Shown piece by piece: positions 1-54,183 of a DNA stretch of 54,183 nt; positions within the stretch are counted from its first letter, which is position 1; each line of letters starts with the position of its first letter. The notes beneath the pieces were generated by a model that did no database searches, was not told where the DNA came from, and saw only the letters and a list, made by a program, of their open reading frames with translations. The stretch is from Iodidimonas nitroreducens (GTDB taxonomy: Bacteria; Pseudomonadota; Alphaproteobacteria; Sphingomonadales; Rhodothalassiaceae): NCBI GenBank assembly GCA_000710935.1, contig BAYV01000027.1:1-54183 (forward strand). The letters are read 5' to 3'. The position numbers were made by a program, and so were the translations under genes.

Positions 1-84
1 ACGATCTCCCGCCCGCACCCATCATATCACAGCTCCAACACACAGGGATCCATCTTTGGAGGGCGGAGGGTGGGAAAGAATGGA

Positions 85-103
85 CCCCGGGTCAAGCCCG
101 GGG
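85..103. repeat. GC-rich palindrome (dispersed-repeat type)
   Basis: A perfect 7-bp stem, CCCCGGG (85-91) and CCCGGGG (97-103), closes a 5-base loop TCAAG. It is followed by GTGACG and a T-rich run at 109-118. The sequence resembles the short 'rcCCCGGGTCAAGCCCGGGG' palindromes scattered between genes in many Alphaproteobacteria. It could also act as a terminator for a plus-strand transcript entering from outside the window. I found only this one copy here. Confidence 0.5.
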
Positions 104-177
104 TGACGATTTTTATTTGACGCCATCAACTTGCGCCGCGCCGGACGCTGGTCAGCAAACAAAGATGGACCGCAAAG

Positions 178-1806
178 CTAGCCCGGAAAGCGATAATCGC
201 GGAATTGTTCACGCAGGGCCATTTTATGGATTTTGCCGGTGGCGGTATGGGGAATGCTATCGCGGCAGACCACATCATCGGGCATCCACCATTTCACCAC
301 CCGCCCGTGCAGATAGGCCAGCATGTCATCCTTGCTGATGCTTTTCCCCGGTTCGGGCACGATAATGAGCAAGGGGCGTTCATCCCATTTGGGATGCGCG
401 ATCCCGATCACCGCCGCTTCCCGCACATCCGGGTGGCCCACGGCAGCATTTTCAAGATCGATGGAGCTGATCCATTCCCCCCCCGATTTGATCACGTCTT
501 TCGAGCGATCGGTGATCTGCATGAAGCCATAGGTATCGATTTGTGAGACATCGCCGGTATCGAAAAATCCATCCATATCAAGAATTTCGTCATCACGATT
601 GAAATAGGCTTTGGCCGTCCACGGTCCGCGCACCTGCAAATGCCCCGATGCCTTGCCATCATGGGGCAGAATATGACCTTCAGAATCGACGATACGCATT
701 TCAACGCCGAAAACAGCACGGCCCTGCTTGCACTGCACATCCATCCGGCCATCAAAATCGAGTTCGGCGGTCTGGGCATTATGGGTGCCCACGGTGCCCA
801 ATGGGCTTAATTCGGTCATCCCCCAGGCATGGCAGACCCGCACATCATAATCGCGCTCGAACGCTTCGATCATCGAACGCGGGGCCGCCGAGCCGCCGAT
901 GGTGACATTCTTGAGATATGGCAAGGATTTACCGCTGGCCCGCAGATAGGTGAGCAAAGCCAGCCACACGGTTGGCACCGCTGCGGTGACACTCACCCGT
1001 TCGCTATCCAGAAGGGTCCACATGGTTTCGGGATCATGATGGGGACCATTCAGCACCAGCTTTGCCCCCACCATCGCTGCCAGATAGGGCACGCCCCAGC
1101 TATTGGCATGAAACATCGGCACCACCGGCAAAACCGCATCCCGGGCGCTGACCCCCAGCGTATCGGTGGCAGCGGCGGCGAAGGTATGCAACAGATTCGA
1201 CCGATGTGAATATAAAACACCTTTTGGATCGCCTGTCGTTCCGGATGTATAACAAAGACCGGCGGCGGTATTTTCATCCAGATCGGGCCATGAATAGGCC
1301 CCATCTTCATGGGCAATGAGATCTTCATAGCACAAAGGATTGGGAATTTTGGTGGCAGCGGGCATATGCGCCCGATCCGTCATGATGATGAAATGTTCGA
1401 TGGATTGCAGCTGATCGAGCAGGGGTTCGATCAGCGGAATGAAGGTGAGATCGAGGCACAGCACCTTATCGCCGGCATGATTGGCGATATAGGTGATCTG
1501 TTCGGCAAAAAGGCGCGGATTGATGGTATGCGCCACCGCCCCCATGCCCGAGACCCCGAACCACAATTCCACATGCCGCCATGTGTTCCACGCCAGCGTG
1601 CCCACACGATCCCCAAGCCCAACACCTAGGCGCTGCATGGCCTGCGCCAATTTTTTTGATCGCAGATGCAATTCCCGGTAATTGGTGCGGTGAACCGGCC
1701 CTTCAACGGAATAGGTGACAATTTCCCGTTCGGGATGGGCCCGTGCGGCATGGTCGATCAATTTCGATTGCAAAAGCGGCCAATCCTGCATCAATCCTTG
1801 CATCAT
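178..1806 (-). CDS. Medium/long-chain fatty acyl-CoA synthetase (AMP-forming, AlkK-like)
   Basis: This 542-residue enzyme should activate fatty acids to acyl-CoA through an acyl-adenylate in the cytoplasm, feeding beta-oxidation. The ANL-superfamily motifs are all present and in order: the P-loop [11 protein letters not shown] (about 186-196), GMTELSP (329-335), FFDTGDV (414-420), the hinge [13 protein letters not shown] (433-445) and the C-terminal catalytic lysine in TGKIHK. Length matches the AlkK/FadD3-like family. The start chosen is the first of a tandem ATG pair behind AAGAAGGGG. The gene stands alone, with its 3' end facing the window edge. An acyl-CoA dehydrogenase lies far away at 42.3 kb. 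Chain-length preference cannot be read from sequence. Confidence 0.9.
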
Positions 1807-1902
1807 ACTCCCCTTCTTGATCCATCAATTCTTGTGATCCTTGGGCCTGATTGTAGGCACTTGGCCAAAGGGCGCAATCGAAACACGCATGGCCTCCCAC
1901 TG

Positions 1903-1941
1903 CTGTGAGGATGGGCTGTGAGGATGGGCTGTGAGGATAGG
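1903..1941. repeat. Three tandem copies of a 13-bp unit
   Basis: The unit ctgtgaggatggg occurs at 1903-1915 and 1916-1928, then once more with one change (ctgtgaggatagg) at 1929-1941. It lies in the 258-base gap between the divergent acyl-CoA synthetase and eipA genes. It looks like replication-slippage expansion. No coding or operator role is evident. Confidence 0.85.
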
Positions 1942-2064
1942 GCGAGGACAGCGTGATGTCTCGCATCCTGTCTCCGCCCAAGGATGCCAAACTTATGCCG
2001 CATCTTCCTGCAATCATGTTAGGGTCTGAAACCTTTTCCGCCCTTTTTATCCAAAGCGAATTTT

Positions 2065-2697
2065 ATGCTGAAAGCTCACATGATGATCAAGACTGTTCCC
2101 GCATCTTTGCGGTGGGCCACGATCGGCCTGTTTTTTGCCCTTCTGTCGGCCTGCGCCTCGACAAGCAATGATGGGGCAACCCCAAGAACCGACCGAACCC
2201 AGCAAACCGATGATAACAGCTTTGATCAGCGCACGATTCTGGATGCCAGCAAAGATGTGTTCGGCGAAGGGGCCGAGGGCCTTGGTGGCATCATCGAAGC
2301 CATTTTCGCCGATCTGGGGCGGCCCAATGCCTATATCGCGGGCGAAGAAGCGGGGGGCGCCCTGATCGTGGGCCTGCGCTATGGCAATGGCACCTTGCAT
2401 CACAAGATCGAAGGCGCCATGCCGGTGCACTGGACCGGGCCATCCATCGGCTTTGATGTGGGGGGCGATGCCGCCAAGGTGTTTACGCTGGTTTATAATC
2501 TTTATGATACCGCCGATATCTATCGCCGTTTTCCGCAGGTGGAAGGGCAATTCTACTTCATCGGCGGATTGGGGGTTTCCTATCATCAGCGCGGCGATGT
2601 GATCATTGCCCCCATCCGGCTGGGTGTGGGCCTGCGGGCGGGGGCCAATGTCGGCTCCTATAAAATCACCCGGGAAAGCACCCTCAATCCTTTTTAG
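2065..2697 (+). CDS. eipA: EipA-family envelope integrity lipoprotein (DUF1134)
   Basis: The predicted 210-residue product has an N-terminal hydrophobic segment ending in a lipobox (LLSAC, about residues 25-29), so it should be a lipoprotein carried to the cell envelope. The mature part matches DUF1134/EipA: GGALIVGLRYG, then GPSIGFDVGGDAAKVFTLVYNL, and a C-terminal APIRLGVGLRAGANVG block ending in NPF. EipA is a beta-barrel-like periplasmic protein needed for envelope integrity in Brucella, with homologues across Alphaproteobacteria. The start could be 2065 or the ATG pair at 2080; neither has a strong ribosome site. Its 3' end overlaps the convergent N-formylglutamate amidohydrolase gene by 14 bases. 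Confidence 0.85.
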   Translation: MLKAHMMIKTVPASLRWATIGLFFALLSACASTSNDGATPRTDRTQQTDDNSFDQRTILDASKDVFGEGAEGLGGIIEAIFADLGRPNAYIAGEEAGGALIVGLRYGNGTLHHKIEGAMPVHWTGPSIGFDVGGDAAKVFTLVYNLYDTADIYRRFPQVEGQFYFIGGLGVSYHQRGDVIIAPIRLGVGLRAGANVGSYKITRESTLNPF

Positions 2698-3469
2698 GCA
2701 GAAGGGGGGCCCTTTTAAGCAAAAGCGGCCGCAAGGTCTGGGCCAGAATATCGGCCCAGTGCCTTTGGCCTTCAGCGTTGGCGATCAAATCCTGACGGAT
2801 TTCGATGGTGGCCTGCATCAGGCCATGGCGTTCCCCATGGCGGTGCATGGTATAATAAAGCTCGGCCCCTGAATAAGGCTGGTTATCGCCCACATGAAGG
2901 CCCCAATCGCTGGCCAGTTTTGGCTGCATGGCCCGATAAAGGCGATTGTCGCCGGCATAAAGAAAGCCGATCTGCCACGGGCGCGGCTCCCCTTTCATCA
3001 CCGGGGTAAAGCTGTGGAGGCCGATGACAATGGGCTGCTCACCCCGCGCCATCATGGCGGCCAGCTGATCTTCGGCGGCTTTGTGATAGGGGTGAAACCA
3101 GCGATCGAGGCGGGCGACGCGGGCCGCTTCATCAAGGGCCGTATTGCCGGGAATGGGAATGCCATCGCTGATCGGGGGGCAGGGATCCTGGGTTTCGGGA
3201 TCGCGATTGAGATCCACCACAAGGCGCGAAACCGGGGCCAGAAGAGCCGGTGCATCAAGGAGATCAGCAAGCAAAAGGCTGACCTCTGCCGCCCCGATAT
3301 CCACCGCGATATGCGTGGAGAGCACCGCGCGATCAAGACCAAGCCCCTCATAATCATCAGGGATATGGGCACTGGCATGATCGCATAAAATCAGCACGCC
3401 GCCCCGGCCTTCGGACCGATACATGCGCGGAGCCTCACTCTTTTCATCCATCATCGCAAAAATGTGCAT
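2684..3469 (-). CDS. N-formylglutamate amidohydrolase family protein
   Basis: The 261-residue protein belongs to the FGase family (HutG type), zinc-dependent hydrolases that release formate from N-formyl-L-glutamate or related N-formyl amino acids. Recognisable segments are CDHASAHIP (about 29-37), the DLNRDP block, and VIGLHSFTPVMKG followed by PWQIGFLY. In many Alphaproteobacteria this paralogue sits next to pyk, as here, and away from hut genes, so a role outside histidine breakdown is likely but unproven. The ATG at 3424 (MYRSEGRGG...) has a better upstream purine run than the first ATG and may be the true start, giving 246 residues. Confidence 0.85.
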   Translation of the reverse strand: MHIFAMMDEKSEAPRMYRSEGRGGVLILCDHASAHIPDDYEGLGLDRAVLSTHIAVDIGAAEVSLLLADLLDAPALLAPVSRLVVDLNRDPETQDPCPPISDGIPIPGNTALDEAARVARLDRWFHPYHKAAEDQLAAMMARGEQPIVIGLHSFTPVMKGEPRPWQIGFLYAGDNRLYRAMQPKLASDWGLHVGDNQPYSGAELYYTMHRHGERHGLMQATIEIRQDLIANAEGQRHWADILAQTLRPLLLKRAPLLPKKD

Positions 3470-3564
3470 CCGATTGTAAAGATTATTGCTGGACCTTTCC
3501 GGTCTGATCGGTAAGCCTATCGGTCTTCAGTCTTTCCTGTCCACTCACCGAAGCGCGAGACCCC

Positions 3565-5028
3565 ATGTCATCGAGCCATTCCCCTACCGAAAACAGAAGC
3601 CTTCGCCGCACGCGAATCATTGCAACCGTTGGTCCTGCCTCATCAAGCGCCGAAATGCTGGAAAAGCTCTGGCACACGGGCGTTGATGTGTTCCGCCTGA
3701 ATATGAGCCATGGCGATCATGCCGACAAGGCCGATATTGTGGCGCGAATCCGGGCAATCGAGAAAAAAATCAAGCGACCCATCGCGATCATGGCCGATCT
3801 GCAGGGCCCCAAATTGCGCATCGCCACCTTTGCCGAAGGCTCGATCCTGCTCAAGAAAGGACAGCGTTTCACCCTTGATCTGGTTGATGAACCGGGCGAT
3901 GGCAAACGGGTTTATCTGCCCCATGCCGAAATCATCGAGGTTTTAGAGCCGGGCATGCAGGTGCTTTTGGATGATGGCAAAATCAGGCTCGAGGTGATCG
4001 AGCGCCGCGATCAGGCCATCGTCACCCGGGTGCAGGTGGGCGGCACGCTTTCCAATCGCAAGGGCGTGAATGTGCCCGATGCCGTTTTGCCCATGGCGGC
4101 GCTGACGCCGAAGGATCTGCGCGATCTGGATTTTGCCCTTGATCAGAATGTGGATTGGGTGGCGCTTTCCTTTGTGCAGCGCCCCGAAGATGTGGCCGAA
4201 GCGAAAAAGATCGTGGCCGGGCGCGCCGGTGTTTTGGCCAAGATCGAAAAGCCCAGCGCTGTGGACCGGATCGAAGCCATCGTTGAACTGGCCGATGCGG
4301 TGATGGTGGCACGCGGCGATCTGGGCGTGGAATTGCCGGTTGAGGATGTGCCCGGGGCCCAGCGCAAGATCATCCGCGCTGCCCGCGAAATGGGCAAGCC
4401 CGTGGTGGTGGCCACCCAGATGCTGGAATCGATGATCAAATCCCCGGTGCCCACCCGCGCCGAAGTCTCGGATGTGGCCAATGCCGTGCATGATGGGGCG
4501 GATGCCATCATGCTGTCGGCGGAATCGGCGGTGGGGGATTATCCCATCGAAGCGGTGACCGTGATGGCCAAAGTCGCGGTGAAAGAAGAAGGGGATCGCG
4601 GCAAGAACCGCCCACTGGCCAATGTGTTCACGCCCCATGCCACCGCAGAAGATGCCATTTCCGCCGCCGCCCGGCAGGTGAGCGAAACGGTGGGAGCGAA
4701 AGCCATCGTCACCTTCACCTCATCAGGGGCAACGGCTCTGCGCGCCGCCCGCGAGCGGCCTTCCGTGCCGATCATGGCGCTGACCCCCAATGAACGGGTG
4801 GCCCGCAGGCTGTGCATCGTGTGGGGATTATTTGCCGTGAAAACCCGCGATGTCGATAGTTTCGAGGAAATGTATCAAAAGGCCAAGCGCATGGCTCTGC
4901 GCTATAAATTCGTCAGCGGCGGGGATCGCATTGCCATCACCGCAGGTGTGCCTTTTGGAACCCCCGGGGCCACCAATGTGCTGCATCTGGCCTGGATTTC
5001 CGGGGATGAGCTTAAGGGCTGGGAATGA
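3565..5028 (+). CDS. pyk: Pyruvate kinase
   Basis: The 487-residue enzyme transfers phosphate from phosphoenolpyruvate to ADP in the last step of glycolysis. Family signatures are clear: TRIIATVGPAS near the N-terminus, MADLQGPKLR, the active-site region KIEKPSAVDRI, ARGDLGVELP, and ATQMLESMI followed by PTRAEVSDVANAV. The C-terminal domain is complete. Length is typical of a type II bacterial enzyme. It is preceded by the divergent N-formylglutamate amidohydrolase gene, a pairing common in Alphaproteobacteria. No leader structure or obvious regulator site is visible in the 95-base divergent gap. Confidence 0.97.
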   Translation: MSSSHSPTENRSLRRTRIIATVGPASSSAEMLEKLWHTGVDVFRLNMSHGDHADKADIVARIRAIEKKIKRPIAIMADLQGPKLRIATFAEGSILLKKGQRFTLDLVDEPGDGKRVYLPHAEIIEVLEPGMQVLLDDGKIRLEVIERRDQAIVTRVQVGGTLSNRKGVNVPDAVLPMAALTPKDLRDLDFALDQNVDWVALSFVQRPEDVAEAKKIVAGRAGVLAKIEKPSAVDRIEAIVELADAVMVARGDLGVELPVEDVPGAQRKIIRAAREMGKPVVVATQMLESMIKSPVPTRAEVSDVANAVHDGADAIMLSAESAVGDYPIEAVTVMAKVAVKEEGDRGKNRPLANVFTPHATAEDAISAAARQVSETVGAKAIVTFTSSGATALRAARERPSVPIMALTPNERVARRLCIVWGLFAVKTRDVDSFEEMYQKAKRMALRYKFVSGGDRIAITAGVPFGTPGATNVLHLAWISGDELKGWE

Positions 5029-5044
5029 TCCCCGGTTTTTGCGC

Positions 5045-5506
5045 TTAATCTGAATTGCCATCAATCAGGCTGATCTCCACCGGCTCGAAAGACCCACCGG
5101 GCCGGTGAAGCCAGGCGGTGGTCACGCACGCGGCCTGCCCCATGGCCGCAGCCACCCCCGCCTTTTTCGCCGGATTTGACGAGAGGGCCGTGATCAGCCA
5201 GATCCAGCCGGGATAGATGGCAGCGGCCAGATCGGTGGATGATGGCCGGGCCAGCCCGCCCGGATGGGAATGATAAATCCCAATGATCTGTTCATCCCGC
5301 CCCCTGAGGTCACGCTGCCAGCGCAGGTGCACCCCGGCATCCAGCTCGAACCGGTTGGGCTCTACCGCCTTATTGGCTGAGGCCACCGCCCTTGTGACCC
5401 TGCGCCCCACCCCGATCAACAGGCCGCAACATTCCGCCGGGGCGGCGGCACGGGCGGCATCCTCGATCTGCGCCAGAAGATGCGAGCCAAGCTGAAGGTG
5501 GTTCAT
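5045..5506 (-). CDS. Mov34/MPN/PAD-1 (JAMM, M67) family metallopeptidase
   Basis: A 153-residue JAMM-domain protein. The zinc site is intact: Glu25, then HSHP at 79-82 and S-x-x-D ending at Asp92. Bacterial M67 proteins cleave isopeptide-like or C-terminally extended small proteins, often of the ThiS/MoaD type; no such partner is visible nearby. I place the start at the ATG at 5506 because it overlaps the stop of the upstream small membrane protein as ATGA, a classic translational coupling. A longer frame to 5569 exists but would only add low-complexity residues. The gene ends 17 bases from the convergent pyk gene. Confidence 0.8.
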   Translation of the reverse strand: MNHLQLGSHLLAQIEDAARAAAPAECCGLLIGVGRRVTRAVASANKAVEPNRFELDAGVHLRWQRDLRGRDEQIIGIYHSHPGGLARPSSTDLAAAIYPGWIWLITALSSNPAKKAGVAAAMGQAACVTTAWLHRPGGSFEPVEISLIDGNSD

Positions 5507-5820
5507 AACCAGCCGGGATTGCCGCCATCCCATGGCCGTGCGACTTCCCCCGCTTGGGAAGATGACCAATGGGCCGCGCGGGGGCTTTCCCCATCCCCCA
5601 TCATCTTGTAAAGAATGGCGGCCAGCAAACCCACAAACCCAAGGGCTGTGATGATTGAAACCACCAGCATGATTTTAAGGGCGCGCCGATTGCGCCGCTG
5701 ATGATCGGATAAGCTGGCGTCCTGGCGATCAACGTCTCTTTGGGCGACAGTTTGGCCGACAGTTTGGGAGACTGGGGGATGGACTGTGCCCCCGATCTGA
5801 TTCTTTTCGTTTTTTTGCAT
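5503..5820 (-). CDS. Small single-pass membrane protein upstream of JAMM peptidase
   Basis: A 105-residue protein that I do not recognise. Residues 1-45 are polar with an imperfect repeat (SQTVGQTVAQ). Residues about 48-75 form one strongly hydrophobic membrane segment (KIMLVVSIITALGFVGLLAA), followed by a 30-residue polar tail. The strong membrane segment and the ATGA overlap with the next gene argue that it is real. Small one-TM proteins are found at this place before RluD/RpoH in other Alphaproteobacteria, but I cannot show homology. The start lies 23 bases from the divergent rluD start. Confidence 0.6.
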   Translation of the reverse strand: MQKNEKNQIGGTVHPPVSQTVGQTVAQRDVDRQDASLSDHQRRNRRALKIMLVVSIITALGFVGLLAAILYKMMGDGESPRAAHWSSSQAGEVARPWDGGNPGWL

Positions 5821-5843
5821 TTTAAAGCCCCATCAGGATTGCC

Positions 5844-6881
5844 ATGTCACGCCCCCCTCCGCCCCCGGACTTTCTTGAGGATGAAGCAGACAGCGCCGAC
5901 ACCCGCTTCATCGGGATGGCCGATGCGCAATCGGCACCGGATCGCCTTGATCGCTGGCTGACCGCGCATGTGGCCGAACTCACCCGTTCGCGGATCAAGG
6001 GGCTGATCGAAAGCGGGGCCGTCACCTTGAACGGGCAGACGATACTGAACCCTTCGGCCAGCGTCAAACCGCAAGATCGGATCAGCCTCGATCTTCCGCA
6101 GCCCGAAGCCGCTACACCGCAGCCGCAAAATATCCCCCTTGATATCGTTTATGAAGATCAGGCCCTGATCGTGATCAACAAGCCCGTGGGCATGGTGGTG
6201 CACCCCGCCCCCGGGGCGCCCGATGGCACCCTTGTGAATGCCCTGCTCTATCATTGCGCCGATAGCCTTTCGGGCATTGGCGGGGTGCGCCGCCCCGGCA
6301 TCGTGCACCGCATCGACAAGGATACCAGCGGCCTTCTGGTGGTCGCCAAAACCGATCAGGCCCATCAGGGACTGGCCGCACAATTTGCCGCCCATGATGT
6401 GGAACGGCGCTATATCGCCTTCACCCGGGGCCATCCCCCGGCCCAAGCAGGGCGCATCGAGGGGGCCATTGGCCGCCATCCGGTCAATCGCAAGAAAATG
6501 GCTGTGGTGGACCGGGGCGGCAAACACGCCATCACCCATTATCAGATGCTGGCGGCATGGTGGGTGGCCGGGGGATCGCCTTTTGCCGCCAAAGTGGAAT
6601 GCCGCCTTGAAACCGGGCGCACCCATCAGGTGCGGGTGCATATGGCCCATATCGGCACCGCCCTGATCGGGGATGCGCTTTATGGCCGCAGCCTGCGCCC
6701 GCCTGCCCGCACCCCTCCCCTGCTGACCCAGGCGATCAGCAGCTTCAAACGTCAGGCCCTGCACGCCGCCGATCTGGGATTCATTCATCCCGAAAGCGGC
6801 CAATTCTTGAAATTCAGCAGCCCTTTGCCATATGATATGGACAATCTTGAACGTCTTTTGGAACGTTTTGGCAGCGCCTGA
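5844..6881 (+). CDS. rluD: RluA-family 23S rRNA pseudouridine synthase (RluD-like)
   Basis: The 345-residue enzyme converts uridines to pseudouridine in 23S rRNA (helix 69 in the RluD case). It has an N-terminal S4 RNA-binding domain (about 30-90), then the catalytic domain with the motif HRIDKDTSG at 155-163, where Asp158 is the nucleophile. The GRTHQVRVHMAHIG block near the C-terminus completes the family pattern. The proline-rich first ten residues are unusual but follow a reasonable ribosome site (AGGA). It lies directly upstream of rpoH, a conserved neighbourhood in Alphaproteobacteria. Target site assignment to RluD rather than RluC is by architecture only. Confidence 0.88.
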   Translation: MSRPPPPPDFLEDEADSADTRFIGMADAQSAPDRLDRWLTAHVAELTRSRIKGLIESGAVTLNGQTILNPSASVKPQDRISLDLPQPEAATPQPQNIPLDIVYEDQALIVINKPVGMVVHPAPGAPDGTLVNALLYHCADSLSGIGGVRRPGIVHRIDKDTSGLLVVAKTDQAHQGLAAQFAAHDVERRYIAFTRGHPPAQAGRIEGAIGRHPVNRKKMAVVDRGGKHAITHYQMLAAWWVAGGSPFAAKVECRLETGRTHQVRVHMAHIGTALIGDALYGRSLRPPARTPPLLTQAISSFKRQALHAADLGFIHPESGQFLKFSSPLPYDMDNLERLLERFGSA

Positions 6882-7007
6882 CGTTTTTCCAGTGTATAAG
6901 AAATCGACAGTTGAGCGGATAAAACAGAACCGGGCCCATCCGGCTGTTATCAACAGGTGACTGCGGCAAAAGCTGCGAAGGATCGCTTGTCAAGATCAGG
7001 AGACCAC

Positions 7008-7916
7008 ATGATGGCCGACATCAATCTTCCCAGCCTTTCCCCCGAAGGCAGCCTGACGCGCTATTTGCAGGAAATTCGCAAATTTCCCATGCTTCAGCCC
7101 GATGAGGAATATATGCTGGCCAAAGCCTGGGCCGAGCATGAAGATTCCGAAGCCGCCCATCGGATGGTGACCAGCCATCTGCGCCTTGTGGCCAAGATCG
7201 CCATGGGCTATCGCGGCTATGGCCTGCCGGTGGCCGAGCTGATTTCTGAAGGCAATGTGGGGATGATGCAGGCGGTAAAGCGCTTTGATCCCGATAAAGG
7301 TTTTCGTTTGGCCACCTATGCCATGTGGTGGATCCGGGCGGCCATTCAGGAATATATTCTGCGCTCATGGTCTTTGGTCAAGATCGGGACCACCGCCGCC
7401 CAGAAAAAGCTGTTTTTCAATCTGCGCCGGATGAAGGGGCAGATTCAGGCCATGGATGAAGGGGATATGCGCCCCGAACAGGTGGAGCATATCGCCACCA
7501 AGCTTGGGGTCACCCATGATGAGGTGATTTCGATGAACCGCCGCATGTCGGCAGGCGATCATTCCCTCAATGCCCCCATGCGCGCCGATGGCGATGGCGA
7601 ATGGCAGGATTGGCTGGTAGATGATACCCCCGATCAGGAAAGCCGCTATGCCGAAAGCGAAGAGCTTGATGATCGCCGGCTCATGCTGCTGGAATCGATG
7701 AAAAGCCTGAATGAGCGGGAACGTCATATCCTCACCGAGCGGCGGCTGAAAGATGATCCGATGACCTTGGAAGATTTATCGAAGGTTTATGATATCAGCC
7801 GCGAGCGCGTGCGCCAGATCGAGGTGCGCGCCTTTGAAAAGCTGCAAAAGGCCATGCGCAATGCTGCCTTGAAGCAATATGGCACCGCCGAGATCGATCA
7901 TCAGCCTGTGGCCTGA
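7008..7916 (+). CDS. rpoH: RNA polymerase sigma-32 factor
   Basis: A 302-residue heat-shock sigma factor. Region 2 is clear (HLRLVAKIAMGYRGYGLPV, then ATYAMWWIRAAIQEYILRSW), the RpoH-specific box QKKLFFNLR follows, and region 4 contains SKVYDISRERVRQIE. I use the ATG at 7008 because it follows CAGGAGACC and begins MMADINLPSLSPEG, the usual alphaproteobacterial RpoH N-terminus; a GTG at 6957 would add 17 unlikely residues. The 126-base upstream gap must hold its promoter, but I could not identify convincing -35/-10 boxes. Alphaproteobacteria often have two rpoH paralogues; only one is visible here. Confidence 0.95.
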   Translation: MMADINLPSLSPEGSLTRYLQEIRKFPMLQPDEEYMLAKAWAEHEDSEAAHRMVTSHLRLVAKIAMGYRGYGLPVAELISEGNVGMMQAVKRFDPDKGFRLATYAMWWIRAAIQEYILRSWSLVKIGTTAAQKKLFFNLRRMKGQIQAMDEGDMRPEQVEHIATKLGVTHDEVISMNRRMSAGDHSLNAPMRADGDGEWQDWLVDDTPDQESRYAESEELDDRRLMLLESMKSLNERERHILTERRLKDDPMTLEDLSKVYDISRERVRQIEVRAFEKLQKAMRNAALKQYGTAEIDHQPVA

Positions 7917-7933
7917 ACAAGGGTCATGACCCC

Positions 7934-8464
7934 CTAAGGATCGGCGGGGCGTTCTTCCAAAGAGGAGACGCCCTCCCCCCATTCCCTGATCATGGCTGTG
8001 CGCTGTTCGCCCAAGCGTTCCGCATGGCCCTGATTAAGATAGTGCTGGATGCCTGCGGTGATGACCGGGCAAACCCATAAAAGCGCGGCCCCCGCCCCCG
8101 CAGCCCCCAGCATCACCGTCCAGGCCATCAGGTCCGTGAGAATCTCCATCAGCAAGACGAAGCTGGGGCCCGCTTCCCACATTTTTACCAGATAGGGCAA
8201 AACCCCCGAAAGATTGAACGCAAACATGGCATTGAGCCTGATCCCCCGCTCGGGCGTCACATCCGCCAAAAGCAGCACCAATGTGGGCAACAGGCCGATG
8301 ATCAGCAAAGCCGCAATCGGTGGGGCCGTGAACAGCATCCCGGCAAAAGCCATATAAGCAATGAGCCGCCCGCCGCCGCCATAGCGTTTGCCGCCCGCCC
8401 CCCGGGCCGAGGCTTTTTTTGCCCCTGTTTTGGTTTTTTTGGGTGATGTCGGTTTTTTGGCCAT
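7934..8464 (-). CDS. Small basic multi-pass membrane protein, partner of pseudokinase
   Basis: A 176-residue protein of unknown family. The first 33 residues are very rich in Lys, Gly and Ala; then come hydrophobic stretches at roughly 34-68 (one or two passes) and 100-135, followed by a charged tail. The ATG begins one base after the TAA of the upstream pseudokinase (TAA-ATG), so the two are one operon and probably translationally coupled. The basic N-terminus would stay on the cytoplasmic side. A shared complex with the membrane-anchored pseudokinase is the simplest inference. Nothing in the sequence shows an enzymatic role. Confidence 0.7.
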   Translation of the reverse strand: MAKKPTSPKKTKTGAKKASARGAGGKRYGGGGRLIAYMAFAGMLFTAPPIAALLIIGLLPTLVLLLADVTPERGIRLNAMFAFNLSGVLPYLVKMWEAGPSFVLLMEILTDLMAWTVMLGAAGAGAALLWVCPVITAGIQHYLNQGHAERLGEQRTAMIREWGEGVSSLEERPADP

Positions 8465-10627
8465 TTATTGCGCCTGCAATGATAAAATGCTGATAGTGAT
8501 CAAAACCACCAGCCAGCCCAGCGCCGATGCCGCCCGAAAACCAGCCAGACGAGCCCCTTTATCCGATGGCTTCACCCCACGCCGCAGGCGCTTCATCGCC
8601 TGCTCCAGATGAAAAACCTTGTTTTTCGCTTCTGAAAAGCCGCGATAATCCACCATTTTCAAATGCGCCAGATCAATGATCGCGGTGAGCCTGCCCAAAT
8701 CGCCGGTTTTGGCCAGTTCATCCAAGCGCTCTGTCACCATGCGGCGGCGGGTGCGGCTTTTCAGGGTGTTCGCCAATGGTTTCAGGCTTTTCACCAGATG
8801 TTCGCTGAGATTGACCAGCAATCCCGCCTTCAGCTTGCTTTGCAAAAAGGCCAGAAGATCCGCCACCGCCGCCATCAATTGCACGGGATCCCGGCGGCTG
8901 ATATCAAGGCGGCGCACATAGCGTTCGGCCTGTTCGGTATGGGCGCAGAAATAGGCCAGAACATGCTCATCCAGCAAAGGCGATAGCTCGGAGCTGTTTT
9001 TCGCCACATGATCAAGAACCATCAGCAACCGCCTAGGCGAGGTGATCCAATAATCCTTCAAGCGCGGGCTTAGGCATTGCAGGCTGGGGTTCATCTTATA
9101 TAAAATGCACAAAAGCCCCATCCGGCCTTTATTCCGGCGCATCATATCCACCGCCTGCCTCAATTCGATCTGCAAAGCATTGGCGGCGGGATTGCGATCA
9201 AGGGTGATTTCAACGATAGCTGGCAGCACATTATTATCGAAAATATGCGAAACGATGGCTTGGCGGGTTTCATCTTCGGCATGAAAGGCATCGACCATTG
9301 CCGGCCCGATTCCATCGAGACAAACCGACATGCCGCGATAGCGCATGGGCCCCATGGGATCGAGATAGGCACAGGCCCGCGCCACCAAAGCATGATCCCC
9401 ATGCCGCCCGCTCGATAGATCGCCTTCCCGCCGAACATCGATCAGCTTTTCAAATTTTTCGCTGAAAAGCTCGGTGGTGATCATATTTTGCGCCCAGGAC
9501 ACAAAATCGATCTGTCGCAAAAAAATCGCGGCATCCAGGGGATTGCGGGCGAAATCGCGGGCGAGAAGCCGCCGATCAGAATAGCTTATCCGGCGAAAAG
9601 TGACCGGCCGTGCAAAGGTCCATAGCACATTCACCGAGCGACGATTGGGCATCGTCGATTCCGCCCAGGCCCGCACTTCTTTCAGGGTCCAGCGTTCTTC
9701 CTGATCATCATTGAGCAGGCCGCGCAAAAGATTGCCAATGACCCCGGGCACCTCTACCCCTGCGGCATGGGCCCAGAACGATCCCTGTCCCATGCGGGCC
9801 GCAAACATCTTGTCCTGATCCTTCACCGCATCCGGCAAACGCCCGATATGGCACGATAATAATGTTGCCCCCAAGGCATAAAGATCGCAGTGCAGGCTGC
9901 CCTCGCCCCGCCCCAGGCTATCTGCCGATGATCGCTCCAGCGGCTCGAAATGCGTGGGCTGCGCCGCCGCCGGGGGGGCGCTGAAACATTCCCCCAAAAC
10001 CACATCTTCAAGCCCGGAACTGGTGAAAAAGATATTATCGGGGCGAATGGCGCGATGGGGGATGCCTCGGGCGTGCAGGGCCGATAGCGCCTGAATGAGC
10101 GAGGGAATGACATATTTGCGCAAATGATGGCCACTGATGACATTCTTGGCCGCCACTTCGCTCAAAGATGGCCCGGTGGGGGCCTGCACCATGATCACCA
10201 GACGTTCAGGCCCTTTGGGAACCGGACGCATGATCTGTTTGCGCACCGGATTGAGAAGACTGGTGGTAGGTGCTTTCAAAAGAGCATCCAGCACGTCGCC
10301 CCGATGGGTGGTGCCGGGCCGCATGATCAGGGCATAAAAGCTGGCCGCATGATCCTTGATATCGGTAACTGAATAGGCATCGGCGCAGGGGCTGCTGAGC
10401 CAGGCCAAAGGCCGATCGAGATTGATTTTATAACGACCATCCAAAAGGGTGGCGGCAGATGATCCCTGCCCATCCCCGCCGGCCTGATCCTGTGCCGTTT
10501 CGCCAGCCTTTTCATCTGGCGTATCCTCTGCTGATCGAGGGGCTTTGGCCCCGCTTTCAACCGAAGCTTTCCCGGCGGATGGGCCCGGGATTTTATCTTT
10601 TCTGATTTGCAGATTTGCTTCGGCCAT
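8465..10627 (-). CDS. Membrane-anchored Ser/Thr pseudokinase-like protein
   Basis: A 720-residue protein. After a charged, disordered N-terminus (1-60), residues about 62-320 resemble a Hanks-type kinase fold, with the catalytic loop HRAIRPDNIF at 191-200 and an alphaF-like stretch DLYALGATLLS. Catalytic residues are missing: HRD is HRA (Ala193), DFG is replaced around LGEC (211-214), and neither the glycine loop nor the VAIK lysine is visible. Residues 340-690 are largely helical and unrecognised, and a single membrane helix (about 698-717) ends the chain. Expected role is a scaffold or sensor, not phosphotransfer. It is followed without a gap by a small membrane protein gene. Confidence 0.75.
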   Translation of the reverse strand: MAEANLQIRKDKIPGPSAGKASVESGAKAPRSAEDTPDEKAGETAQDQAGGDGQGSSAATLLDGRYKINLDRPLAWLSSPCADAYSVTDIKDHAASFYALIMRPGTTHRGDVLDALLKAPTTSLLNPVRKQIMRPVPKGPERLVIMVQAPTGPSLSEVAAKNVISGHHLRKYVIPSLIQALSALHARGIPHRAIRPDNIFFTSSGLEDVVLGECFSAPPAAAQPTHFEPLERSSADSLGRGEGSLHCDLYALGATLLSCHIGRLPDAVKDQDKMFAARMGQGSFWAHAAGVEVPGVIGNLLRGLLNDDQEERWTLKEVRAWAESTMPNRRSVNVLWTFARPVTFRRISYSDRRLLARDFARNPLDAAIFLRQIDFVSWAQNMITTELFSEKFEKLIDVRREGDLSSGRHGDHALVARACAYLDPMGPMRYRGMSVCLDGIGPAMVDAFHAEDETRQAIVSHIFDNNVLPAIVEITLDRNPAANALQIELRQAVDMMRRNKGRMGLLCILYKMNPSLQCLSPRLKDYWITSPRRLLMVLDHVAKNSSELSPLLDEHVLAYFCAHTEQAERYVRRLDISRRDPVQLMAAVADLLAFLQSKLKAGLLVNLSEHLVKSLKPLANTLKSRTRRRMVTERLDELAKTGDLGRLTAIIDLAHLKMVDYRGFSEAKNKVFHLEQAMKRLRRGVKPSDKGARLAGFRAASALGWLVVLITISILSLQAQ

Positions 10628-10742
10628 GGGGCTTTATTCACCAGGATCATCATTTAATCCCGATTTAAACTCAATGGCCCTTAAATACGCGTTAACCTGC
10701 GCTGATTTTACGAGGGAAACGGTCCCCCTTCGATAAGGCCTT

Positions 10743-12032
10743 TTATTGGAAGGGATCGCGCATCAGGATCGTATCATCACGCTCGGGGCTTGTGGACAGC
10801 ATGGCCACCGGAGCGCCGATCAGTTCCTCGATCCGCCGGGCATATTTCACTGCTGTGGCGGGCAGATCGCCCCAGCTCCGCGCCCCTTCGGTGCTTTCCG
10901 ACCAGCCTTCAAGGGATTCATAAACCGGCTCCACGGCCGCCTGACCTTCCATATCGGAGGGCAGATAATCGAGCCTCTTTCCATTCAGCTGATAGCCGAT
11001 GCAGATTTTCACTTCATCCAGACCATCGAGCACATCGAGCTTGGTCAGGGCAATGCCATCGATGCCACCGATCTGCACCGCCTGACGCACGAGCACCGCA
11101 TCAAACCAGCCACAGCGGCGCGATCGCCCGGTGACCGTGCCGAATTCGCGGCCCCGTTCGCCCAATCGGCGGCCCACATCATCGGATAATTCCGTGGGAA
11201 AAGGCCCCGATCCCACGCGGGTGGTATAGGCCTTGGTGATCCCCAAAACATAATCGAGGCTGCCCGGCCCCACACCGGCACCACCTGCGGCTTGCCCCGC
11301 CACGGTATTGGATGAGGTGACAAAGGGATAAGTGCCATGATCCACATCGAGCATCTGGCCTTGTGCCCCTTCAAACAAAATGCGCTTTCCTGCCGCCCGG
11401 GCCTCGGCCAAGGTGCGCCACACCGGCGCCAGATAGGGCAGAATTTCCCCCGCAATGGCCATCAGATCATCGGCGAGGGCGGCTTTATCGATGCCTTCGG
11501 CCCCCAATCCGGCGCGCAGGGCATTATGATGGGTGAGCAGGCCATCGAGGCGGGTTTCCACCGCCTTGCGATCCGCCAGATCGCACATCCGCAAAGCCCG
11601 GCGGCCCACTTTATCTTCATAGGCTGGGCCAATGCCGCGCCTTGTGGTGCCGATCTTCACGCCCGATGTTGCATCTTCGCGCAGGGCATCAAGCTCGCGA
11701 TGAAAGGGCAGGATGAGGGTGGCGTTTTCCGCGATTTTGAGATTATCGGGCGAAATCTCCACACCCTGCCCGCGCAGGCGCGCCATTTCATCCCTAAGCG
11801 CCCAGGGATCGATCACCACCCCATTGCCGATCACCGAGATTTTTCCCGAACGCACGATACCACTGGGCAGCAAAGATAATTTATAGACGACCCCATTGAT
11901 GACCAGCGTATGGCCGGCATTATGGCCCCCTTGAAAACGCACCACCACATCGGCGCGTTCGCTCAGCCAATCAACGATCTTGCCTTTTCCTTCATCGCCC
12001 CATTGCGAACCCGTCACCACGACATTGGCCAT
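10743..12032 (-). CDS. purA: Adenylosuccinate synthetase
   Basis: The 429-residue enzyme joins IMP and aspartate using GTP in the first committed step of AMP synthesis. The N-terminal GTP/IMP-binding motif [16 protein letters not shown] is intact, as are [14 protein letters not shown] and the C-terminal [10 protein letters not shown] segment. Length fits the bacterial family. Its ribosome site (GAGGAG) lies within the last codons of hisZ, six bases upstream, so the two are co-transcribed. This hisZ-purA order is standard in Alphaproteobacteria. The start ATG at 12032 is unambiguous. Confidence 0.97.
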
Positions 12033-12038
12033 CGTCCG

Positions 12039-13262
12039 TTACTCCTCACTCAGTGGCGTGCGATCATCAAGAGACCGGGCCAATCCGTTTTCATAGACAT
12101 GCGAGCAGCCTTCAAGGCCAGCCTGCACAATGATATCATCCACCGGCTCCAAACCCTGCACCGTTCGCCAACCCACGACCCGCAGGCGCTGGGCATCAGC
12201 CATTTCGGTTCCGAAAGGAAGGTAGATGCGCGGCTTTTCCGTTGGTTCCGGCACCGCCCGCAACAGGCTATCGAGATACATGGAAAAGCCCACGGCGCTT
12301 TCCTCGCGGCCATCGGGGGCGATCACCTCATAACGGCCGCCACGGCCCAGTTCGCCCGAGACATGCGCGGCAAAAAAAGCAAAGCCCACCCCGGTTTGAA
12401 ATTCAAAGCCCCGGCTTTCACCGGGATCGATGGTCACCGCCAGATCATCGATGCGATCAGAAACGGCCCGGGCCAGATCACCCAGATTATCGCGGATCAC
12501 CGCCGCCTCGCCGATCAGCGGCAAGGCATCGAGGCGATCAAGGGCCTCGACCGCTGATCCCGCCACCGCCATCAGATCGGTGAGAAGGCCGCGCGCTTCA
12601 TCACCGAAATCGGCCAGAGCCCCTGCATCTTTTGCATCCAGCGCCCGGCGGGCTTCATGGGCAGCAGCATCATCGAGCCCCAATTGCTGGGCAATCGCCG
12701 ACACCAAGGTGGGGGAAACCAGATCGACCGAAAGCCCGGCAATCCCCAGATCGCGCAAAGCCAGAGTGGCCAGCGCGATGATTTCAAGATCGGCGTTAAG
12801 GCTGCGAGAGCCGATCAATTCCACCCCCGCCTGCCGAAATTGACGCGCCGGACGCAATTGGGTGCCCTTCACCCGTAAAACATGGCCCGCATAAGACAGG
12901 CGCAAGGGCCGCCCCCATGCCCCCATTCGGGCGGTGGCAATGCGCGCCACCTGCAAGGTCATATCCGAGCGCACGGCCATCATTTTCTGGCTCACCGGAT
13001 CGAGCAGCCGAAACATGGATTGCGCCCGTTCGGCCATCCGCTCTTGCGCATGATCGGGGAAATGGGCGCGCTGATCAGCGGAGGACGCCAAAAGGCTGTC
13101 TTCAAATTCAACCAAAGGCGGGGCAACCCGTCGATAGCCATGCTGGGCTGCCACCGCCATCAGCCGATCCACCATCTGCGCTTCATATTCCGCCCAGGGC
13201 GGCAGATCATCGCGCAAGCCTTCGGGCAACAAGGCGCGTGGGGCTCGGTTGGGCGCAGTCAT
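12039..13262 (-). CDS. hisZ: ATP phosphoribosyltransferase regulatory subunit
   Basis: The 407-residue protein is a HisRS-like paralogue that binds and activates the short-form HisG in histidine synthesis. The N-terminal LLPEGLRDDLPPWAEYEAQM and RSDMTLQVARIATARMG segments match class II synthetase motif 2 regions as modified in HisZ. The C-terminal anticodon-binding domain of a true HisRS is absent, and the position next to purA is diagnostic. No hisG is in this window. The ATG follows GGAGAG. Upstream lies the tandem-repeat region separating it from serA, so it may share the serC-serA transcript or have its own promoter. Confidence 0.85.
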   Translation of the reverse strand: MTAPNRAPRALLPEGLRDDLPPWAEYEAQMVDRLMAVAAQHGYRRVAPPLVEFEDSLLASSADQRAHFPDHAQERMAERAQSMFRLLDPVSQKMMAVRSDMTLQVARIATARMGAWGRPLRLSYAGHVLRVKGTQLRPARQFRQAGVELIGSRSLNADLEIIALATLALRDLGIAGLSVDLVSPTLVSAIAQQLGLDDAAAHEARRALDAKDAGALADFGDEARGLLTDLMAVAGSAVEALDRLDALPLIGEAAVIRDNLGDLARAVSDRIDDLAVTIDPGESRGFEFQTGVGFAFFAAHVSGELGRGGRYEVIAPDGREESAVGFSMYLDSLLRAVPEPTEKPRIYLPFGTEMADAQRLRVVGWRTVQGLEPVDDIIVQAGLEGCSHVYENGLARSLDDRTPLSEE

Positions 13263-13286
13263 GATGATCCACTCTCCATTGATCAG

Positions 13287-13351
13287 AATTGATCAGAACA
13301 GCTCAGGCCATTGATCAGAACAGCCCAGGCCATTGATCAGAACAGCTCAGG
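13287..13351. repeat. Three tandem copies of a 22-bp unit between serA and hisZ
   Basis: The unit starts ccattgatcagaacag and ends in ctcagg. Full copies are at 13308-13329 (one change) and 13330-13351, with a nearly complete first copy ending at 13307. A further partial gatcagaatt lies just upstream. Each unit holds the palindrome TGATCA. The array ends 11 bases before the serA stop codon, on the serA/hisZ intergenic side. Confidence 0.9.
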
Positions 13352-13362
13352 CGCGCTTGCCT

Positions 13363-14940
13363 TTAAAAGCGAAGACACGTCGCCTGCTGGACATAATCCA
13401 GTGCAAGCACCGCGTCGAGCATCTCTTTGGAAATTTCCTGATCCACGGCAATCAAAGCGACTGCGTAACCGCCCTTTTGTGATCGGCCAAGATTGAAGGT
13501 GGCAATATTGAGATCATATTTGCCCAAAGTGGCCCCCAGCGCCCCCACAAAGCCGGGACGATCATCATTGATGATATAAAGCATATGATCGGAAAGCTCG
13601 GCTTCGAGCGACACCCCATGCACCTCAACGATCCGCGGCGCCCGATTCGAAAACAGGGTCCCGGCAACGGTCCGGGTCTGAGCATCGGTGGTCACGGTCA
13701 GGCGAATCAGGGTGTGATAATCGCCTTCACGTTCATGCACCACTTCCGATACATCGATATCGCGTTCCCGCGCAATCACCGGCGCATTGACCATATTCAC
13801 CGATTCCAGAATGGGCTTTAAAAGCCCTTCCAGCACCACCGCTGTTAAGGGGCGGGTATTGAGGCCTGCCACATGGCCTTCATATTCGATGGTCACTTTG
13901 GTCACGCCATTGCGGGTGAGCTGCCCGGCAAAGCCACCAATCTGCCGCGCCAAAGCCATATAGGGCTGAAGCCGGGGGGCTTCTTCGGCAGTCATCGAAG
14001 GCATATTAAGGGCATTGGTCACCCCACCGGTGAGGAGATAATCTGCCATCTGTTCCGCCACCTGAATGGCCACATTCACCTGCGCTTCGGTGGTGGAAGC
14101 CCCCAGATGCGGGGTTGCGATCAGATTGGGGGTGCCAAAAAGCGGATTATCGGTGGCTGGTTCCTGGGCAAAGACATCCAAGGCTGCCCCGGCGATATGG
14201 CCGCTTTCCAGAGCTTTTTTCAGCGCCACTTCATCGATCAGCCCGCCCCGGGCGCAATTGATGATCCGCGCCCCTTTTTTCATCAGGCCCAAAGCCCGTT
14301 CATCGATGATATTGCGGGTTTTATCGGTGAGCGGCGTGTGGAGCGTGATGAAATCGGCGCGCTTGAGCACCTCATCCAATTCGAGCTTGGTGACGCCCAT
14401 TTCCTTGGCCCGCTCGGCTGAAAGATAGGGATCAAAGGCCAGCACCCGCATTTTCAGGCCCTGGGCGCGATCGGCAACGATGGAACCGATATTGCCGCAG
14501 CCCACGATGCCAAGGGATTTCCCGGCGAGCTCCACCCCCATGAAGCCCGATTTTTCCCATTTTCCGGCATGGGTCGAGGCATTGGCATCGGGGATCTGCC
14601 GGGCCAGCGAAAACATCATCGCAATGGCATGTTCGGCGGTGGTGATGGAATTGCCAAAGGGCGTGTTCATCACCACGATGCCATGATTGGTGGCGGCCGC
14701 CAGATCGATATTATCGATCCCGATCCCGGCCCGGCCGATGACCTTCAGATTGCCGGCGGCTTCCAGAAGCTTTGCCGTGGCTTTGGTGGATGAGCGCACG
14801 GCAAGGCCATCATAGTGCCCGATGATCGCGGCCAATTCATCCTTATCCAGACCGGGCTTTTCATCAACTTCAACCCCACGCTCACGGAAAATCTCCGCCG
14901 CGCGAGGGCTCATTTTATCGGCAATCAAAACTTTAGGCAT
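13363..14940 (-). CDS. serA: D-3-phosphoglycerate dehydrogenase
   Basis: The 525-residue enzyme oxidises 3-phosphoglycerate to 3-phosphohydroxypyruvate with NAD, the first step of serine synthesis. The Rossmann motif GIVGCGNIGSIVADRA, the substrate/cofactor segment INCARGGLIDE and the catalytic H in ATPHLGAST are present. It is the long form with an intervening ASB domain and a C-terminal ACT domain (about 450-525), the serine-sensing module in this family. I begin at the ATG at 14940 (MPKVLIADKMS), which follows AAGGAT; an upstream ATG at 14979 adds 13 implausible residues. It lies downstream of serC on the same strand. Confidence 0.96.
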   Translation of the reverse strand: MPKVLIADKMSPRAAEIFRERGVEVDEKPGLDKDELAAIIGHYDGLAVRSSTKATAKLLEAAGNLKVIGRAGIGIDNIDLAAATNHGIVVMNTPFGNSITTAEHAIAMMFSLARQIPDANASTHAGKWEKSGFMGVELAGKSLGIVGCGNIGSIVADRAQGLKMRVLAFDPYLSAERAKEMGVTKLELDEVLKRADFITLHTPLTDKTRNIIDERALGLMKKGARIINCARGGLIDEVALKKALESGHIAGAALDVFAQEPATDNPLFGTPNLIATPHLGASTTEAQVNVAIQVAEQMADYLLTGGVTNALNMPSMTAEEAPRLQPYMALARQIGGFAGQLTRNGVTKVTIEYEGHVAGLNTRPLTAVVLEGLLKPILESVNMVNAPVIARERDIDVSEVVHEREGDYHTLIRLTVTTDAQTRTVAGTLFSNRAPRIVEVHGVSLEAELSDHMLYIINDDRPGFVGALGATLGKYDLNIATFNLGRSQKGGYAVALIAVDQEISKEMLDAVLALDYVQQATCLRF

Positions 14941-15018
14941 AGGTTCATCCTTTATAGGCGGCTGCCATGGGGGCGCCACATAATGAGATCAAATATCGCG
15001 GTTAAATCCGTGCTGAGC

Positions 15019-15065
15019 GGGCCTTTGGCCCGATCATAAGCGACTTGGGCCTTTGGCCCGATCAT
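15019..15065. repeat. Direct repeat of a hairpin-forming 19-mer between serC and serA
   Basis: The 19-mer gggcctttggcccgatcat occurs at 15019-15037 and 15047-15065 with a 9-base spacer. Each copy contains the perfect stem GGGCC-ttt-GGCCC. The pair sits in the serC-serA intergenic region (14941-15095) and could tune read-through or mRNA stability between the two genes. Neither copy is followed by a convincing T-run on the minus strand. Confidence 0.75.
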
Positions 15066-15095
15066 CGGCATCTTTCATCGGCAACGGGGGGGCAC

Positions 15096-16262
15096 TCAGC
15101 CCTGATCATCGCCCGCTTGCGCCTTCACCGTGGCATAGGCCCAATCCAGCCATGGCATCAGGGCCTTTAGATCCGATGCTTCAACCGTGCCGCCGCACCA
15201 GATGCGCAGGCCGGGGGGGGCATCGCGATAGCCACCGATATCAAAGGCCACGCCTTCGCGATCAAGGATGGCCGCAATGGCCTTCGCCAAAGATGCCTGC
15301 TGATCGCCATCAAGGGCGATAAACCAGGGATCGATGATCGATAAACACACCGAGGTGTTGGAGCGGGTCGCCGGATCGGCAGCCAGAAAATCCACCCAAT
15401 CGGTGCGCGACACCCAATCTGCAACAATCGCCAGATTGGCATCGGCCCGCGCAATCAGGGCATCCAGCCCGCCAATGCTTTCCGACCAGCCAAGGGCATC
15501 GAGATAATCTTCAACACACAACATCGAGGGCGTATTGATAGTTTCGCCCTTGAAGATCCCCGTATTGAGATCATTGCCCTTTTTGATGCGAAAAATCTTC
15601 GGCAGGGGCCATGCGGGCGTATAGCTGCGCAGCCGTTCCACCGCGCGGGGGGATAAAACCAGCATCCCATGAGCGGCTTCCCCACCCAGCACTTTTTGCC
15701 ATGAAAAGGTGGTGACATCGAGCTTTGACCAAGGCAGATGCTGGGCAAAAGCCGCCGAGGTGGCATCGCAGATGGTCAGCCCCTCGCGATCATCGGCGAT
15801 CCAATCGCCATTGGGCACGCGCACCCCCGAGGTGGTGCCATTCCATGTGAAAACCACATCATGGCGCGGATCAATCTGCGACAGATCAACGATCTGGCCA
15901 TAATCGGCGGTCAGCACCCGAGTATTTGACAGGCGAAGCTGCTTGACCGCATCGGTTACCCAACCTTCGCCAAAGCTTTCCCAAGCCACCAGATCAACGG
16001 GGCGAGCCCCCAGAAAATTCCACATCGCCAATTCAACGGCACCGGTATCGGAGCCGGGAACGATGCCGATCTGATAATCAGCGGGAATGCCTAAGATTTC
16101 ACGGGTTTTTTCGATGGCAGCGGCAAGCTTTTTCTTACCGATCTTCGAGCGGTGGGAACGGCCAATGGGTGCATCGGCAAGAGCGGCGGGCGTCCATCCC
16201 GGCCGTTTGGCGCAGGGCCCTGATGAAAACAGGGGCCGCGCAGGACGGTTCGTCGGTTTCAT
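15096..16262 (-). CDS. serC: Phosphoserine aminotransferase
   Basis: The 388-residue PLP enzyme transaminates 3-phosphohydroxypyruvate with glutamate to phosphoserine. It is of the alphaproteobacterial form, with [12 protein letters not shown] at the N-terminus, the [10 protein letters not shown] segment, and the PLP lysine within [14 protein letters not shown]. The start at 16262 ([12 protein letters not shown]) follows AAGGAGAGG, and this ribosome site is inside a predicted hairpin. A longer in-frame extension to 16316 would run through the leader structure and is unlikely. It is followed by serA on the same strand, giving a serine operon. Confidence 0.95.
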
Positions 16263-16313
16263 TCTGTTTCCTCTCCTTACAGAGAGCGCGCGCCTCATTG
16301 GGGAGGCGTGGCC
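16263..16313 (-). promoter_or_regulatory. Structured serC leader resembling the serC RNA motif
   Basis: Immediately before serC, reading the minus strand, are two hairpins. The first is GCCTC-CCCAAT-GAGGC (16307-16292) and the second CTCTC-TGTAAG-GAGAG (16286-16271). The second takes part of the AAGGAG ribosome site into its 3' arm. A TTGACA box lies at 16349-16344, about 35 bases before the first hairpin, with only a weak -10. A conserved two-hairpin 'serC' RNA motif is known upstream of serC-serA in Alphaproteobacteria. Position and shape fit it, but I cannot align to the covariance model. Confidence 0.5.
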
Positions 16314-16389
16314 CACCGGGGAAACTAAGGATCAAAAACAGCTTGTCAATTGAAATATGTGATCTTGCGAAGAAAAGCCTCAGCCGATT

Positions 16390-17832
16390 TTATCCGGCAC
16401 TGCTTTCAAAGGCTTTTTCACGCCCGGTTAGCCACCAGAAGCGGATCGACTGCACAATGACCGAAAAAATACTGGCAATGAGGGTGGCTTCTAGCAATCC
16501 GATCAGGCCATGCCCCATGGTCACCGCCAAAAACCACGACAGGGGCAGCATCAATCCCAGATAGGCCACGCCCTGAATGGCGGTGGGCCACCAGGTTTCC
16601 CCCAAACCGCGCAAGCCCATGGAAATCACCGCCTGCCCGCCATCGAAAATGGTGACATAAGCCACAAAGATGATCGCCGGAATAGTGATCGCCGCCAGCA
16701 GCTTATCATCGGAATGAAGGGCATAGATCCATTCGGGAACGGCATGAATCACCAAAGCCGCCGCCGCCATCAGCAGAAACGACAGGAAAAGCCCCGTCCA
16801 TCCCGCAAGGGCGGTATCGAGAGGATCGCCGCGCCCATGGGAAATCCCCACCCGCACCGCCGTGGCCGAACCAATGCCCACCGCCACCATGAAGGGCAAA
16901 GACAGCACATTGAACACGATTTCCTGCCCGGCAAGGCTTAAAGCCCCCAGCTTTTCCGCAATCACCACAAGCCCGGAAAAAGCCCCCACCTCGGCCCCGA
17001 TGCTGACCGCCGAGGCATAGCCGATGGTGCGCTGATGGGCCCAATCGCGCCAAGATAGGCCATGGGGCCGGCGCAGGCCAAAGCGCTGCATGGCCGGGGC
17101 ATACCATAAATAGGCCAAAAGCATGAAGGCGAGCACCCAGCGCACCGAGGTTGAGGTGATGGCCGATCCCGCCGCCCCCATTTCGGGGAAGCCATAATGG
17201 CCATAGATCAGCCCATAATTCAAAAACACATTAACGCCATTCGCCCCAATCAGCGCCAGCATCGGGATGATTGGTTTTCTGATACCTTCCAAAAAGCCGG
17301 TGCAGCAGAAAAAGATCAGATGCGCGGGCAGGCCCAGCCCCAAAATGATCACCAGATCCGCCGATTGCGCAGCAATCACCGGATCGGCAGCCAAAAGCCG
17401 CATCCAAAAATGCGCGGGCAGGGATAACAGCAGCATGATGCCACCAATCCACAGAGCATAGGGCATGGAGCGCCGCCACACCCGGCCACATTCGGCTTCA
17501 TCGCCCCGGCCATAGGCCGAAGCCGTGCACACGATCACCCCCATCAACAGACCGATGGCCACCACCAGCAGAAACGAGATCACCGACCGATTGGCCAAGG
17601 ACAGCCAGGCGAGTTCGGCGGTGGCATAGCGGCTGACCATCACCGTATCCACAAAACCCAGCGCCAATATGCCAAGCCGGGTGGCCATCGCCGGGGCCGA
17701 CAGGCGCAGCAATTCGGTGAGATGCCGCCTCAAACGCCATTGCACCCAGTTCAGATCGGGGGTTTCTCCTGCATTTTCAGCAGGGCTTTCCGGTGAAACG
17801 GGGACCGGTGTTGGGTCTTTTGTGCTATCCAT
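16390..17832 (-). CDS. MATE-family efflux transporter
   Basis: The 480-residue protein has about twelve hydrophobic segments in two similar halves, typical of MATE/NorM multidrug and toxin exporters, which use a Na+ or H+ gradient. Recognisable parts are LRLSAPAMATRLGILALGFVD at the first helix and SIGAEVGAFSGLVVIAEKLG opening the second half. A hydrophilic proline-rich N-terminus of about 35 residues precedes helix 1. I place the start at 17832 (MDSTKDPTPV) behind AAAGG; the open frame continues much further upstream but overlaps the divergent nitronate monooxygenase gene. Substrate is unknown. It lies upstream of serC on the same strand. Confidence 0.88.
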   Translation of the reverse strand: MDSTKDPTPVPVSPESPAENAGETPDLNWVQWRLRRHLTELLRLSAPAMATRLGILALGFVDTVMVSRYATAELAWLSLANRSVISFLLVVAIGLLMGVIVCTASAYGRGDEAECGRVWRRSMPYALWIGGIMLLLSLPAHFWMRLLAADPVIAAQSADLVIILGLGLPAHLIFFCCTGFLEGIRKPIIPMLALIGANGVNVFLNYGLIYGHYGFPEMGAAGSAITSTSVRWVLAFMLLAYLWYAPAMQRFGLRRPHGLSWRDWAHQRTIGYASAVSIGAEVGAFSGLVVIAEKLGALSLAGQEIVFNVLSLPFMVAVGIGSATAVRVGISHGRGDPLDTALAGWTGLFLSFLLMAAAALVIHAVPEWIYALHSDDKLLAAITIPAIIFVAYVTIFDGGQAVISMGLRGLGETWWPTAIQGVAYLGLMLPLSWFLAVTMGHGLIGLLEATLIASIFSVIVQSIRFWWLTGREKAFESSAG

Positions 17833-17961
17833 GATCCTTTGATGGTCCTCTTCCCCGTCGCCACGCACCCGCCAAAAACGGGATGGCGACAGCGTGCCCT
17901 GCGCCTTTATGCTCTTGCGCGTGCCGGGCTGGCAAGTCAACCATGTGTTGGGGGAAATGCA

Positions 17962-18924
17962 ATGCCGTTGAAAACGCCGATCTGTAATCAACTGAAAATC
18001 GATCATCCCATCCTGCTCGCCGGGATGGGCGGGGTTTCCTATGCCGAGCTGTGCGCAGCCGTTTCCGAAGCGGGGGGCTATGGCACCCTTGGCATGGCGA
18101 TGCTGGGGCCCGATGACATCCGCGATCAGATGCGCCGGGTGCGCACCCTGACCGATAAGCCCTTTGGCGTTGATCTGCTCACCGCCCTGCCCCAGTCCCT
18201 GACCCAATCGGTGGATGTGATCATCGAAGAAGGCGCATCCTCCTTCATTGCCGGGCTTGGGGTGCCCACAGCGATCATCGAACGGCTGCATGAAGCCGGG
18301 CTTTTGGTGATGAGCATGTGCGGCAAGGTTGATCATGCCAAAAAGGCCGAGGATGCGGGCGTTGATATCGTGATCGCCCAAGGCACCGAAGCCGGAGGCC
18401 ATACCGGCAAGGTGGCGGGGATGGCGCTGATCCCGCAGATCGTGGATGCCGTTTCCATCCCGGTTTTGGGGGCAGGGGGCATTGTGGATGGCCGGGGATT
18501 GGCGGCGGCGCTGGCTTTGGGCGCTGCGGGGGTGTGGATGGGCACAAGGTTCATCGCTTCCAGCGAAGCCCATGCCGGGGCGGCCTATAAAAATCGCCTG
18601 ATCACCGCGAACGAGGCCGATACCATCGTCACCCGCTGCTATTCCGGCAAGCCCATGCGGGTGGTGCAGAATGCTTATGTGGCGGATTGGGAAAACCGCC
18701 CCCAGGATATTCAGCCCTTTCCCATGCAGGCGATGATGAGCCAGCAGGCCGGAGTTTTAGGCGGCATCGCCGGGATATTGGAGCCATTGGATATTGCCCG
18801 CGATTGCCTGCCCGCAGGCCAGGGCACCGGCGCCATCCATGATATCGTGCCCGCCGCCGAGATTATCCGCCGCACCATCGCCGAGGCCGAAGCCCGCATC
18901 ACCGAAATGCACAGCCTGCTTTAG
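17962..18924 (+). CDS. Nitronate monooxygenase (2-nitropropane dioxygenase family)
   Basis: The 320-residue FMN-dependent TIM-barrel enzyme should oxidise alkyl nitronates or act as a related flavin oxidoreductase. Key segments are HPILLAGMGGVSYAELCAAVSEAGG (residues 14-38), the phosphate/FMN loops AQGTEAGGHTG and PVLGAGGIVDGRG, and GVWMGTRFIAS. The catalytic His is expected in GGHTG. I chose the ATG at 17962, behind GGGGGAAATGCA; earlier ATGs would add 41 residues overlapping the MATE promoter region. The gene stands alone between the divergent MATE and convergent xseA genes. Confidence 0.9.
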   Translation: MPLKTPICNQLKIDHPILLAGMGGVSYAELCAAVSEAGGYGTLGMAMLGPDDIRDQMRRVRTLTDKPFGVDLLTALPQSLTQSVDVIIEEGASSFIAGLGVPTAIIERLHEAGLLVMSMCGKVDHAKKAEDAGVDIVIAQGTEAGGHTGKVAGMALIPQIVDAVSIPVLGAGGIVDGRGLAAALALGAAGVWMGTRFIASSEAHAGAAYKNRLITANEADTIVTRCYSGKPMRVVQNAYVADWENRPQDIQPFPMQAMMSQQAGVLGGIAGILEPLDIARDCLPAGQGTGAIHDIVPAAEIIRRTIAEAEARITEMHSLL

Positions 18925-18927
18925 CGC

Positions 18928-18968
18928 TTAAAACAGTGATCCCTGCCTTTAAAACAATGATCCTTGCC
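18928..18968. repeat. 21-bp period duplication of the xseA 3' end
   Basis: Two imperfect 20-base copies, ttaaaacagtgatccctgcc (18928-18947) and ttaaaacaatgatccttgcc (18949-18968), differ at two positions. The right copy is the real 3' end of xseA read on the minus strand (QGSLF then stop). The left copy repeats QGSLF and a stop in the same frame, just beyond the true stop. Confidence 0.85.
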
Positions 18969-20388
18969 CGGCCGTGCTTTTGGGTTTGGCTTTAGGTTTT
19001 GTTGGGGCTTTCGCTGGGGCTTCGGCCTTGGATCGCGCGATCTTCGCTTCAACCAGAAGCCGCGCCCGACCATCATGCAATTCGGCCTCGACCGGCGTGC
19101 CGGGCTTCAGGGCGGCAATCTCGCTGATCGGGCGGCCCGCCTCATCACGCAAAACCGCATAGCCGCGCGCCAGCACGCCCTGATAGCTCAGGCTTTGCAA
19201 AAGCCGGGAAAGGGCGCTGATCTGCTGCGCGCCGCCGGTTAAAATCTGCTTTTGCGCGGGCTCCAATCGGCGGCCAACCGCCTGCATTTCATGGCGTTTA
19301 TAAACCAGCATCTGCTGCAGCCGGGCCGGGCCAAGAGCCGGGGCCACCTGCCCCAAAGCCAGCCGCCGATTTTGCGCCACAAAGCGCAAGCCCCGGGGCA
19401 GGCGATCCGCCAGATCATCGAGCTTTTGCCGGGAAAGCCCCAAAAGATCCTGTGGTCGAGGCAAGCCACGGCCCAGGCTGTGTATTTGATCGGCCAGCCG
19501 CACAAAAAACCGCGATTTCCCATGATCAAGGCGATGATTGAGCTGGGCCAGTTGCGCCAGCAATTCGCTGCGCACGGGCACCGCCATTTCCGCCGCCGCC
19601 GTGGGCGTGGGGGCGCGACGATCAGAGGCATGATCGATCAGGGTGGTATCGGTTTCATGCCCCACCGCCGAAATGACCGGGATGGCGCTTTCGGCCACCG
19701 CCCGCACCACCGCTTCTTCGTTGAAGGCCCACAAATCCTCGATCGAACCGCCACCCCGCGCCACGATCATCACATCGGGCCGGGGGATGGCCCCACGGTC
19801 TGCCTGCTGATTGAAACCGCGAATGGCGGCGGCGATTTTCTCGGCCGCCCCCTCGCCCTGAACCGGCACCGGCCAAAGCATCACCCGGCGCGGAAAGCGA
19901 TCCGATAAGCGGTGCAGAATATCCCGGATCACCGCCCCCGTGGGCGAGGTGACAATCGCAATCACCTGCGGCAGATAGGGCAAGGGCCGCTTGCGCTCGC
20001 TGGCAAAAAGCCCTTCAGCGGCAAGCTTTTTCTTCCGCGCCTCTAAAAGCGCCATCAGGGCCCCCGCCCCTGCTGGCTCCATCTGTTCGATCACCATCTG
20101 ATATTTGGAGCGCGCAGGATAGGTGCTGAGCCTGCCGGTGACCAACACCTCGAGCCCATCTTCAGGACGAAAGCCGAGCTTTGCCACCACCCCGCGCCAG
20201 CACACCCCATCAATGGCGGCGCGATCATCCTTCAGGCTCAGATACAGATGGCCCGATCCATGGAGCTTTACCCCAGACAACTCGGCGCGCAGGCGCACAT
20301 GGCCATAGGTATCTTCCACCGTGCGCTTCAGGGCGCCAGCCAGTTCCGAAACCGTAAATTCATGAATATTGTGGCTGGGTTCAATCAT
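18949..20388 (-). CDS. xseA: Exodeoxyribonuclease VII large subunit
   Basis: The 479-residue protein is the catalytic subunit of ExoVII, which degrades single-stranded DNA with its small subunit XseB (not in this window). The N-terminal OB-fold covers about 8-105 (FTVSELAGALKRTVEDTYG, then ELSGVKLHGSGHLYLSLKD). The catalytic domain contains VIVARGGGSIEDLWAFNEE and SAVGHETDTTLIDHASD. A long coiled-coil stretch and an Ala/Lys/Pro-rich tail precede the end, QGSLF. The ATG at 20388 follows AAGGGGCT. It diverges from purD across a 193-base region containing 12-bp repeats. Confidence 0.96.
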   Translation of the reverse strand: MIEPSHNIHEFTVSELAGALKRTVEDTYGHVRLRAELSGVKLHGSGHLYLSLKDDRAAIDGVCWRGVVAKLGFRPEDGLEVLVTGRLSTYPARSKYQMVIEQMEPAGAGALMALLEARKKKLAAEGLFASERKRPLPYLPQVIAIVTSPTGAVIRDILHRLSDRFPRRVMLWPVPVQGEGAAEKIAAAIRGFNQQADRGAIPRPDVMIVARGGGSIEDLWAFNEEAVVRAVAESAIPVISAVGHETDTTLIDHASDRRAPTPTAAAEMAVPVRSELLAQLAQLNHRLDHGKSRFFVRLADQIHSLGRGLPRPQDLLGLSRQKLDDLADRLPRGLRFVAQNRRLALGQVAPALGPARLQQMLVYKRHEMQAVGRRLEPAQKQILTGGAQQISALSRLLQSLSYQGVLARGYAVLRDEAGRPISEIAALKPGTPVEAELHDGRARLLVEAKIARSKAEAPAKAPTKPKAKPKSTAGQGSLF

Positions 20389-20443
20389 AGCCCCTTGTAA
20401 ACCGCGCCGGGCCCGGCTTCAATGCCGCTCATTCATAATCTCT

Positions 20444-20491
20444 GCCAAAATCATCGCCAGAATCATTGCCAGAATCTCCGCCAGAATCTCC
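20444..20491. repeat. Four tandem copies of a 12-bp unit in the xseA-purD gap
   Basis: Units at 20444-20455 (gccaaaatcatc), 20456-20467 (gccagaatcatt), 20468-20479 (gccagaatctcc) and 20480-20491 (gccagaatctcc) run without spacers. They lie between the divergent xseA and purD starts, so expansion could alter promoter spacing. The two last units are identical, which suggests recent slippage. Confidence 0.9.
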
Positions 20492-20581
20492 GGCCCTTGC
20501 CAGCCTCGCCCCCGGTCCTTAAAAGCAGGGCGCATCGGCATGGATCATCGCAAGATGACGATCACAAAAGGAACGCCTTCC

Positions 20582-21853
20582 ATGAACATCCTTGTCATCG
20601 GTGCGGGCGGGCGCGAACATGCCCTGTGCTGGGCTTTGGCCCGATCCCCTGTCTGCGAAGCGCTTTTCTGCGCGCCGGGCAATGGCGGCACGGCCGAATT
20701 GGCCCACTCGGTGAGCCTTGATCTGGCCGATCATCAGGCGATCATCGATTTTTGCCGCAGCATGGCCATTGGCCTTGTGGTCATCGGCCCGGAACAGCCC
20801 CTTGTGGCCGGGCTTGTGGATGATCTGGCCCGCGCCGGGATCAAGGCTTTTGGCCCCTCGGCTCTGGCGGCGCGGCTCGAAGGATCGAAAGGCTTTACCA
20901 AGGATCTCTGCGCCAAATATCATATCCCCACGGCGGCCTATCGCCGCTTTCATGATGCGGATGCCGCCCGCATCTATGCCCGCCAACAGCCGCTGCCTCT
21001 GGTGATCAAGGCCGATGGGCTGGCCGCTGGCAAAGGGGTGATCATCGCTGATAGCCATCGCCAGGCCGAGGCCGCCATTGACGATATTTTAGGCGGGCAA
21101 TTTGGCGAGGCCGGGGCCGAACTGGTGATCGAAGCTTTTCTGGAGGGCGAAGAGGTCAGCTTTTTCGCTTTATGCGATGGCGAGCGGGCCATTTCCTTTG
21201 GCAATGCGCAAGATCACAAGCGGGTGGGCGATGGCGATCAGGGCCCCAATACCGGTGGCATGGGCGCTTATTCCCCCGCCCCGATCTTTGATGCGGCGCT
21301 GGAAGATGAGGTGATGGCAAAGATCATCGCGCCCACATTGGCCGCCATGAAAGCCGAAGGCTGCCCTTATAAGGGGGTGCTTTATGCCGGGCTGATGATC
21401 ACCGCCGAAGGGCCGAAGCTGATCGAATATAATGCCCGCTTTGGCGATCCCGAATGTCAGGTGCTGATGATGCGGCTGGCATCCGATCTGGTGCCCCTGC
21501 TTTTGGCCAGCATCGATGGCACGCTGGGCGATCAAAAGCCCCGCTGGCATGAGGATGCAGCCCTCACCATTGTGATGGCCGCCAAGGGCTATCCCGGCCC
21601 TTATGAAAAAGGCACGGTGATCAAGGGATTGGATAAAGCCGCCCTGATGGAGGGGGTGGAAATCTTTCATGCCGGAACCAGAAGCACGCCTGCGGGCGAG
21701 GTGCTGGCCCATGGCGGGCGGGTGCTTAATATCGCCGCCACAGGAAAAAGCGTGACGGCAGCACAGGCGCGGGCTTATGCCGCGATCCGCGAGATCGATT
21801 GGCCGCAGGGCTTTTGCCGATCCGATATCGGCTGGCGGGCCATTCGGAGGTGA
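20582..21853 (+). CDS. purD: Phosphoribosylamine-glycine ligase (GARS)
   Basis: The 423-residue ATP-grasp enzyme joins phosphoribosylamine and glycine in the second step of purine synthesis. The N-terminal MNILVIGAGGREHALCW, PLVIKADGLAAGKGVIIA, EVSFFALCDG and the GGMGAYSPAP and EYNARFGDPECQ blocks are all typical. The start at 20582 follows AAGGAACGCCTTCC; the open frame extends 71 codons upstream only because the tandem-repeat region lacks stops. The stop codon is separated from the convergent fic gene's stop by no bases (21853/21854). Confidence 0.97.
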   Translation: MNILVIGAGGREHALCWALARSPVCEALFCAPGNGGTAELAHSVSLDLADHQAIIDFCRSMAIGLVVIGPEQPLVAGLVDDLARAGIKAFGPSALAARLEGSKGFTKDLCAKYHIPTAAYRRFHDADAARIYARQQPLPLVIKADGLAAGKGVIIADSHRQAEAAIDDILGGQFGEAGAELVIEAFLEGEEVSFFALCDGERAISFGNAQDHKRVGDGDQGPNTGGMGAYSPAPIFDAALEDEVMAKIIAPTLAAMKAEGCPYKGVLYAGLMITAEGPKLIEYNARFGDPECQVLMMRLASDLVPLLLASIDGTLGDQKPRWHEDAALTIVMAAKGYPGPYEKGTVIKGLDKAALMEGVEIFHAGTRSTPAGEVLAHGGRVLNIAATGKSVTAAQARAYAAIREIDWPQGFCRSDIGWRAIRR

Positions 21854-22537
21854 TCAGTGAAATTTGCGATCCGAAGAGTTGTTGCCGCCTTCGGCTAGGG
21901 CATCCTCGAAAACGCTTTTAAGCTGCTGCGCTAGGTAAGTTTTTAAGAGTTCCTGCAATTTTGACACGTCCACCGGGCCTTTGGTGAAAGCCTCATCAGC
22001 GGCTTCCAGCGCTTCATAATAAGGTGTTTTATTGTTTGAGATAGCTTCCGGTATGGTTTGACGCCCCGGCAGACGATCTCCGATGCGGCAACATAAAACC
22101 ACATAGGACATAGCCCGTGAGGTTCGGCCATTGCCATCGGTAAAGGGATGAATCCAATTCAAACGCCACATCACATAGGCACATAAATGAAGCGCCTCGG
22201 ACTGCCAATGATCATTCACATAATCACACATCTCTTCGATGAGGCTGGGCACAAGATGGGCGGGCGGGGGCTGATGACGGCTTTTCCCGATGCTTACAGA
22301 CCCGGGCCGAAAAACACCTGCATAGGGCGAGAGATCAGCCAGCGCAAGCCGATGCAATGCCAAAATCAGGGATGGCCTGAGCTTGAAAGGCCTGCCATCG
22401 CGGGCGACTTCATCAATGATATCGAGCACCGCATCAAACTGACGCAGGGCATTTTCCGCTTCTTTCCGGGCTATCGCATCCGGATCATTTATAATGTTTG
22501 GCGCTTGCGCAATGCTTTCGCGATCATCGGCCCCCAC
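21854..22537 (-). CDS. Fic-domain protein (probable AMPylating toxin)
   Basis: The 227-residue protein has an intact Fic motif HPFTDGNGR at 130-138, with the catalytic His130 and the phosphate-binding Gly/Asn/Arg residues. Fic enzymes transfer AMP or another nucleotide moiety to target hydroxyls. There is no inhibitory (S/T)xxxE(G/N) helix inside this protein, as expected of class I Fic toxins controlled by a separate antitoxin. The start is GTG at 22537, only four bases after the stop of the small upstream gene, so the pair is an operon. Targets cannot be predicted. Confidence 0.85.
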   Translation of the reverse strand: MGADDRESIAQAPNIINDPDAIARKEAENALRQFDAVLDIIDEVARDGRPFKLRPSLILALHRLALADLSPYAGVFRPGSVSIGKSRHQPPPAHLVPSLIEEMCDYVNDHWQSEALHLCAYVMWRLNWIHPFTDGNGRTSRAMSYVVLCCRIGDRLPGRQTIPEAISNNKTPYYEALEAADEAFTKGPVDVSKLQELLKTYLAQQLKSVFEDALAEGGNNSSDRKFH

Positions 22538-22541
22538 GCAC

Positions 22542-22736
22542 CTATCCCTTTAAATGATCTGCTGCCTGAGCGATCATATTGGGCGTGATTCTATCGTTTT
22601 CAATCTTTGCGTTCCCATAGGCAAAACTTTGCCGCTGGGCTTCTGCATCCCCTGCCGAAACAGGTATGTTCTTGGCTTGATCGTACAAAACCTGCAATTC
22701 GGGCGGAAAAGACGCGCATTTTTGCTTATGTTGCAT
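22542..22736 (-). CDS. Probable Fic antitoxin (short inhibitory-helix protein)
   Basis: A 64-residue protein immediately upstream of fic. The segment RQSFAYGNAKIENDRIT (35-51) resembles the inhibitory helix of VbhA-type antitoxins, whose motif is (S/T)xxxE(G/N); here it reads N42-A-K-I-E46-N47, with Asn instead of Ser/Thr. Glu46 would be the residue that blocks ATP gamma-phosphate in Fic. I use the ATG at 22736 because GGAGCGAGG precedes it; an ATG at 22790 would add 18 hydrophobic residues lacking a ribosome site. Identification rests on position and the motif, so it is probable rather than certain. Confidence 0.62.
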   Translation of the reverse strand: MQHKQKCASFPPELQVLYDQAKNIPVSAGDAEAQRQSFAYGNAKIENDRITPNMIAQAADHLKG

Positions 22737-22845
22737 GGCCTCGCTCCATTCCGTTAAAAAAACTGCTGCAAAAAAACAGCATGACAGCACGCATGAACAG
22801 ATTTGAAAATGAGGATTATGAAACCAAAACGCAAATCAATTATAA

Positions 22846-22898
22846 GGAAGGCCCTTTTTCTTGAGGTCGAAATTCTTCCTCAAAAAAACAAGGCCTCC
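22846..22898. repeat. Imperfect inverted repeat in AT-rich gap
   Basis: Arms at 22846-22866 and 22878-22898 flank an 11-base loop. The inner six pairs (TTGAGG/CCTCAA) are perfect and extend as T-run against A-run, with GGCC in both arms offset by one base. Because T lies 5' and A 3' on both strands, it is not a standard intrinsic terminator. It sits between the Fic antitoxin gene and the divergent phosphotransferase gene, in the most AT-rich patch of this neighbourhood. Confidence 0.5.
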
Positions 22899-22946
22899 AT
22901 GATGTGCACGCGAAATAGGCGCAGAAATAGATAAAGGACGCAAAGC

Positions 22947-24020
22947 ATGACCAGTCGTCAGGAGACATTTTCCGGCACCATGGATGTGCGGGAGCGCCAT
23001 CGTTTTGATGAGGCGGCCCTCGATGCCTATATGGCCGCGCATGTGGCGGGCTATAGCCCCGGCCTTCATGTGGAGCAATTCAAGGGCGGGCAATCCAATC
23101 CCACCTATCGGCTGATCGATGGGGCGGGGAAGCGCTATGTTTTGCGCCGCAAACCCCCCGGGGTCTTGCTGAAATCCGCCCATGCCGTGGATCGCGAATA
23201 TCGCGTCGTCACCGCCCTTGGCCAGAAAACGCGCGTGCCGGTGGCCCGCACCCATGCCCTTTGTACCGATGAGACGGTGATCGGCACATGGTTTTATATC
23301 ATGGATTATGTGGAGGGGCGGATTTTTTGGGATGCCGCCATTCCGCAGGTTGAGAATGCCGAACGCGCCGCCCTTTTCGATGCCATGAATGCCACCATCG
23401 CCGCCCTTCATTCTGTTGATCATGAAGCCATCGGCCTTGGGGATTATGGCAAGCCGGGCAATTATTTCGCCCGCCAGATCGCCCGCTGGGCCGGGCAATA
23501 TGAACAAGACGAAGACGCCGGGCGCTTCGATGCCATGGACCGATTGGTAAAATGGTTGCCCGAGAATATCCCCCCCGGCGATGAAACCACCATCGTGCAT
23601 GGCGATTTCCGCATCGATAACATGATCTTTCATCCCACCGAGCCACGGGTGCTGGCGATATTGGATTGGGAATTATCAACTTTGGGCCACCCATTGGCCG
23701 ATTTTTCCTATCATCTGATGATGTATCGGATGCCCCCCACCGGCTTTACCGGGCTTTTGGGCGCCGATCTTGCCGCCCTCAATATCCCATCTGAAAAGGA
23801 TTATATCGCCCGCTATTGCGCCCGCACGGGGCGCGACCCCATTCCCGATCACGACATGAATTTTTATGTCGCCTTCAATATGTTTCGGTTGGCGGCTATT
23901 TTGCACGGCATCAGGGGGCGGGTAAAGCGCGGCACCGCAGCCAGCAAACATGCCGAAGCTCAGGGCCAGATGTGTGGGCCTTTGGCCGATCTTGCCTGGT
24001 CGCAAATCCATAAGGGCTGA
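22947..24020 (+). CDS. Aminoglycoside-phosphotransferase-fold family protein (ACAD10/11-like)
   Basis: The 357-residue protein has a kinase-like APH fold. It shows an ATP-loop region QFKGGQSNPTYRL (about 44-56), the catalytic HGDFRIDNMI and the metal-binding DWELSTLGHPLAD. This architecture matches the stand-alone homologues of the N-terminal domain of ACAD10/ACAD11, which phosphorylate hydroxyacyl groups (4-hydroxyacyl-CoA) so they can enter beta-oxidation. Such a role is inferred from family only. The ATG follows AAGGACGC. The downstream alpha/beta hydrolase starts five bases after its stop, so they form an operon. Confidence 0.82.
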   Translation: MTSRQETFSGTMDVRERHRFDEAALDAYMAAHVAGYSPGLHVEQFKGGQSNPTYRLIDGAGKRYVLRRKPPGVLLKSAHAVDREYRVVTALGQKTRVPVARTHALCTDETVIGTWFYIMDYVEGRIFWDAAIPQVENAERAALFDAMNATIAALHSVDHEAIGLGDYGKPGNYFARQIARWAGQYEQDEDAGRFDAMDRLVKWLPENIPPGDETTIVHGDFRIDNMIFHPTEPRVLAILDWELSTLGHPLADFSYHLMMYRMPPTGFTGLLGADLAALNIPSEKDYIARYCARTGRDPIPDHDMNFYVAFNMFRLAAILHGIRGRVKRGTAASKHAEAQGQMCGPLADLAWSQIHKG

Positions 24021-24025
24021 TATTG

Positions 24026-24877
24026 ATGCACAGGCTTTTGATTGATGGGGCCGCCATCGCCTATATCGACAGCGGAAATGCTGAGGGCGGCAATGCTGAG
24101 GGCGCGGGCCTTGCGCCCGTCCTGCTGTTCATCCATGGCTGGACATCCGATCACAGCACCTTTGCAAGGCAGCTCGCCCATTTTGCGCCGCACTATCGCA
24201 CCATCTGTGTGGATCTGCCCGGCCATGGGGAGAGCGATCCGGTAACCGGTGCGGCTTATGACATCGCTTTTTACACCCAAAGGCTTTCCGCCTTCATCGC
24301 CGCTTTGGGCTTGGCGCAATCATCTATCATCCCCATTGGCCACAGCCTTGGCGGGCTTTTGGCACTGGAATTGGCCGCCCGGCCCGATGCGGCCCATCCT
24401 TTGGCGATCCTGATCGATCCCGCCCCCCTTATCCGCAGCCCATCGGTGCAGCGTTCGCTCGCCCGCACCCAGCAGATGATCAGGGAGGTCGGACGACGCC
24501 GTACCCAGCAGATTTTGGGCGACAAGGTGTTTTTTCGCCGCACTGATCCCCCGGAACTGCCCGATGACGTGCAGCGCATCGCCGCCAGAACCGATGAAGA
24601 GGCCGCCATCAGAACATGGGATGCGATTGTGGGCTATCAGGCCGAAATCGCACTGAAAAATGTGGCCGTGCCGCTTTTATTCATCAATGCGGATCGCCCG
24701 CAAAACCGTGAGGAGGATATCCGGGCGCTGGTCAAAACCCTGCATTGGGGGCGGACCATCGGCACCGGACATTTCAATCATATGGTGATGCCCGATCAGG
24801 TGAATGCCATGATCGGCGATATGTTGAGGCAACATTTCGATGGGCTTCCCGGGCTTCAGGATTCGTCTTTATCCTGA
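24026..24877 (+). CDS. Alpha/beta hydrolase
   Basis: The 283-residue protein has the fold's hallmarks: LLFIHGWTSDHSTF with the HG oxyanion segment, DLPGHGESD, the nucleophile elbow GHSLGG, and a late His in GTGHFNHM. Substrate is unknown. A 15-bp unit is duplicated near the N-terminus (24074-24103), giving GNAEGGNAEG in a surface-like loop. The start is the ATG at 24026, with AAGGG at the end of the upstream gene. Its last codons overlap the convergent mscS gene by 22 bases, inside a repeated segment that both genes use. Confidence 0.85.
   Translation: MHRLLIDGAAIAYIDSGNAEGGNAEGAGLAPVLLFIHGWTSDHSTFARQLAHFAPHYRTICVDLPGHGESDPVTGAAYDIAFYTQRLSAFIAALGLAQSSIIPIGHSLGGLLALELAARPDAAHPLAILIDPAPLIRSPSVQRSLARTQQMIREVGRRRTQQILGDKVFFRRTDPPELPDDVQRIAARTDEEAAIRTWDAIVGYQAEIALKNVAVPLLFINADRPQNREEDIRALVKTLHWGRTIGTGHFNHMVMPDQVNAMIGDMLRQHFDGLPGLQDSSLS
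24074..24103 (+). repeat. In-frame 15-bp tandem duplication in the hydrolase gene
   Basis: Copies ggaaatgctgagggc (24074-24088) and ggcaatgctgagggc (24089-24103) encode GNAEG twice, near residue 20 of the hydrolase. The frame is kept and the insertion falls before the first core strand. Confidence 0.85.
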
Positions 24878-26196
24878 GACTGGGATTTATCCTGAGACTG
24901 GGATTTATCCTTAGACTGGGGGGCCATATGCACCACCCTTTGGGGAAAGGGAAATTCGATCCCCTCGCGATGAAACAAATCCCAGATATTAAGCATCACC
25001 TGGCTTGAAACATTCGCCACCCCCGCTTGCGGATCATTGATCCAGAACCGCAATTCCAGATCCACACTGCTATCGCCAAAACCCATCAGCCAGGCCACCG
25101 GACGCGGTTCGGGCAAAACCCGCTCCATGCCCAAAGCCGCGTCCTCCATCAGGCGCATGGCTTTGCGGATATCGCTATCATAGCTGACCCCCAAGGCGAT
25201 CTTGCGCCGCACCCGGCTATCGGAAAAAGACCAGTTGATCACCGGCTGGGTGATCATATCCTCATTGGGAATGAGAAATTCCGTGCCATCGCGGGTGATG
25301 ATCGAGGTATAGCGGGCGCTGAGATGATTGATCCAGCCATAGGTGCCCTGGGTTTCGATCACATCACCGGGCTTGATGGAGCGATCCATCAACAAGATCA
25401 CACCGGATACGAAATTGGCCACCACCTTTTGCAGGCCAAAGCCAAGGCCCACACCCAAAGCCCCGGAAAAAACCGCCAAGGCCGTGAGATCGATGCCCGT
25501 TGCATTGAGGGCAATCAGAAGGGCAATGATCACAAGGGTGATGCGCGATAGTTTCTTGATCAGTTCGCGGGTCGATGCATTGATTTCATGAAGGCTGTCG
25601 AGACGTCCCTCCAGCAGGCGCGACAGAGCCAGAGCCAGCCAAATCAGCAGAACGAAGGCCAAAAAGCCCTTGATCACCGCGAGGACGGAAATCGATAAAC
25701 TTCCCACGGAAAAGCGGACCGCATCCAGAACCCCGATCAGGGGATCGAGCAACCCGGCAATATCAAGGGCCGCCAAAGACCATGCAAAGAGCGCCACCAG
25801 CCGGGCGATGAGGGCCGAGCGGATGAAGGTGACGGCAAAGCGGATCACCAGCCATGCGGTGATAAGGCTGGACGCCCCGGCCACAAGCCCTGTGGGAAAT
25901 CCGGTTTGGGTGAGGAGGATGCGCCCCAAAGCCAACAGCAGCAAGGCCAGCAAGGGAGGCATGAGAGGCCGGATCATCTGGCCAAGACGACGCACCACCG
26001 CCTGTTCAAAAGAAGCCCGTTCAAAACTTTGATGGATGATCCCCGCCAAAAGCCAGGCCAGCCCCAAGGAAAGCCCAAGGACCAGACCCTGAAGGCCACC
26101 CGCCAAAGAAAACACATCGCTGCCAAGCCACGCCCCGATGATTTCGGACAGGCGGTTTAAATGTTCAAGCAATGGGGCGGGGGCGTTCGATTCCAT
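24856..26196 (-). CDS. MscS-family mechanosensitive ion channel
   Basis: The 446-residue protein has several N-terminal membrane helices, then the pore-lining helix and beta domain region with ALAVFSGALGVGLGFGLQKVVANFVSGVILLMDRSIKPGDVIE. The following YTSIITRDGTEFLIPNEDMI block is typical of MscS. These channels open under membrane tension and release solutes during osmotic downshock. The start at 26196 (MESNAPAPLLEHL) is chosen because the longer frame runs under tadA. The C-terminus carries a repeated DKSQSQ hexapeptide encoded by an 18-bp tandem repeat and overlaps the convergent hydrolase gene. Confidence 0.9.
   Translation of the reverse strand: MESNAPAPLLEHLNRLSEIIGAWLGSDVFSLAGGLQGLVLGLSLGLAWLLAGIIHQSFERASFEQAVVRRLGQMIRPLMPPLLALLLLALGRILLTQTGFPTGLVAGASSLITAWLVIRFAVTFIRSALIARLVALFAWSLAALDIAGLLDPLIGVLDAVRFSVGSLSISVLAVIKGFLAFVLLIWLALALSRLLEGRLDSLHEINASTRELIKKLSRITLVIIALLIALNATGIDLTALAVFSGALGVGLGFGLQKVVANFVSGVILLMDRSIKPGDVIETQGTYGWINHLSARYTSIITRDGTEFLIPNEDMITQPVINWSFSDSRVRRKIALGVSYDSDIRKAMRLMEDAALGMERVLPEPRPVAWLMGFGDSSVDLELRFWINDPQAGVANVSSQVMLNIWDLFHREGIEFPFPQRVVHMAPQSKDKSQSQDKSQSQDKDES
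24868..24921. repeat. Three tandem copies of an 18-bp unit shared by two genes
   Basis: The unit tttatcctgagactggga occurs at 24868-24885 and 24886-24903, and with two changes at 24904-24921. On the minus strand it encodes the repeated DKSQSQ tail of the MscS protein. On the plus strand the first copy supplies the last residues and the stop codon of the alpha/beta hydrolase. Confidence 0.9.
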
Positions 26197-26245
26197 CGCC
26201 GCAGTATCGAAGCGAAAGATGTGAAAAACCAGCAAAATAATGGGC

Positions 26246-26710
26246 TCAACCGGTATCCCGGCGATCACGAAAAAATCCGCGCAACAGATCGCGCGCCTCT
26301 CGCTCGGCAAAACCGGAATAGATATCGGGCTTGTGATGGCAGCTTTGCTGGGAAAAAATCCGCCCGCCATGGCGCACGCCGCCGCTTTTTTGATCATCGG
26401 CGCCATAATAAAGCCGCCGGATACGGGCAAGGCTGATGGCCTGGGCACACATGGCGCAAGGCTCCAGCGTGACATAAAGATCGCAGCCGTTCAGCCGTTC
26501 AGAGCCGATCATCGCCGCCGCCGCCCGGATCACCAGCATTTCGGCATGGGCGGTGGGATCTTTGCGCGCCAAAACCTCATTCCCCGCTTGGGCGAGAAGA
26601 TCGCCTGAGGGCGATAAGATCACCGCCCCCACCGGCACTTCGCCGCGGGCCGCAGCCTTGCGCGCTTCGTCTAAGGCCAGGGCCATCGGGCTTGGATCGT
26701 TTTTATGCAT
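26246..26710 (-). CDS. tadA: tRNA-specific adenosine deaminase
   Basis: The 154-residue enzyme converts A34 to inosine in the anticodon of tRNA-Arg(ACG). The zinc-binding HAE motif is in PTAHAEMLVIRAA and the second zinc motif is LEPCAMCAQAI; the GADD segment that follows is typical. The ATG at 26710 (MHKNDPSPMAL) gives normal family length; the open frame upstream overlaps the divergent pseudouridine synthase. The ribosome site is weak. It lies 50 bases upstream of mscS on the same strand and diverges from the RluB-type gene, a common alphaproteobacterial pairing. Confidence 0.93.
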   Translation of the reverse strand: MHKNDPSPMALALDEARKAAARGEVPVGAVILSPSGDLLAQAGNEVLARKDPTAHAEMLVIRAAAAMIGSERLNGCDLYVTLEPCAMCAQAISLARIRRLYYGADDQKSGGVRHGGRIFSQQSCHHKPDIYSGFAEREARDLLRGFFRDRRDTG

Positions 26711-26853
26711 CAGATCAACATGCAAAGCCCACAGCCCGTGGTCAAGGCCAGAGAGCATGGCTCTAAAAGCACGGATAGATGATTGCCGTGGGCCCTGCAC
26801 GGGCTTATGGTCTGCAATCGAAAAAACAGGACCGATATGAGCGCCCATTTGAT

Positions 26854-27813
26854 ATGACCAAAGACAACCCCACCCCCAAGGCCACGCAGGAACGAATCGC
26901 CAAGGCTTTGGCCCGCGCCGGTATTGGATCGCGCCGAGAGGTGGAGCGGATGATTGAAGCCGGGCGGGTGGCAATCAACGGCCAGATTTTGAAAAGCCCC
27001 GCCTGCGTGATCGAAACTCTGGATGGGATCGCAGTGGATGGCAAGCCGGTGATGCAGGCCGAAGCCACCAGGCTTTGGCGCTATCATAAGCCGCGCGGAC
27101 TGGTCAGCACCCATCATGATCCCAATGGCAGGCCCACGGTTTTTGATCGCCTGCCCAGCCATTTGCCCCGGGTGATTTCGGTGGGGCGGCTTGATCTCAA
27201 TTCCGAAGGGCTTTTGCTGCTGACCAATGATGGGGCGCTGGCCCGCTGGATGGAAATGCCCACAACCGGTTGGCTGCGGCGTTACAAGGTGCGGGTACAT
27301 GGCGCCATCGATGAAAAAAAGCTGCAGGGCCTGGCCGAAGGGGTGGTGGTGGATGGCGTGGTTTATGAACCCATCGAGGCCCGGCTCGACAAGATATCGG
27401 GCAGCAATGCCTGGCTCAGCGTAGGATTACGGGAAGGCAAAAATCGCGAAGTCCGCCGGGTTCTGGCCTCGATCGGGCTTGAGGTCAATCGCCTGATCCG
27501 CACCGCTTATGGCCCCTTCACCCTTGGCAGCCTGCCGCGCGGGGCGGTGGTGGAAATCGCCACCAAAGCGCTTTACACCCATTGCGGCGGCATTCTGGGG
27601 CAAATGGCCGATCAATCCATTGCCGGGCAGAATCGCAAAATCCCCAATCCCAAAAAATGGGCCAAGGCCAAACCGAAAGCAAAGCTGAGGTCGCGGCGAT
27701 CCACCCCCCGCGATCCCATGGCATCCGCTGAATCCGCTACCAAAGTGAATGACAAAGCCAAAGGTGCGGCGAAACCCATGCGGGGCAACAGGCCGAAAGA
27801 TGGGCGCGACTGA
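26854..27813 (+). CDS. rluB: RluB/RsuA-family pseudouridine synthase
   Basis: The 319-residue enzyme has an N-terminal S4 domain (about 12-75, ERIAKALARAGIGSRREVERMI) and the family motif GRLDLNSEGLLLLTNDG, in which the first Asp is the nucleophile. A Lys-rich, low-complexity tail of about 60 residues follows the catalytic domain. The likely target is 23S rRNA U2605, by analogy with RluB. The ATG at 26854 is preferred over 26779, which would extend into the divergent tadA promoter. Its stop overlaps the rsmD start as TGATG, so the two are coupled. Confidence 0.88.
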   Translation: MTKDNPTPKATQERIAKALARAGIGSRREVERMIEAGRVAINGQILKSPACVIETLDGIAVDGKPVMQAEATRLWRYHKPRGLVSTHHDPNGRPTVFDRLPSHLPRVISVGRLDLNSEGLLLLTNDGALARWMEMPTTGWLRRYKVRVHGAIDEKKLQGLAEGVVVDGVVYEPIEARLDKISGSNAWLSVGLREGKNREVRRVLASIGLEVNRLIRTAYGPFTLGSLPRGAVVEIATKALYTHCGGILGQMADQSIAGQNRKIPNPKKWAKAKPKAKLRSRRSTPRDPMASAESATKVNDKAKGAAKPMRGNRPKDGRD

Positions 27814-28403
27814 TGCGGATCATCGCCGGGCGCTTTCGCGGTCAATCCCTCAACAGCCCCAAAGACGACAGCATCCGCCCCACCAGTGATCGGATGCGCG
27901 AAAGCCTGTTCAATATTCTCTCCCACCGCCTGCGCCATCAGGCTATCGGGGACAATGACCCGGATGGCCCCTTTGCCGGGCTGCATATGCTGGATCTTTT
28001 CGCGGGAACCGGGGCATTCGGGCTGGAAGCCCTGTCTCGCGGGGCGGCGCATGTGACCTTTGTTGAAAACGCGCCCCAAAGCCTTGCTCTGCTCAAAAGC
28101 AATCTGGCCAAACTGAAGGCCACCGCCCATGCCAATCTGCTGGCCGTGGATGCCACCCGCCTGCCCAAGGCGCAGCGCCCCGCCGATGTGATCTTTCTCG
28201 ATCCGCCCTATCACGAGAATCTGGCCATCCCGGCCTTGCAATCCTTGCAAAAGGGGGGCTGGATCAAGCCTTCGGGCCTGATCATCGTGGAAAGCGACAG
28301 CAAAAGCATCCTGCCGCCGGTGGCCGGGCTGGTTATGGACGACAGCCGCGCCATTGGCAAAAGCAGGCTGTGGTTTTTCCGCACTGAAAGCCCCTCATCC
28401 TAG
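27813..28403 (+). CDS. rsmD: 16S rRNA (guanine(966)-N(2))-methyltransferase
   Basis: The 196-residue SAM-dependent enzyme methylates G966 of 16S rRNA. It begins [13 protein letters not shown], with the [14 protein letters not shown] block, the SAM-binding [20 protein letters not shown] and the catalytic FLDPPYHE. Size is typical. It is translationally coupled to the upstream pseudouridine synthase, so both rRNA modification enzymes are made together. Its end overlaps the convergent mutL stop by four bases. Confidence 0.95.
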
Positions 28404-30292
28404 CGCCGACCGAAAAGCCGTTCGATATCCTTGAGCTTTAATTCCACATAAGTGGGGCGGCCATGATTGCACTGGCCGGAATGGGGGGTTGCCTCCATAT
28501 CCCGCAAAAGCCTGTTCATTTCATCCAATGTCAGCCGACGCCCGGCGCGCACGCTGCCATGGCAGGCCATGGTCGCGCAGATATCGAGCAGCCGCTCTTT
28601 CAGGCTCAGCCCCTGATCCAGTTCCGCCAGATCATCGGCCAGATCCCGCACCAGCCGATCCGTTGCCACCTTGCCCAGCATCGCTGGCACTTCGCGGACC
28701 ACCATCGCACCCTCGCCAAAGGGTTCCAGAACCAGCCCCAATTCGGCAAATTCATCGATTCGCGCGGTCAATCGCTCGCAAGCCGTGGACTCCAGTTCCA
28801 CCACATCGGGCAAAAGCAGCATCTGGCGGGGGACGGATGCGGTGGCCAGCGCTGTTTTCATGCGTTCATAAACCAGCCGTTCATGGGCGGCATGCTGATC
28901 AACGATGATGATGCCATCGGCATTTTGCGCCACGATATAGGTTTCATGCAATTGCCCGCGCGCTGCGCCCAAGGGATAGTGGTCTTCGGATGCCCCAGAG
29001 GCCCCGGCGAGAGCGGCTCCATCCTCGCGAGCCATTTCATGGCGGGCCGAGGGGGCAAAGGAAAAGCCGGAGCCATCCGGGGTGGGTGCGGGCGAAACAG
29101 CCGGGGGAGACGATCCTTGGGGTGGGGATTGCCAATGCAGCATAGGGTCATGAAACCCGGCACCTGCCGGGCGCGCGGGATAGGCCGCACCCCCGCGATA
29201 AGGGATGGACCCGCCGGGGCGCACCGCCCCCAAGGCGGCATGGCTGATCGAACTGGATGCCCGATGCCCGGCATCCCCCAAGGCGTGGCGCAGGCCCGAG
29301 ACGATCAACCCCCGCACCAGCGCCTGATCGCGAAAGCGCACCTCAGCCTTTGCCGGATGCACATTCACATCCACAAAGCGGGGATCAAGATCGACAAACA
29401 GGGCCAAAACAGGATGGCGATCCCGGGCGAGAAAATCGGCATAGGCCCCGCGCACGGCCCCCACCAGAAGGCGATCCTTGACCGGGCGGCCATTGACAAA
29501 CAGATATTGCTGCTGGGCATTGCCCCTTGAATAGGTGGGAAGCCCCGCAAGCCCATAAAGGCGAATGCCTTCGCGCTCGGCATCCACAGCCATCGCATTG
29601 TCGCTGAAGACCCGGCCCAGAATATCGGCCAGACGATTTTTAAGGACTGCCGAAGGTTCGGCCATCGACCGTTCCACCTTGAACAGGTTGCGATCCCCAT
29701 CCGAAAGGCTGAAGGCCACCTGCGGCGAGGCCATGGCCAAACGCTTCACCACATCAAGGCAATTGGCGGTTTCGGTGCGGTCGGTTTTTAAAAATTTGAG
29801 GCGCGCCGGGGTGGCATAAAAAAGATCGCGCACCTCGATCCGGGTACCTTCGGCCTGAGCGGCGGGCAACAGATCGCCGATGCGCCCGGCATCCACGTCC
29901 AAGGCCCAAGCGTCTTTTTCACCTTGTGCCTTACTGCGCAAACCAAGCCGACTGACCGAGCCAATGGAAGGCAGCGCCTCGCCCCGAAAGCCCAAAGTGG
30001 CAATGGCGGCCAGATCATCGGTTGTTCGCAATTTTGACGTGGCATGACGCTCGATAGCGGTCAGAAGCTCATCGCCGGTCATCCCGCAGCCATCGTCGCT
30101 GACCGAAATCAGCCGCCGACCGCCCTCGCGCAACGTGATTTCGATATGCTGCGCCCCGGCATCGATGGCATTTTCCACCAGTTCCTTGACCGCGCTGGCC
30201 GGTCGCTCGATCACCTCGCCTGCGGCAATCTGATTGACCGTGCGTTCATCCAGACGATGGATTTTGCCTGTTGGGGGATTATCCATGTTCAT
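28400..30292 (-). CDS. mutL: DNA mismatch repair protein MutL
   Basis: The 630-residue protein carries the GHKL ATPase motifs ENAIDAG, DDGCGM and GFRGEAL in its N-terminal half, a proline-rich linker (about 360-440), and a C-terminal dimerisation domain. That domain has [12 protein letters not shown], fitting the metal-binding endonuclease motif, and CNHGRPTY near the end, so this is the nicking type of MutL found in organisms without MutH. Start may be 30292 or the ATG two codons later. It follows the DUF3035 lipoprotein gene on the same strand. No mutS is visible. Confidence 0.96.
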
Positions 30293-30386
30293 CTTGCATC
30301 AGGGCCAAGTCCGGCAGGGAAGCGCGCCGGGCTCAGCGCCGCCTTCACGCTGGTTACCAGCAGCGGATTTCAGCGACGCCGGATTT

Positions 30387-30821
30387 TCAGCGGCGCTTAG
30401 GCTTGATCCGCTCGATGGTGGCGCCATCACTTTCCAATCGGCGCGGTTCCATGCTCAGCAATTCAGAGAGCATCGGCCCCTTATCCACCGTTTCGGTATC
30501 GCCCCCCACTTGCGACCGCACATCCGGGCTGGTGGCTTCAAAATTCTCTAGAAAGGCAATCTCGCCATCCGATGGCGCCGGGGGCACCGATGTATGGCCG
30601 GGGAACAGGGCATCGATGACCTGCGCCGTGGGCTGAATATTCTGGGGCACCGGCACACCGGGGCGCGGCGGACGCAATTGGAAATCGGGCGGCACCACAA
30701 GGGGGCGTTTATCCACCACCACAAATTCATCGGGGGGATTTTTGCCCGAGCCCACAAGCTCGCCAACCCAGACACAGCCCGAAAGGGCCAGCATCACGGA
30801 CCCCGAAACCAAAAGCCGCAT
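30387..30821 (-). CDS. DUF3035 (BamF-like) lipoprotein
   Basis: The product of about 144 residues has a short lipoprotein signal ending in LALSGC. The mature part starts with the family segment PDEFVVVDKRPLVVPPDFQLRPPRPG. In other Alphaproteobacteria DUF3035 proteins co-purify with the outer-membrane protein assembly complex and are called BamF; that role is inferred. I use the ATG at 30821, which starts directly at the signal peptide; the open frame continues to 30926. It lies between lspA and mutL. The neighbouring signal peptidase II gene would process it. Confidence 0.78.
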   Translation of the reverse strand: MRLLVSGSVMLALSGCVWVGELVGSGKNPPDEFVVVDKRPLVVPPDFQLRPPRPGVPVPQNIQPTAQVIDALFPGHTSVPPAPSDGEIAFLENFEATSPDVRSQVGGDTETVDKGPMLSELLSMEPRRLESDGATIERIKPKRR

Positions 30822-30944
30822 CAAAACGCGCAAACCGGATGAGAAGGTCAAAGATTTTCCTCGTTCATCATATGAGATCAAAGAAACGTTGTCTCTGTTT
30901 TTAGGGACTTTCCGCGCAAACAACAAGGCGCATCAAAAAATCAT

Positions 30945-31460
30945 TCAGGGATTTTTATCATGCGGGTGCACAAAACTATCCAAAAGCAGCAAAACAACGC
31001 CGACAGAAATCGCCGCATCCGCCACATTGAAAATATAAAAAGACCAGCCAGCGCTATGGACATGGACGAAATCGGCCACCGCGCCATAAACCACGCGATC
31101 CCAGATATTGCCAACCGCCCCCCCCAGAATAAGGCCCAGGGCCATAGCCGGGAGCCGCAGGCGGGTGCGTTGCAGCCACACCGCCAAAAGCAGTGATATC
31201 AGCCCGGTGACAAGGATCAGAGCCAGCCGCCCGCCATCACTGCCCTGTTGTAAAAGACCAAGGCTGATCCCTTCATTCCACACAAAAGTCAGGCTTAAAA
31301 AGGGCAACAGGGGCAGGCTATCCCCGGGCTGCATCGCCAGATCACGCAAAATCCACAGCTTGCTCAGCCGATCGAGCACCAAAACCAAAAGCGCCACCGA
31401 CCAGCCGATGCGGCGGGCGGCGCGCTGGGCGCGTAAGGAGGATGCAAAAAGCGGTTTCAC
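30945..31460 (-). CDS. lspA: Lipoprotein signal peptidase (SPase II)
   Basis: The 171-residue inner-membrane aspartyl protease removes signal peptides from prolipoproteins. Four membrane helices are visible. The family blocks are DRLSK, NEGISLG, GNIWDRVVYGAVADF and FNVADAAISVG, with the catalytic aspartates in the last two. It begins with GTG at 31460, overlapping the ileS stop as GTGA, so translation is coupled to ileS. The ileS-lspA order is widely conserved. The downstream DUF3035 gene encodes a lipoprotein. Confidence 0.95.
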   Translation of the reverse strand: MKPLFASSLRAQRAARRIGWSVALLVLVLDRLSKLWILRDLAMQPGDSLPLLPFLSLTFVWNEGISLGLLQQGSDGGRLALILVTGLISLLLAVWLQRTRLRLPAMALGLILGGAVGNIWDRVVYGAVADFVHVHSAGWSFYIFNVADAAISVGVVLLLLDSFVHPHDKNP

Positions 31461-34336
31461 CCCTGATCCCGACCCGGCCCATTTTGGCCGGATAATGATC
31501 CCTCATCCATTGAGGTGACGGCCTTTGCACAGCGTGTGCACAGATCGGGTGCGCCCGATTGGCTGCCCACCTCTTTGCTCACCACCCAGCAGCGCTGGCA
31601 TTTTTCACCCGATGCCATGGCCATCTCTACGCTGACCCCGGCCACATCATCGAGGCGAAAGGCATCCGCCGGACCTTCACCCGCGATGATCTCAACCGAT
31701 GAGGTGATGCAGATCTCGGCCAGATCCACATCCTGCAAAGCCTGATAGAGCGTTTCATCCGCCACATGAAGGATAGGGGCCGCTTGCAATGATGACCCGA
31801 TCTGTTTTTCGCGCCGGGCCACTTCCAGCGCCCCCGTCAGCACCCGGCGCACGGCCCGCACAGCAGACCATTGTTCGGCCAAAGCATCATTGCGCCAATG
31901 CGCAGGGGTTTCGGGGAATTGCTGGCGATGCACGCTCATTGCTTCTGCCCCAAAGCGGGCCTGCCACACTTCTTCGGCGGTAAAAACAAGGATCGGGGCG
32001 AACCAGCTTGTCAGCCGGTAAAACAAAAGATCAAGCATGGTGCGCGCCGCCCGCCTGCGGATGCTGTCTTTCTGATCGCAATAAAGAACATCCTTGCGAA
32101 CATCGAAATAAAAGGCCGAAAGATCGAGGATGCAAAATTGATACAAGGCCTGAAAACAGGGATTGAAATCAAAATCATTGATCTTTTCCCGCACCAGCCG
32201 ATCAAGGGCTTCGGTACGATGCAAAACCCAGCGTTCCAAAGGCGGCATCTGATCATAAGGCAGGCGTTCGGCTTCTTCAAATCCTGCCAGATTGCCCAAT
32301 AAATAGCGCAGGGTATTCCTGATCTTGCGATAGGCATCCACCTGACCCTTGATGATTTCCTTGCCGATCCGCACATCATCGAAATAATCGGTGGACATCA
32401 CCCACAAGCGCAGAATATCGGCCCCATATTCATTGACGATATCCTGCGGCGACAGGCCGGTGCCCGCCGATTTCGACATTTTCCGCCCATCGGCATCAAG
32501 GGTAAAGCCATGGGTGAGCACCGCTTCATAAGGGGGCCGCCCGCGCGTGCCGCATGATTCCATCAGGCTTGATTGAAACCAGCCGCGATGCTGATCTGAC
32601 CCTTCCAGATAAAGGGAGGCAGGCCAATCCAGATCATCACGGGATTCCAAAACAAAGGCATGGGTGCAGCCCGAATCAAACCAGACATCGAGAATGTCGG
32701 TCACCGCGTCCCAATCATCGGGCTGATGATCCGGCCCCAAAAAGCGCTTGGGGTCACCCGCAAACCAGGCATCCGCGCCCTCGGCCCGAACCGCCGCCAC
32801 GATCTGTTCATTCACTCGGGCGTCTTGCAGGATTTCACCGCTTTCCGGCTTTACAAACACGGTGATCGGCACGCCCCAGGCGCGCTGACGGCTGATGACC
32901 CAATCCGGGCGATCCGCCACCATGCCGCGAATACGGTTTTTCCCCCGCGCCGGAATCCAGCGGACATCCTCAATCCCCGCCAGCGCTTTTTCGCGCAGGC
33001 CGTTTTTTTCCATCGAAATGAACCATTGCGGCGTATTGCGGAAAATCAGCGGGGCCTTGGACCGCCAGCTATGGGGATAGCTGTGGATGAAATTTGAACT
33101 GGCCAGCAGGCAGCCCACATCGGTGAGCAGAGCACAAATTTTATCGCCCACCTTATAAACATGATCCCCCGCCACCAGCGGCATGTGATCATAATAGCGG
33201 CCATCATCGGCCACCGTCATCGGGGTTTCAAGGCCATGGCGCTGACCGATGATGAAATCATCCTCGCCATGGCTGGGGGCGGTATGCACAAAGCCGGTGC
33301 CGGCCTCCACCGTGACATGCTCCCCCGGCAAAAGCGGCACATCGAAATCATAACCCTGCCCGCGCCATGGATGGGCGCACAGGGTTCCGGCCAGATCGGC
33401 CCCCGTCATCCGGCCCAGACACTGATGGCCGGTGATTTTGGCACGATCCAGAACAGCCGGCAGCAAAGCTTCGGCCACCACAAAGCGCGCCCCACGCGCC
33501 AGCAATGCCCCCTTGCTTAAGCTTTCGACCTCAACCAGCACATAATCGATTTCGGGTCCGAAACAGATGGCGCGATTGGCCGGAATGGTCCAAGGCGTTG
33601 TGGTCCAGATGATGATGGAGGCATCTTTCAGCAAAGGTTGATCGCTAAAGATCACCGGGAAGGCCACATCGATCTGGGTCGAGCTATGATCGTGATATTC
33701 CACTTCCGCTTCAGCCAAAGCGGTTTTTTCCACCGGCGACCACATCACCGGTTTTGATCCTCGGTAAAGCGCCCCAGACGTGGCGAATTTCAAAAGCTCC
33801 TCAACGATTTTCGCCTCGGACTCATAGGCCATGGTGGTATAGGGATGATCCCAATCCCCCAAAATCCCCAAGCGCTTGAACTGTTCCCTCTGGCGATCAA
33901 TCCAATCGGCGGCAAAGGCCCGGCATTCCTTGCGAAATTCGATGGGCTCCACCTCATCCTTATTGCGGCCCTTTTTGCGATAGGCTTCCTCGATCTTCCA
34001 TTCGATGGGCAGGCCATGGCAATCCCAGCCGGGCACATAAGGCGCATCATGGCCGGTCATCTGTTGCGAACGGATGATCACATCTTTCAGGATTTTATTC
34101 ATCGCATGGCCGATATGGATATCCCCATTGGCATAGGGCGGGCCATCATGAAGAATGAACCGAGGACGCCCCCGGCCATCGGTGCGCAAATTTTGATAAA
34201 GGGATTGCTGCTCCCATTGGGCGAGCCATTGCGGCTCTTTCTGGGGCAATCCGGCGCGCATGGGCAGATCGGTTTCCGGCAGAAAAACAGTGGCGCGATA
34301 ATCGGCTTTGGCGGCTTCATCACCAGACATATTCAA
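31457..34336 (-). CDS. ileS: Isoleucyl-tRNA synthetase
   Basis: The 959-residue class I synthetase charges tRNA-Ile. The HIGH signature is in GDIHIGHAMNK, the KMSKS loop in GRKMSKSAGTGL, and the editing domain lies between. The C-terminal zinc-binding region has two Cys pairs (CQRCW and CTRC), typical of the bacterial type. The start at 34336 (MNMSGDEAAKADYR) precedes the conserved TVFLPETDLPMR segment. It is followed by lspA in coupled fashion and preceded by ribF across 235 bases in which I see no other gene or clear signal. Confidence 0.97.
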   Translation of the reverse strand: MNMSGDEAAKADYRATVFLPETDLPMRAGLPQKEPQWLAQWEQQSLYQNLRTDGRGRPRFILHDGPPYANGDIHIGHAMNKILKDVIIRSQQMTGHDAPYVPGWDCHGLPIEWKIEEAYRKKGRNKDEVEPIEFRKECRAFAADWIDRQREQFKRLGILGDWDHPYTTMAYESEAKIVEELLKFATSGALYRGSKPVMWSPVEKTALAEAEVEYHDHSSTQIDVAFPVIFSDQPLLKDASIIIWTTTPWTIPANRAICFGPEIDYVLVEVESLSKGALLARGARFVVAEALLPAVLDRAKITGHQCLGRMTGADLAGTLCAHPWRGQGYDFDVPLLPGEHVTVEAGTGFVHTAPSHGEDDFIIGQRHGLETPMTVADDGRYYDHMPLVAGDHVYKVGDKICALLTDVGCLLASSNFIHSYPHSWRSKAPLIFRNTPQWFISMEKNGLREKALAGIEDVRWIPARGKNRIRGMVADRPDWVISRQRAWGVPITVFVKPESGEILQDARVNEQIVAAVRAEGADAWFAGDPKRFLGPDHQPDDWDAVTDILDVWFDSGCTHAFVLESRDDLDWPASLYLEGSDQHRGWFQSSLMESCGTRGRPPYEAVLTHGFTLDADGRKMSKSAGTGLSPQDIVNEYGADILRLWVMSTDYFDDVRIGKEIIKGQVDAYRKIRNTLRYLLGNLAGFEEAERLPYDQMPPLERWVLHRTEALDRLVREKINDFDFNPCFQALYQFCILDLSAFYFDVRKDVLYCDQKDSIRRRAARTMLDLLFYRLTSWFAPILVFTAEEVWQARFGAEAMSVHRQQFPETPAHWRNDALAEQWSAVRAVRRVLTGALEVARREKQIGSSLQAAPILHVADETLYQALQDVDLAEICITSSVEIIAGEGPADAFRLDDVAGVSVEMAMASGEKCQRCWVVSKEVGSQSGAPDLCTRCAKAVTSMDEGSLSGQNGPGRDQG

Positions 34337-34571
34337 TTCTCACTCAAATCAGGCAAAAGATCACGCAGAATACAGACGCCCCGGCCCCCTGATCGAGAGC
34401 CGGGCCGGTAATTCGCGCGCTTTTTCCAAGCCCGAAAGCCATGCCGCAGATCGGTTTCATTCTCATGGCCTGCCTTTTATCAATGCTGCATGAAACGGGC
34501 AAGCCTGCTGATCACAACCCCAGAACACGACCCCAGAGCACGACCCATGAATAAGCCCCCTGCCGCGCCTT

Positions 34572-35621
34572 TCAGCGCAAGCGGGCCAAGAGGGTGGGGT
34601 GCTGCGCCAGATAGCTTTCAAGGCGGGGGGGAAGATGATGGCGGCGATCATGGGCCGGATCGGCCAGAATCAGCCGCGCCCGATCACAATCAATTGCAAT
34701 CTGCGCCTTCAAGGCATCGAGGCCTGAAAATTTCTGCTCAGGCCGGATGAAATCGACCATATCCACCCGCAGGTCGCATCCATATAGATCGCCCTCGAAA
34801 TCAAACAGATACACTTCCAGCGTCACATCTGTTCTGGCAAAGGTCGGCCGTCGGCCCAGATTGGCGACACCCTCATGAACCTGACCCGTTTTTGCGATCT
34901 CGACCCGCACGGCATAAACCCCGAATGCCGGTTCCATAATATCCTTGAGCCTGAGATTAGCGGTAGGAAAGCCGATGGTGCGCCCCCGCCTGTCACCTTC
35001 CTCCACCGTCCCCGATATCGACCACCAATGGCCCAACATCCGGGCTGCCAGCCGGGGATTGCCGGCCTTCAGGGTTTCCCGCACCAGACTGGAGGAATAA
35101 ACCACTCCGCCTTCAGGAGACTTGCCCCCCGCATCATCAAGAGGTGGAAAGCGCACCGGCTCCACCACGCTCAGGCCAAAGCCTTCCATCTGGCCCATAT
35201 AAGCGAGCAGATCGGTGCCGCCCGCCCGCTTTGCCCCAAAACGATAATCATAGCCCGCCACCAGATGCACCACCCCCAGTTGCGCACATAAAATTGTTTC
35301 CACAAATTCCTGGGGCAAAAGGCGCGATAAGGCCTGATCAAACGGCAGGCTGACCAAAAGATCCACACCAAATTGTTTTAAAAGCCACGCGCGATCATGA
35401 TGGGGCGTGAGCCTGAAGGGGGGATCTTGGGGGCGGAAATAACTGCGCGGATGCGGTTCGGTGGTGATCACCGTCAAGGGCACATTCATAGCCCGCGCCA
35501 AGCGGCCCGCCTCACCCACAACGACCTGATGGCCGCAATGAAATCCATCGAAATTGCCTAATGCTGCCACTGATCCGCGCAAATCTTCGGGAAGTGAGCC
35601 AGGCTGGCTTATGAGGTCCAC
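34572..35621 (-). CDS. ribF: Bifunctional riboflavin kinase/FAD synthetase
   Basis: The 349-residue protein makes FMN and then FAD. The N-terminal FAD synthetase domain has ALGNFDGFHCGHQ (nucleotidyltransferase HxGH-like motif) and VYSSSLVRETL; the C-terminal riboflavin kinase domain has GRTIGFPTANL and the FGVYAVRV strand. I choose GTG at 35621, which follows AAGGAG by eleven bases and gives normal length; the frame stays open to an ATG at 35729, adding 36 unlikely residues. The order ribF-ileS-lspA on one strand is conserved. Confidence 0.92.
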   Translation of the reverse strand: MDLISQPGSLPEDLRGSVAALGNFDGFHCGHQVVVGEAGRLARAMNVPLTVITTEPHPRSYFRPQDPPFRLTPHHDRAWLLKQFGVDLLVSLPFDQALSRLLPQEFVETILCAQLGVVHLVAGYDYRFGAKRAGGTDLLAYMGQMEGFGLSVVEPVRFPPLDDAGGKSPEGGVVYSSSLVRETLKAGNPRLAARMLGHWWSISGTVEEGDRRGRTIGFPTANLRLKDIMEPAFGVYAVRVEIAKTGQVHEGVANLGRRPTFARTDVTLEVYLFDFEGDLYGCDLRVDMVDFIRPEQKFSGLDALKAQIAIDCDRARLILADPAHDRRHHLPPRLESYLAQHPTLLARLR

Positions 35622-35749
35622 GGGGTATCTGGCTCCTTGATCTTTGCTATAAAAAGATGACCATAAGCTGAGGATCGGATCGTGATCCCATGATCGGGTC
35701 TTTATATAAAGGCCGTGCACTATAAGCACTGGGCCAAAAAACGCACAAG

Positions 35750-35787
35750 GCTATCGGCCCGGCACGCCTTTCAAAAAAGCCGATAGC
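35750..35787. repeat. Perfect 9-bp inverted repeat between ribF and cheY
   Basis: GCTATCGGC (35750-35758) and GCCGATAGC (35779-35787) pair perfectly around a 20-base spacer containing an A6 run. It lies in the 294-base divergent region between the ribF and cheY starts, about 130 bases upstream of cheY. It could be an operator for a dimeric regulator or an RNA hairpin; the long spacer argues against a simple terminator. Confidence 0.6.
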
Positions 35788-35915
35788 AGAGATAGATATT
35801 GTTTGATAGCAATTAACCAGTTTTTTAGATGACCGGTATTACTCTGATGACCTCTTAGCCGGCGGGGGCACTTTCTCGTCTCAATTCAGTATCAATTTCA
35901 AGGGTTTGAACAGTT

Positions 35916-36302
35916 ATGGCCGTAGATAAGGCGATGCCCATCCTTATCGTCGATGATTATAAGACGATGCTTCGAATCGTGCGTAACCTGCTCAAGCAGC
36001 TCGGCTTTGATAATGTGGATGAAGCCACTGATGGATCACAGGCACTGGAAAAACTTCGCACCAAGAATTATGGCCTGGTCATTTCCGATTGGAATATGGA
36101 ACCAATGACCGGCTATGAGCTTTTGAAAGAAGTGCGTGCCGATGGCCAGCTCAAAGGCTTGCCCTTCATCATGGTGACTGCGGAATCAAAAACCGATAAT
36201 GTGATCGCTGCTAAAAAAGCGGGCGTGAACAATTATATCGTCAAGCCCTTCAACGCTGCGACGCTCAAGCAAAAGCTCTCGGCTGTGCTTGGAGATTTCT
36301 GA
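35916..36302 (+). CDS. cheY: CheY-like response regulator
   Basis: A 128-residue single receiver domain. The acidic pair is in [10 protein letters not shown] (Asp13/Asp14), the phospho-accepting Asp is Asp58 in [10 protein letters not shown], the switch Thr is in FIMVTAES, and the conserved Lys is in NNYIVKPF. Phosphorylated CheY binds the flagellar switch and changes rotation. The ATG follows AAGGG. Its stop overlaps the start of a CheZ gene (TGATG), so the regulator and its phosphatase are coupled. No methyl-accepting protein, CheA or flagellar structural gene is in the window. Confidence 0.9.
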
Positions 36303-37231
36303 TGGGTGCCGAAGAACTCCCGGAAAAGATCGAGGCTCTGGTCGATCATCTTCGGGGGAAACGGGATGAAACATTCTCGCTTGCCGATGTTGCTTCGGTC
36401 ACCGAAGTGCTGATCGGCACTATGCGCACCTATTTCCGATCGATCGATACCAATATCTATCGGGAATGTCGCACCTTGAGCGATTATATCGGCAATGCCC
36501 GGAAGGAAATTGCCGCGCTTCAGCCCAAGGATCTGGAAACCGACCGGATCCCCCGCGCCGGGATGGAGCTGGATGCCATCGTTCAGCAAACCGAAGAAGC
36601 CACCAACACCATCATGTCATCGGCCGAAGCGATCATGGGGGCCGATCCCAGTGATGTGGAAGGATTTCAGGAAACGGTGCAGGAGAATATCATGCAGATA
36701 TTCGAAGCCTGCTCTTTTCAGGATATTACCGGCCAACGCATTTCCAAGGTTGTGCAAACCCTGACCTATGTGGAAACACGCATCCATGAATTGCGCAATC
36801 TGCTGGGCATCACCGATGATGATGTCTCGCAAGCTGCGGAAGATGGTTATCCTGAAGGCGATGATCGCAGCCTTTTGCGCGGCCCGGCTTTGGCGGGTGA
36901 AGGCATCGATCAGGATGCTGTGGATGCCTTGATGGGATCGGCCAAGCCTGCCCCGGCGAAGCCTGCTGTGGTTGCGCCGCCTCCTGCGCCCCCGGCGCCC
37001 CAGGCAACAGAGGCACCAGAGGCAAAGGCCGCGCCAAAACCGCAAAGCCCAAAGCCCAAAGCCGAAGCAGCAAAACCAGCGGCTAAAGCGCCACCCAAGC
37101 CAGCGGCCAAAGCAGCAGAAAAACCTGCCGAAAAAGCCCCCCCAAAAGCCCCTGAGAAAGCAGCTGAAACATCAGGCGCAAGTGCACCGGTTTCCAGCAG
37201 TCAGGACGAAATCGACGCCCTGTTCAATTAG
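36302..37231 (+). CDS. cheZ: CheZ-family protein phosphatase
   Basis: The 309-residue protein should dephosphorylate CheY-P. The helical core (about 20-175) contains CSFQDITGQR at 137-146; Asp141 and Gln145 match the catalytic D-x3-Q of E. coli CheZ (Asp143, Gln147). Residues 215-295 are an Ala/Pro/Lys-rich linker. The last residues, SQDEIDALF (300-308), and an internal IDQDAVDALMG (202-212) both look like the CheY-binding peptide at the N-terminus of FliM. The start overlaps the cheY stop. A weak stem follows the stop codon. Confidence 0.85.
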   Translation: MGAEELPEKIEALVDHLRGKRDETFSLADVASVTEVLIGTMRTYFRSIDTNIYRECRTLSDYIGNARKEIAALQPKDLETDRIPRAGMELDAIVQQTEEATNTIMSSAEAIMGADPSDVEGFQETVQENIMQIFEACSFQDITGQRISKVVQTLTYVETRIHELRNLLGITDDDVSQAAEDGYPEGDDRSLLRGPALAGEGIDQDAVDALMGSAKPAPAKPAVVAPPPAPPAPQATEAPEAKAAPKPQSPKPKAEAAKPAAKAPPKPAAKAAEKPAEKAPPKAPEKAAETSGASAPVSSSQDEIDALFN

Positions 37232-37250
37232 GGGACAAGACCTCTAAACC

Positions 37251-37265
37251 GCGCCTTTGGCGTTT
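37251..37265. terminator. Weak stem-loop between convergent cheZ and HAD genes
   Basis: CGCC-TTT-GGCG (37252-37262) is followed by TTT on the plus strand and preceded by AAA, so it is nearly symmetrical. It sits 20 bases after the cheZ stop and directly before the stop of the convergent HAD gene. The stem is only 4-5 pairs, so this is tentative. Confidence 0.35.
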
Positions 37266-38116
37266 CAGCCCTGATCCTGCCAGGCCAGGCTGTGCATCCG
37301 GTAATCCGGTGCGGCCCGATGCTGCCCGATCAGATGATCCAGGCCATGAGCCCGCAGATCATCATGATGAATACCGGATTCGATCAGAATGGCCTTGATC
37401 GATTGCCCCAAAGCGCCGGTAATATCGGTGGCCAATCCATCGCCAATGATCAATTGCTGATCCGGCGTCACTGATTGTCCGGCTTTTGCGCTGAAAATTT
37501 TATGGCAGGCCTCATAAGGCGGCGGCGCAGGCTTGCCCAGCCACCGCACCGCCCCGCCCATATCTTCATAAACATCTGCCACGGCCCCGGCACAGATGAA
37601 TATTTTGCCGCCATCCCGCACCACGCGATCGGGATTAGCGCAGAGCATGGGCACGCCTTTGCGGGCGGCAGGGGCAATCAGGGCCGCATGGGCATCAAGA
37701 TCAGGCCCGAAAAGCCCGGTCGCCACCAGCACATCGGCATCATCGCTATCGGCCCCTTCGACAAGGTCAAGGCCCGCCAGCGTGTCGCGATCCTCATCAG
37801 GGCCGATATGGAAAAAACGCTGCCCGGTGAAATGCGCCTGCAGATGATGGCGGGTCAATTCCCCTGACGTGATAAGGCCATCATAAGCTGTTTGATCGAT
37901 GCCAAAAGCCGATAATTGCGCCGCCACCCTTTGCGCCGGTCGGGGGGAATTGGTCACAAGAACGACCATCGCCCCCGCCGCCCGCGCCCGGCACAAAGCA
38001 TCAACCGCAAGAGGAAAAGCCACCTCGCCATCATGCAAAACACCCCAGATATCGCAGATGATATAAGGATGATCCGCGACCAAAGCAGACAAGCCGGGCA
38101 AGACCGGAACAGACAT
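37265..38116 (-). CDS. HAD-superfamily hydrolase, subfamily IIA (TIGR01459-like)
   Basis: The 283-residue protein belongs to the NagD-like HAD IIA branch. Motif I is IICDIWGVLHDG with the nucleophile Asp, motif II VLVTNSPR, and motif IV IIGDGLATDITGA. It should be a phosphatase for a small phosphorylated metabolite; substrate unknown. In many Alphaproteobacteria this gene sits beside ribF; here cheY-cheZ lie between. The start may be 38116 or 38128: the GAGG at the end of the upstream gene is too close to the second, so I prefer 38116. It lies just past the stop of the TipF-like gene. Confidence 0.85.
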   Translation of the reverse strand: MSVPVLPGLSALVADHPYIICDIWGVLHDGEVAFPLAVDALCRARAAGAMVVLVTNSPRPAQRVAAQLSAFGIDQTAYDGLITSGELTRHHLQAHFTGQRFFHIGPDEDRDTLAGLDLVEGADSDDADVLVATGLFGPDLDAHAALIAPAARKGVPMLCANPDRVVRDGGKIFICAGAVADVYEDMGGAVRWLGKPAPPPYEACHKIFSAKAGQSVTPDQQLIIGDGLATDITGALGQSIKAILIESGIHHDDLRAHGLDHLIGQHRAAPDYRMHSLAWQDQG

Positions 38117-38120
38117 AGGC

Positions 38121-39341
38121 TTATTCATCCTCGGTGCCGGCATCTTCGCGATTGAGGCGCGGCTTGCCAAAGACATAGCCTTGAGCAAAGGAAACGTCCA
38201 GATCGAGCAATTCAGGCACCTGATTTTCATCTTCCACCCGGGCGGCAATCAGGTCGATGCCCTGTTTTTTCAGACTGCGACGAATATCTGCGGGATGGAT
38301 ATCGATCTTATCGCCCAAAAGCAGATCGGCATCGATCTTGACGAAGCGGATATTCCAGCTTTTCAGCTCTGATGGATCAAGACGCACCGAGGTGACATGA
38401 TCCATGCAAAAAGCATAGCCGCGATCCCCCAAAGCGATCAGCCGATTGCGGGTTTTGCGATCCAAAGCCTGCAGATCCGCCTGTGGAAATTCGAACACCA
38501 GCCGCTCGGCCAATTCGGTATTCGACGCCATATAATCGATGAACTGGGGAAAAAAATCTTCATCCAGAACCGATGCTGACGAGATATTGCAAAAGAATTT
38601 CACATTCGGGCGCCGTGGCCCCAATTTGCGCACAAGCTGAATACAGCGAAACAGCAACAGATTATCCAGCGTGCCGATCAGACCCGAGCTTTCCGCCACC
38701 GGCAGATATTGCTGGGGATAGATCACCTCGTCATGCTCGCCCCGCACCCTTGAAAAACATTCATAATATTGCGGACGACGCGATGGCAGGGCAACGGTTG
38801 GCTGCAGATAGAGATCCACCCGATTTTCCGACAAGGCCCCTTGCACCACGGTCAGGATATCCGCCTCGATTTCCGGGGGAAGGGTATCGCGCGCGGCTTT
38901 TGTCACCGCAGCGCCCTTCAAAACCGCATCGATATTGATGTCGCCTTTGCGCAATCCCACCCCGCTCCGGCCGATAATCTGACCCAGAAGGGTTTGCAAA
39001 ACCCGCATTTCGCGGATCATATCGCCTGATTTTTCATCATCCTGATCGCTGTTCCTGTCCACCGATGTGACCCGCAGGGCCAAACGATCCGATTCCCGCG
39101 CCAAACGATCTATGGATCGTTCAAGGCCGGCAAGGCGCTTATCCACATGGCGGCGATTGAGCAGCATCAGCAAAACCACGAAGGCGGCCAGCAGAGAAAA
39201 AGCGACCAATGCCACCAAAGACTGGGGCCAGGCGGCATAGGATGGCACGATCAGCGTGGCCGCAATGGCCGTGGCCAGCAAAGAGAAAAAAACCAGAAAG
39301 GAAAGAAAAATTGTCATGCTGTCTCTGCGCCCCTCAGACAT
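38121..39341 (-). CDS. TipF-like degenerate EAL-domain membrane protein
   Basis: The 406-residue protein has two N-terminal membrane helices (about 9-60), a coiled coil (62-95) and a C-terminal EAL-type domain (about 155-395). The EAL signature reads ECF (in YYECFSRVRG), the usual E-x-T-E loop is FEFPQ and the DDFG segment is MDHV, so diesterase activity is unlikely. Caulobacter TipF has the same plan and acts as a c-di-GMP receptor in flagellar assembly. Homology is inferred from architecture and the neighbouring chemotaxis genes. ATG at 39341 is used; 39317 is an alternative with a better purine run. Confidence 0.75.
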   Translation of the reverse strand: MSEGRRDSMTIFLSFLVFFSLLATAIAATLIVPSYAAWPQSLVALVAFSLLAAFVVLLMLLNRRHVDKRLAGLERSIDRLARESDRLALRVTSVDRNSDQDDEKSGDMIREMRVLQTLLGQIIGRSGVGLRKGDINIDAVLKGAAVTKAARDTLPPEIEADILTVVQGALSENRVDLYLQPTVALPSRRPQYYECFSRVRGEHDEVIYPQQYLPVAESSGLIGTLDNLLLFRCIQLVRKLGPRRPNVKFFCNISSASVLDEDFFPQFIDYMASNTELAERLVFEFPQADLQALDRKTRNRLIALGDRGYAFCMDHVTSVRLDPSELKSWNIRFVKIDADLLLGDKIDIHPADIRRSLKKQGIDLIAARVEDENQVPELLDLDVSFAQGYVFGKPRLNREDAGTEDE

Positions 39342-39402
39342 TTCGATGAAACCTAGCGCAGGGATGGGTCGCTGAAAAGAGCGGCTTTAGGGTCAGGACC
39401 CA

Positions 39403-40674
39403 TTAACCGCCAAGGCAATCAGCAGAAAAGCACAATTCGCATGAAAATCGGCCCGCCCTGGGGCGTGTCAGTGCAGCATTTTCAGCTTGATCACCGATCC
39501 GCATCACCCCGCCATTGCGCAGAGCCAGGCTTTGCGCCAAAGGCAGGCCAGCCACCGTGCGCGCCACCGGATTGGCATAAACATCCTCGTCTTCCGCCGT
39601 TTTGGCGATAGCGGCATCAACCTGCTTCAGGCTGATCGCCGGACCATCATCATAAAAACCAAAGACCAACTGGCCGTGGCTATCCAAATGCGCCGATATG
39701 CTAATGGTGCCATGGCGCGGGGCCGATAAAAGCACATGCTCGAAGATGGCGGCGATCATCTGATCGCAATCCCCCTGATCTGCCAGCAAAGCGGGCAAGG
39801 CCGCTTCGATATTGAGATCAAGGCGCAAATCGGCACGGATCAGGCGGGATTCATAAATCATGGCTTTTTCGGAAATGAGCTGAGCCGGGCTGATCTGGCT
39901 GATAGAGCGCCGGACCACCGGGGCCCCCTCCTCGGCTGCCGCCAAAAGATCCTCGATCCGCGCCAAAAGCTCACGCCCGGCGTTCATGATATGATCGGTA
40001 TAGGTCTGGATCATCTGGATCTGCCGCCCCCCAGCCCCCTTCTCTTCATCCTTATGTGGCGGATCACAAGCGGTCCCGCCATTGCACGATAGCGCCATCA
40101 CCTCGGCAAAGCCCAATATCCCGTTCAAGGGCGTGCGCAGATCATGGCTGATGCGGGCCAGCATCCTTTGCCGCGCCTGCAGGGCCATATCCCGATCCTG
40201 CTGGGCTTTCAACAAGGCCTGATCCACCTGCTGATCATCACGCCGGATGATCGCCACCAGCCTCGGACCGGCAGATCCAACTGTCCCCGTCGATATGGGG
40301 CGACAGGTGATGGAGCATGAAAAGCGTGTGCCATCGGCATGGCGTAAATAGCCCGAGATACACAGCTCAGACTGTCGGATCAGGGTTTTTTTCAAACGCT
40401 CGATTTCCGAACACATGGTTTGATCATCAATCAGCGAAACAAAATCTTGCCCGGCCAGATCGGTTTTTGGGCAGCCCAGCCAATCACAAATCGCGCGATT
40501 GGCATCGGAAATCCTGACCCGATGCTGGGCCAGATCAATATCCAGAAGCAAAAGCCCGGCTTCAGTTTCTTCAAATACCGTATCGAATAAACCGGAGGGA
40601 CCGGGCTTGCGCACCAAAGAAGGAAGGGTCAAGGGTTGGAACGGCTTGCTCCGTTCGCTCAATGCACCGTCCAT
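39403..40674 (-). CDS. PAS-domain sensor histidine kinase with degenerate ATPase domain
   Basis: The 423-residue cytoplasmic protein has a PAS domain (about 30-150), a HisKA dimerisation domain with the phospho-accepting His in ISHDLRTPLNGILGF (His177), and a HATPase-like domain. The N-box lacks the usual Asn (IFEHVLLSAP), and the G1 box is DDGPAI instead of DxGxG; the GLPLAQSLA G2 box remains. It may bind ATP poorly or signal by phosphatase or scaffold action, as some alphaproteobacterial kinases do. I start at the ATG at 40674 because GGAG lies six bases upstream. No cognate response regulator is adjacent, though cheY is 3 kb away. Confidence 0.78.
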   Translation of the reverse strand: MDGALSERSKPFQPLTLPSLVRKPGPSGLFDTVFEETEAGLLLLDIDLAQHRVRISDANRAICDWLGCPKTDLAGQDFVSLIDDQTMCSEIERLKKTLIRQSELCISGYLRHADGTRFSCSITCRPISTGTVGSAGPRLVAIIRRDDQQVDQALLKAQQDRDMALQARQRMLARISHDLRTPLNGILGFAEVMALSCNGGTACDPPHKDEEKGAGGRQIQMIQTYTDHIMNAGRELLARIEDLLAAAEEGAPVVRRSISQISPAQLISEKAMIYESRLIRADLRLDLNIEAALPALLADQGDCDQMIAAIFEHVLLSAPRHGTISISAHLDSHGQLVFGFYDDGPAISLKQVDAAIAKTAEDEDVYANPVARTVAGLPLAQSLALRNGGVMRIGDQAENAALTRPRAGRFSCELCFSADCLGG

Positions 40675-40875
40675 CTGCATCTCCGATCATTCATAAATCA
40701 CTAGAACAAAACCCATCAACACACTGTATTTATGTGTCTTATCCCGATATGAATGAATCATGGCCCATTGAATCCCTAGGATCAAGATAATAGTTAATAA
40801 TTTATTAAGTGTCGCTTTCAGAGCGATCAGGCCTTAAGGTTGAACAGGACTCTGTCTGCACAGAAAGGGATGATC

Positions 40876-41775
40876 ATGCGCAAGATTTTGTTGGCGATTG
40901 TTGTCTTGTTGCTGCTGGTGATCGGCGGTGGGGCCTTTTGGCTTTACACCGAAGGTGAAGAGGCAATACGCGCCGGGCTGGAACGCCATACACCCCCCAT
41001 TTTGGGTGCGCCGGTTTCCCTTGCGGCTGTTTCCTTTTCACCCTTCAGCGGCGCCGCGGGGATTAAGGGATTTCGCATCGGCAATCCCGATGGCTATTCC
41101 GATGCCGATGCGCTTCAGTTGGATAGCCTGTCGATCAGGCTCGAACCGCGTTCCGTGCTAACCGATCTGATTAAAATCAATGACATCACCATCGATGCCC
41201 CAAAAATTCATATCGAACCGGGCCCGGGTACGACCAATCTGCAAACCATCCAGAAAAATATCGAATCCTTCATCGCCCAGCAGCCGGCAGAGGAAGAAGC
41301 CGCAACCGCCAATATCTTTATCGATCATTTCCGTCTGAATGACGCCGTCATTTCGATCGGAGGCGGTTCCATCGGCTTTTCCGATCAAACCCTTACACTC
41401 GCCGATATTCATCTCGAGGATATTGGCGGTGCGAATGGCATGGCCCCCGCCGATGCCGCTCAACTGATCTTAAAAGCGGTGATGCCGCAGATACAGGCGG
41501 CTTTGGCCAGCGATCTGGGCAGGCAATTGCTGGGCGATGCACGCGCCAAGCTTGATAATCTTGAAGGCAAGGCCCGGCAGGAACTTAATCAGGAACTGGA
41601 AAAAGCCAAAAGCAAGCTCGGCGATAGCCTGAAGGAACAAACAGACAAGCTGCCCGAAGGCACAACAGATAAGATCGAGGAGAGCGTCAAATCCGGCCTG
41701 AAGGACTCCGGGCTCGGCGGGCTTTTGAAAAAGAAAAAGCCTGAGGAACCCGCCGATCCGCCCGCCGGTGGATAA
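40876..41775 (+). CDS. AsmA-like membrane-anchored periplasmic protein
   Basis: The 299-residue protein has one N-terminal membrane anchor (ILLAIVVLLLLVIGGGAFW), then an AsmA/TamB-like beta-strand repeat region (LGAPVSLAAVSFSPFSGAAGIKGFRIGNP and following). The last 90 residues are charged and helical, ending in a Lys/Pro/Gly tail. AsmA-type proteins are linked to phospholipid transport and outer membrane balance. The ATG at 40876 follows AAAGG by seven bases; earlier starts are less well placed. It diverges from the histidine kinase across an AT-rich gap. Confidence 0.7.
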   Translation: MRKILLAIVVLLLLVIGGGAFWLYTEGEEAIRAGLERHTPPILGAPVSLAAVSFSPFSGAAGIKGFRIGNPDGYSDADALQLDSLSIRLEPRSVLTDLIKINDITIDAPKIHIEPGPGTTNLQTIQKNIESFIAQQPAEEEAATANIFIDHFRLNDAVISIGGGSIGFSDQTLTLADIHLEDIGGANGMAPADAAQLILKAVMPQIQAALASDLGRQLLGDARAKLDNLEGKARQELNQELEKAKSKLGDSLKEQTDKLPEGTTDKIEESVKSGLKDSGLGGLLKKKKPEEPADPPAGG

Positions 41776-41893
41776 GAGGACGGCAAATAAATCTGGCCAC
41801 TCCCATTGCCGGGGGGCTGTCATCCATGTCGGCCCATGCTAGCCTTTGGCTTGATATCAACAGGGCAAACGCCTTTTTCACAGGAACTGATCT

Positions 41894-42187
41894 ATGAGCC
41901 TCACCGAACTGACCGAAACTGTGCGCGGCAAAGTCGCCAATTCCAGCATTTCCAGCATCATCAAATTCGATCTGGGGGAAACCGGCGTGATTCGCATTGA
42001 TGGCAGCCAAAAGCCCCCCGCCGTGGATAATGAAGATGGCGATGCCGATTGCACGATCAAAGTCAGTCTCGATGATTTTCGCGATATCATGGATGGCAGC
42101 CAGAATGCCCAGATGGCCTTTATGATGGGCAAGCTGAAGGTGGAAGGCGATATGGGCGCAGCCATGCAGCTTGCTGGCGCTCTTTGA
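41894..42187 (+). CDS. SCP2 sterol-carrier-type lipid-binding protein
   Basis: This 97-residue protein is a single SCP2 domain: SSIIKFDLGETGVIRIDG, DADCTIKVSLDDFRDIMDG, then AFMMGKLKVEGDMGAAMQL. Such proteins bind fatty acyl or sterol-like lipids in a hydrophobic pocket and are common beside acyl-CoA enzymes. An acyl-CoA dehydrogenase gene follows on the same strand after 119 bases. The ATG follows CAGGAACTGATCT. Confidence 0.9.
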   Translation: MSLTELTETVRGKVANSSISSIIKFDLGETGVIRIDGSQKPPAVDNEDGDADCTIKVSLDDFRDIMDGSQNAQMAFMMGKLKVEGDMGAAMQLAGAL

Positions 42188-42306
42188 GCTATCATCGGCT
42201 CGCCCGCAAAGCCTGATCATGGAATCGGTGCCTAACTATTCGGGCCGATCACCTCGAATTTACCGACCAATCGGGATATGGCCCAGCAACAAGGGACCGC
42301 ACAAAG

Positions 42307-43503
42307 ATGGATTTGTCATTCACCGCCGAAGACAGCGCGTTCCGGGATGAGGTCAGGCAGTTTCTGGCAACATCCATTCCCGATAGCCTGCGCGACAAGC
42401 TGGATCAGGGTGCCCCGCTTTTGAAAAGCGATTATGTGGGCTGGCAAAAAATTCTTTATGATAAAGGCTGGATCGCCCCCGGCTGGCCAAAAGAGGCCGG
42501 GGGCTGCGGCTGGAATGCCACGCAGCAATATATCTTCAATCTGGAATTGGGTCTTTCGGGGGCCCCGCGGCCCATTCCTTTTGGCCTCAATATGGTGGGC
42601 CCAGTGATCTATAGCTTTGGCAATGAAGCACAAAAAGCACAGCATCTGCCGGGCATCCTGAAAAGCGATGTGTGGTGGGCGCAGGGCTATTCCGAGCCAG
42701 GGGCGGGGTCTGATCTTGCATCCCTGCGGATGGCGGCGGTGCGTGATGGTGATCACTATATCCTGAATGGCACCAAGCTTTGGACGACCATGGCCCATTG
42801 GGCGGATTGGATCTTTTGCCTTGTTCGCACATCAAATGAGGCAAAGCCCCAGGATGGCATCAGTTTTTTATTGGTGGATATCACCACTCCGGGCATTTCC
42901 ATCGATCCGGTGATCACCATCGATGGGGAGCATCATGTCAATCAGGTGACCTTTGAAGATGTGCGGGTGCCGGTGGAAAACCGGATCGGCAAAGAAGGGG
43001 CGGGCTGGACCTGCGCCAAATTTCTGCTGGCCAATGAGCGTCAGGCCATCACCGATCTGGGGGCGAAAAAGCGCATGTTGCAGCGTTTGCGCGCTCTCGC
43101 TACTGAGATCAATGCAAATGGCAAGCCTCTATTACAAGATCCCGATTTTTCCAGAAAACTGACTGATCTCGATATTCAGGTCAGCGGCCTTGAATATACC
43201 GAGCTGCGTTTTCTCGATGCCCAATTACGCGGCGAAGAACGCGGTTTTGAGCCTTCGATCCTGAAAGTGCGTGGCACCGAATTACAGCAGGCCCTGTCCG
43301 AACTTTATGTCGAGGCTTTGGGCTATTTTGCCTTGCCCTACCCCACAAACCGTGGTGACCATGGCAGCAATATGCCCGAAAGCGGGCCACAAGGTGCGGC
43401 CAACGGCGTTGCGCATTTTCTTTATTCGCGTGCCGCAACGATTTATGGTGGCACCAATGAAATTCAAAAAAATATCATGGCCAAGCTGTTGCTCCGCGCC
43501 TGA
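42307..43503 (+). CDS. Acyl-CoA dehydrogenase
   Basis: The 398-residue FAD enzyme introduces a double bond into acyl-CoA chains. The FAD/substrate segment QGYSEPGAGSDLASL and the C-terminal AATIYGGTNEIQKNIMAKLLL are diagnostic. The subgroup resembles the FadE-type dehydrogenases acting on unusual or steroid-like acyl-CoAs, but chain specificity cannot be called. Neighbours are an SCP2 lipid carrier upstream and a DUF1499 gene starting 11 bases after its stop. Confidence 0.9.
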   Translation: MDLSFTAEDSAFRDEVRQFLATSIPDSLRDKLDQGAPLLKSDYVGWQKILYDKGWIAPGWPKEAGGCGWNATQQYIFNLELGLSGAPRPIPFGLNMVGPVIYSFGNEAQKAQHLPGILKSDVWWAQGYSEPGAGSDLASLRMAAVRDGDHYILNGTKLWTTMAHWADWIFCLVRTSNEAKPQDGISFLLVDITTPGISIDPVITIDGEHHVNQVTFEDVRVPVENRIGKEGAGWTCAKFLLANERQAITDLGAKKRMLQRLRALATEINANGKPLLQDPDFSRKLTDLDIQVSGLEYTELRFLDAQLRGEERGFEPSILKVRGTELQQALSELYVEALGYFALPYPTNRGDHGSNMPESGPQGAANGVAHFLYSRAATIYGGTNEIQKNIMAKLLLRA

Positions 43504-43514
43504 AAGGCTGTCTT

Positions 43515-44033
43515 ATGTCGATCATTGATGCCATTCGCTATACGGCCATTGCCTTGTCGATTTTGATCGTGATCGTGGGGCTTGGGCTTTTATTCATGAC
43601 CCCGGCCCAACTTGAAAGCATCTTTGGGACCAAACCCCTGCCTGAGATTGATTTTGCTACCCTAAAGCGCCCTGATAGCCCTAATACCTATCTGCTCTGC
43701 CCTCTAAACACCTGCCTTCAATCCACCCCCGATCAAATAGCCCCGGTTTTTGAAGCCAACCCCGAACAATTGCGGGATCGCATTTTGGAATTTGTGGATA
43801 AATCCCCGAATATCCAAACCCGAACGATGGACCCGGCCAATGCGCAATATGATTTCATAGAACGCACCCCGGTGATGCGCTTCCCCGATATCATCACGGT
43901 CCGCATCTATCCTGCAGGGGATGGCGGATCAACACTGGCCATCTATAGCCGATCCGTTTATGGTCATTCCGATCTTGGTGCCAATCGCAAACGTGTGGAA
44001 CGCTGGCTTGCGGTGATCTCTCCAGCTTCATAA
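43515..44033 (+). CDS. DUF1499-family membrane-anchored protein
   Basis: The 172-residue protein has one N-terminal membrane helix (about 8-30) and a DUF1499 domain: NTYLLCPLNTCLQSTPDQIAP with two cysteines, FIERTPVMRFPDIITVRI, and SRSVYGHSDLGANRKRVERW at the end. The function of DUF1499 is not established. It starts 11 bases after the acyl-CoA dehydrogenase stop, so the two are probably co-transcribed. Confidence 0.85.
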   Translation: MSIIDAIRYTAIALSILIVIVGLGLLFMTPAQLESIFGTKPLPEIDFATLKRPDSPNTYLLCPLNTCLQSTPDQIAPVFEANPEQLRDRILEFVDKSPNIQTRTMDPANAQYDFIERTPVMRFPDIITVRIYPAGDGGSTLAIYSRSVYGHSDLGANRKRVERWLAVISPAS

Positions 44034-44150
44034 ATCTGCATTTGACACCAGATTTTACATGAATTGTCAGTTTGACCATTCATTAAGCTCTGTCCTCGAC
44101 ACTCATGAACCATAGGTGTCTCATTGGGTGTCGTTACAGGAGCAGGTGTC

Positions 44151-44732
44151 ATGAAGTTGAGCAGATCCATTATCCTTCTGATCGCAGCTTTGGGAAGCCT
44201 GTTTTGGGCTGAAAAAGCCTTTGCGCAATGCCTGTCTGCCGATGATCGCGTGGCGCATCAGGTGCGGATTTTGCAAACCCAGATGATGGTGGGCGCTTTG
44301 CAATGCCGGGGGCGTAAGGATCTGGGGCAGCGGCAGCTTTATAATCAGTTCGTGGAAAGCCACCAAAGCGCCCTCGCCGAACATGGAGCCGCGCTTATTT
44401 CCTATTTCAAGCGGGAATATGGCACGGCCCACAAAACTCATCTGGATAAACACATCACCAGATTGGCCAATCAGATTTCAGCCGCCGTTCGCACCCAGCC
44501 TGATTTTTGCCAGCGCATTGCAGCCCTTGGCAAAATCGTTCGGGATGGATCACAAGATCTGGAACAAATTGTCGATCTGCCGATCACATTGCCTCTATCG
44601 GCCAATCCCCGGGTCTGCATGGCGGGAAACAACGCTCCCGCCAGCATCCTCTCTTCCAATGGTCCAGCATCCGATAATATGGCGTCCAATGATCGGGCAA
44701 GCACGCCGAATAAAATCGATAGCGCCCAATAA
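44151..44732 (+). CDS. Small secreted protein of unknown function
   Basis: A 193-residue product with a clear signal peptide (MKLSRSIILLIAALGSLFWA, cleavage after AFA). The mature part is helical with four cysteines (in AQCLSADD, ALQCRGRK, DFCQRIA and RVCMAG), which suggests two disulfides in the periplasm. The segment ALAEHGAALISYFKREYG recalls a family seen in other Alphaproteobacteria, but I cannot name it. The last 35 residues are low complexity (Ser/Asn/Ala). The ATG follows AGGAGCAGGTGTC. Confidence 0.7.
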   Translation: MKLSRSIILLIAALGSLFWAEKAFAQCLSADDRVAHQVRILQTQMMVGALQCRGRKDLGQRQLYNQFVESHQSALAEHGAALISYFKREYGTAHKTHLDKHITRLANQISAAVRTQPDFCQRIAALGKIVRDGSQDLEQIVDLPITLPLSANPRVCMAGNNAPASILSSNGPASDNMASNDRASTPNKIDSAQ

Positions 44733-44764
44733 AGCCTCCGGAATAAGGCTTCAGGCCTTGCTTT
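44731..44764. terminator. Possible bidirectional terminator between convergent genes
   Basis: A perfect AAGGC-TTCAG-GCCTT hairpin (44745-44759) is enclosed by a second pairing, AAAGC (44731-44735) with GCTTT (44760-44764). It lies between the secreted protein stop and the convergent OmpA gene. T residues follow on the plus strand and A residues precede, so it could serve both directions. Confidence 0.4.
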
Positions 44765-44781
44765 AAAAGAGCGCTGCCCGC

Positions 44782-46161
44782 TTATTCGCCGGGCTGGGGA
44801 TATAAAATCTCCACACGGCGGTTTTGCGGTTCGCGCACCCCGTCATTGGTGGGCACCAGCGGGTCAAGCTCGCCTTTGGCAAGCGTGGTCATCACCCCGT
44901 CCGGCACCCCGATGCGGGCCAAAGCCTCTTTCACCTGATCCGCGCGCCTTTGCGATAATCCTTCATTATAGGTTTGCGGCCCAGCCTTATCCGCATGGCC
45001 CACAAGCTCAACCCGGGCAATGCCATATTTGGCAAAGGCATCGGCCGCATCCTGCAATATCTGCTGGGCATCCGCTGTTATCTTTGTGCTGTCAAAATCG
45101 AAAAACACGATGAAGGGGCCGATTTCGGGGGCCAGAACATCCACCACCACCGTAGCCGTTGCCACATCGCCCGCATCGTCTTGAATGCTGTAGGTAAAGC
45201 GATCCTGACCAACAAAGCGGGGGTCAGCCTGATAGCGCAAACGACCCGCCTCGCCGCGTGTAATGGTGCCATGCCCGGCTTCACCAATGGTGGCAATGCC
45301 GGTGATCGAGCCATCAGCATCACGATCATTGCCCAACACATTAATCTCAACACCTTCTCCCGCCATCACCCGGGCGCGATCATCATTGGCCTGCGGTGGT
45401 TGATTAACTGCTACAGGAGCCGGTGCAGGAGCCGGTGCGGCGGTGCGTTTGGGGGCCGCCTGGCCATTGCCGCCAAAGGCATAGCGCAGGCCAAAAAGCA
45501 CGGAATGCGCCTTGTATTTCGCTTCTGCATCGATGCGATCCGCCACCCGAAGATCGCTTTGACCCGTCACCAGAAAGCGATAGCCCACTTCCGCCGTCCA
45601 ATGCTCGCTCAGGGCCGAACTGAAACCAGCCAAAGCCTGAAAAGCCGGTTCCGCATCATTATTGTTCAAAAGGGATTCGCCGCTGGCCAAGCGATATTCC
45701 AAATCCACCACAGCCATCCCAAGGCCAACCCCCAGATAAGGCTGAAATCCGCGCACAACGGGCACATCATAGATAGCATTGAGCATGAAGGTCGATGCGG
45801 TGGCGCGGGTTTCATCTAAGGCCACAGGCCCCGAAAAAGGCGCAAGGCCCAAAGCGGCTCCAGCACCCCCATCCTCACGCACATCAAGCCTATCAAGATC
45901 ATTGCGGCGATAAAGGTATTCAAGCTCCAGGCGAATAGGCTTGAAATCATAACCAAAAGCGCCGCCCAGAACGAACCCGGTATCGCGCTCATCTTTTGAT
46001 CTGAAATCGCCTTCCAATGCCTCGTCATGAGCCCAGTTGATCCCGGCCCGCACAGCACCATAAAAATTTCCGGCCTCGCCTTGGGCTGTTTCTTGCGCCA
46101 TCGCCAATGCCCCGAATGGCAATAAGCTGCATGATGCCAACAAAACCAATGATATTCTCAC
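44782..46161 (-). CDS. OmpA-family outer membrane protein with inserted Ig-like domain
   Basis: The 459-residue protein has a signal peptide (1-22, ALAMAQ), an eight-stranded OmpA-like barrel (about 30-230), an Ala/Pro linker (233-253), one Ig/cadherin-like 'Big' module (254-342, with VLGNDRDADGSI and DRFTYSIQDD), and a C-terminal OmpA peptidoglycan-binding domain (350-459, FFDFDSTKIT and SQRRADQVKEAL). The GTG start at 46161 follows AAGGGG by six bases; the earlier ATG at 46212 precedes the signal peptide awkwardly. It should tether the outer membrane to peptidoglycan. The module between barrel and anchor is unusual. Confidence 0.88.
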   Translation of the reverse strand: MRISLVLLASCSLLPFGALAMAQETAQGEAGNFYGAVRAGINWAHDEALEGDFRSKDERDTGFVLGGAFGYDFKPIRLELEYLYRRNDLDRLDVREDGGAGAALGLAPFSGPVALDETRATASTFMLNAIYDVPVVRGFQPYLGVGLGMAVVDLEYRLASGESLLNNNDAEPAFQALAGFSSALSEHWTAEVGYRFLVTGQSDLRVADRIDAEAKYKAHSVLFGLRYAFGGNGQAAPKRTAAPAPAPAPVAVNQPPQANDDRARVMAGEGVEINVLGNDRDADGSITGIATIGEAGHGTITRGEAGRLRYQADPRFVGQDRFTYSIQDDAGDVATATVVVDVLAPEIGPFIVFFDFDSTKITADAQQILQDAADAFAKYGIARVELVGHADKAGPQTYNEGLSQRRADQVKEALARIGVPDGVMTTLAKGELDPLVPTNDGVREPQNRRVEILYPQPGE

Positions 46162-46330
46162 GATGATCCCCTTATAAACGCAAATATTATGTCTTACCGA
46201 CCACTGTGGCATATCCTAACGCACCGCCTCAAACAGCGCCAGATGAGCCTTTAAATTTATAGCCTTTAAAATTTGTCGAAATCATGATGATCATGATCTT
46301 AGGTTGTTGCACGCGCAGATCAATCTCCAC

Positions 46331-46828
46331 TCAATTGCCGATCAGTCCATGGGTGCGTAGCATCGATAAAATCTGCCCCAGCGTGGCTCTCGCCTCCGCA
46401 TCGATGATCTCGCCGCCCAAGGGATCGGCAATCGCAGACTGGCGCGGCCCCACCACCTGTTGCCCCCAGATGGTAAAGCGATCCGCCCACACATCGCCGC
46501 TGCGCCAGAATGTGCCATCATAAATCGTATCAAACAGGCGATCCGCAAGCCAGGCCCGCATTCCGGTGACCGGCGGCACAAAAACCCAGCCCCCATCAAG
46601 CCATTGGGCAATCTTGTTTTCATGCCCGGCCCAGGCCCCCGATGCCCCGGCCGCCACGATCCATGCCTGACCATTTTGCGGTTCTTCCGGGGGAGCGGCC
46701 AAAACAGAGCTTTCTATATGCAAATGCAGCAAAAGATCGATGCGGGCAATCGCCTCATTATGGGTGATTTCTTTTTGAGACTGATTGGTCAAAATAAAAG
46801 GAAAGGCATATCTTGGGGATTGAGTCAT
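46331..46828 (-). CDS. DUF2793 phage/GTA-associated protein
   Basis: The 165-residue protein matches DUF2793: FPFILTNQSQKEITHNEAI, then WIVAAGASGAWAGHENKIAQW and WVFVPPVTGMRAW. DUF2793 proteins occur at the distal end of tail modules in alphaproteobacterial prophages and GTA-like clusters; a tail-tip or fibre-associated role is inferred. It follows the gp15-like gene by 57 bases on the same strand, with a GGAGA ribosome site. It is probably the last gene of the tail cluster, since the next gene downstream is the unrelated OmpA homologue. Confidence 0.82.
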   Translation of the reverse strand: MTQSPRYAFPFILTNQSQKEITHNEAIARIDLLLHLHIESSVLAAPPEEPQNGQAWIVAAGASGAWAGHENKIAQWLDGGWVFVPPVTGMRAWLADRLFDTIYDGTFWRSGDVWADRFTIWGQQVVGPRQSAIADPLGGEIIDAEARATLGQILSMLRTHGLIGN

Positions 46829-46885
46829 GATGGTCTCCGGTACACATATTCTGAAATGAAGCTGACGATTTGATCGCGAAATTGG

Positions 46886-49153
46886 CTATGCCATGTCCAC
46901 AAAGCCGGATGCGGCAAAGCCGCGCCCGACACTGGCGCTCATCTGATACAGGGCAATCTCGATCCGGCTTTGGGGGCTGCCGAAATCCGCCATTTGCTGA
47001 TCAAGGCTATAGATCAGCGATGGGGTTGATGTGCTCAGGGTCCGCAGGCGTGTCCCGTTCGAGAGGATATCAAGCTCATAGCCCTCAGCCTCTTCACCCA
47101 AAGGCACATCGCGGCCATCAAGCCAATCGCCCCCCACCCGCGTGCGCCTCAGCCATTGGATGGCAAGATCAAGATCAGGCAGCCGCTGGGCCCGCACATG
47201 CACGGGCGCCAAGGGCATCAGGGCGCGCCCACCATAGCTGAAAACACTGGCATCCGTGTCATCAAGGGCCGCATTGACCGAAACCGCCTTTATCAGGGTT
47301 GATTGCCCGAAGAGGGCCACGGGCGCATCGATCTCTATAAGCGCGCCGCCATCAAGCAAAATGAATCTTTCCCCCGCCTGATGCCCGTGCATCGCCCATT
47401 CCGTTCCATTACGACCCCGTAACAAGCCCCTTAACCTATAGCGACCATCCGGCTCCAAATGGGCATTGCGGAACTGAATGATCTCATCGCCTACCACCGC
47501 CACATTGGCACCATTAAGCACTGCCAAAGCCGAACGGCTTTCCAAAGCCATGTCGGGGCGCACCAGCCTTATGAACAGCTCATGATGTTCATCCCAATAA
47601 ACCGCAGTCCCCGCAGGCAGGGTCGTCACCGTTTCCCCGATGATGGCGCTGGCCCGGCTGCTGGTGATGAGATCGTAATTTTCGCCCTGATCGCGCGACA
47701 GATAAACCGATCCCCCCCGCCAACCCGGCGAGGGCCCAGCCATTGCCGCCAGCAATCGGGGCGTACCCGCAACAACACCCGAGCCAAAACCCAGGCCTGG
47801 CAGATCCAGCAAATGCACAAGGCTGATGCCCACCGGCAAAACCACCGGCGGGGTAAAGGTCCCGCTCGCCGCACCGGCCAGAACCAGATCCGGCAAGGGC
47901 CCAATGGGATGGGCGGTCACCTCCACATGATCGGCAGCAATCGTCATCTCGGTGATCAAAAGGCGGAACATGCGGCCATCGACCGGATAAACGATCCGGT
48001 CCCCCACCTCTAAAGTGGCATAATCGGATGGTAATAAAAGCTGGTGATTTTCCTGTTTCATCCAGGATAAGGCCAGCAAAAGTTCGGCCTGCTTTTTGGC
48101 CCGATCCGCCGTCACAAAAAGCGGGCTATCAACAGTAAAGCGGCGCTCCGTATGGCTTTGCTGGCGGCGGGCGCGCTGAACCGAGGGCTGGAAATCACGC
48201 TGAGGATCACCATAACGCACGGCCATTTCCTGCCATAAATCCGCACCCTGCTCCCGCTCGATCCGCACCGAAAACCGATCCCCAGAACCATCGGTTGCTG
48301 CCGTGCCCAGATCTTTGAGCGGCACGGTCCGTTCATCGCCGCTCAAAAGCCCGCGAAACCCCAAAGCCCCGGAACCTTCAGAAGCACTGGCCGGAAACAG
48401 GGCCAAAACACCCTCCATCGCCGCCCGTGCCGCAATATCCCGGGCCACGGCCAGCCCGGTGATCGGCTGATCCATATCGAGAAGGGCAATATCCCTCATG
48501 CCTGCCTCAGCGCCGATCTGTTGCAATAATCGGCCAGATGTCAGCCCCTCATCCGCCATCACCTCAAAGCTCAGATTAGGGGCGCGATTGGCAAATTCAG
48601 CCAGTTCCAGACCTTCTAAAACGGCATAGGCCAGCCCGCGAAAGGCCGGGGCATTGGCCACACCTTCATGGGCTTCGATCAGGGGATCGGGTTCTTGCGT
48701 TTCCAGCCCGCGATAAACCCGCAGGCGCGCAGGCGAAAGCCACGCCCCCGCCTGATCGCGCAATAATTTTCCATCCGCCCAGATCCGGCCGATATCAAGG
48801 ATCGGGCGGGCGCTCAGCCCCACCGCCATAGAGACGGAATAGCTGAATTCCACCGTGGTGGCGGATTTTGCCCCCTTACCGCCCGAAGATTGCTTTGATT
48901 GCGTGCGCTTTTCAATCAGGCCGCTCGACCAAAGAACATTGCCCGCCACCCGCGCCGTGCCAAAAACCAATGGAATGGGCGATCCAAGGGCCGAGCTTTG
49001 AACGCTCAGATCATCAAGACGCGGCCCTTCCCGCTCCCCACCATTGCCAAAAAAAATCGAGCGATCGATGATCCCGCCCACAGCGGCCCCCAAAAGCCCC
49101 CCGATGGATCCACCAAGAGCCGTCCCAACCGTGCGCAAAAGCAAACTGGCCAT
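46886..49153 (-). CDS. GTA/phage tail baseplate protein (gp15-like, short form)
   Basis: The 755-residue protein corresponds to the large host-contact protein at the end of GTA tail clusters. It begins with a Gly/Ala-rich hydrophobic segment (MASLLLRTVGTALGGSIGG) and the SPIPLVFGTARVAGNVLW motif. A middle domain (LFVTADRAKKQAELLL, then LEVGDRIVYPVDG) and a C-terminal RLRGLLRGRNGTEW segment follow. Rhodobacter-type gp15 is about 1300 residues and contains a TIM-barrel insert; none is present here. The start at 49153 overlaps the gp14 stop (TAATG). An in-frame extension to 49339 lies inside gp14. Confidence 0.82.
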   Translation of the reverse strand: MASLLLRTVGTALGGSIGGLLGAAVGGIIDRSIFFGNGGEREGPRLDDLSVQSSALGSPIPLVFGTARVAGNVLWSSGLIEKRTQSKQSSGGKGAKSATTVEFSYSVSMAVGLSARPILDIGRIWADGKLLRDQAGAWLSPARLRVYRGLETQEPDPLIEAHEGVANAPAFRGLAYAVLEGLELAEFANRAPNLSFEVMADEGLTSGRLLQQIGAEAGMRDIALLDMDQPITGLAVARDIAARAAMEGVLALFPASASEGSGALGFRGLLSGDERTVPLKDLGTAATDGSGDRFSVRIEREQGADLWQEMAVRYGDPQRDFQPSVQRARRQQSHTERRFTVDSPLFVTADRAKKQAELLLALSWMKQENHQLLLPSDYATLEVGDRIVYPVDGRMFRLLITEMTIAADHVEVTAHPIGPLPDLVLAGAASGTFTPPVVLPVGISLVHLLDLPGLGFGSGVVAGTPRLLAAMAGPSPGWRGGSVYLSRDQGENYDLITSSRASAIIGETVTTLPAGTAVYWDEHHELFIRLVRPDMALESRSALAVLNGANVAVVGDEIIQFRNAHLEPDGRYRLRGLLRGRNGTEWAMHGHQAGERFILLDGGALIEIDAPVALFGQSTLIKAVSVNAALDDTDASVFSYGGRALMPLAPVHVRAQRLPDLDLAIQWLRRTRVGGDWLDGRDVPLGEEAEGYELDILSNGTRLRTLSTSTPSLIYSLDQQMADFGSPQSRIEIALYQMSASVGRGFAASGFVDMA

Positions 49154-49635
49154 TATTCTATCCCCGGAAAACGAAAGCCGCAGTGAATGGAGCGCCGCCA
49201 AGCGGCATCCATGCGATGTTCGATCACTTTGCCCACGCGCTCGCAGGCATGGATGATGCCCTTGCCGGTCGTAATACCGGCATGGCTCACCCCGCCGCCT
49301 TCCAGGGATAAACAGATCATATCCCCGGTTTCGGGCCAATCGACAGGGGTAAAGCCGGCCGCCACCGCCCCTTTCAAAAGGCGATCATCGCGAAAACTGC
49401 GCGGATATCCGCTTTGGTCATAGCGGCTGAGATCAAGCTCCCAGGCCACCCACAAGATCAGCCCCACACAATCGAAGCCGTGTTGAGGCGTCCGCCCCTG
49501 ATGGCGAAAGGGGGTTCCCAAAGCCGATCTGGCCGTCACTAAAATATCAGATTGTGAAACCGCTCTTCTATTTTGCGCACTGCCTGTGCTATCGCTTTTC
49601 TCTGAACAGGCAATATCCGGTCCGCAACCGATCAT
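49153..49635 (-). CDS. NlpC/P60 peptidase of GTA tail (gp14-like)
   Basis: A 160-residue cysteine peptidase. The catalytic Cys56 is in HGFDCVGLILW and His118 in VSHAGI, with a further His129 in the following strand. GTA gp14 proteins cut cell-wall peptides during DNA delivery. The conserved core starts near TARSALGTPFRHQG. The N-terminal 30 residues are atypical and the start is uncertain: 49635 keeps it clear of the divergent gene at 49661, while 49662 and 49680 would overlap it. Its stop overlaps the gp15-like start. Confidence 0.82.
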   Translation of the reverse strand: MIGCGPDIACSEKSDSTGSAQNRRAVSQSDILVTARSALGTPFRHQGRTPQHGFDCVGLILWVAWELDLSRYDQSGYPRSFRDDRLLKGAVAAGFTPVDWPETGDMICLSLEGGGVSHAGITTGKGIIHACERVGKVIEHRMDAAWRRSIHCGFRFPGIE

Positions 49636-49660
49636 CGCCTCATCACCATAGTGAGGAATC

Positions 49661-50623
49661 ATGGACGTCAACTCTTTCATTATCTATCTGCACGAACTTC
49701 GCAATCAGTGCCTCTACACCCATTCGGCGCTGAATATTTTCAACCAGTGCCTTGAGCAGAAAAACCAGACAGGCGTTCTGTTTGCCGGGCAATCGGCACT
49801 CTCTGCAGCGGCTCAGGTCGGGGCTATTTTATGGCCATCGCGCGCCCGTGCCCGTCGCCGGGGCGAAGTGCTGCGCGAAAAGCTGCAGCTCCCTGAAAGC
49901 CATGCTTTAGGCGACCGCCGCTTTGTCGAGCTGTGGGAACATGCCGATGAAAAACTCGATGATTGGGTCAAAACCACGAAGGGCGAGCGCGTTCTGTTCG
50001 ATTTCGTGGGCGATCCCAAAACCATCAATCTGCCCGGTTTGAAAGAATCGAGCGTGTATCGGCTTTATGATACCACCAGCCAGATTCTGGTTTTTCGGGG
50101 CGTGGGCTATAATCTGGGCAATCTTGCCAAAGCCATTGAAGAAATCGGTCGCCGCGCGGAAGTGCTCATGAAACAAATCATGGAGCAAAGCCAGACCGCG
50201 CAAAATGCCCAAAATCCCAATGGTCAGGACAGCGCAAACGGCCCTGCTACAAGCCCGGCTCCATCCGCCAGTGGGCCGCAGATGGGCCTTGGCGGAGCCG
50301 GCGAAGGTCGCGCCGAAGAACCCGCCAATGATAGCGCAGACGATACTGATAGCATCAGCCCCCTGAAAACAGAGGCGCCGCTGGCCGATGAACCCGCCAG
50401 CCAAGCCCCGGCCACAGAAGCCAAAAAGGCTGAGACCCCGGTTGAAGCCAAGCCGGAAACCAAGGCTCCCGCAAAAGCTGAGACCAGAGCCCCCGCCAAA
50501 GCCCCTGCTAAATCGGGTGCCAAGGCACCAGCCAAGGCAGCAGCGAAAACCAGCGATGCCAAAAAGCCCACAAAAAGTGCGGCCAGTAAAAAACCAGCGG
50601 CCAAATCAGGCAAAGACACCTGA
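49661..50623 (+). CDS. Opposite-strand gene in tail cluster; possible HEPN-like domain with histone-like tail
   Basis: The 320-residue protein is not one I can name. Residues 1-175 are a compact, mostly helical domain with ILWPSRARARRRGEVLREKL and RRFVELWEHADEKLDDW; R87-x6-H94 fits the R-x4-6-H spacing of HEPN nucleases, and R14-x6-H21 is a second candidate. Residues 180-255 are acidic and polar, and 256-320 are an Ala/Lys/Pro-rich tail (KAPAKA repeats) like bacterial histone H1-type DNA-binding tails. It starts with ATG behind GAGGA and lies antisense between gp13 and gp14, which are normally adjacent. A cargo or defence gene is one reading; function is unproven. Confidence 0.7.
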   Translation: MDVNSFIIYLHELRNQCLYTHSALNIFNQCLEQKNQTGVLFAGQSALSAAAQVGAILWPSRARARRRGEVLREKLQLPESHALGDRRFVELWEHADEKLDDWVKTTKGERVLFDFVGDPKTINLPGLKESSVYRLYDTTSQILVFRGVGYNLGNLAKAIEEIGRRAEVLMKQIMEQSQTAQNAQNPNGQDSANGPATSPAPSASGPQMGLGGAGEGRAEEPANDSADDTDSISPLKTEAPLADEPASQAPATEAKKAETPVEAKPETKAPAKAETRAPAKAPAKSGAKAPAKAAAKTSDAKKPTKSAASKKPAAKSGKDT

Positions 50624-50642
50624 TAGCGATCCGGGTTTGCCC

Positions 50643-51485
50643 CTAAAGCAGACCCGGATAATCAAGCAGGGCATCCGTACCGGGAACAAAGGGATCGCCG
50701 CGAAAATTGATGATATTGTCAAATTTATCGCGGCAGATCGCCAATGTTTTATCGCACCCGGCGATGATGGTAAAAATATCCCCCACCGCCATGGGCTGTG
50801 GCGGTGCCTGTAAAAGATTGATCTGATCGCCTTGATGGCTGCGCACCTCGCTGATCAGGCCGCCATTTTTTCCCGTATGCCAGCGGATTTTCCCGAAATC
50901 ATACCAGCGCGCAGGTTTCGGGCCAAAGGAGCCGCGAAAGGTGGTTTCATTGATGATCGCCGTCAGCCCGGCGGTTTCGGTGAAGGCATTGAGGGATTTC
51001 TTGCACCGGCGATCCCCCAATTCGGCGCGACAACCCGGCGAATAGCTTTCCGTCATCACCGCTGAAAGGCCATGGGTCATCCCCCGCATTTCGGCCTGAA
51101 AACGATCATCGATCCGGGTGATCCGCCCCAATGACCCCTGTTTGATCAACAGGCTGCCCGCATCCGGGTCCATCCAATTGACCAGAAACACCCAAATCCG
51201 GGCATCATCAAACCGTCCGCTGGAAAGATCTTCGGCCAAAAGGCTTCGGCTCATCAGCACCCCATCGATTTCCAGATTATCGATGGCCAGATCCGCAGTT
51301 TCCCGCGCCGCACTGGCCGAAAGCCCGCCATCGGCGCGATAAATCAGGCCATCGACCCGCAAATCGCGATCATGGGATGTCAAAGCCAGCATAACCCCAT
51401 CGCGTCTTTGCAGCCGCCAGCACAGGGCTAGGCTGGTCACATCTTCTGCCAGATGCCGGCCAAAAGCCTGGGTAATCGCGCGCAT
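50643..51485 (-). CDS. GTA/phage tail hub protein, DUF2163 (gp13-like)
   Basis: The 280-residue protein is the gp13 equivalent. DUF2163 features include LALCWRLQRRDGVMLALTSHDRDL near the N-terminus and the C-terminal NFRGDPFVPGTD. Four cysteines are spaced C152-x8-C161 and C244-x6-C251, as expected for the metal or iron-sulfur site of related tail hub proteins. It should form the hub between the tail tube and the tip. It starts three bases after the gp12-like stop, with GGGAG upstream. Its 3' end faces the opposite-strand gene across 19 bases. Confidence 0.88.
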   Translation of the reverse strand: MRAITQAFGRHLAEDVTSLALCWRLQRRDGVMLALTSHDRDLRVDGLIYRADGGLSASAARETADLAIDNLEIDGVLMSRSLLAEDLSSGRFDDARIWVFLVNWMDPDAGSLLIKQGSLGRITRIDDRFQAEMRGMTHGLSAVMTESYSPGCRAELGDRRCKKSLNAFTETAGLTAIINETTFRGSFGPKPARWYDFGKIRWHTGKNGGLISEVRSHQGDQINLLQAPPQPMAVGDIFTIIAGCDKTLAICRDKFDNIINFRGDPFVPGTDALLDYPGLL

Positions 51486-51488
51486 GGC

Positions 51489-53846
51489 CTACTCCCTGAT
51501 TTCCAGAAGGCGGATGGCCGGGATCTGCCCGGCATCAAAAGCATCGAGGGATAAAGCGAGCCGGTCCTCGGCAAAGCGCACCGGCACATCAAACAGATAT
51601 CCCGCCGTGATCACCGCGCCCGCCAGCGGCGGGCTATCAAAGCGCACCAGCCCCATAGCGGCATCGCAGGTCCAGCCCTCAAGGCGTTCAACCCCATCGA
51701 TGGCAAGGCGCACGGTTTCTTTTTCCGGACGGGTGATCCGCCGCAAATGCGCTGTTTCCCCCGCTCCATAGCGCTTGATCAATTGAAAATCGCGCGTCAC
51801 CCCATCACCGGTGCCGATCTGCTGATCAAGGGGGGATGGCGTCCCCATATCCACCGCCGAGCTATGATCCGCCCAATCGCGAAAGCGAAAGCCATAGGCC
51901 CGCCCCGCCCGCGCCCGGAAAAACGCCATCAGAACCGAAAGATCGTGAGCCGAGCGCAAACCGCTCGATAGATCATAAACAGCACGGGCCTGATCCCATT
52001 CCCGGTTGCGCCGTTCATGCCCCGAAGCCGTTGAGACCACCCGGGTGGAAAATCCCGGCCCGCCGGTCGATCCAAAGCTCACCGCTTCGGGCAGGCGCAC
52101 ATCATGAAATCCGGTCATATCCGGCTCCTCCATATCCTGATCAAAAACCACAACCCCATCGCGCATGATCTGGGTATAGGCCCAGATCACCCGTTCGGAA
52201 AATCCGCGCTTTTCGGCATCGATCAAGGCCCATTCGATATTGGGCCAGATATGCAGATCTTCGGGAAGCAGAACGAAACCACTGAAAAACTGCGTTTTAT
52301 TAAGCGGATAACCCAATTCGGCCACCACCGTTTCAATGCCCTTTTCATGGGCATACCAATCCCCATCGATGACATGATCATAATCTTCGATCTGCACGAA
52401 ATCATAAGCCGGATAAGCCCAATGGGAGGCCGGGAAATTGGCTGTTTTCAGCATCGGTGCTTGCGCATCAAGCACTTGTGGCGTGAAAAACAACAAGGTC
52501 ACCTGCGCCCCGGAATAGCGATTTTTCACATGATCACGCAGCCGGTGGGTGGCGGCCCCCAGCTTTTCCCCCAGCCAATCGAGAAAGAGCTGCTGATCAC
52601 CATCGGGGCTTTCCAAAGCACTTTGATGCGCCACAGGCATCTCCAGCCCGGTTTCGAGTAAATAAAGCGCGCGTGTGGCCTCATCATAAAAATGCGGCAC
52701 CCGTCCGCCGCCCAGCGATACCCACCACCAGGGCTCGCCAATCTGAAAAACCGGAGGCAGGCCCGCCGCCATCATCAGATCACCAAAGGCCGAATAAACC
52801 CGTTCAAGATAAAAAAGCGCATCCCCATTCGTGGGGGCGATCAGGGTTGAAGGCGGCTCCCAGCCGGTCAGGGCACGATTGCCGTCATAATCGCGCTGCG
52901 CCCATTCATCCGGGGCATTCGCGGCAAAAATCTCAAACGACAAAGACAAAGCCAAAGTCATCTTCATCTGTACCAAACGGGCAAACAGATCCTGATGCCA
53001 GGCCCGGGTGGCGAGATTGAGCGCCGGAGCATCAGGATCGACGACCCAGCGTTCCTCATCAGCCCGCCAGCCCAGCGTATAATAATGGCTCATCCCCACA
53101 TAATGGGTAAACCAGTCGCGATAGCCCATCTGCACGATATTGCGCAGCAATCGGGCGGGGGTGATATTAAAGCTATCATCATAGCCATTGGCGATGCGCA
53201 CGCTATGGGGCTTCATGGCGTCATCACCAAGGGCCAGATCGGCCCGCCCGCCACGCACCGATAGATCGCTGATCAGCACCGATCCTTCAACAGCACCGCC
53301 CGTGAGCGGGGCTTCATCATCAGGATCATAGCCGGGTGCGACCATCGAAATGAACATCCGATCCAGATCGCCGGCATAAACCGGATCGGCCTCGGCAGGT
53401 AGGAAAAAGCCCCCGTCCAGATCATCGAAATCAAGGGTGATGATCGCATTTGTCGCGGTGCCCACAGCATAGTTCCACAGCCTGACAAACCAGGTGCGCG
53501 GTACGCCTGCGGCATCCCGCCCCTCGATGGTAAGGGTCGGGCCAAAGCTTTCGGATAATGTGCGCAAGCCCGTGCTTTGCCAGCGAAAACGCAGCACAAG
53601 GCCCCGATAATCGCGGTTCGTTTCATAACCCAGCAAAGGATGATCGAAATGATCCTCGCTATCCCAGATGAGGCCCGCCAGATCATTGCGGCGATAAAAA
53701 ACCAAAGAGGCCCTGAGCGCCTCTCCACCGGGATTGGTCACCGCCGCCATCATCGGACGGGGGAAATTGACGGTCCAGAAACGCGGATCGAACCGGGTGA
53801 CGGATCGCTCGTCAAAGCGATCCGCCTGTGAGGCCAGCCACAGCAT
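51489..53846 (-). CDS. GTA gp12-like protein (DUF2460) fused to large N-terminal region
   Basis: The frame encodes 785 residues. The C-terminal 209 (577-785) are a full DUF2460/TIGR02217 distal tail protein (FSTRVVSTASGHERRNREWD, then FRARAGRAYGFRFRDWADHS). The first 200 residues are strand-rich (jelly-roll-like) and 200-570 look like an alpha/beta TIM-barrel-type domain (GYRDWFTHYVGMSHYYTLGW, GEPWWWVSLGGG). Ordinary gp12 is about 210 residues. A strong ribosome site and ATG lie in frame at 52131-52116, precisely at the domain boundary. It starts three bases after the tape measure stop. The N-terminal part may be a tail-sheath-like module; that is inference. Confidence 0.85.
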   Translation of the reverse strand: MLWLASQADRFDERSVTRFDPRFWTVNFPRPMMAAVTNPGGEALRASLVFYRRNDLAGLIWDSEDHFDHPLLGYETNRDYRGLVLRFRWQSTGLRTLSESFGPTLTIEGRDAAGVPRTWFVRLWNYAVGTATNAIITLDFDDLDGGFFLPAEADPVYAGDLDRMFISMVAPGYDPDDEAPLTGGAVEGSVLISDLSVRGGRADLALGDDAMKPHSVRIANGYDDSFNITPARLLRNIVQMGYRDWFTHYVGMSHYYTLGWRADEERWVVDPDAPALNLATRAWHQDLFARLVQMKMTLALSLSFEIFAANAPDEWAQRDYDGNRALTGWEPPSTLIAPTNGDALFYLERVYSAFGDLMMAAGLPPVFQIGEPWWWVSLGGGRVPHFYDEATRALYLLETGLEMPVAHQSALESPDGDQQLFLDWLGEKLGAATHRLRDHVKNRYSGAQVTLLFFTPQVLDAQAPMLKTANFPASHWAYPAYDFVQIEDYDHVIDGDWYAHEKGIETVVAELGYPLNKTQFFSGFVLLPEDLHIWPNIEWALIDAEKRGFSERVIWAYTQIMRDGVVVFDQDMEEPDMTGFHDVRLPEAVSFGSTGGPGFSTRVVSTASGHERRNREWDQARAVYDLSSGLRSAHDLSVLMAFFRARAGRAYGFRFRDWADHSSAVDMGTPSPLDQQIGTGDGVTRDFQLIKRYGAGETAHLRRITRPEKETVRLAIDGVERLEGWTCDAAMGLVRFDSPPLAGAVITAGYLFDVPVRFAEDRLALSLDAFDAGQIPAIRLLEIRE
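52116..52131 (-). promoter_or_regulatory. Internal ribosome binding site and ATG at gp12 domain boundary
   Basis: Read on the minus strand, GGAGGAG (52131-52125) is followed after six bases (CCGGAT) by ATG (52118-52116), in frame. This ATG is Met577 of the fusion and would start a stand-alone 209-residue DUF2460 protein of the usual gp12 length. Strength and spacing are near ideal. Confidence 0.7.
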
Positions 53847-53849
53847 GGC

Positions 53850-54179
53850 TCAATCAAACCTTTGGGCCTGTGCCAGCGCCCGACGCACCGACAAGGCAAT
53901 CTGCGTGGCGCTTTGCTGGCGGGCATCCGCCCCATCGCCGCCACCCGTCATATTGATAACAATGGAAATGGGCCGCCCACTGCCACCCGCCGCCGCCGGC
54001 CCCGAAGCCGGGCGATTGGGACGAATATCCCCGGCCGTGCGCGGCACAAACAATTCCGGCCCCTGTTCACCCACCATATAGGGCTGATTGGGGGTCACCG
54101 GACCCCCATGGGCGCGGCCCGGCAATCCCACCACACCAGATAGAAATGACGAGAAAATCCCCCCGCCACCAAAGCCGCC
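53850..54179 (-). CDS. Tail tape measure protein, C-terminal end (partial, gp11-like)
   Basis: Only the last 109 or so residues lie in the window. They are glycine-rich (GGFGGGGIFSSFLSG), then GRAHGGPVTPNQPYMVGEQGPE, LFVPRTAGDI and a C-terminal SVRRALAQAQRF. This GG/GE-GPE-LFVPR pattern is the hallmark of tape measure C-termini in GTAs and lambdoid phages. An in-frame TAG appears at 54182-54180, at the very edge, just before the glycine run; it may be a sequence-end error or a real break. The gene ends three bases before the gp12-like start. Confidence 0.75.
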   Translation of the reverse strand, partial: GGFGGGGIFSSFLSGVVGLPGRAHGGPVTPNQPYMVGEQGPELFVPRTAGDIRPNRPASGPAAAGGSGRPISIVINMTGGGDGADARQQSATQIALSVRRALAQAQRFD

Positions 54180-54183
54180 CTAC

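Follow-up and report, generated by a model that had tools for sequence, protein, structure and literature searches.

A conserved internal start codon in a fused sheath/distal tail protein gene of an RcGTA-like cluster probably gives rise to two nested products

The window, the whole stretch of 54,183 nucleotides from Iodidimonas nitroreducens that was analysed (contig BAYV01000027.1), carries a gene of 785 codons in which a sheath/TIM-barrel module is followed in one reading frame by a distal tail protein (Dit). Together with its neighbours it gives the order g12, g13, g14, g15, as in RcGTA-like head-tail clusters, and the features that matter here are the following.

51489..53846, minus strand: gene for the long product, a 785-residue sheath/TIM-Dit fusion (GTA g12), from its reading frame and profile matches
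53226..53801, minus strand: NCTSP_N domain (PF23844), residues 16-207 (Pfam, E 5.9e-86)
52155..53210, minus strand: TIM-barrel_NCTSP domain (PF23845), residues 213-564, a relative of phage N4 gp64 (Pfam, E 1.7e-115)
52113..52136, minus strand: acidic linker, residues 571-578, low-confidence (pLDDT <50) and probably disordered, which carries the internal Shine-Dalgarno (SD) sequence and start
52125..52131, minus strand: internal Shine-Dalgarno sequence GGAGGAG, read from the sequence, with an SD-like tract conserved in relatives
52116..52118, minus strand: internal ATG, codon 577, with ATG, GTG or TTG in 170/170 distinct fusion junctions
51489..52118, minus strand: predicted short product, a 209-residue distal tail protein (DUF2460/TIGR02217, Rcc01695 family), from profile matches
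50643..51485, minus strand: downstream hub gene g13 (TIGR02218), from profile matches
49153..49680, minus strand: NlpC/P60 peptidase gene g14 (PF00877 above cut-off, TIGR02219 below its cut-off)
46886..49339, minus strand: megatron-like gene g15 without a GTA_TIM domain, 5′ end provisional, from profile matches

The Dit part of the fusion is full length. DUF2460 (PF09343) covers residues 581-784 of the 785-residue protein in Pfam, and TIGR02217, "phage distal tail protein, Rcc01695 family", covers residues 580-784; the scores are 239.7 bits for TIGR02217 (cut-off 136.65) and 266.1 bits for PF09343 (cut-off 30.4), and the part that corresponds to the short product matches the RcGTA distal tail protein 6tba (4.4e-56). 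Ahead of it come PF23844 and then PF23845, both above cut-off and in the order of a non-contractile tail sheath module. The genome holds one Dit match and one TIM-barrel_NCTSP match. In an AlphaFold2 model built from 44 aligned sequences (mean pLDDT 89.5, pTM 0.76), pLDDT falls below 50 at residues 571-578, which lie between the TIM part and Dit and contain the internal start, and at residues 600-619 within Dit. The TIM part matches N4 gp64 (9lc0; phmmer 2.5e-66, 39% identity in Foldseek), the Foldseek matches to glycosidases and PgaB being more distant, and residues 11-89 match the large N4 sheath chain (8.8e-21).

Head and tape-measure genes are known only from a locus of the same genus (L050), where the genes upstream of g12 encode capsid, prohead protease, connector, tail completion and the C-terminus of a tape-measure protein; the window ends inside the gene before g12, and the 94-residue piece of that gene at the window edge had no Pfam match. 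By its genes, the locus is an RcGTA-like cluster. Its megatron-like gene (46886-49339) matches early and late stretches of the megatron profiles and reaches 519 of 800 bits against NF048004, i.e. below the cut-off. Between the hub and NlpC genes lies a gene on the opposite strand (window 49661-50623, plus strand) with an Ala/Lys-rich end and no Pfam match, which is present in 24 of 31 genomes, the source genome included, and among these are some that have no g12 match. In one genome (G013:C3:145256-146615) a short stretch resembling the sheath N-terminus adjoins this opposite-strand gene, which would fit the loss of a GTA cluster from around the gene.

A sequence-only reading of this DNA had pointed to a ribosome binding site and ATG inside the fusion gene, at the beginning of a standard DUF2460 protein, and both observations hold: minus strand 52131-52116 reads GGAGGAG CCGGAT ATG, with six bases between the Shine-Dalgarno sequence and an in-frame ATG, which is codon 577 of 785 and leaves 209 residues. 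The window contains two instances of GGAGG with an ATG 4-9 bases further on, where dinucleotide shuffles lead one to expect 20.4, and one of the two copies falls on a domain boundary. Window-wide, then, this combination is roughly ten-fold rarer than in the shuffled sequences. A small predicted hairpin holds the internal ATG in its loop (z -1.54 for a 51-nt fold; z 0.34 for a 91-nt fold around the start), and the start was covered neither by the 20 largest direct-repeat families nor by the 25 longest inverted-repeat pairs listed for 46000-54183. No 16S gene was found in four of four genomes searched for one (three Iodidimonas and one of the same family), and anti-SD strings were absent from them too; out of six genomes, two had such a string, both of them single-contig. 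A single internal site of this kind could be due to chance, a possibility against which its conservation at 170 junctions, described below, speaks.

Related loci were located via conserved peptides of the sheath part, not via the start, in two collection scans from which the best 80 each were taken. In a first set of 42 junctions, Dit opens with ATG, GTG or TTG in every case, one codon later in L025. The larger set began with 240 loci, 206 of which align across the junction and 171 of which are distinct; with L073 dropped as a stand-alone gene, 170 distinct fusion junctions remained, 78 from viral contigs, 69 from named genome contigs and 23 from other genomes. All 170 have a start codon at the Dit boundary (ATG 102, GTG 66, TTG 2), placed three codons before F580 in 163 and two codons before it in seven. 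The alignment of homologues that had been proposed as a check on the internal site thus produced no distinct fusion junction (0/170) without an internal start codon. Omission of four rows with a short upstream frame, L091 (internal TAA), L051 (contig edge) and L040 and L041 (frame breaks), gave a set of 166 sequences, and thinning this set to 90, 80, 70, 65 and 60% identity left 142, 110, 73, 42 and 22 sequences, each of which retains the start.

The reading frame upstream of the start is preserved as well. Not one of the 170 junctions has a stop in the 40 codons before F580, although the linker ranges from 9 to 19 residues after an RDG motif in the relatives. Because the linker frame is open in 170/170, the long product appears to have been kept as well as the start. 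A conserved internal Shine-Dalgarno sequence and start codon within an open frame, one criterion for a dual-product gene, were accordingly found at this locus and its relatives. In three relatives, too few to weigh, the upstream sheath part is broken by a stop or frame change and Dit is open with its start (L011/L091, L040, L041).

Codon choice at the junction suggests that the start itself is being maintained. Where the start position encodes valine, the codon is GTG in 66/66 cases, against a gene-wide GTG share of 55%; of the 101 columns that contain 20 or more valines, only the junction reaches 100%, the next column being at 91% and the median at 56%. The log10 P of this bias is -17.9 with rows treated as independent, and hence overstated. 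On a tree of the 166 sequences (FastTree, linker left out), the start codon has changed at least 31 times. The position can also slide: codon -2 is a start codon in 7/7 sequences in which codon -3 is none, vs 1/159 otherwise (Fisher 1.3e-11, a value that ignores phylogeny; the tree has five offset changes). Valines written only as GTG and a start that slides by one codon point to current selection at the level of the DNA.

The fusion is not a local event. A g12 match was found in 46 of 99 genomes and the fusion in 42 of them, the source genome being counted in both; the fusion lies within one match in 38 (one with an internal TAA) and in two pieces in four (one shortened frame, two broken frames and one across contigs). 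A class-wide sample had matches in 54 of 385 genomes, with full-length fusions in the source genome and three others of the same order; the remaining matches were mostly Dit alone, and in one genome (G255) Dit and sheath are separate genes. Named relatives include Sphingomonas, Sphingobium, Novosphingobium, Croceicoccus, Aurantiacibacter, Emcibacter MAGs and Iodidimonas, and identity goes down to about 43%; "order" and "group" here denote Iodidimonas plus families whose named members are Sphingomonadales, while NCBI places Iodidimonas in an order of its own. Because it is spread over this group at identities reaching down to about 43%, the fusion must be old within it, and the earlier suggestion of a recent fusion that had simply kept its old start is rejected, the more so given the GTG-only valines and the sliding start. 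Some part of the fusion was matched by 428 of 50,697 phage records, of which MT840053 alone covers at least 80% of the query. Both fusion parts are covered in MT840053.1 (L247), a 5.4-kb "Bacteriophage sp." record without annotation that derives from human faeces and may represent a piece of a GTA, not a phage. Within a partial coverage of the literature (titles and abstract openings), no fusion or internal start in GTA g12 was named, so that an earlier mention is possible; the words "fused" and "fusion" were likewise absent from the main text of the GTA papers in that partial coverage.

Fusions of the same module to a different partner provided a small control. In a second tail locus of Iodidimonas muriae (L043, 2192-5616), the sheath/TIM module is fused to the hub instead. 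The separate Dit gene of that locus overlaps by four bases the start of the 932-residue sheath/TIM-hub fusion. Nine distinct sheath-hub junctions, few and related, could be compared across residues 620-670 of the L043 protein, after exclusion of rows that do not align there in one piece and of two rows without hub sequence there. From 20 codons before the junction to 2 after it, none of the nine has a start with an SD energy of -8 or lower; in eight of them the QVMRDG stretch of the TIM part contains start-like codons, whose SD energies are -2.7 (six), -5.6 and -7.5, and the ninth (L252) has an ATG only, with -2.6. Since these junctions do without one, a strong internal start is not obligatory in a fusion.

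These observations bear on the possibility that the site is vestigial, that is, that only the fusion protein is made and the start and Shine-Dalgarno sequence are left over from the gene as it was before fusion. An ancestral start would indeed be expected at exactly this place, given that Dit is a short separate frame in other orders and that the RcGTA chain has about 210 residues. However, the fusion is old and widespread, yet the start is missing from none of the 170; it has been kept through at least 31 start-codon changes, with valine as GTG only, and through shifts by a codon, and the nine related sheath-hub fusions have no strong start at their junctions. We consider a vestigial site very unlikely.

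The Shine-Dalgarno sequence is strong at the junction, although three results given below weaken this signal. Mean pairing energy is -8.8 kcal/mol at the junction vs -3.3 at other codons, and it is -8 or lower at 62% of junctions vs 6% of other sites. At least four core bases are present in 156/166 junctions, against about 27% of random codons of the same genes, and an exact AGGAGG in 37/166, six or more bases being found at about 0.4% of random codons. With a median of -9.3, the internal start surpasses the best candidates for the gene's own start (-7.85, n=162) and for that of the hub gene (-6.4, n=152). By start-codon fraction (96%) the junction takes third place among 770 columns, and by SD energy it takes fourth; among the top columns listed no other combines start codons in more than half of rows with an SD energy below -7. 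The column at residue 377, after an invariant WWW, has a mean SD energy of -9.4, stronger than that of the junction, and an ATG in 76/166; we think that this is a by-product of tryptophan codons, the start there not being conserved.

Part of the signal at the junction could similarly be dictated by the protein, if Met or Val and the acidic linker were conserved for packing or as a protease site and the DNA signal were a by-product. The six residues before the start are E, D or G at 601/996 positions (166 sequences), residues that give GAG and GGA codons, and because the linker is so rich in Glu, Asp and Gly, synonymous resampling at the junction still averages -6.8 and covers most of the SD energy; 84% of sequences fall below the mean of their own synonymous null, but only 9/166 beat it at p<0.05. 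Selection on the protein, however, cannot produce a preference for GTG over other valine codons, the linker residues vary when compared by eye, and in the thinned set of 42 sequences the junction column exceeds the synonymous null with z -4.3 (rank 3 of 770). The columns of greatest excess in that set are 27-29, which coincide with or adjoin the gene's own start, and 680-683, the junction; the lowest eight contain one further column, 314, with an SD energy of just -1.95. Conservation at the level of the protein is thus a most improbable explanation. The same purine-rich site might instead serve as a pause signal, slowing the ribosome and aiding folding of the sheath/TIM part before Dit is made, with the start codon incidental. 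It has been suggested that intragenic Shine-Dalgarno-like tracts slow ribosomes down, although this is contested, and the site does lie in a low-confidence linker between domains. But a pause signal has no need of a start codon at a fixed distance, and it leaves unexplained both the GTG at 66/66 valines and the start that moves along by one codon, which makes it equally improbable.

Judged by comparison of sequences among relatives, the internal site is selected, and it very probably yields two proteins from one frame, the long sheath-Dit protein and a short Dit. A nested two-product gene, as is known for SctQ, is in our assessment highly likely to be the right explanation. Thus, of the two possibilities raised in the sequence-only reading, two products is strongly supported by the conserved start codon, Shine-Dalgarno sequence and open frame; its further idea that the putative two products set the ratio of tail parts is plausible. 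Ribosomes starting at 53846 would make the 785-residue sheath/TIM-Dit protein, while ribosomes binding the internal GGAGGAG would make the inferred 209-residue Dit alone in the same frame, and the strength of the internal Shine-Dalgarno sequence would set the supply of short subunits.

How two forms of Dit might be used is suggested by the RcGTA particle. According to the portion consulted of PMC7296036, a single hexamer of distal tail protein connects the tail, which is six-fold, with a three-fold baseplate made up of hub and megatron trimers. Its Dit subunits adopt different conformations at odd and even positions, and the N-terminal Ala2 of Dit takes part in the contacts with hub and megatron. 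As a long subunit would have no free Dit N-terminus, the ring would combine long and short subunits in a defined mixture, in which the long ones present the sheath/TIM module outside and the short ones supply the free N-terminus; three of each would be the simplest arrangement. We put forward such a mixed ring tentatively, as possible rather than probable. Two products could also be made with the short Dit forming the whole ring and the long form acting as an appendage or assembly factor, a reading that overlaps with the nested two-product gene. It has a precedent in SctQ, the short form of which is proposed in one system, in the excerpts consulted, to be a chaperone for the long form, but the long form here retains a complete conserved Dit domain, which an appendage would not need, and we regard this division of labor as somewhat unlikely.

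The sheath/TIM module may also be connected with a change elsewhere in the baseplate. Three domains project from the core of the RcGTA baseplate, one of them a peripheral megatron TIM barrel whose function is reported as unknown, in the consulted part of PMC13420450. The corresponding domain, GTA_TIM (PF13547), was not found in the source genome; it was absent in 29/29 fusion genomes tested and present in 6/17 without the fusion, in a hand-chosen set of 46 genomes in which the fusion genomes are one clade and therefore provide a single evolutionary contrast. Length variation of g12 and g15 is known in Sphingomonadales (PMC7360931, as far as consulted). Homology between the sheath TIM barrel and megatron GTA_TIM was considered and rejected, as profile comparison of six vs six sequences gave a probability of 0.8% and showed no relation. 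The sheath/TIM part on Dit may have taken the place of the megatron's TIM. That a TIM on the six-fold Dit ring replaced that of the megatron trimer, with a ring of three long and three short subunits keeping the match to the three-fold baseplate, is a more specific proposal, and an unlikely one.

The single open frame suggests one tail protein, and the comparison of relatives says two. If this is correct, a ring protein in two isoforms would here make up the RcGTA-type tail tip or help to build it, a parallel to type III secretion. A mixed ring would amount to a translational solution to a symmetry mismatch by one nested gene, and the step from six-fold to three-fold symmetry would become genetically testable by a silent change.

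Each part of this arrangement has known relatives. The TIM part and N-terminal residues resemble the non-contractile tail sheath proteins gp64/gp65 of phage N4 (PDB 9lc0, 9yf5), where gp64:gp65 heterodimers form a six-fold sheath around the tail (PMC12633501, in the portion consulted); in N4 the parts are on separate chains, and neither a Dit fusion nor a nested start is described in that portion. Rcc01695, the g12 product of RcGTA (PDB 6tba), is likewise a DUF2460/TIGR02217 protein encoded before the hub, peptidase and megatron genes, and the likeness extends to L050, the locus of the same genus in which g12 comes after a tape-measure-like gene; the RcGTA chain, however, is 210 residues by itself, whereas here it forms the C-terminal part of a 785-residue fusion. 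The sheath-hub fusions of sphingomonad phage-like loci (PHROG 6040 type) share the sheath/TIM module with a baseplate protein C-terminal to it and have a separate Dit gene adjoining, but their partner is the hub, not Dit, and the junction is without a strong internal start, so that the TIM-barrel module sits on different baseplate proteins in related loci. For the nested start itself, the closest parallel is SctQ/YscQ/SpaO of type III secretion, an unrelated protein for which a full-length and an internal-start C-terminal product arise from one frame and both contribute structurally to a ring or platform (PMC4295842, PMC12132427, both as excerpted); in Yersinia, the internal-start product YscQC is needed for assembly of full-length YscQ, according to the same part of PMC4295842. 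Unlike in SctQ, the short product predicted here is a complete member of a stand-alone phage/GTA family, Dit, and is encoded in a GTA tail cluster.
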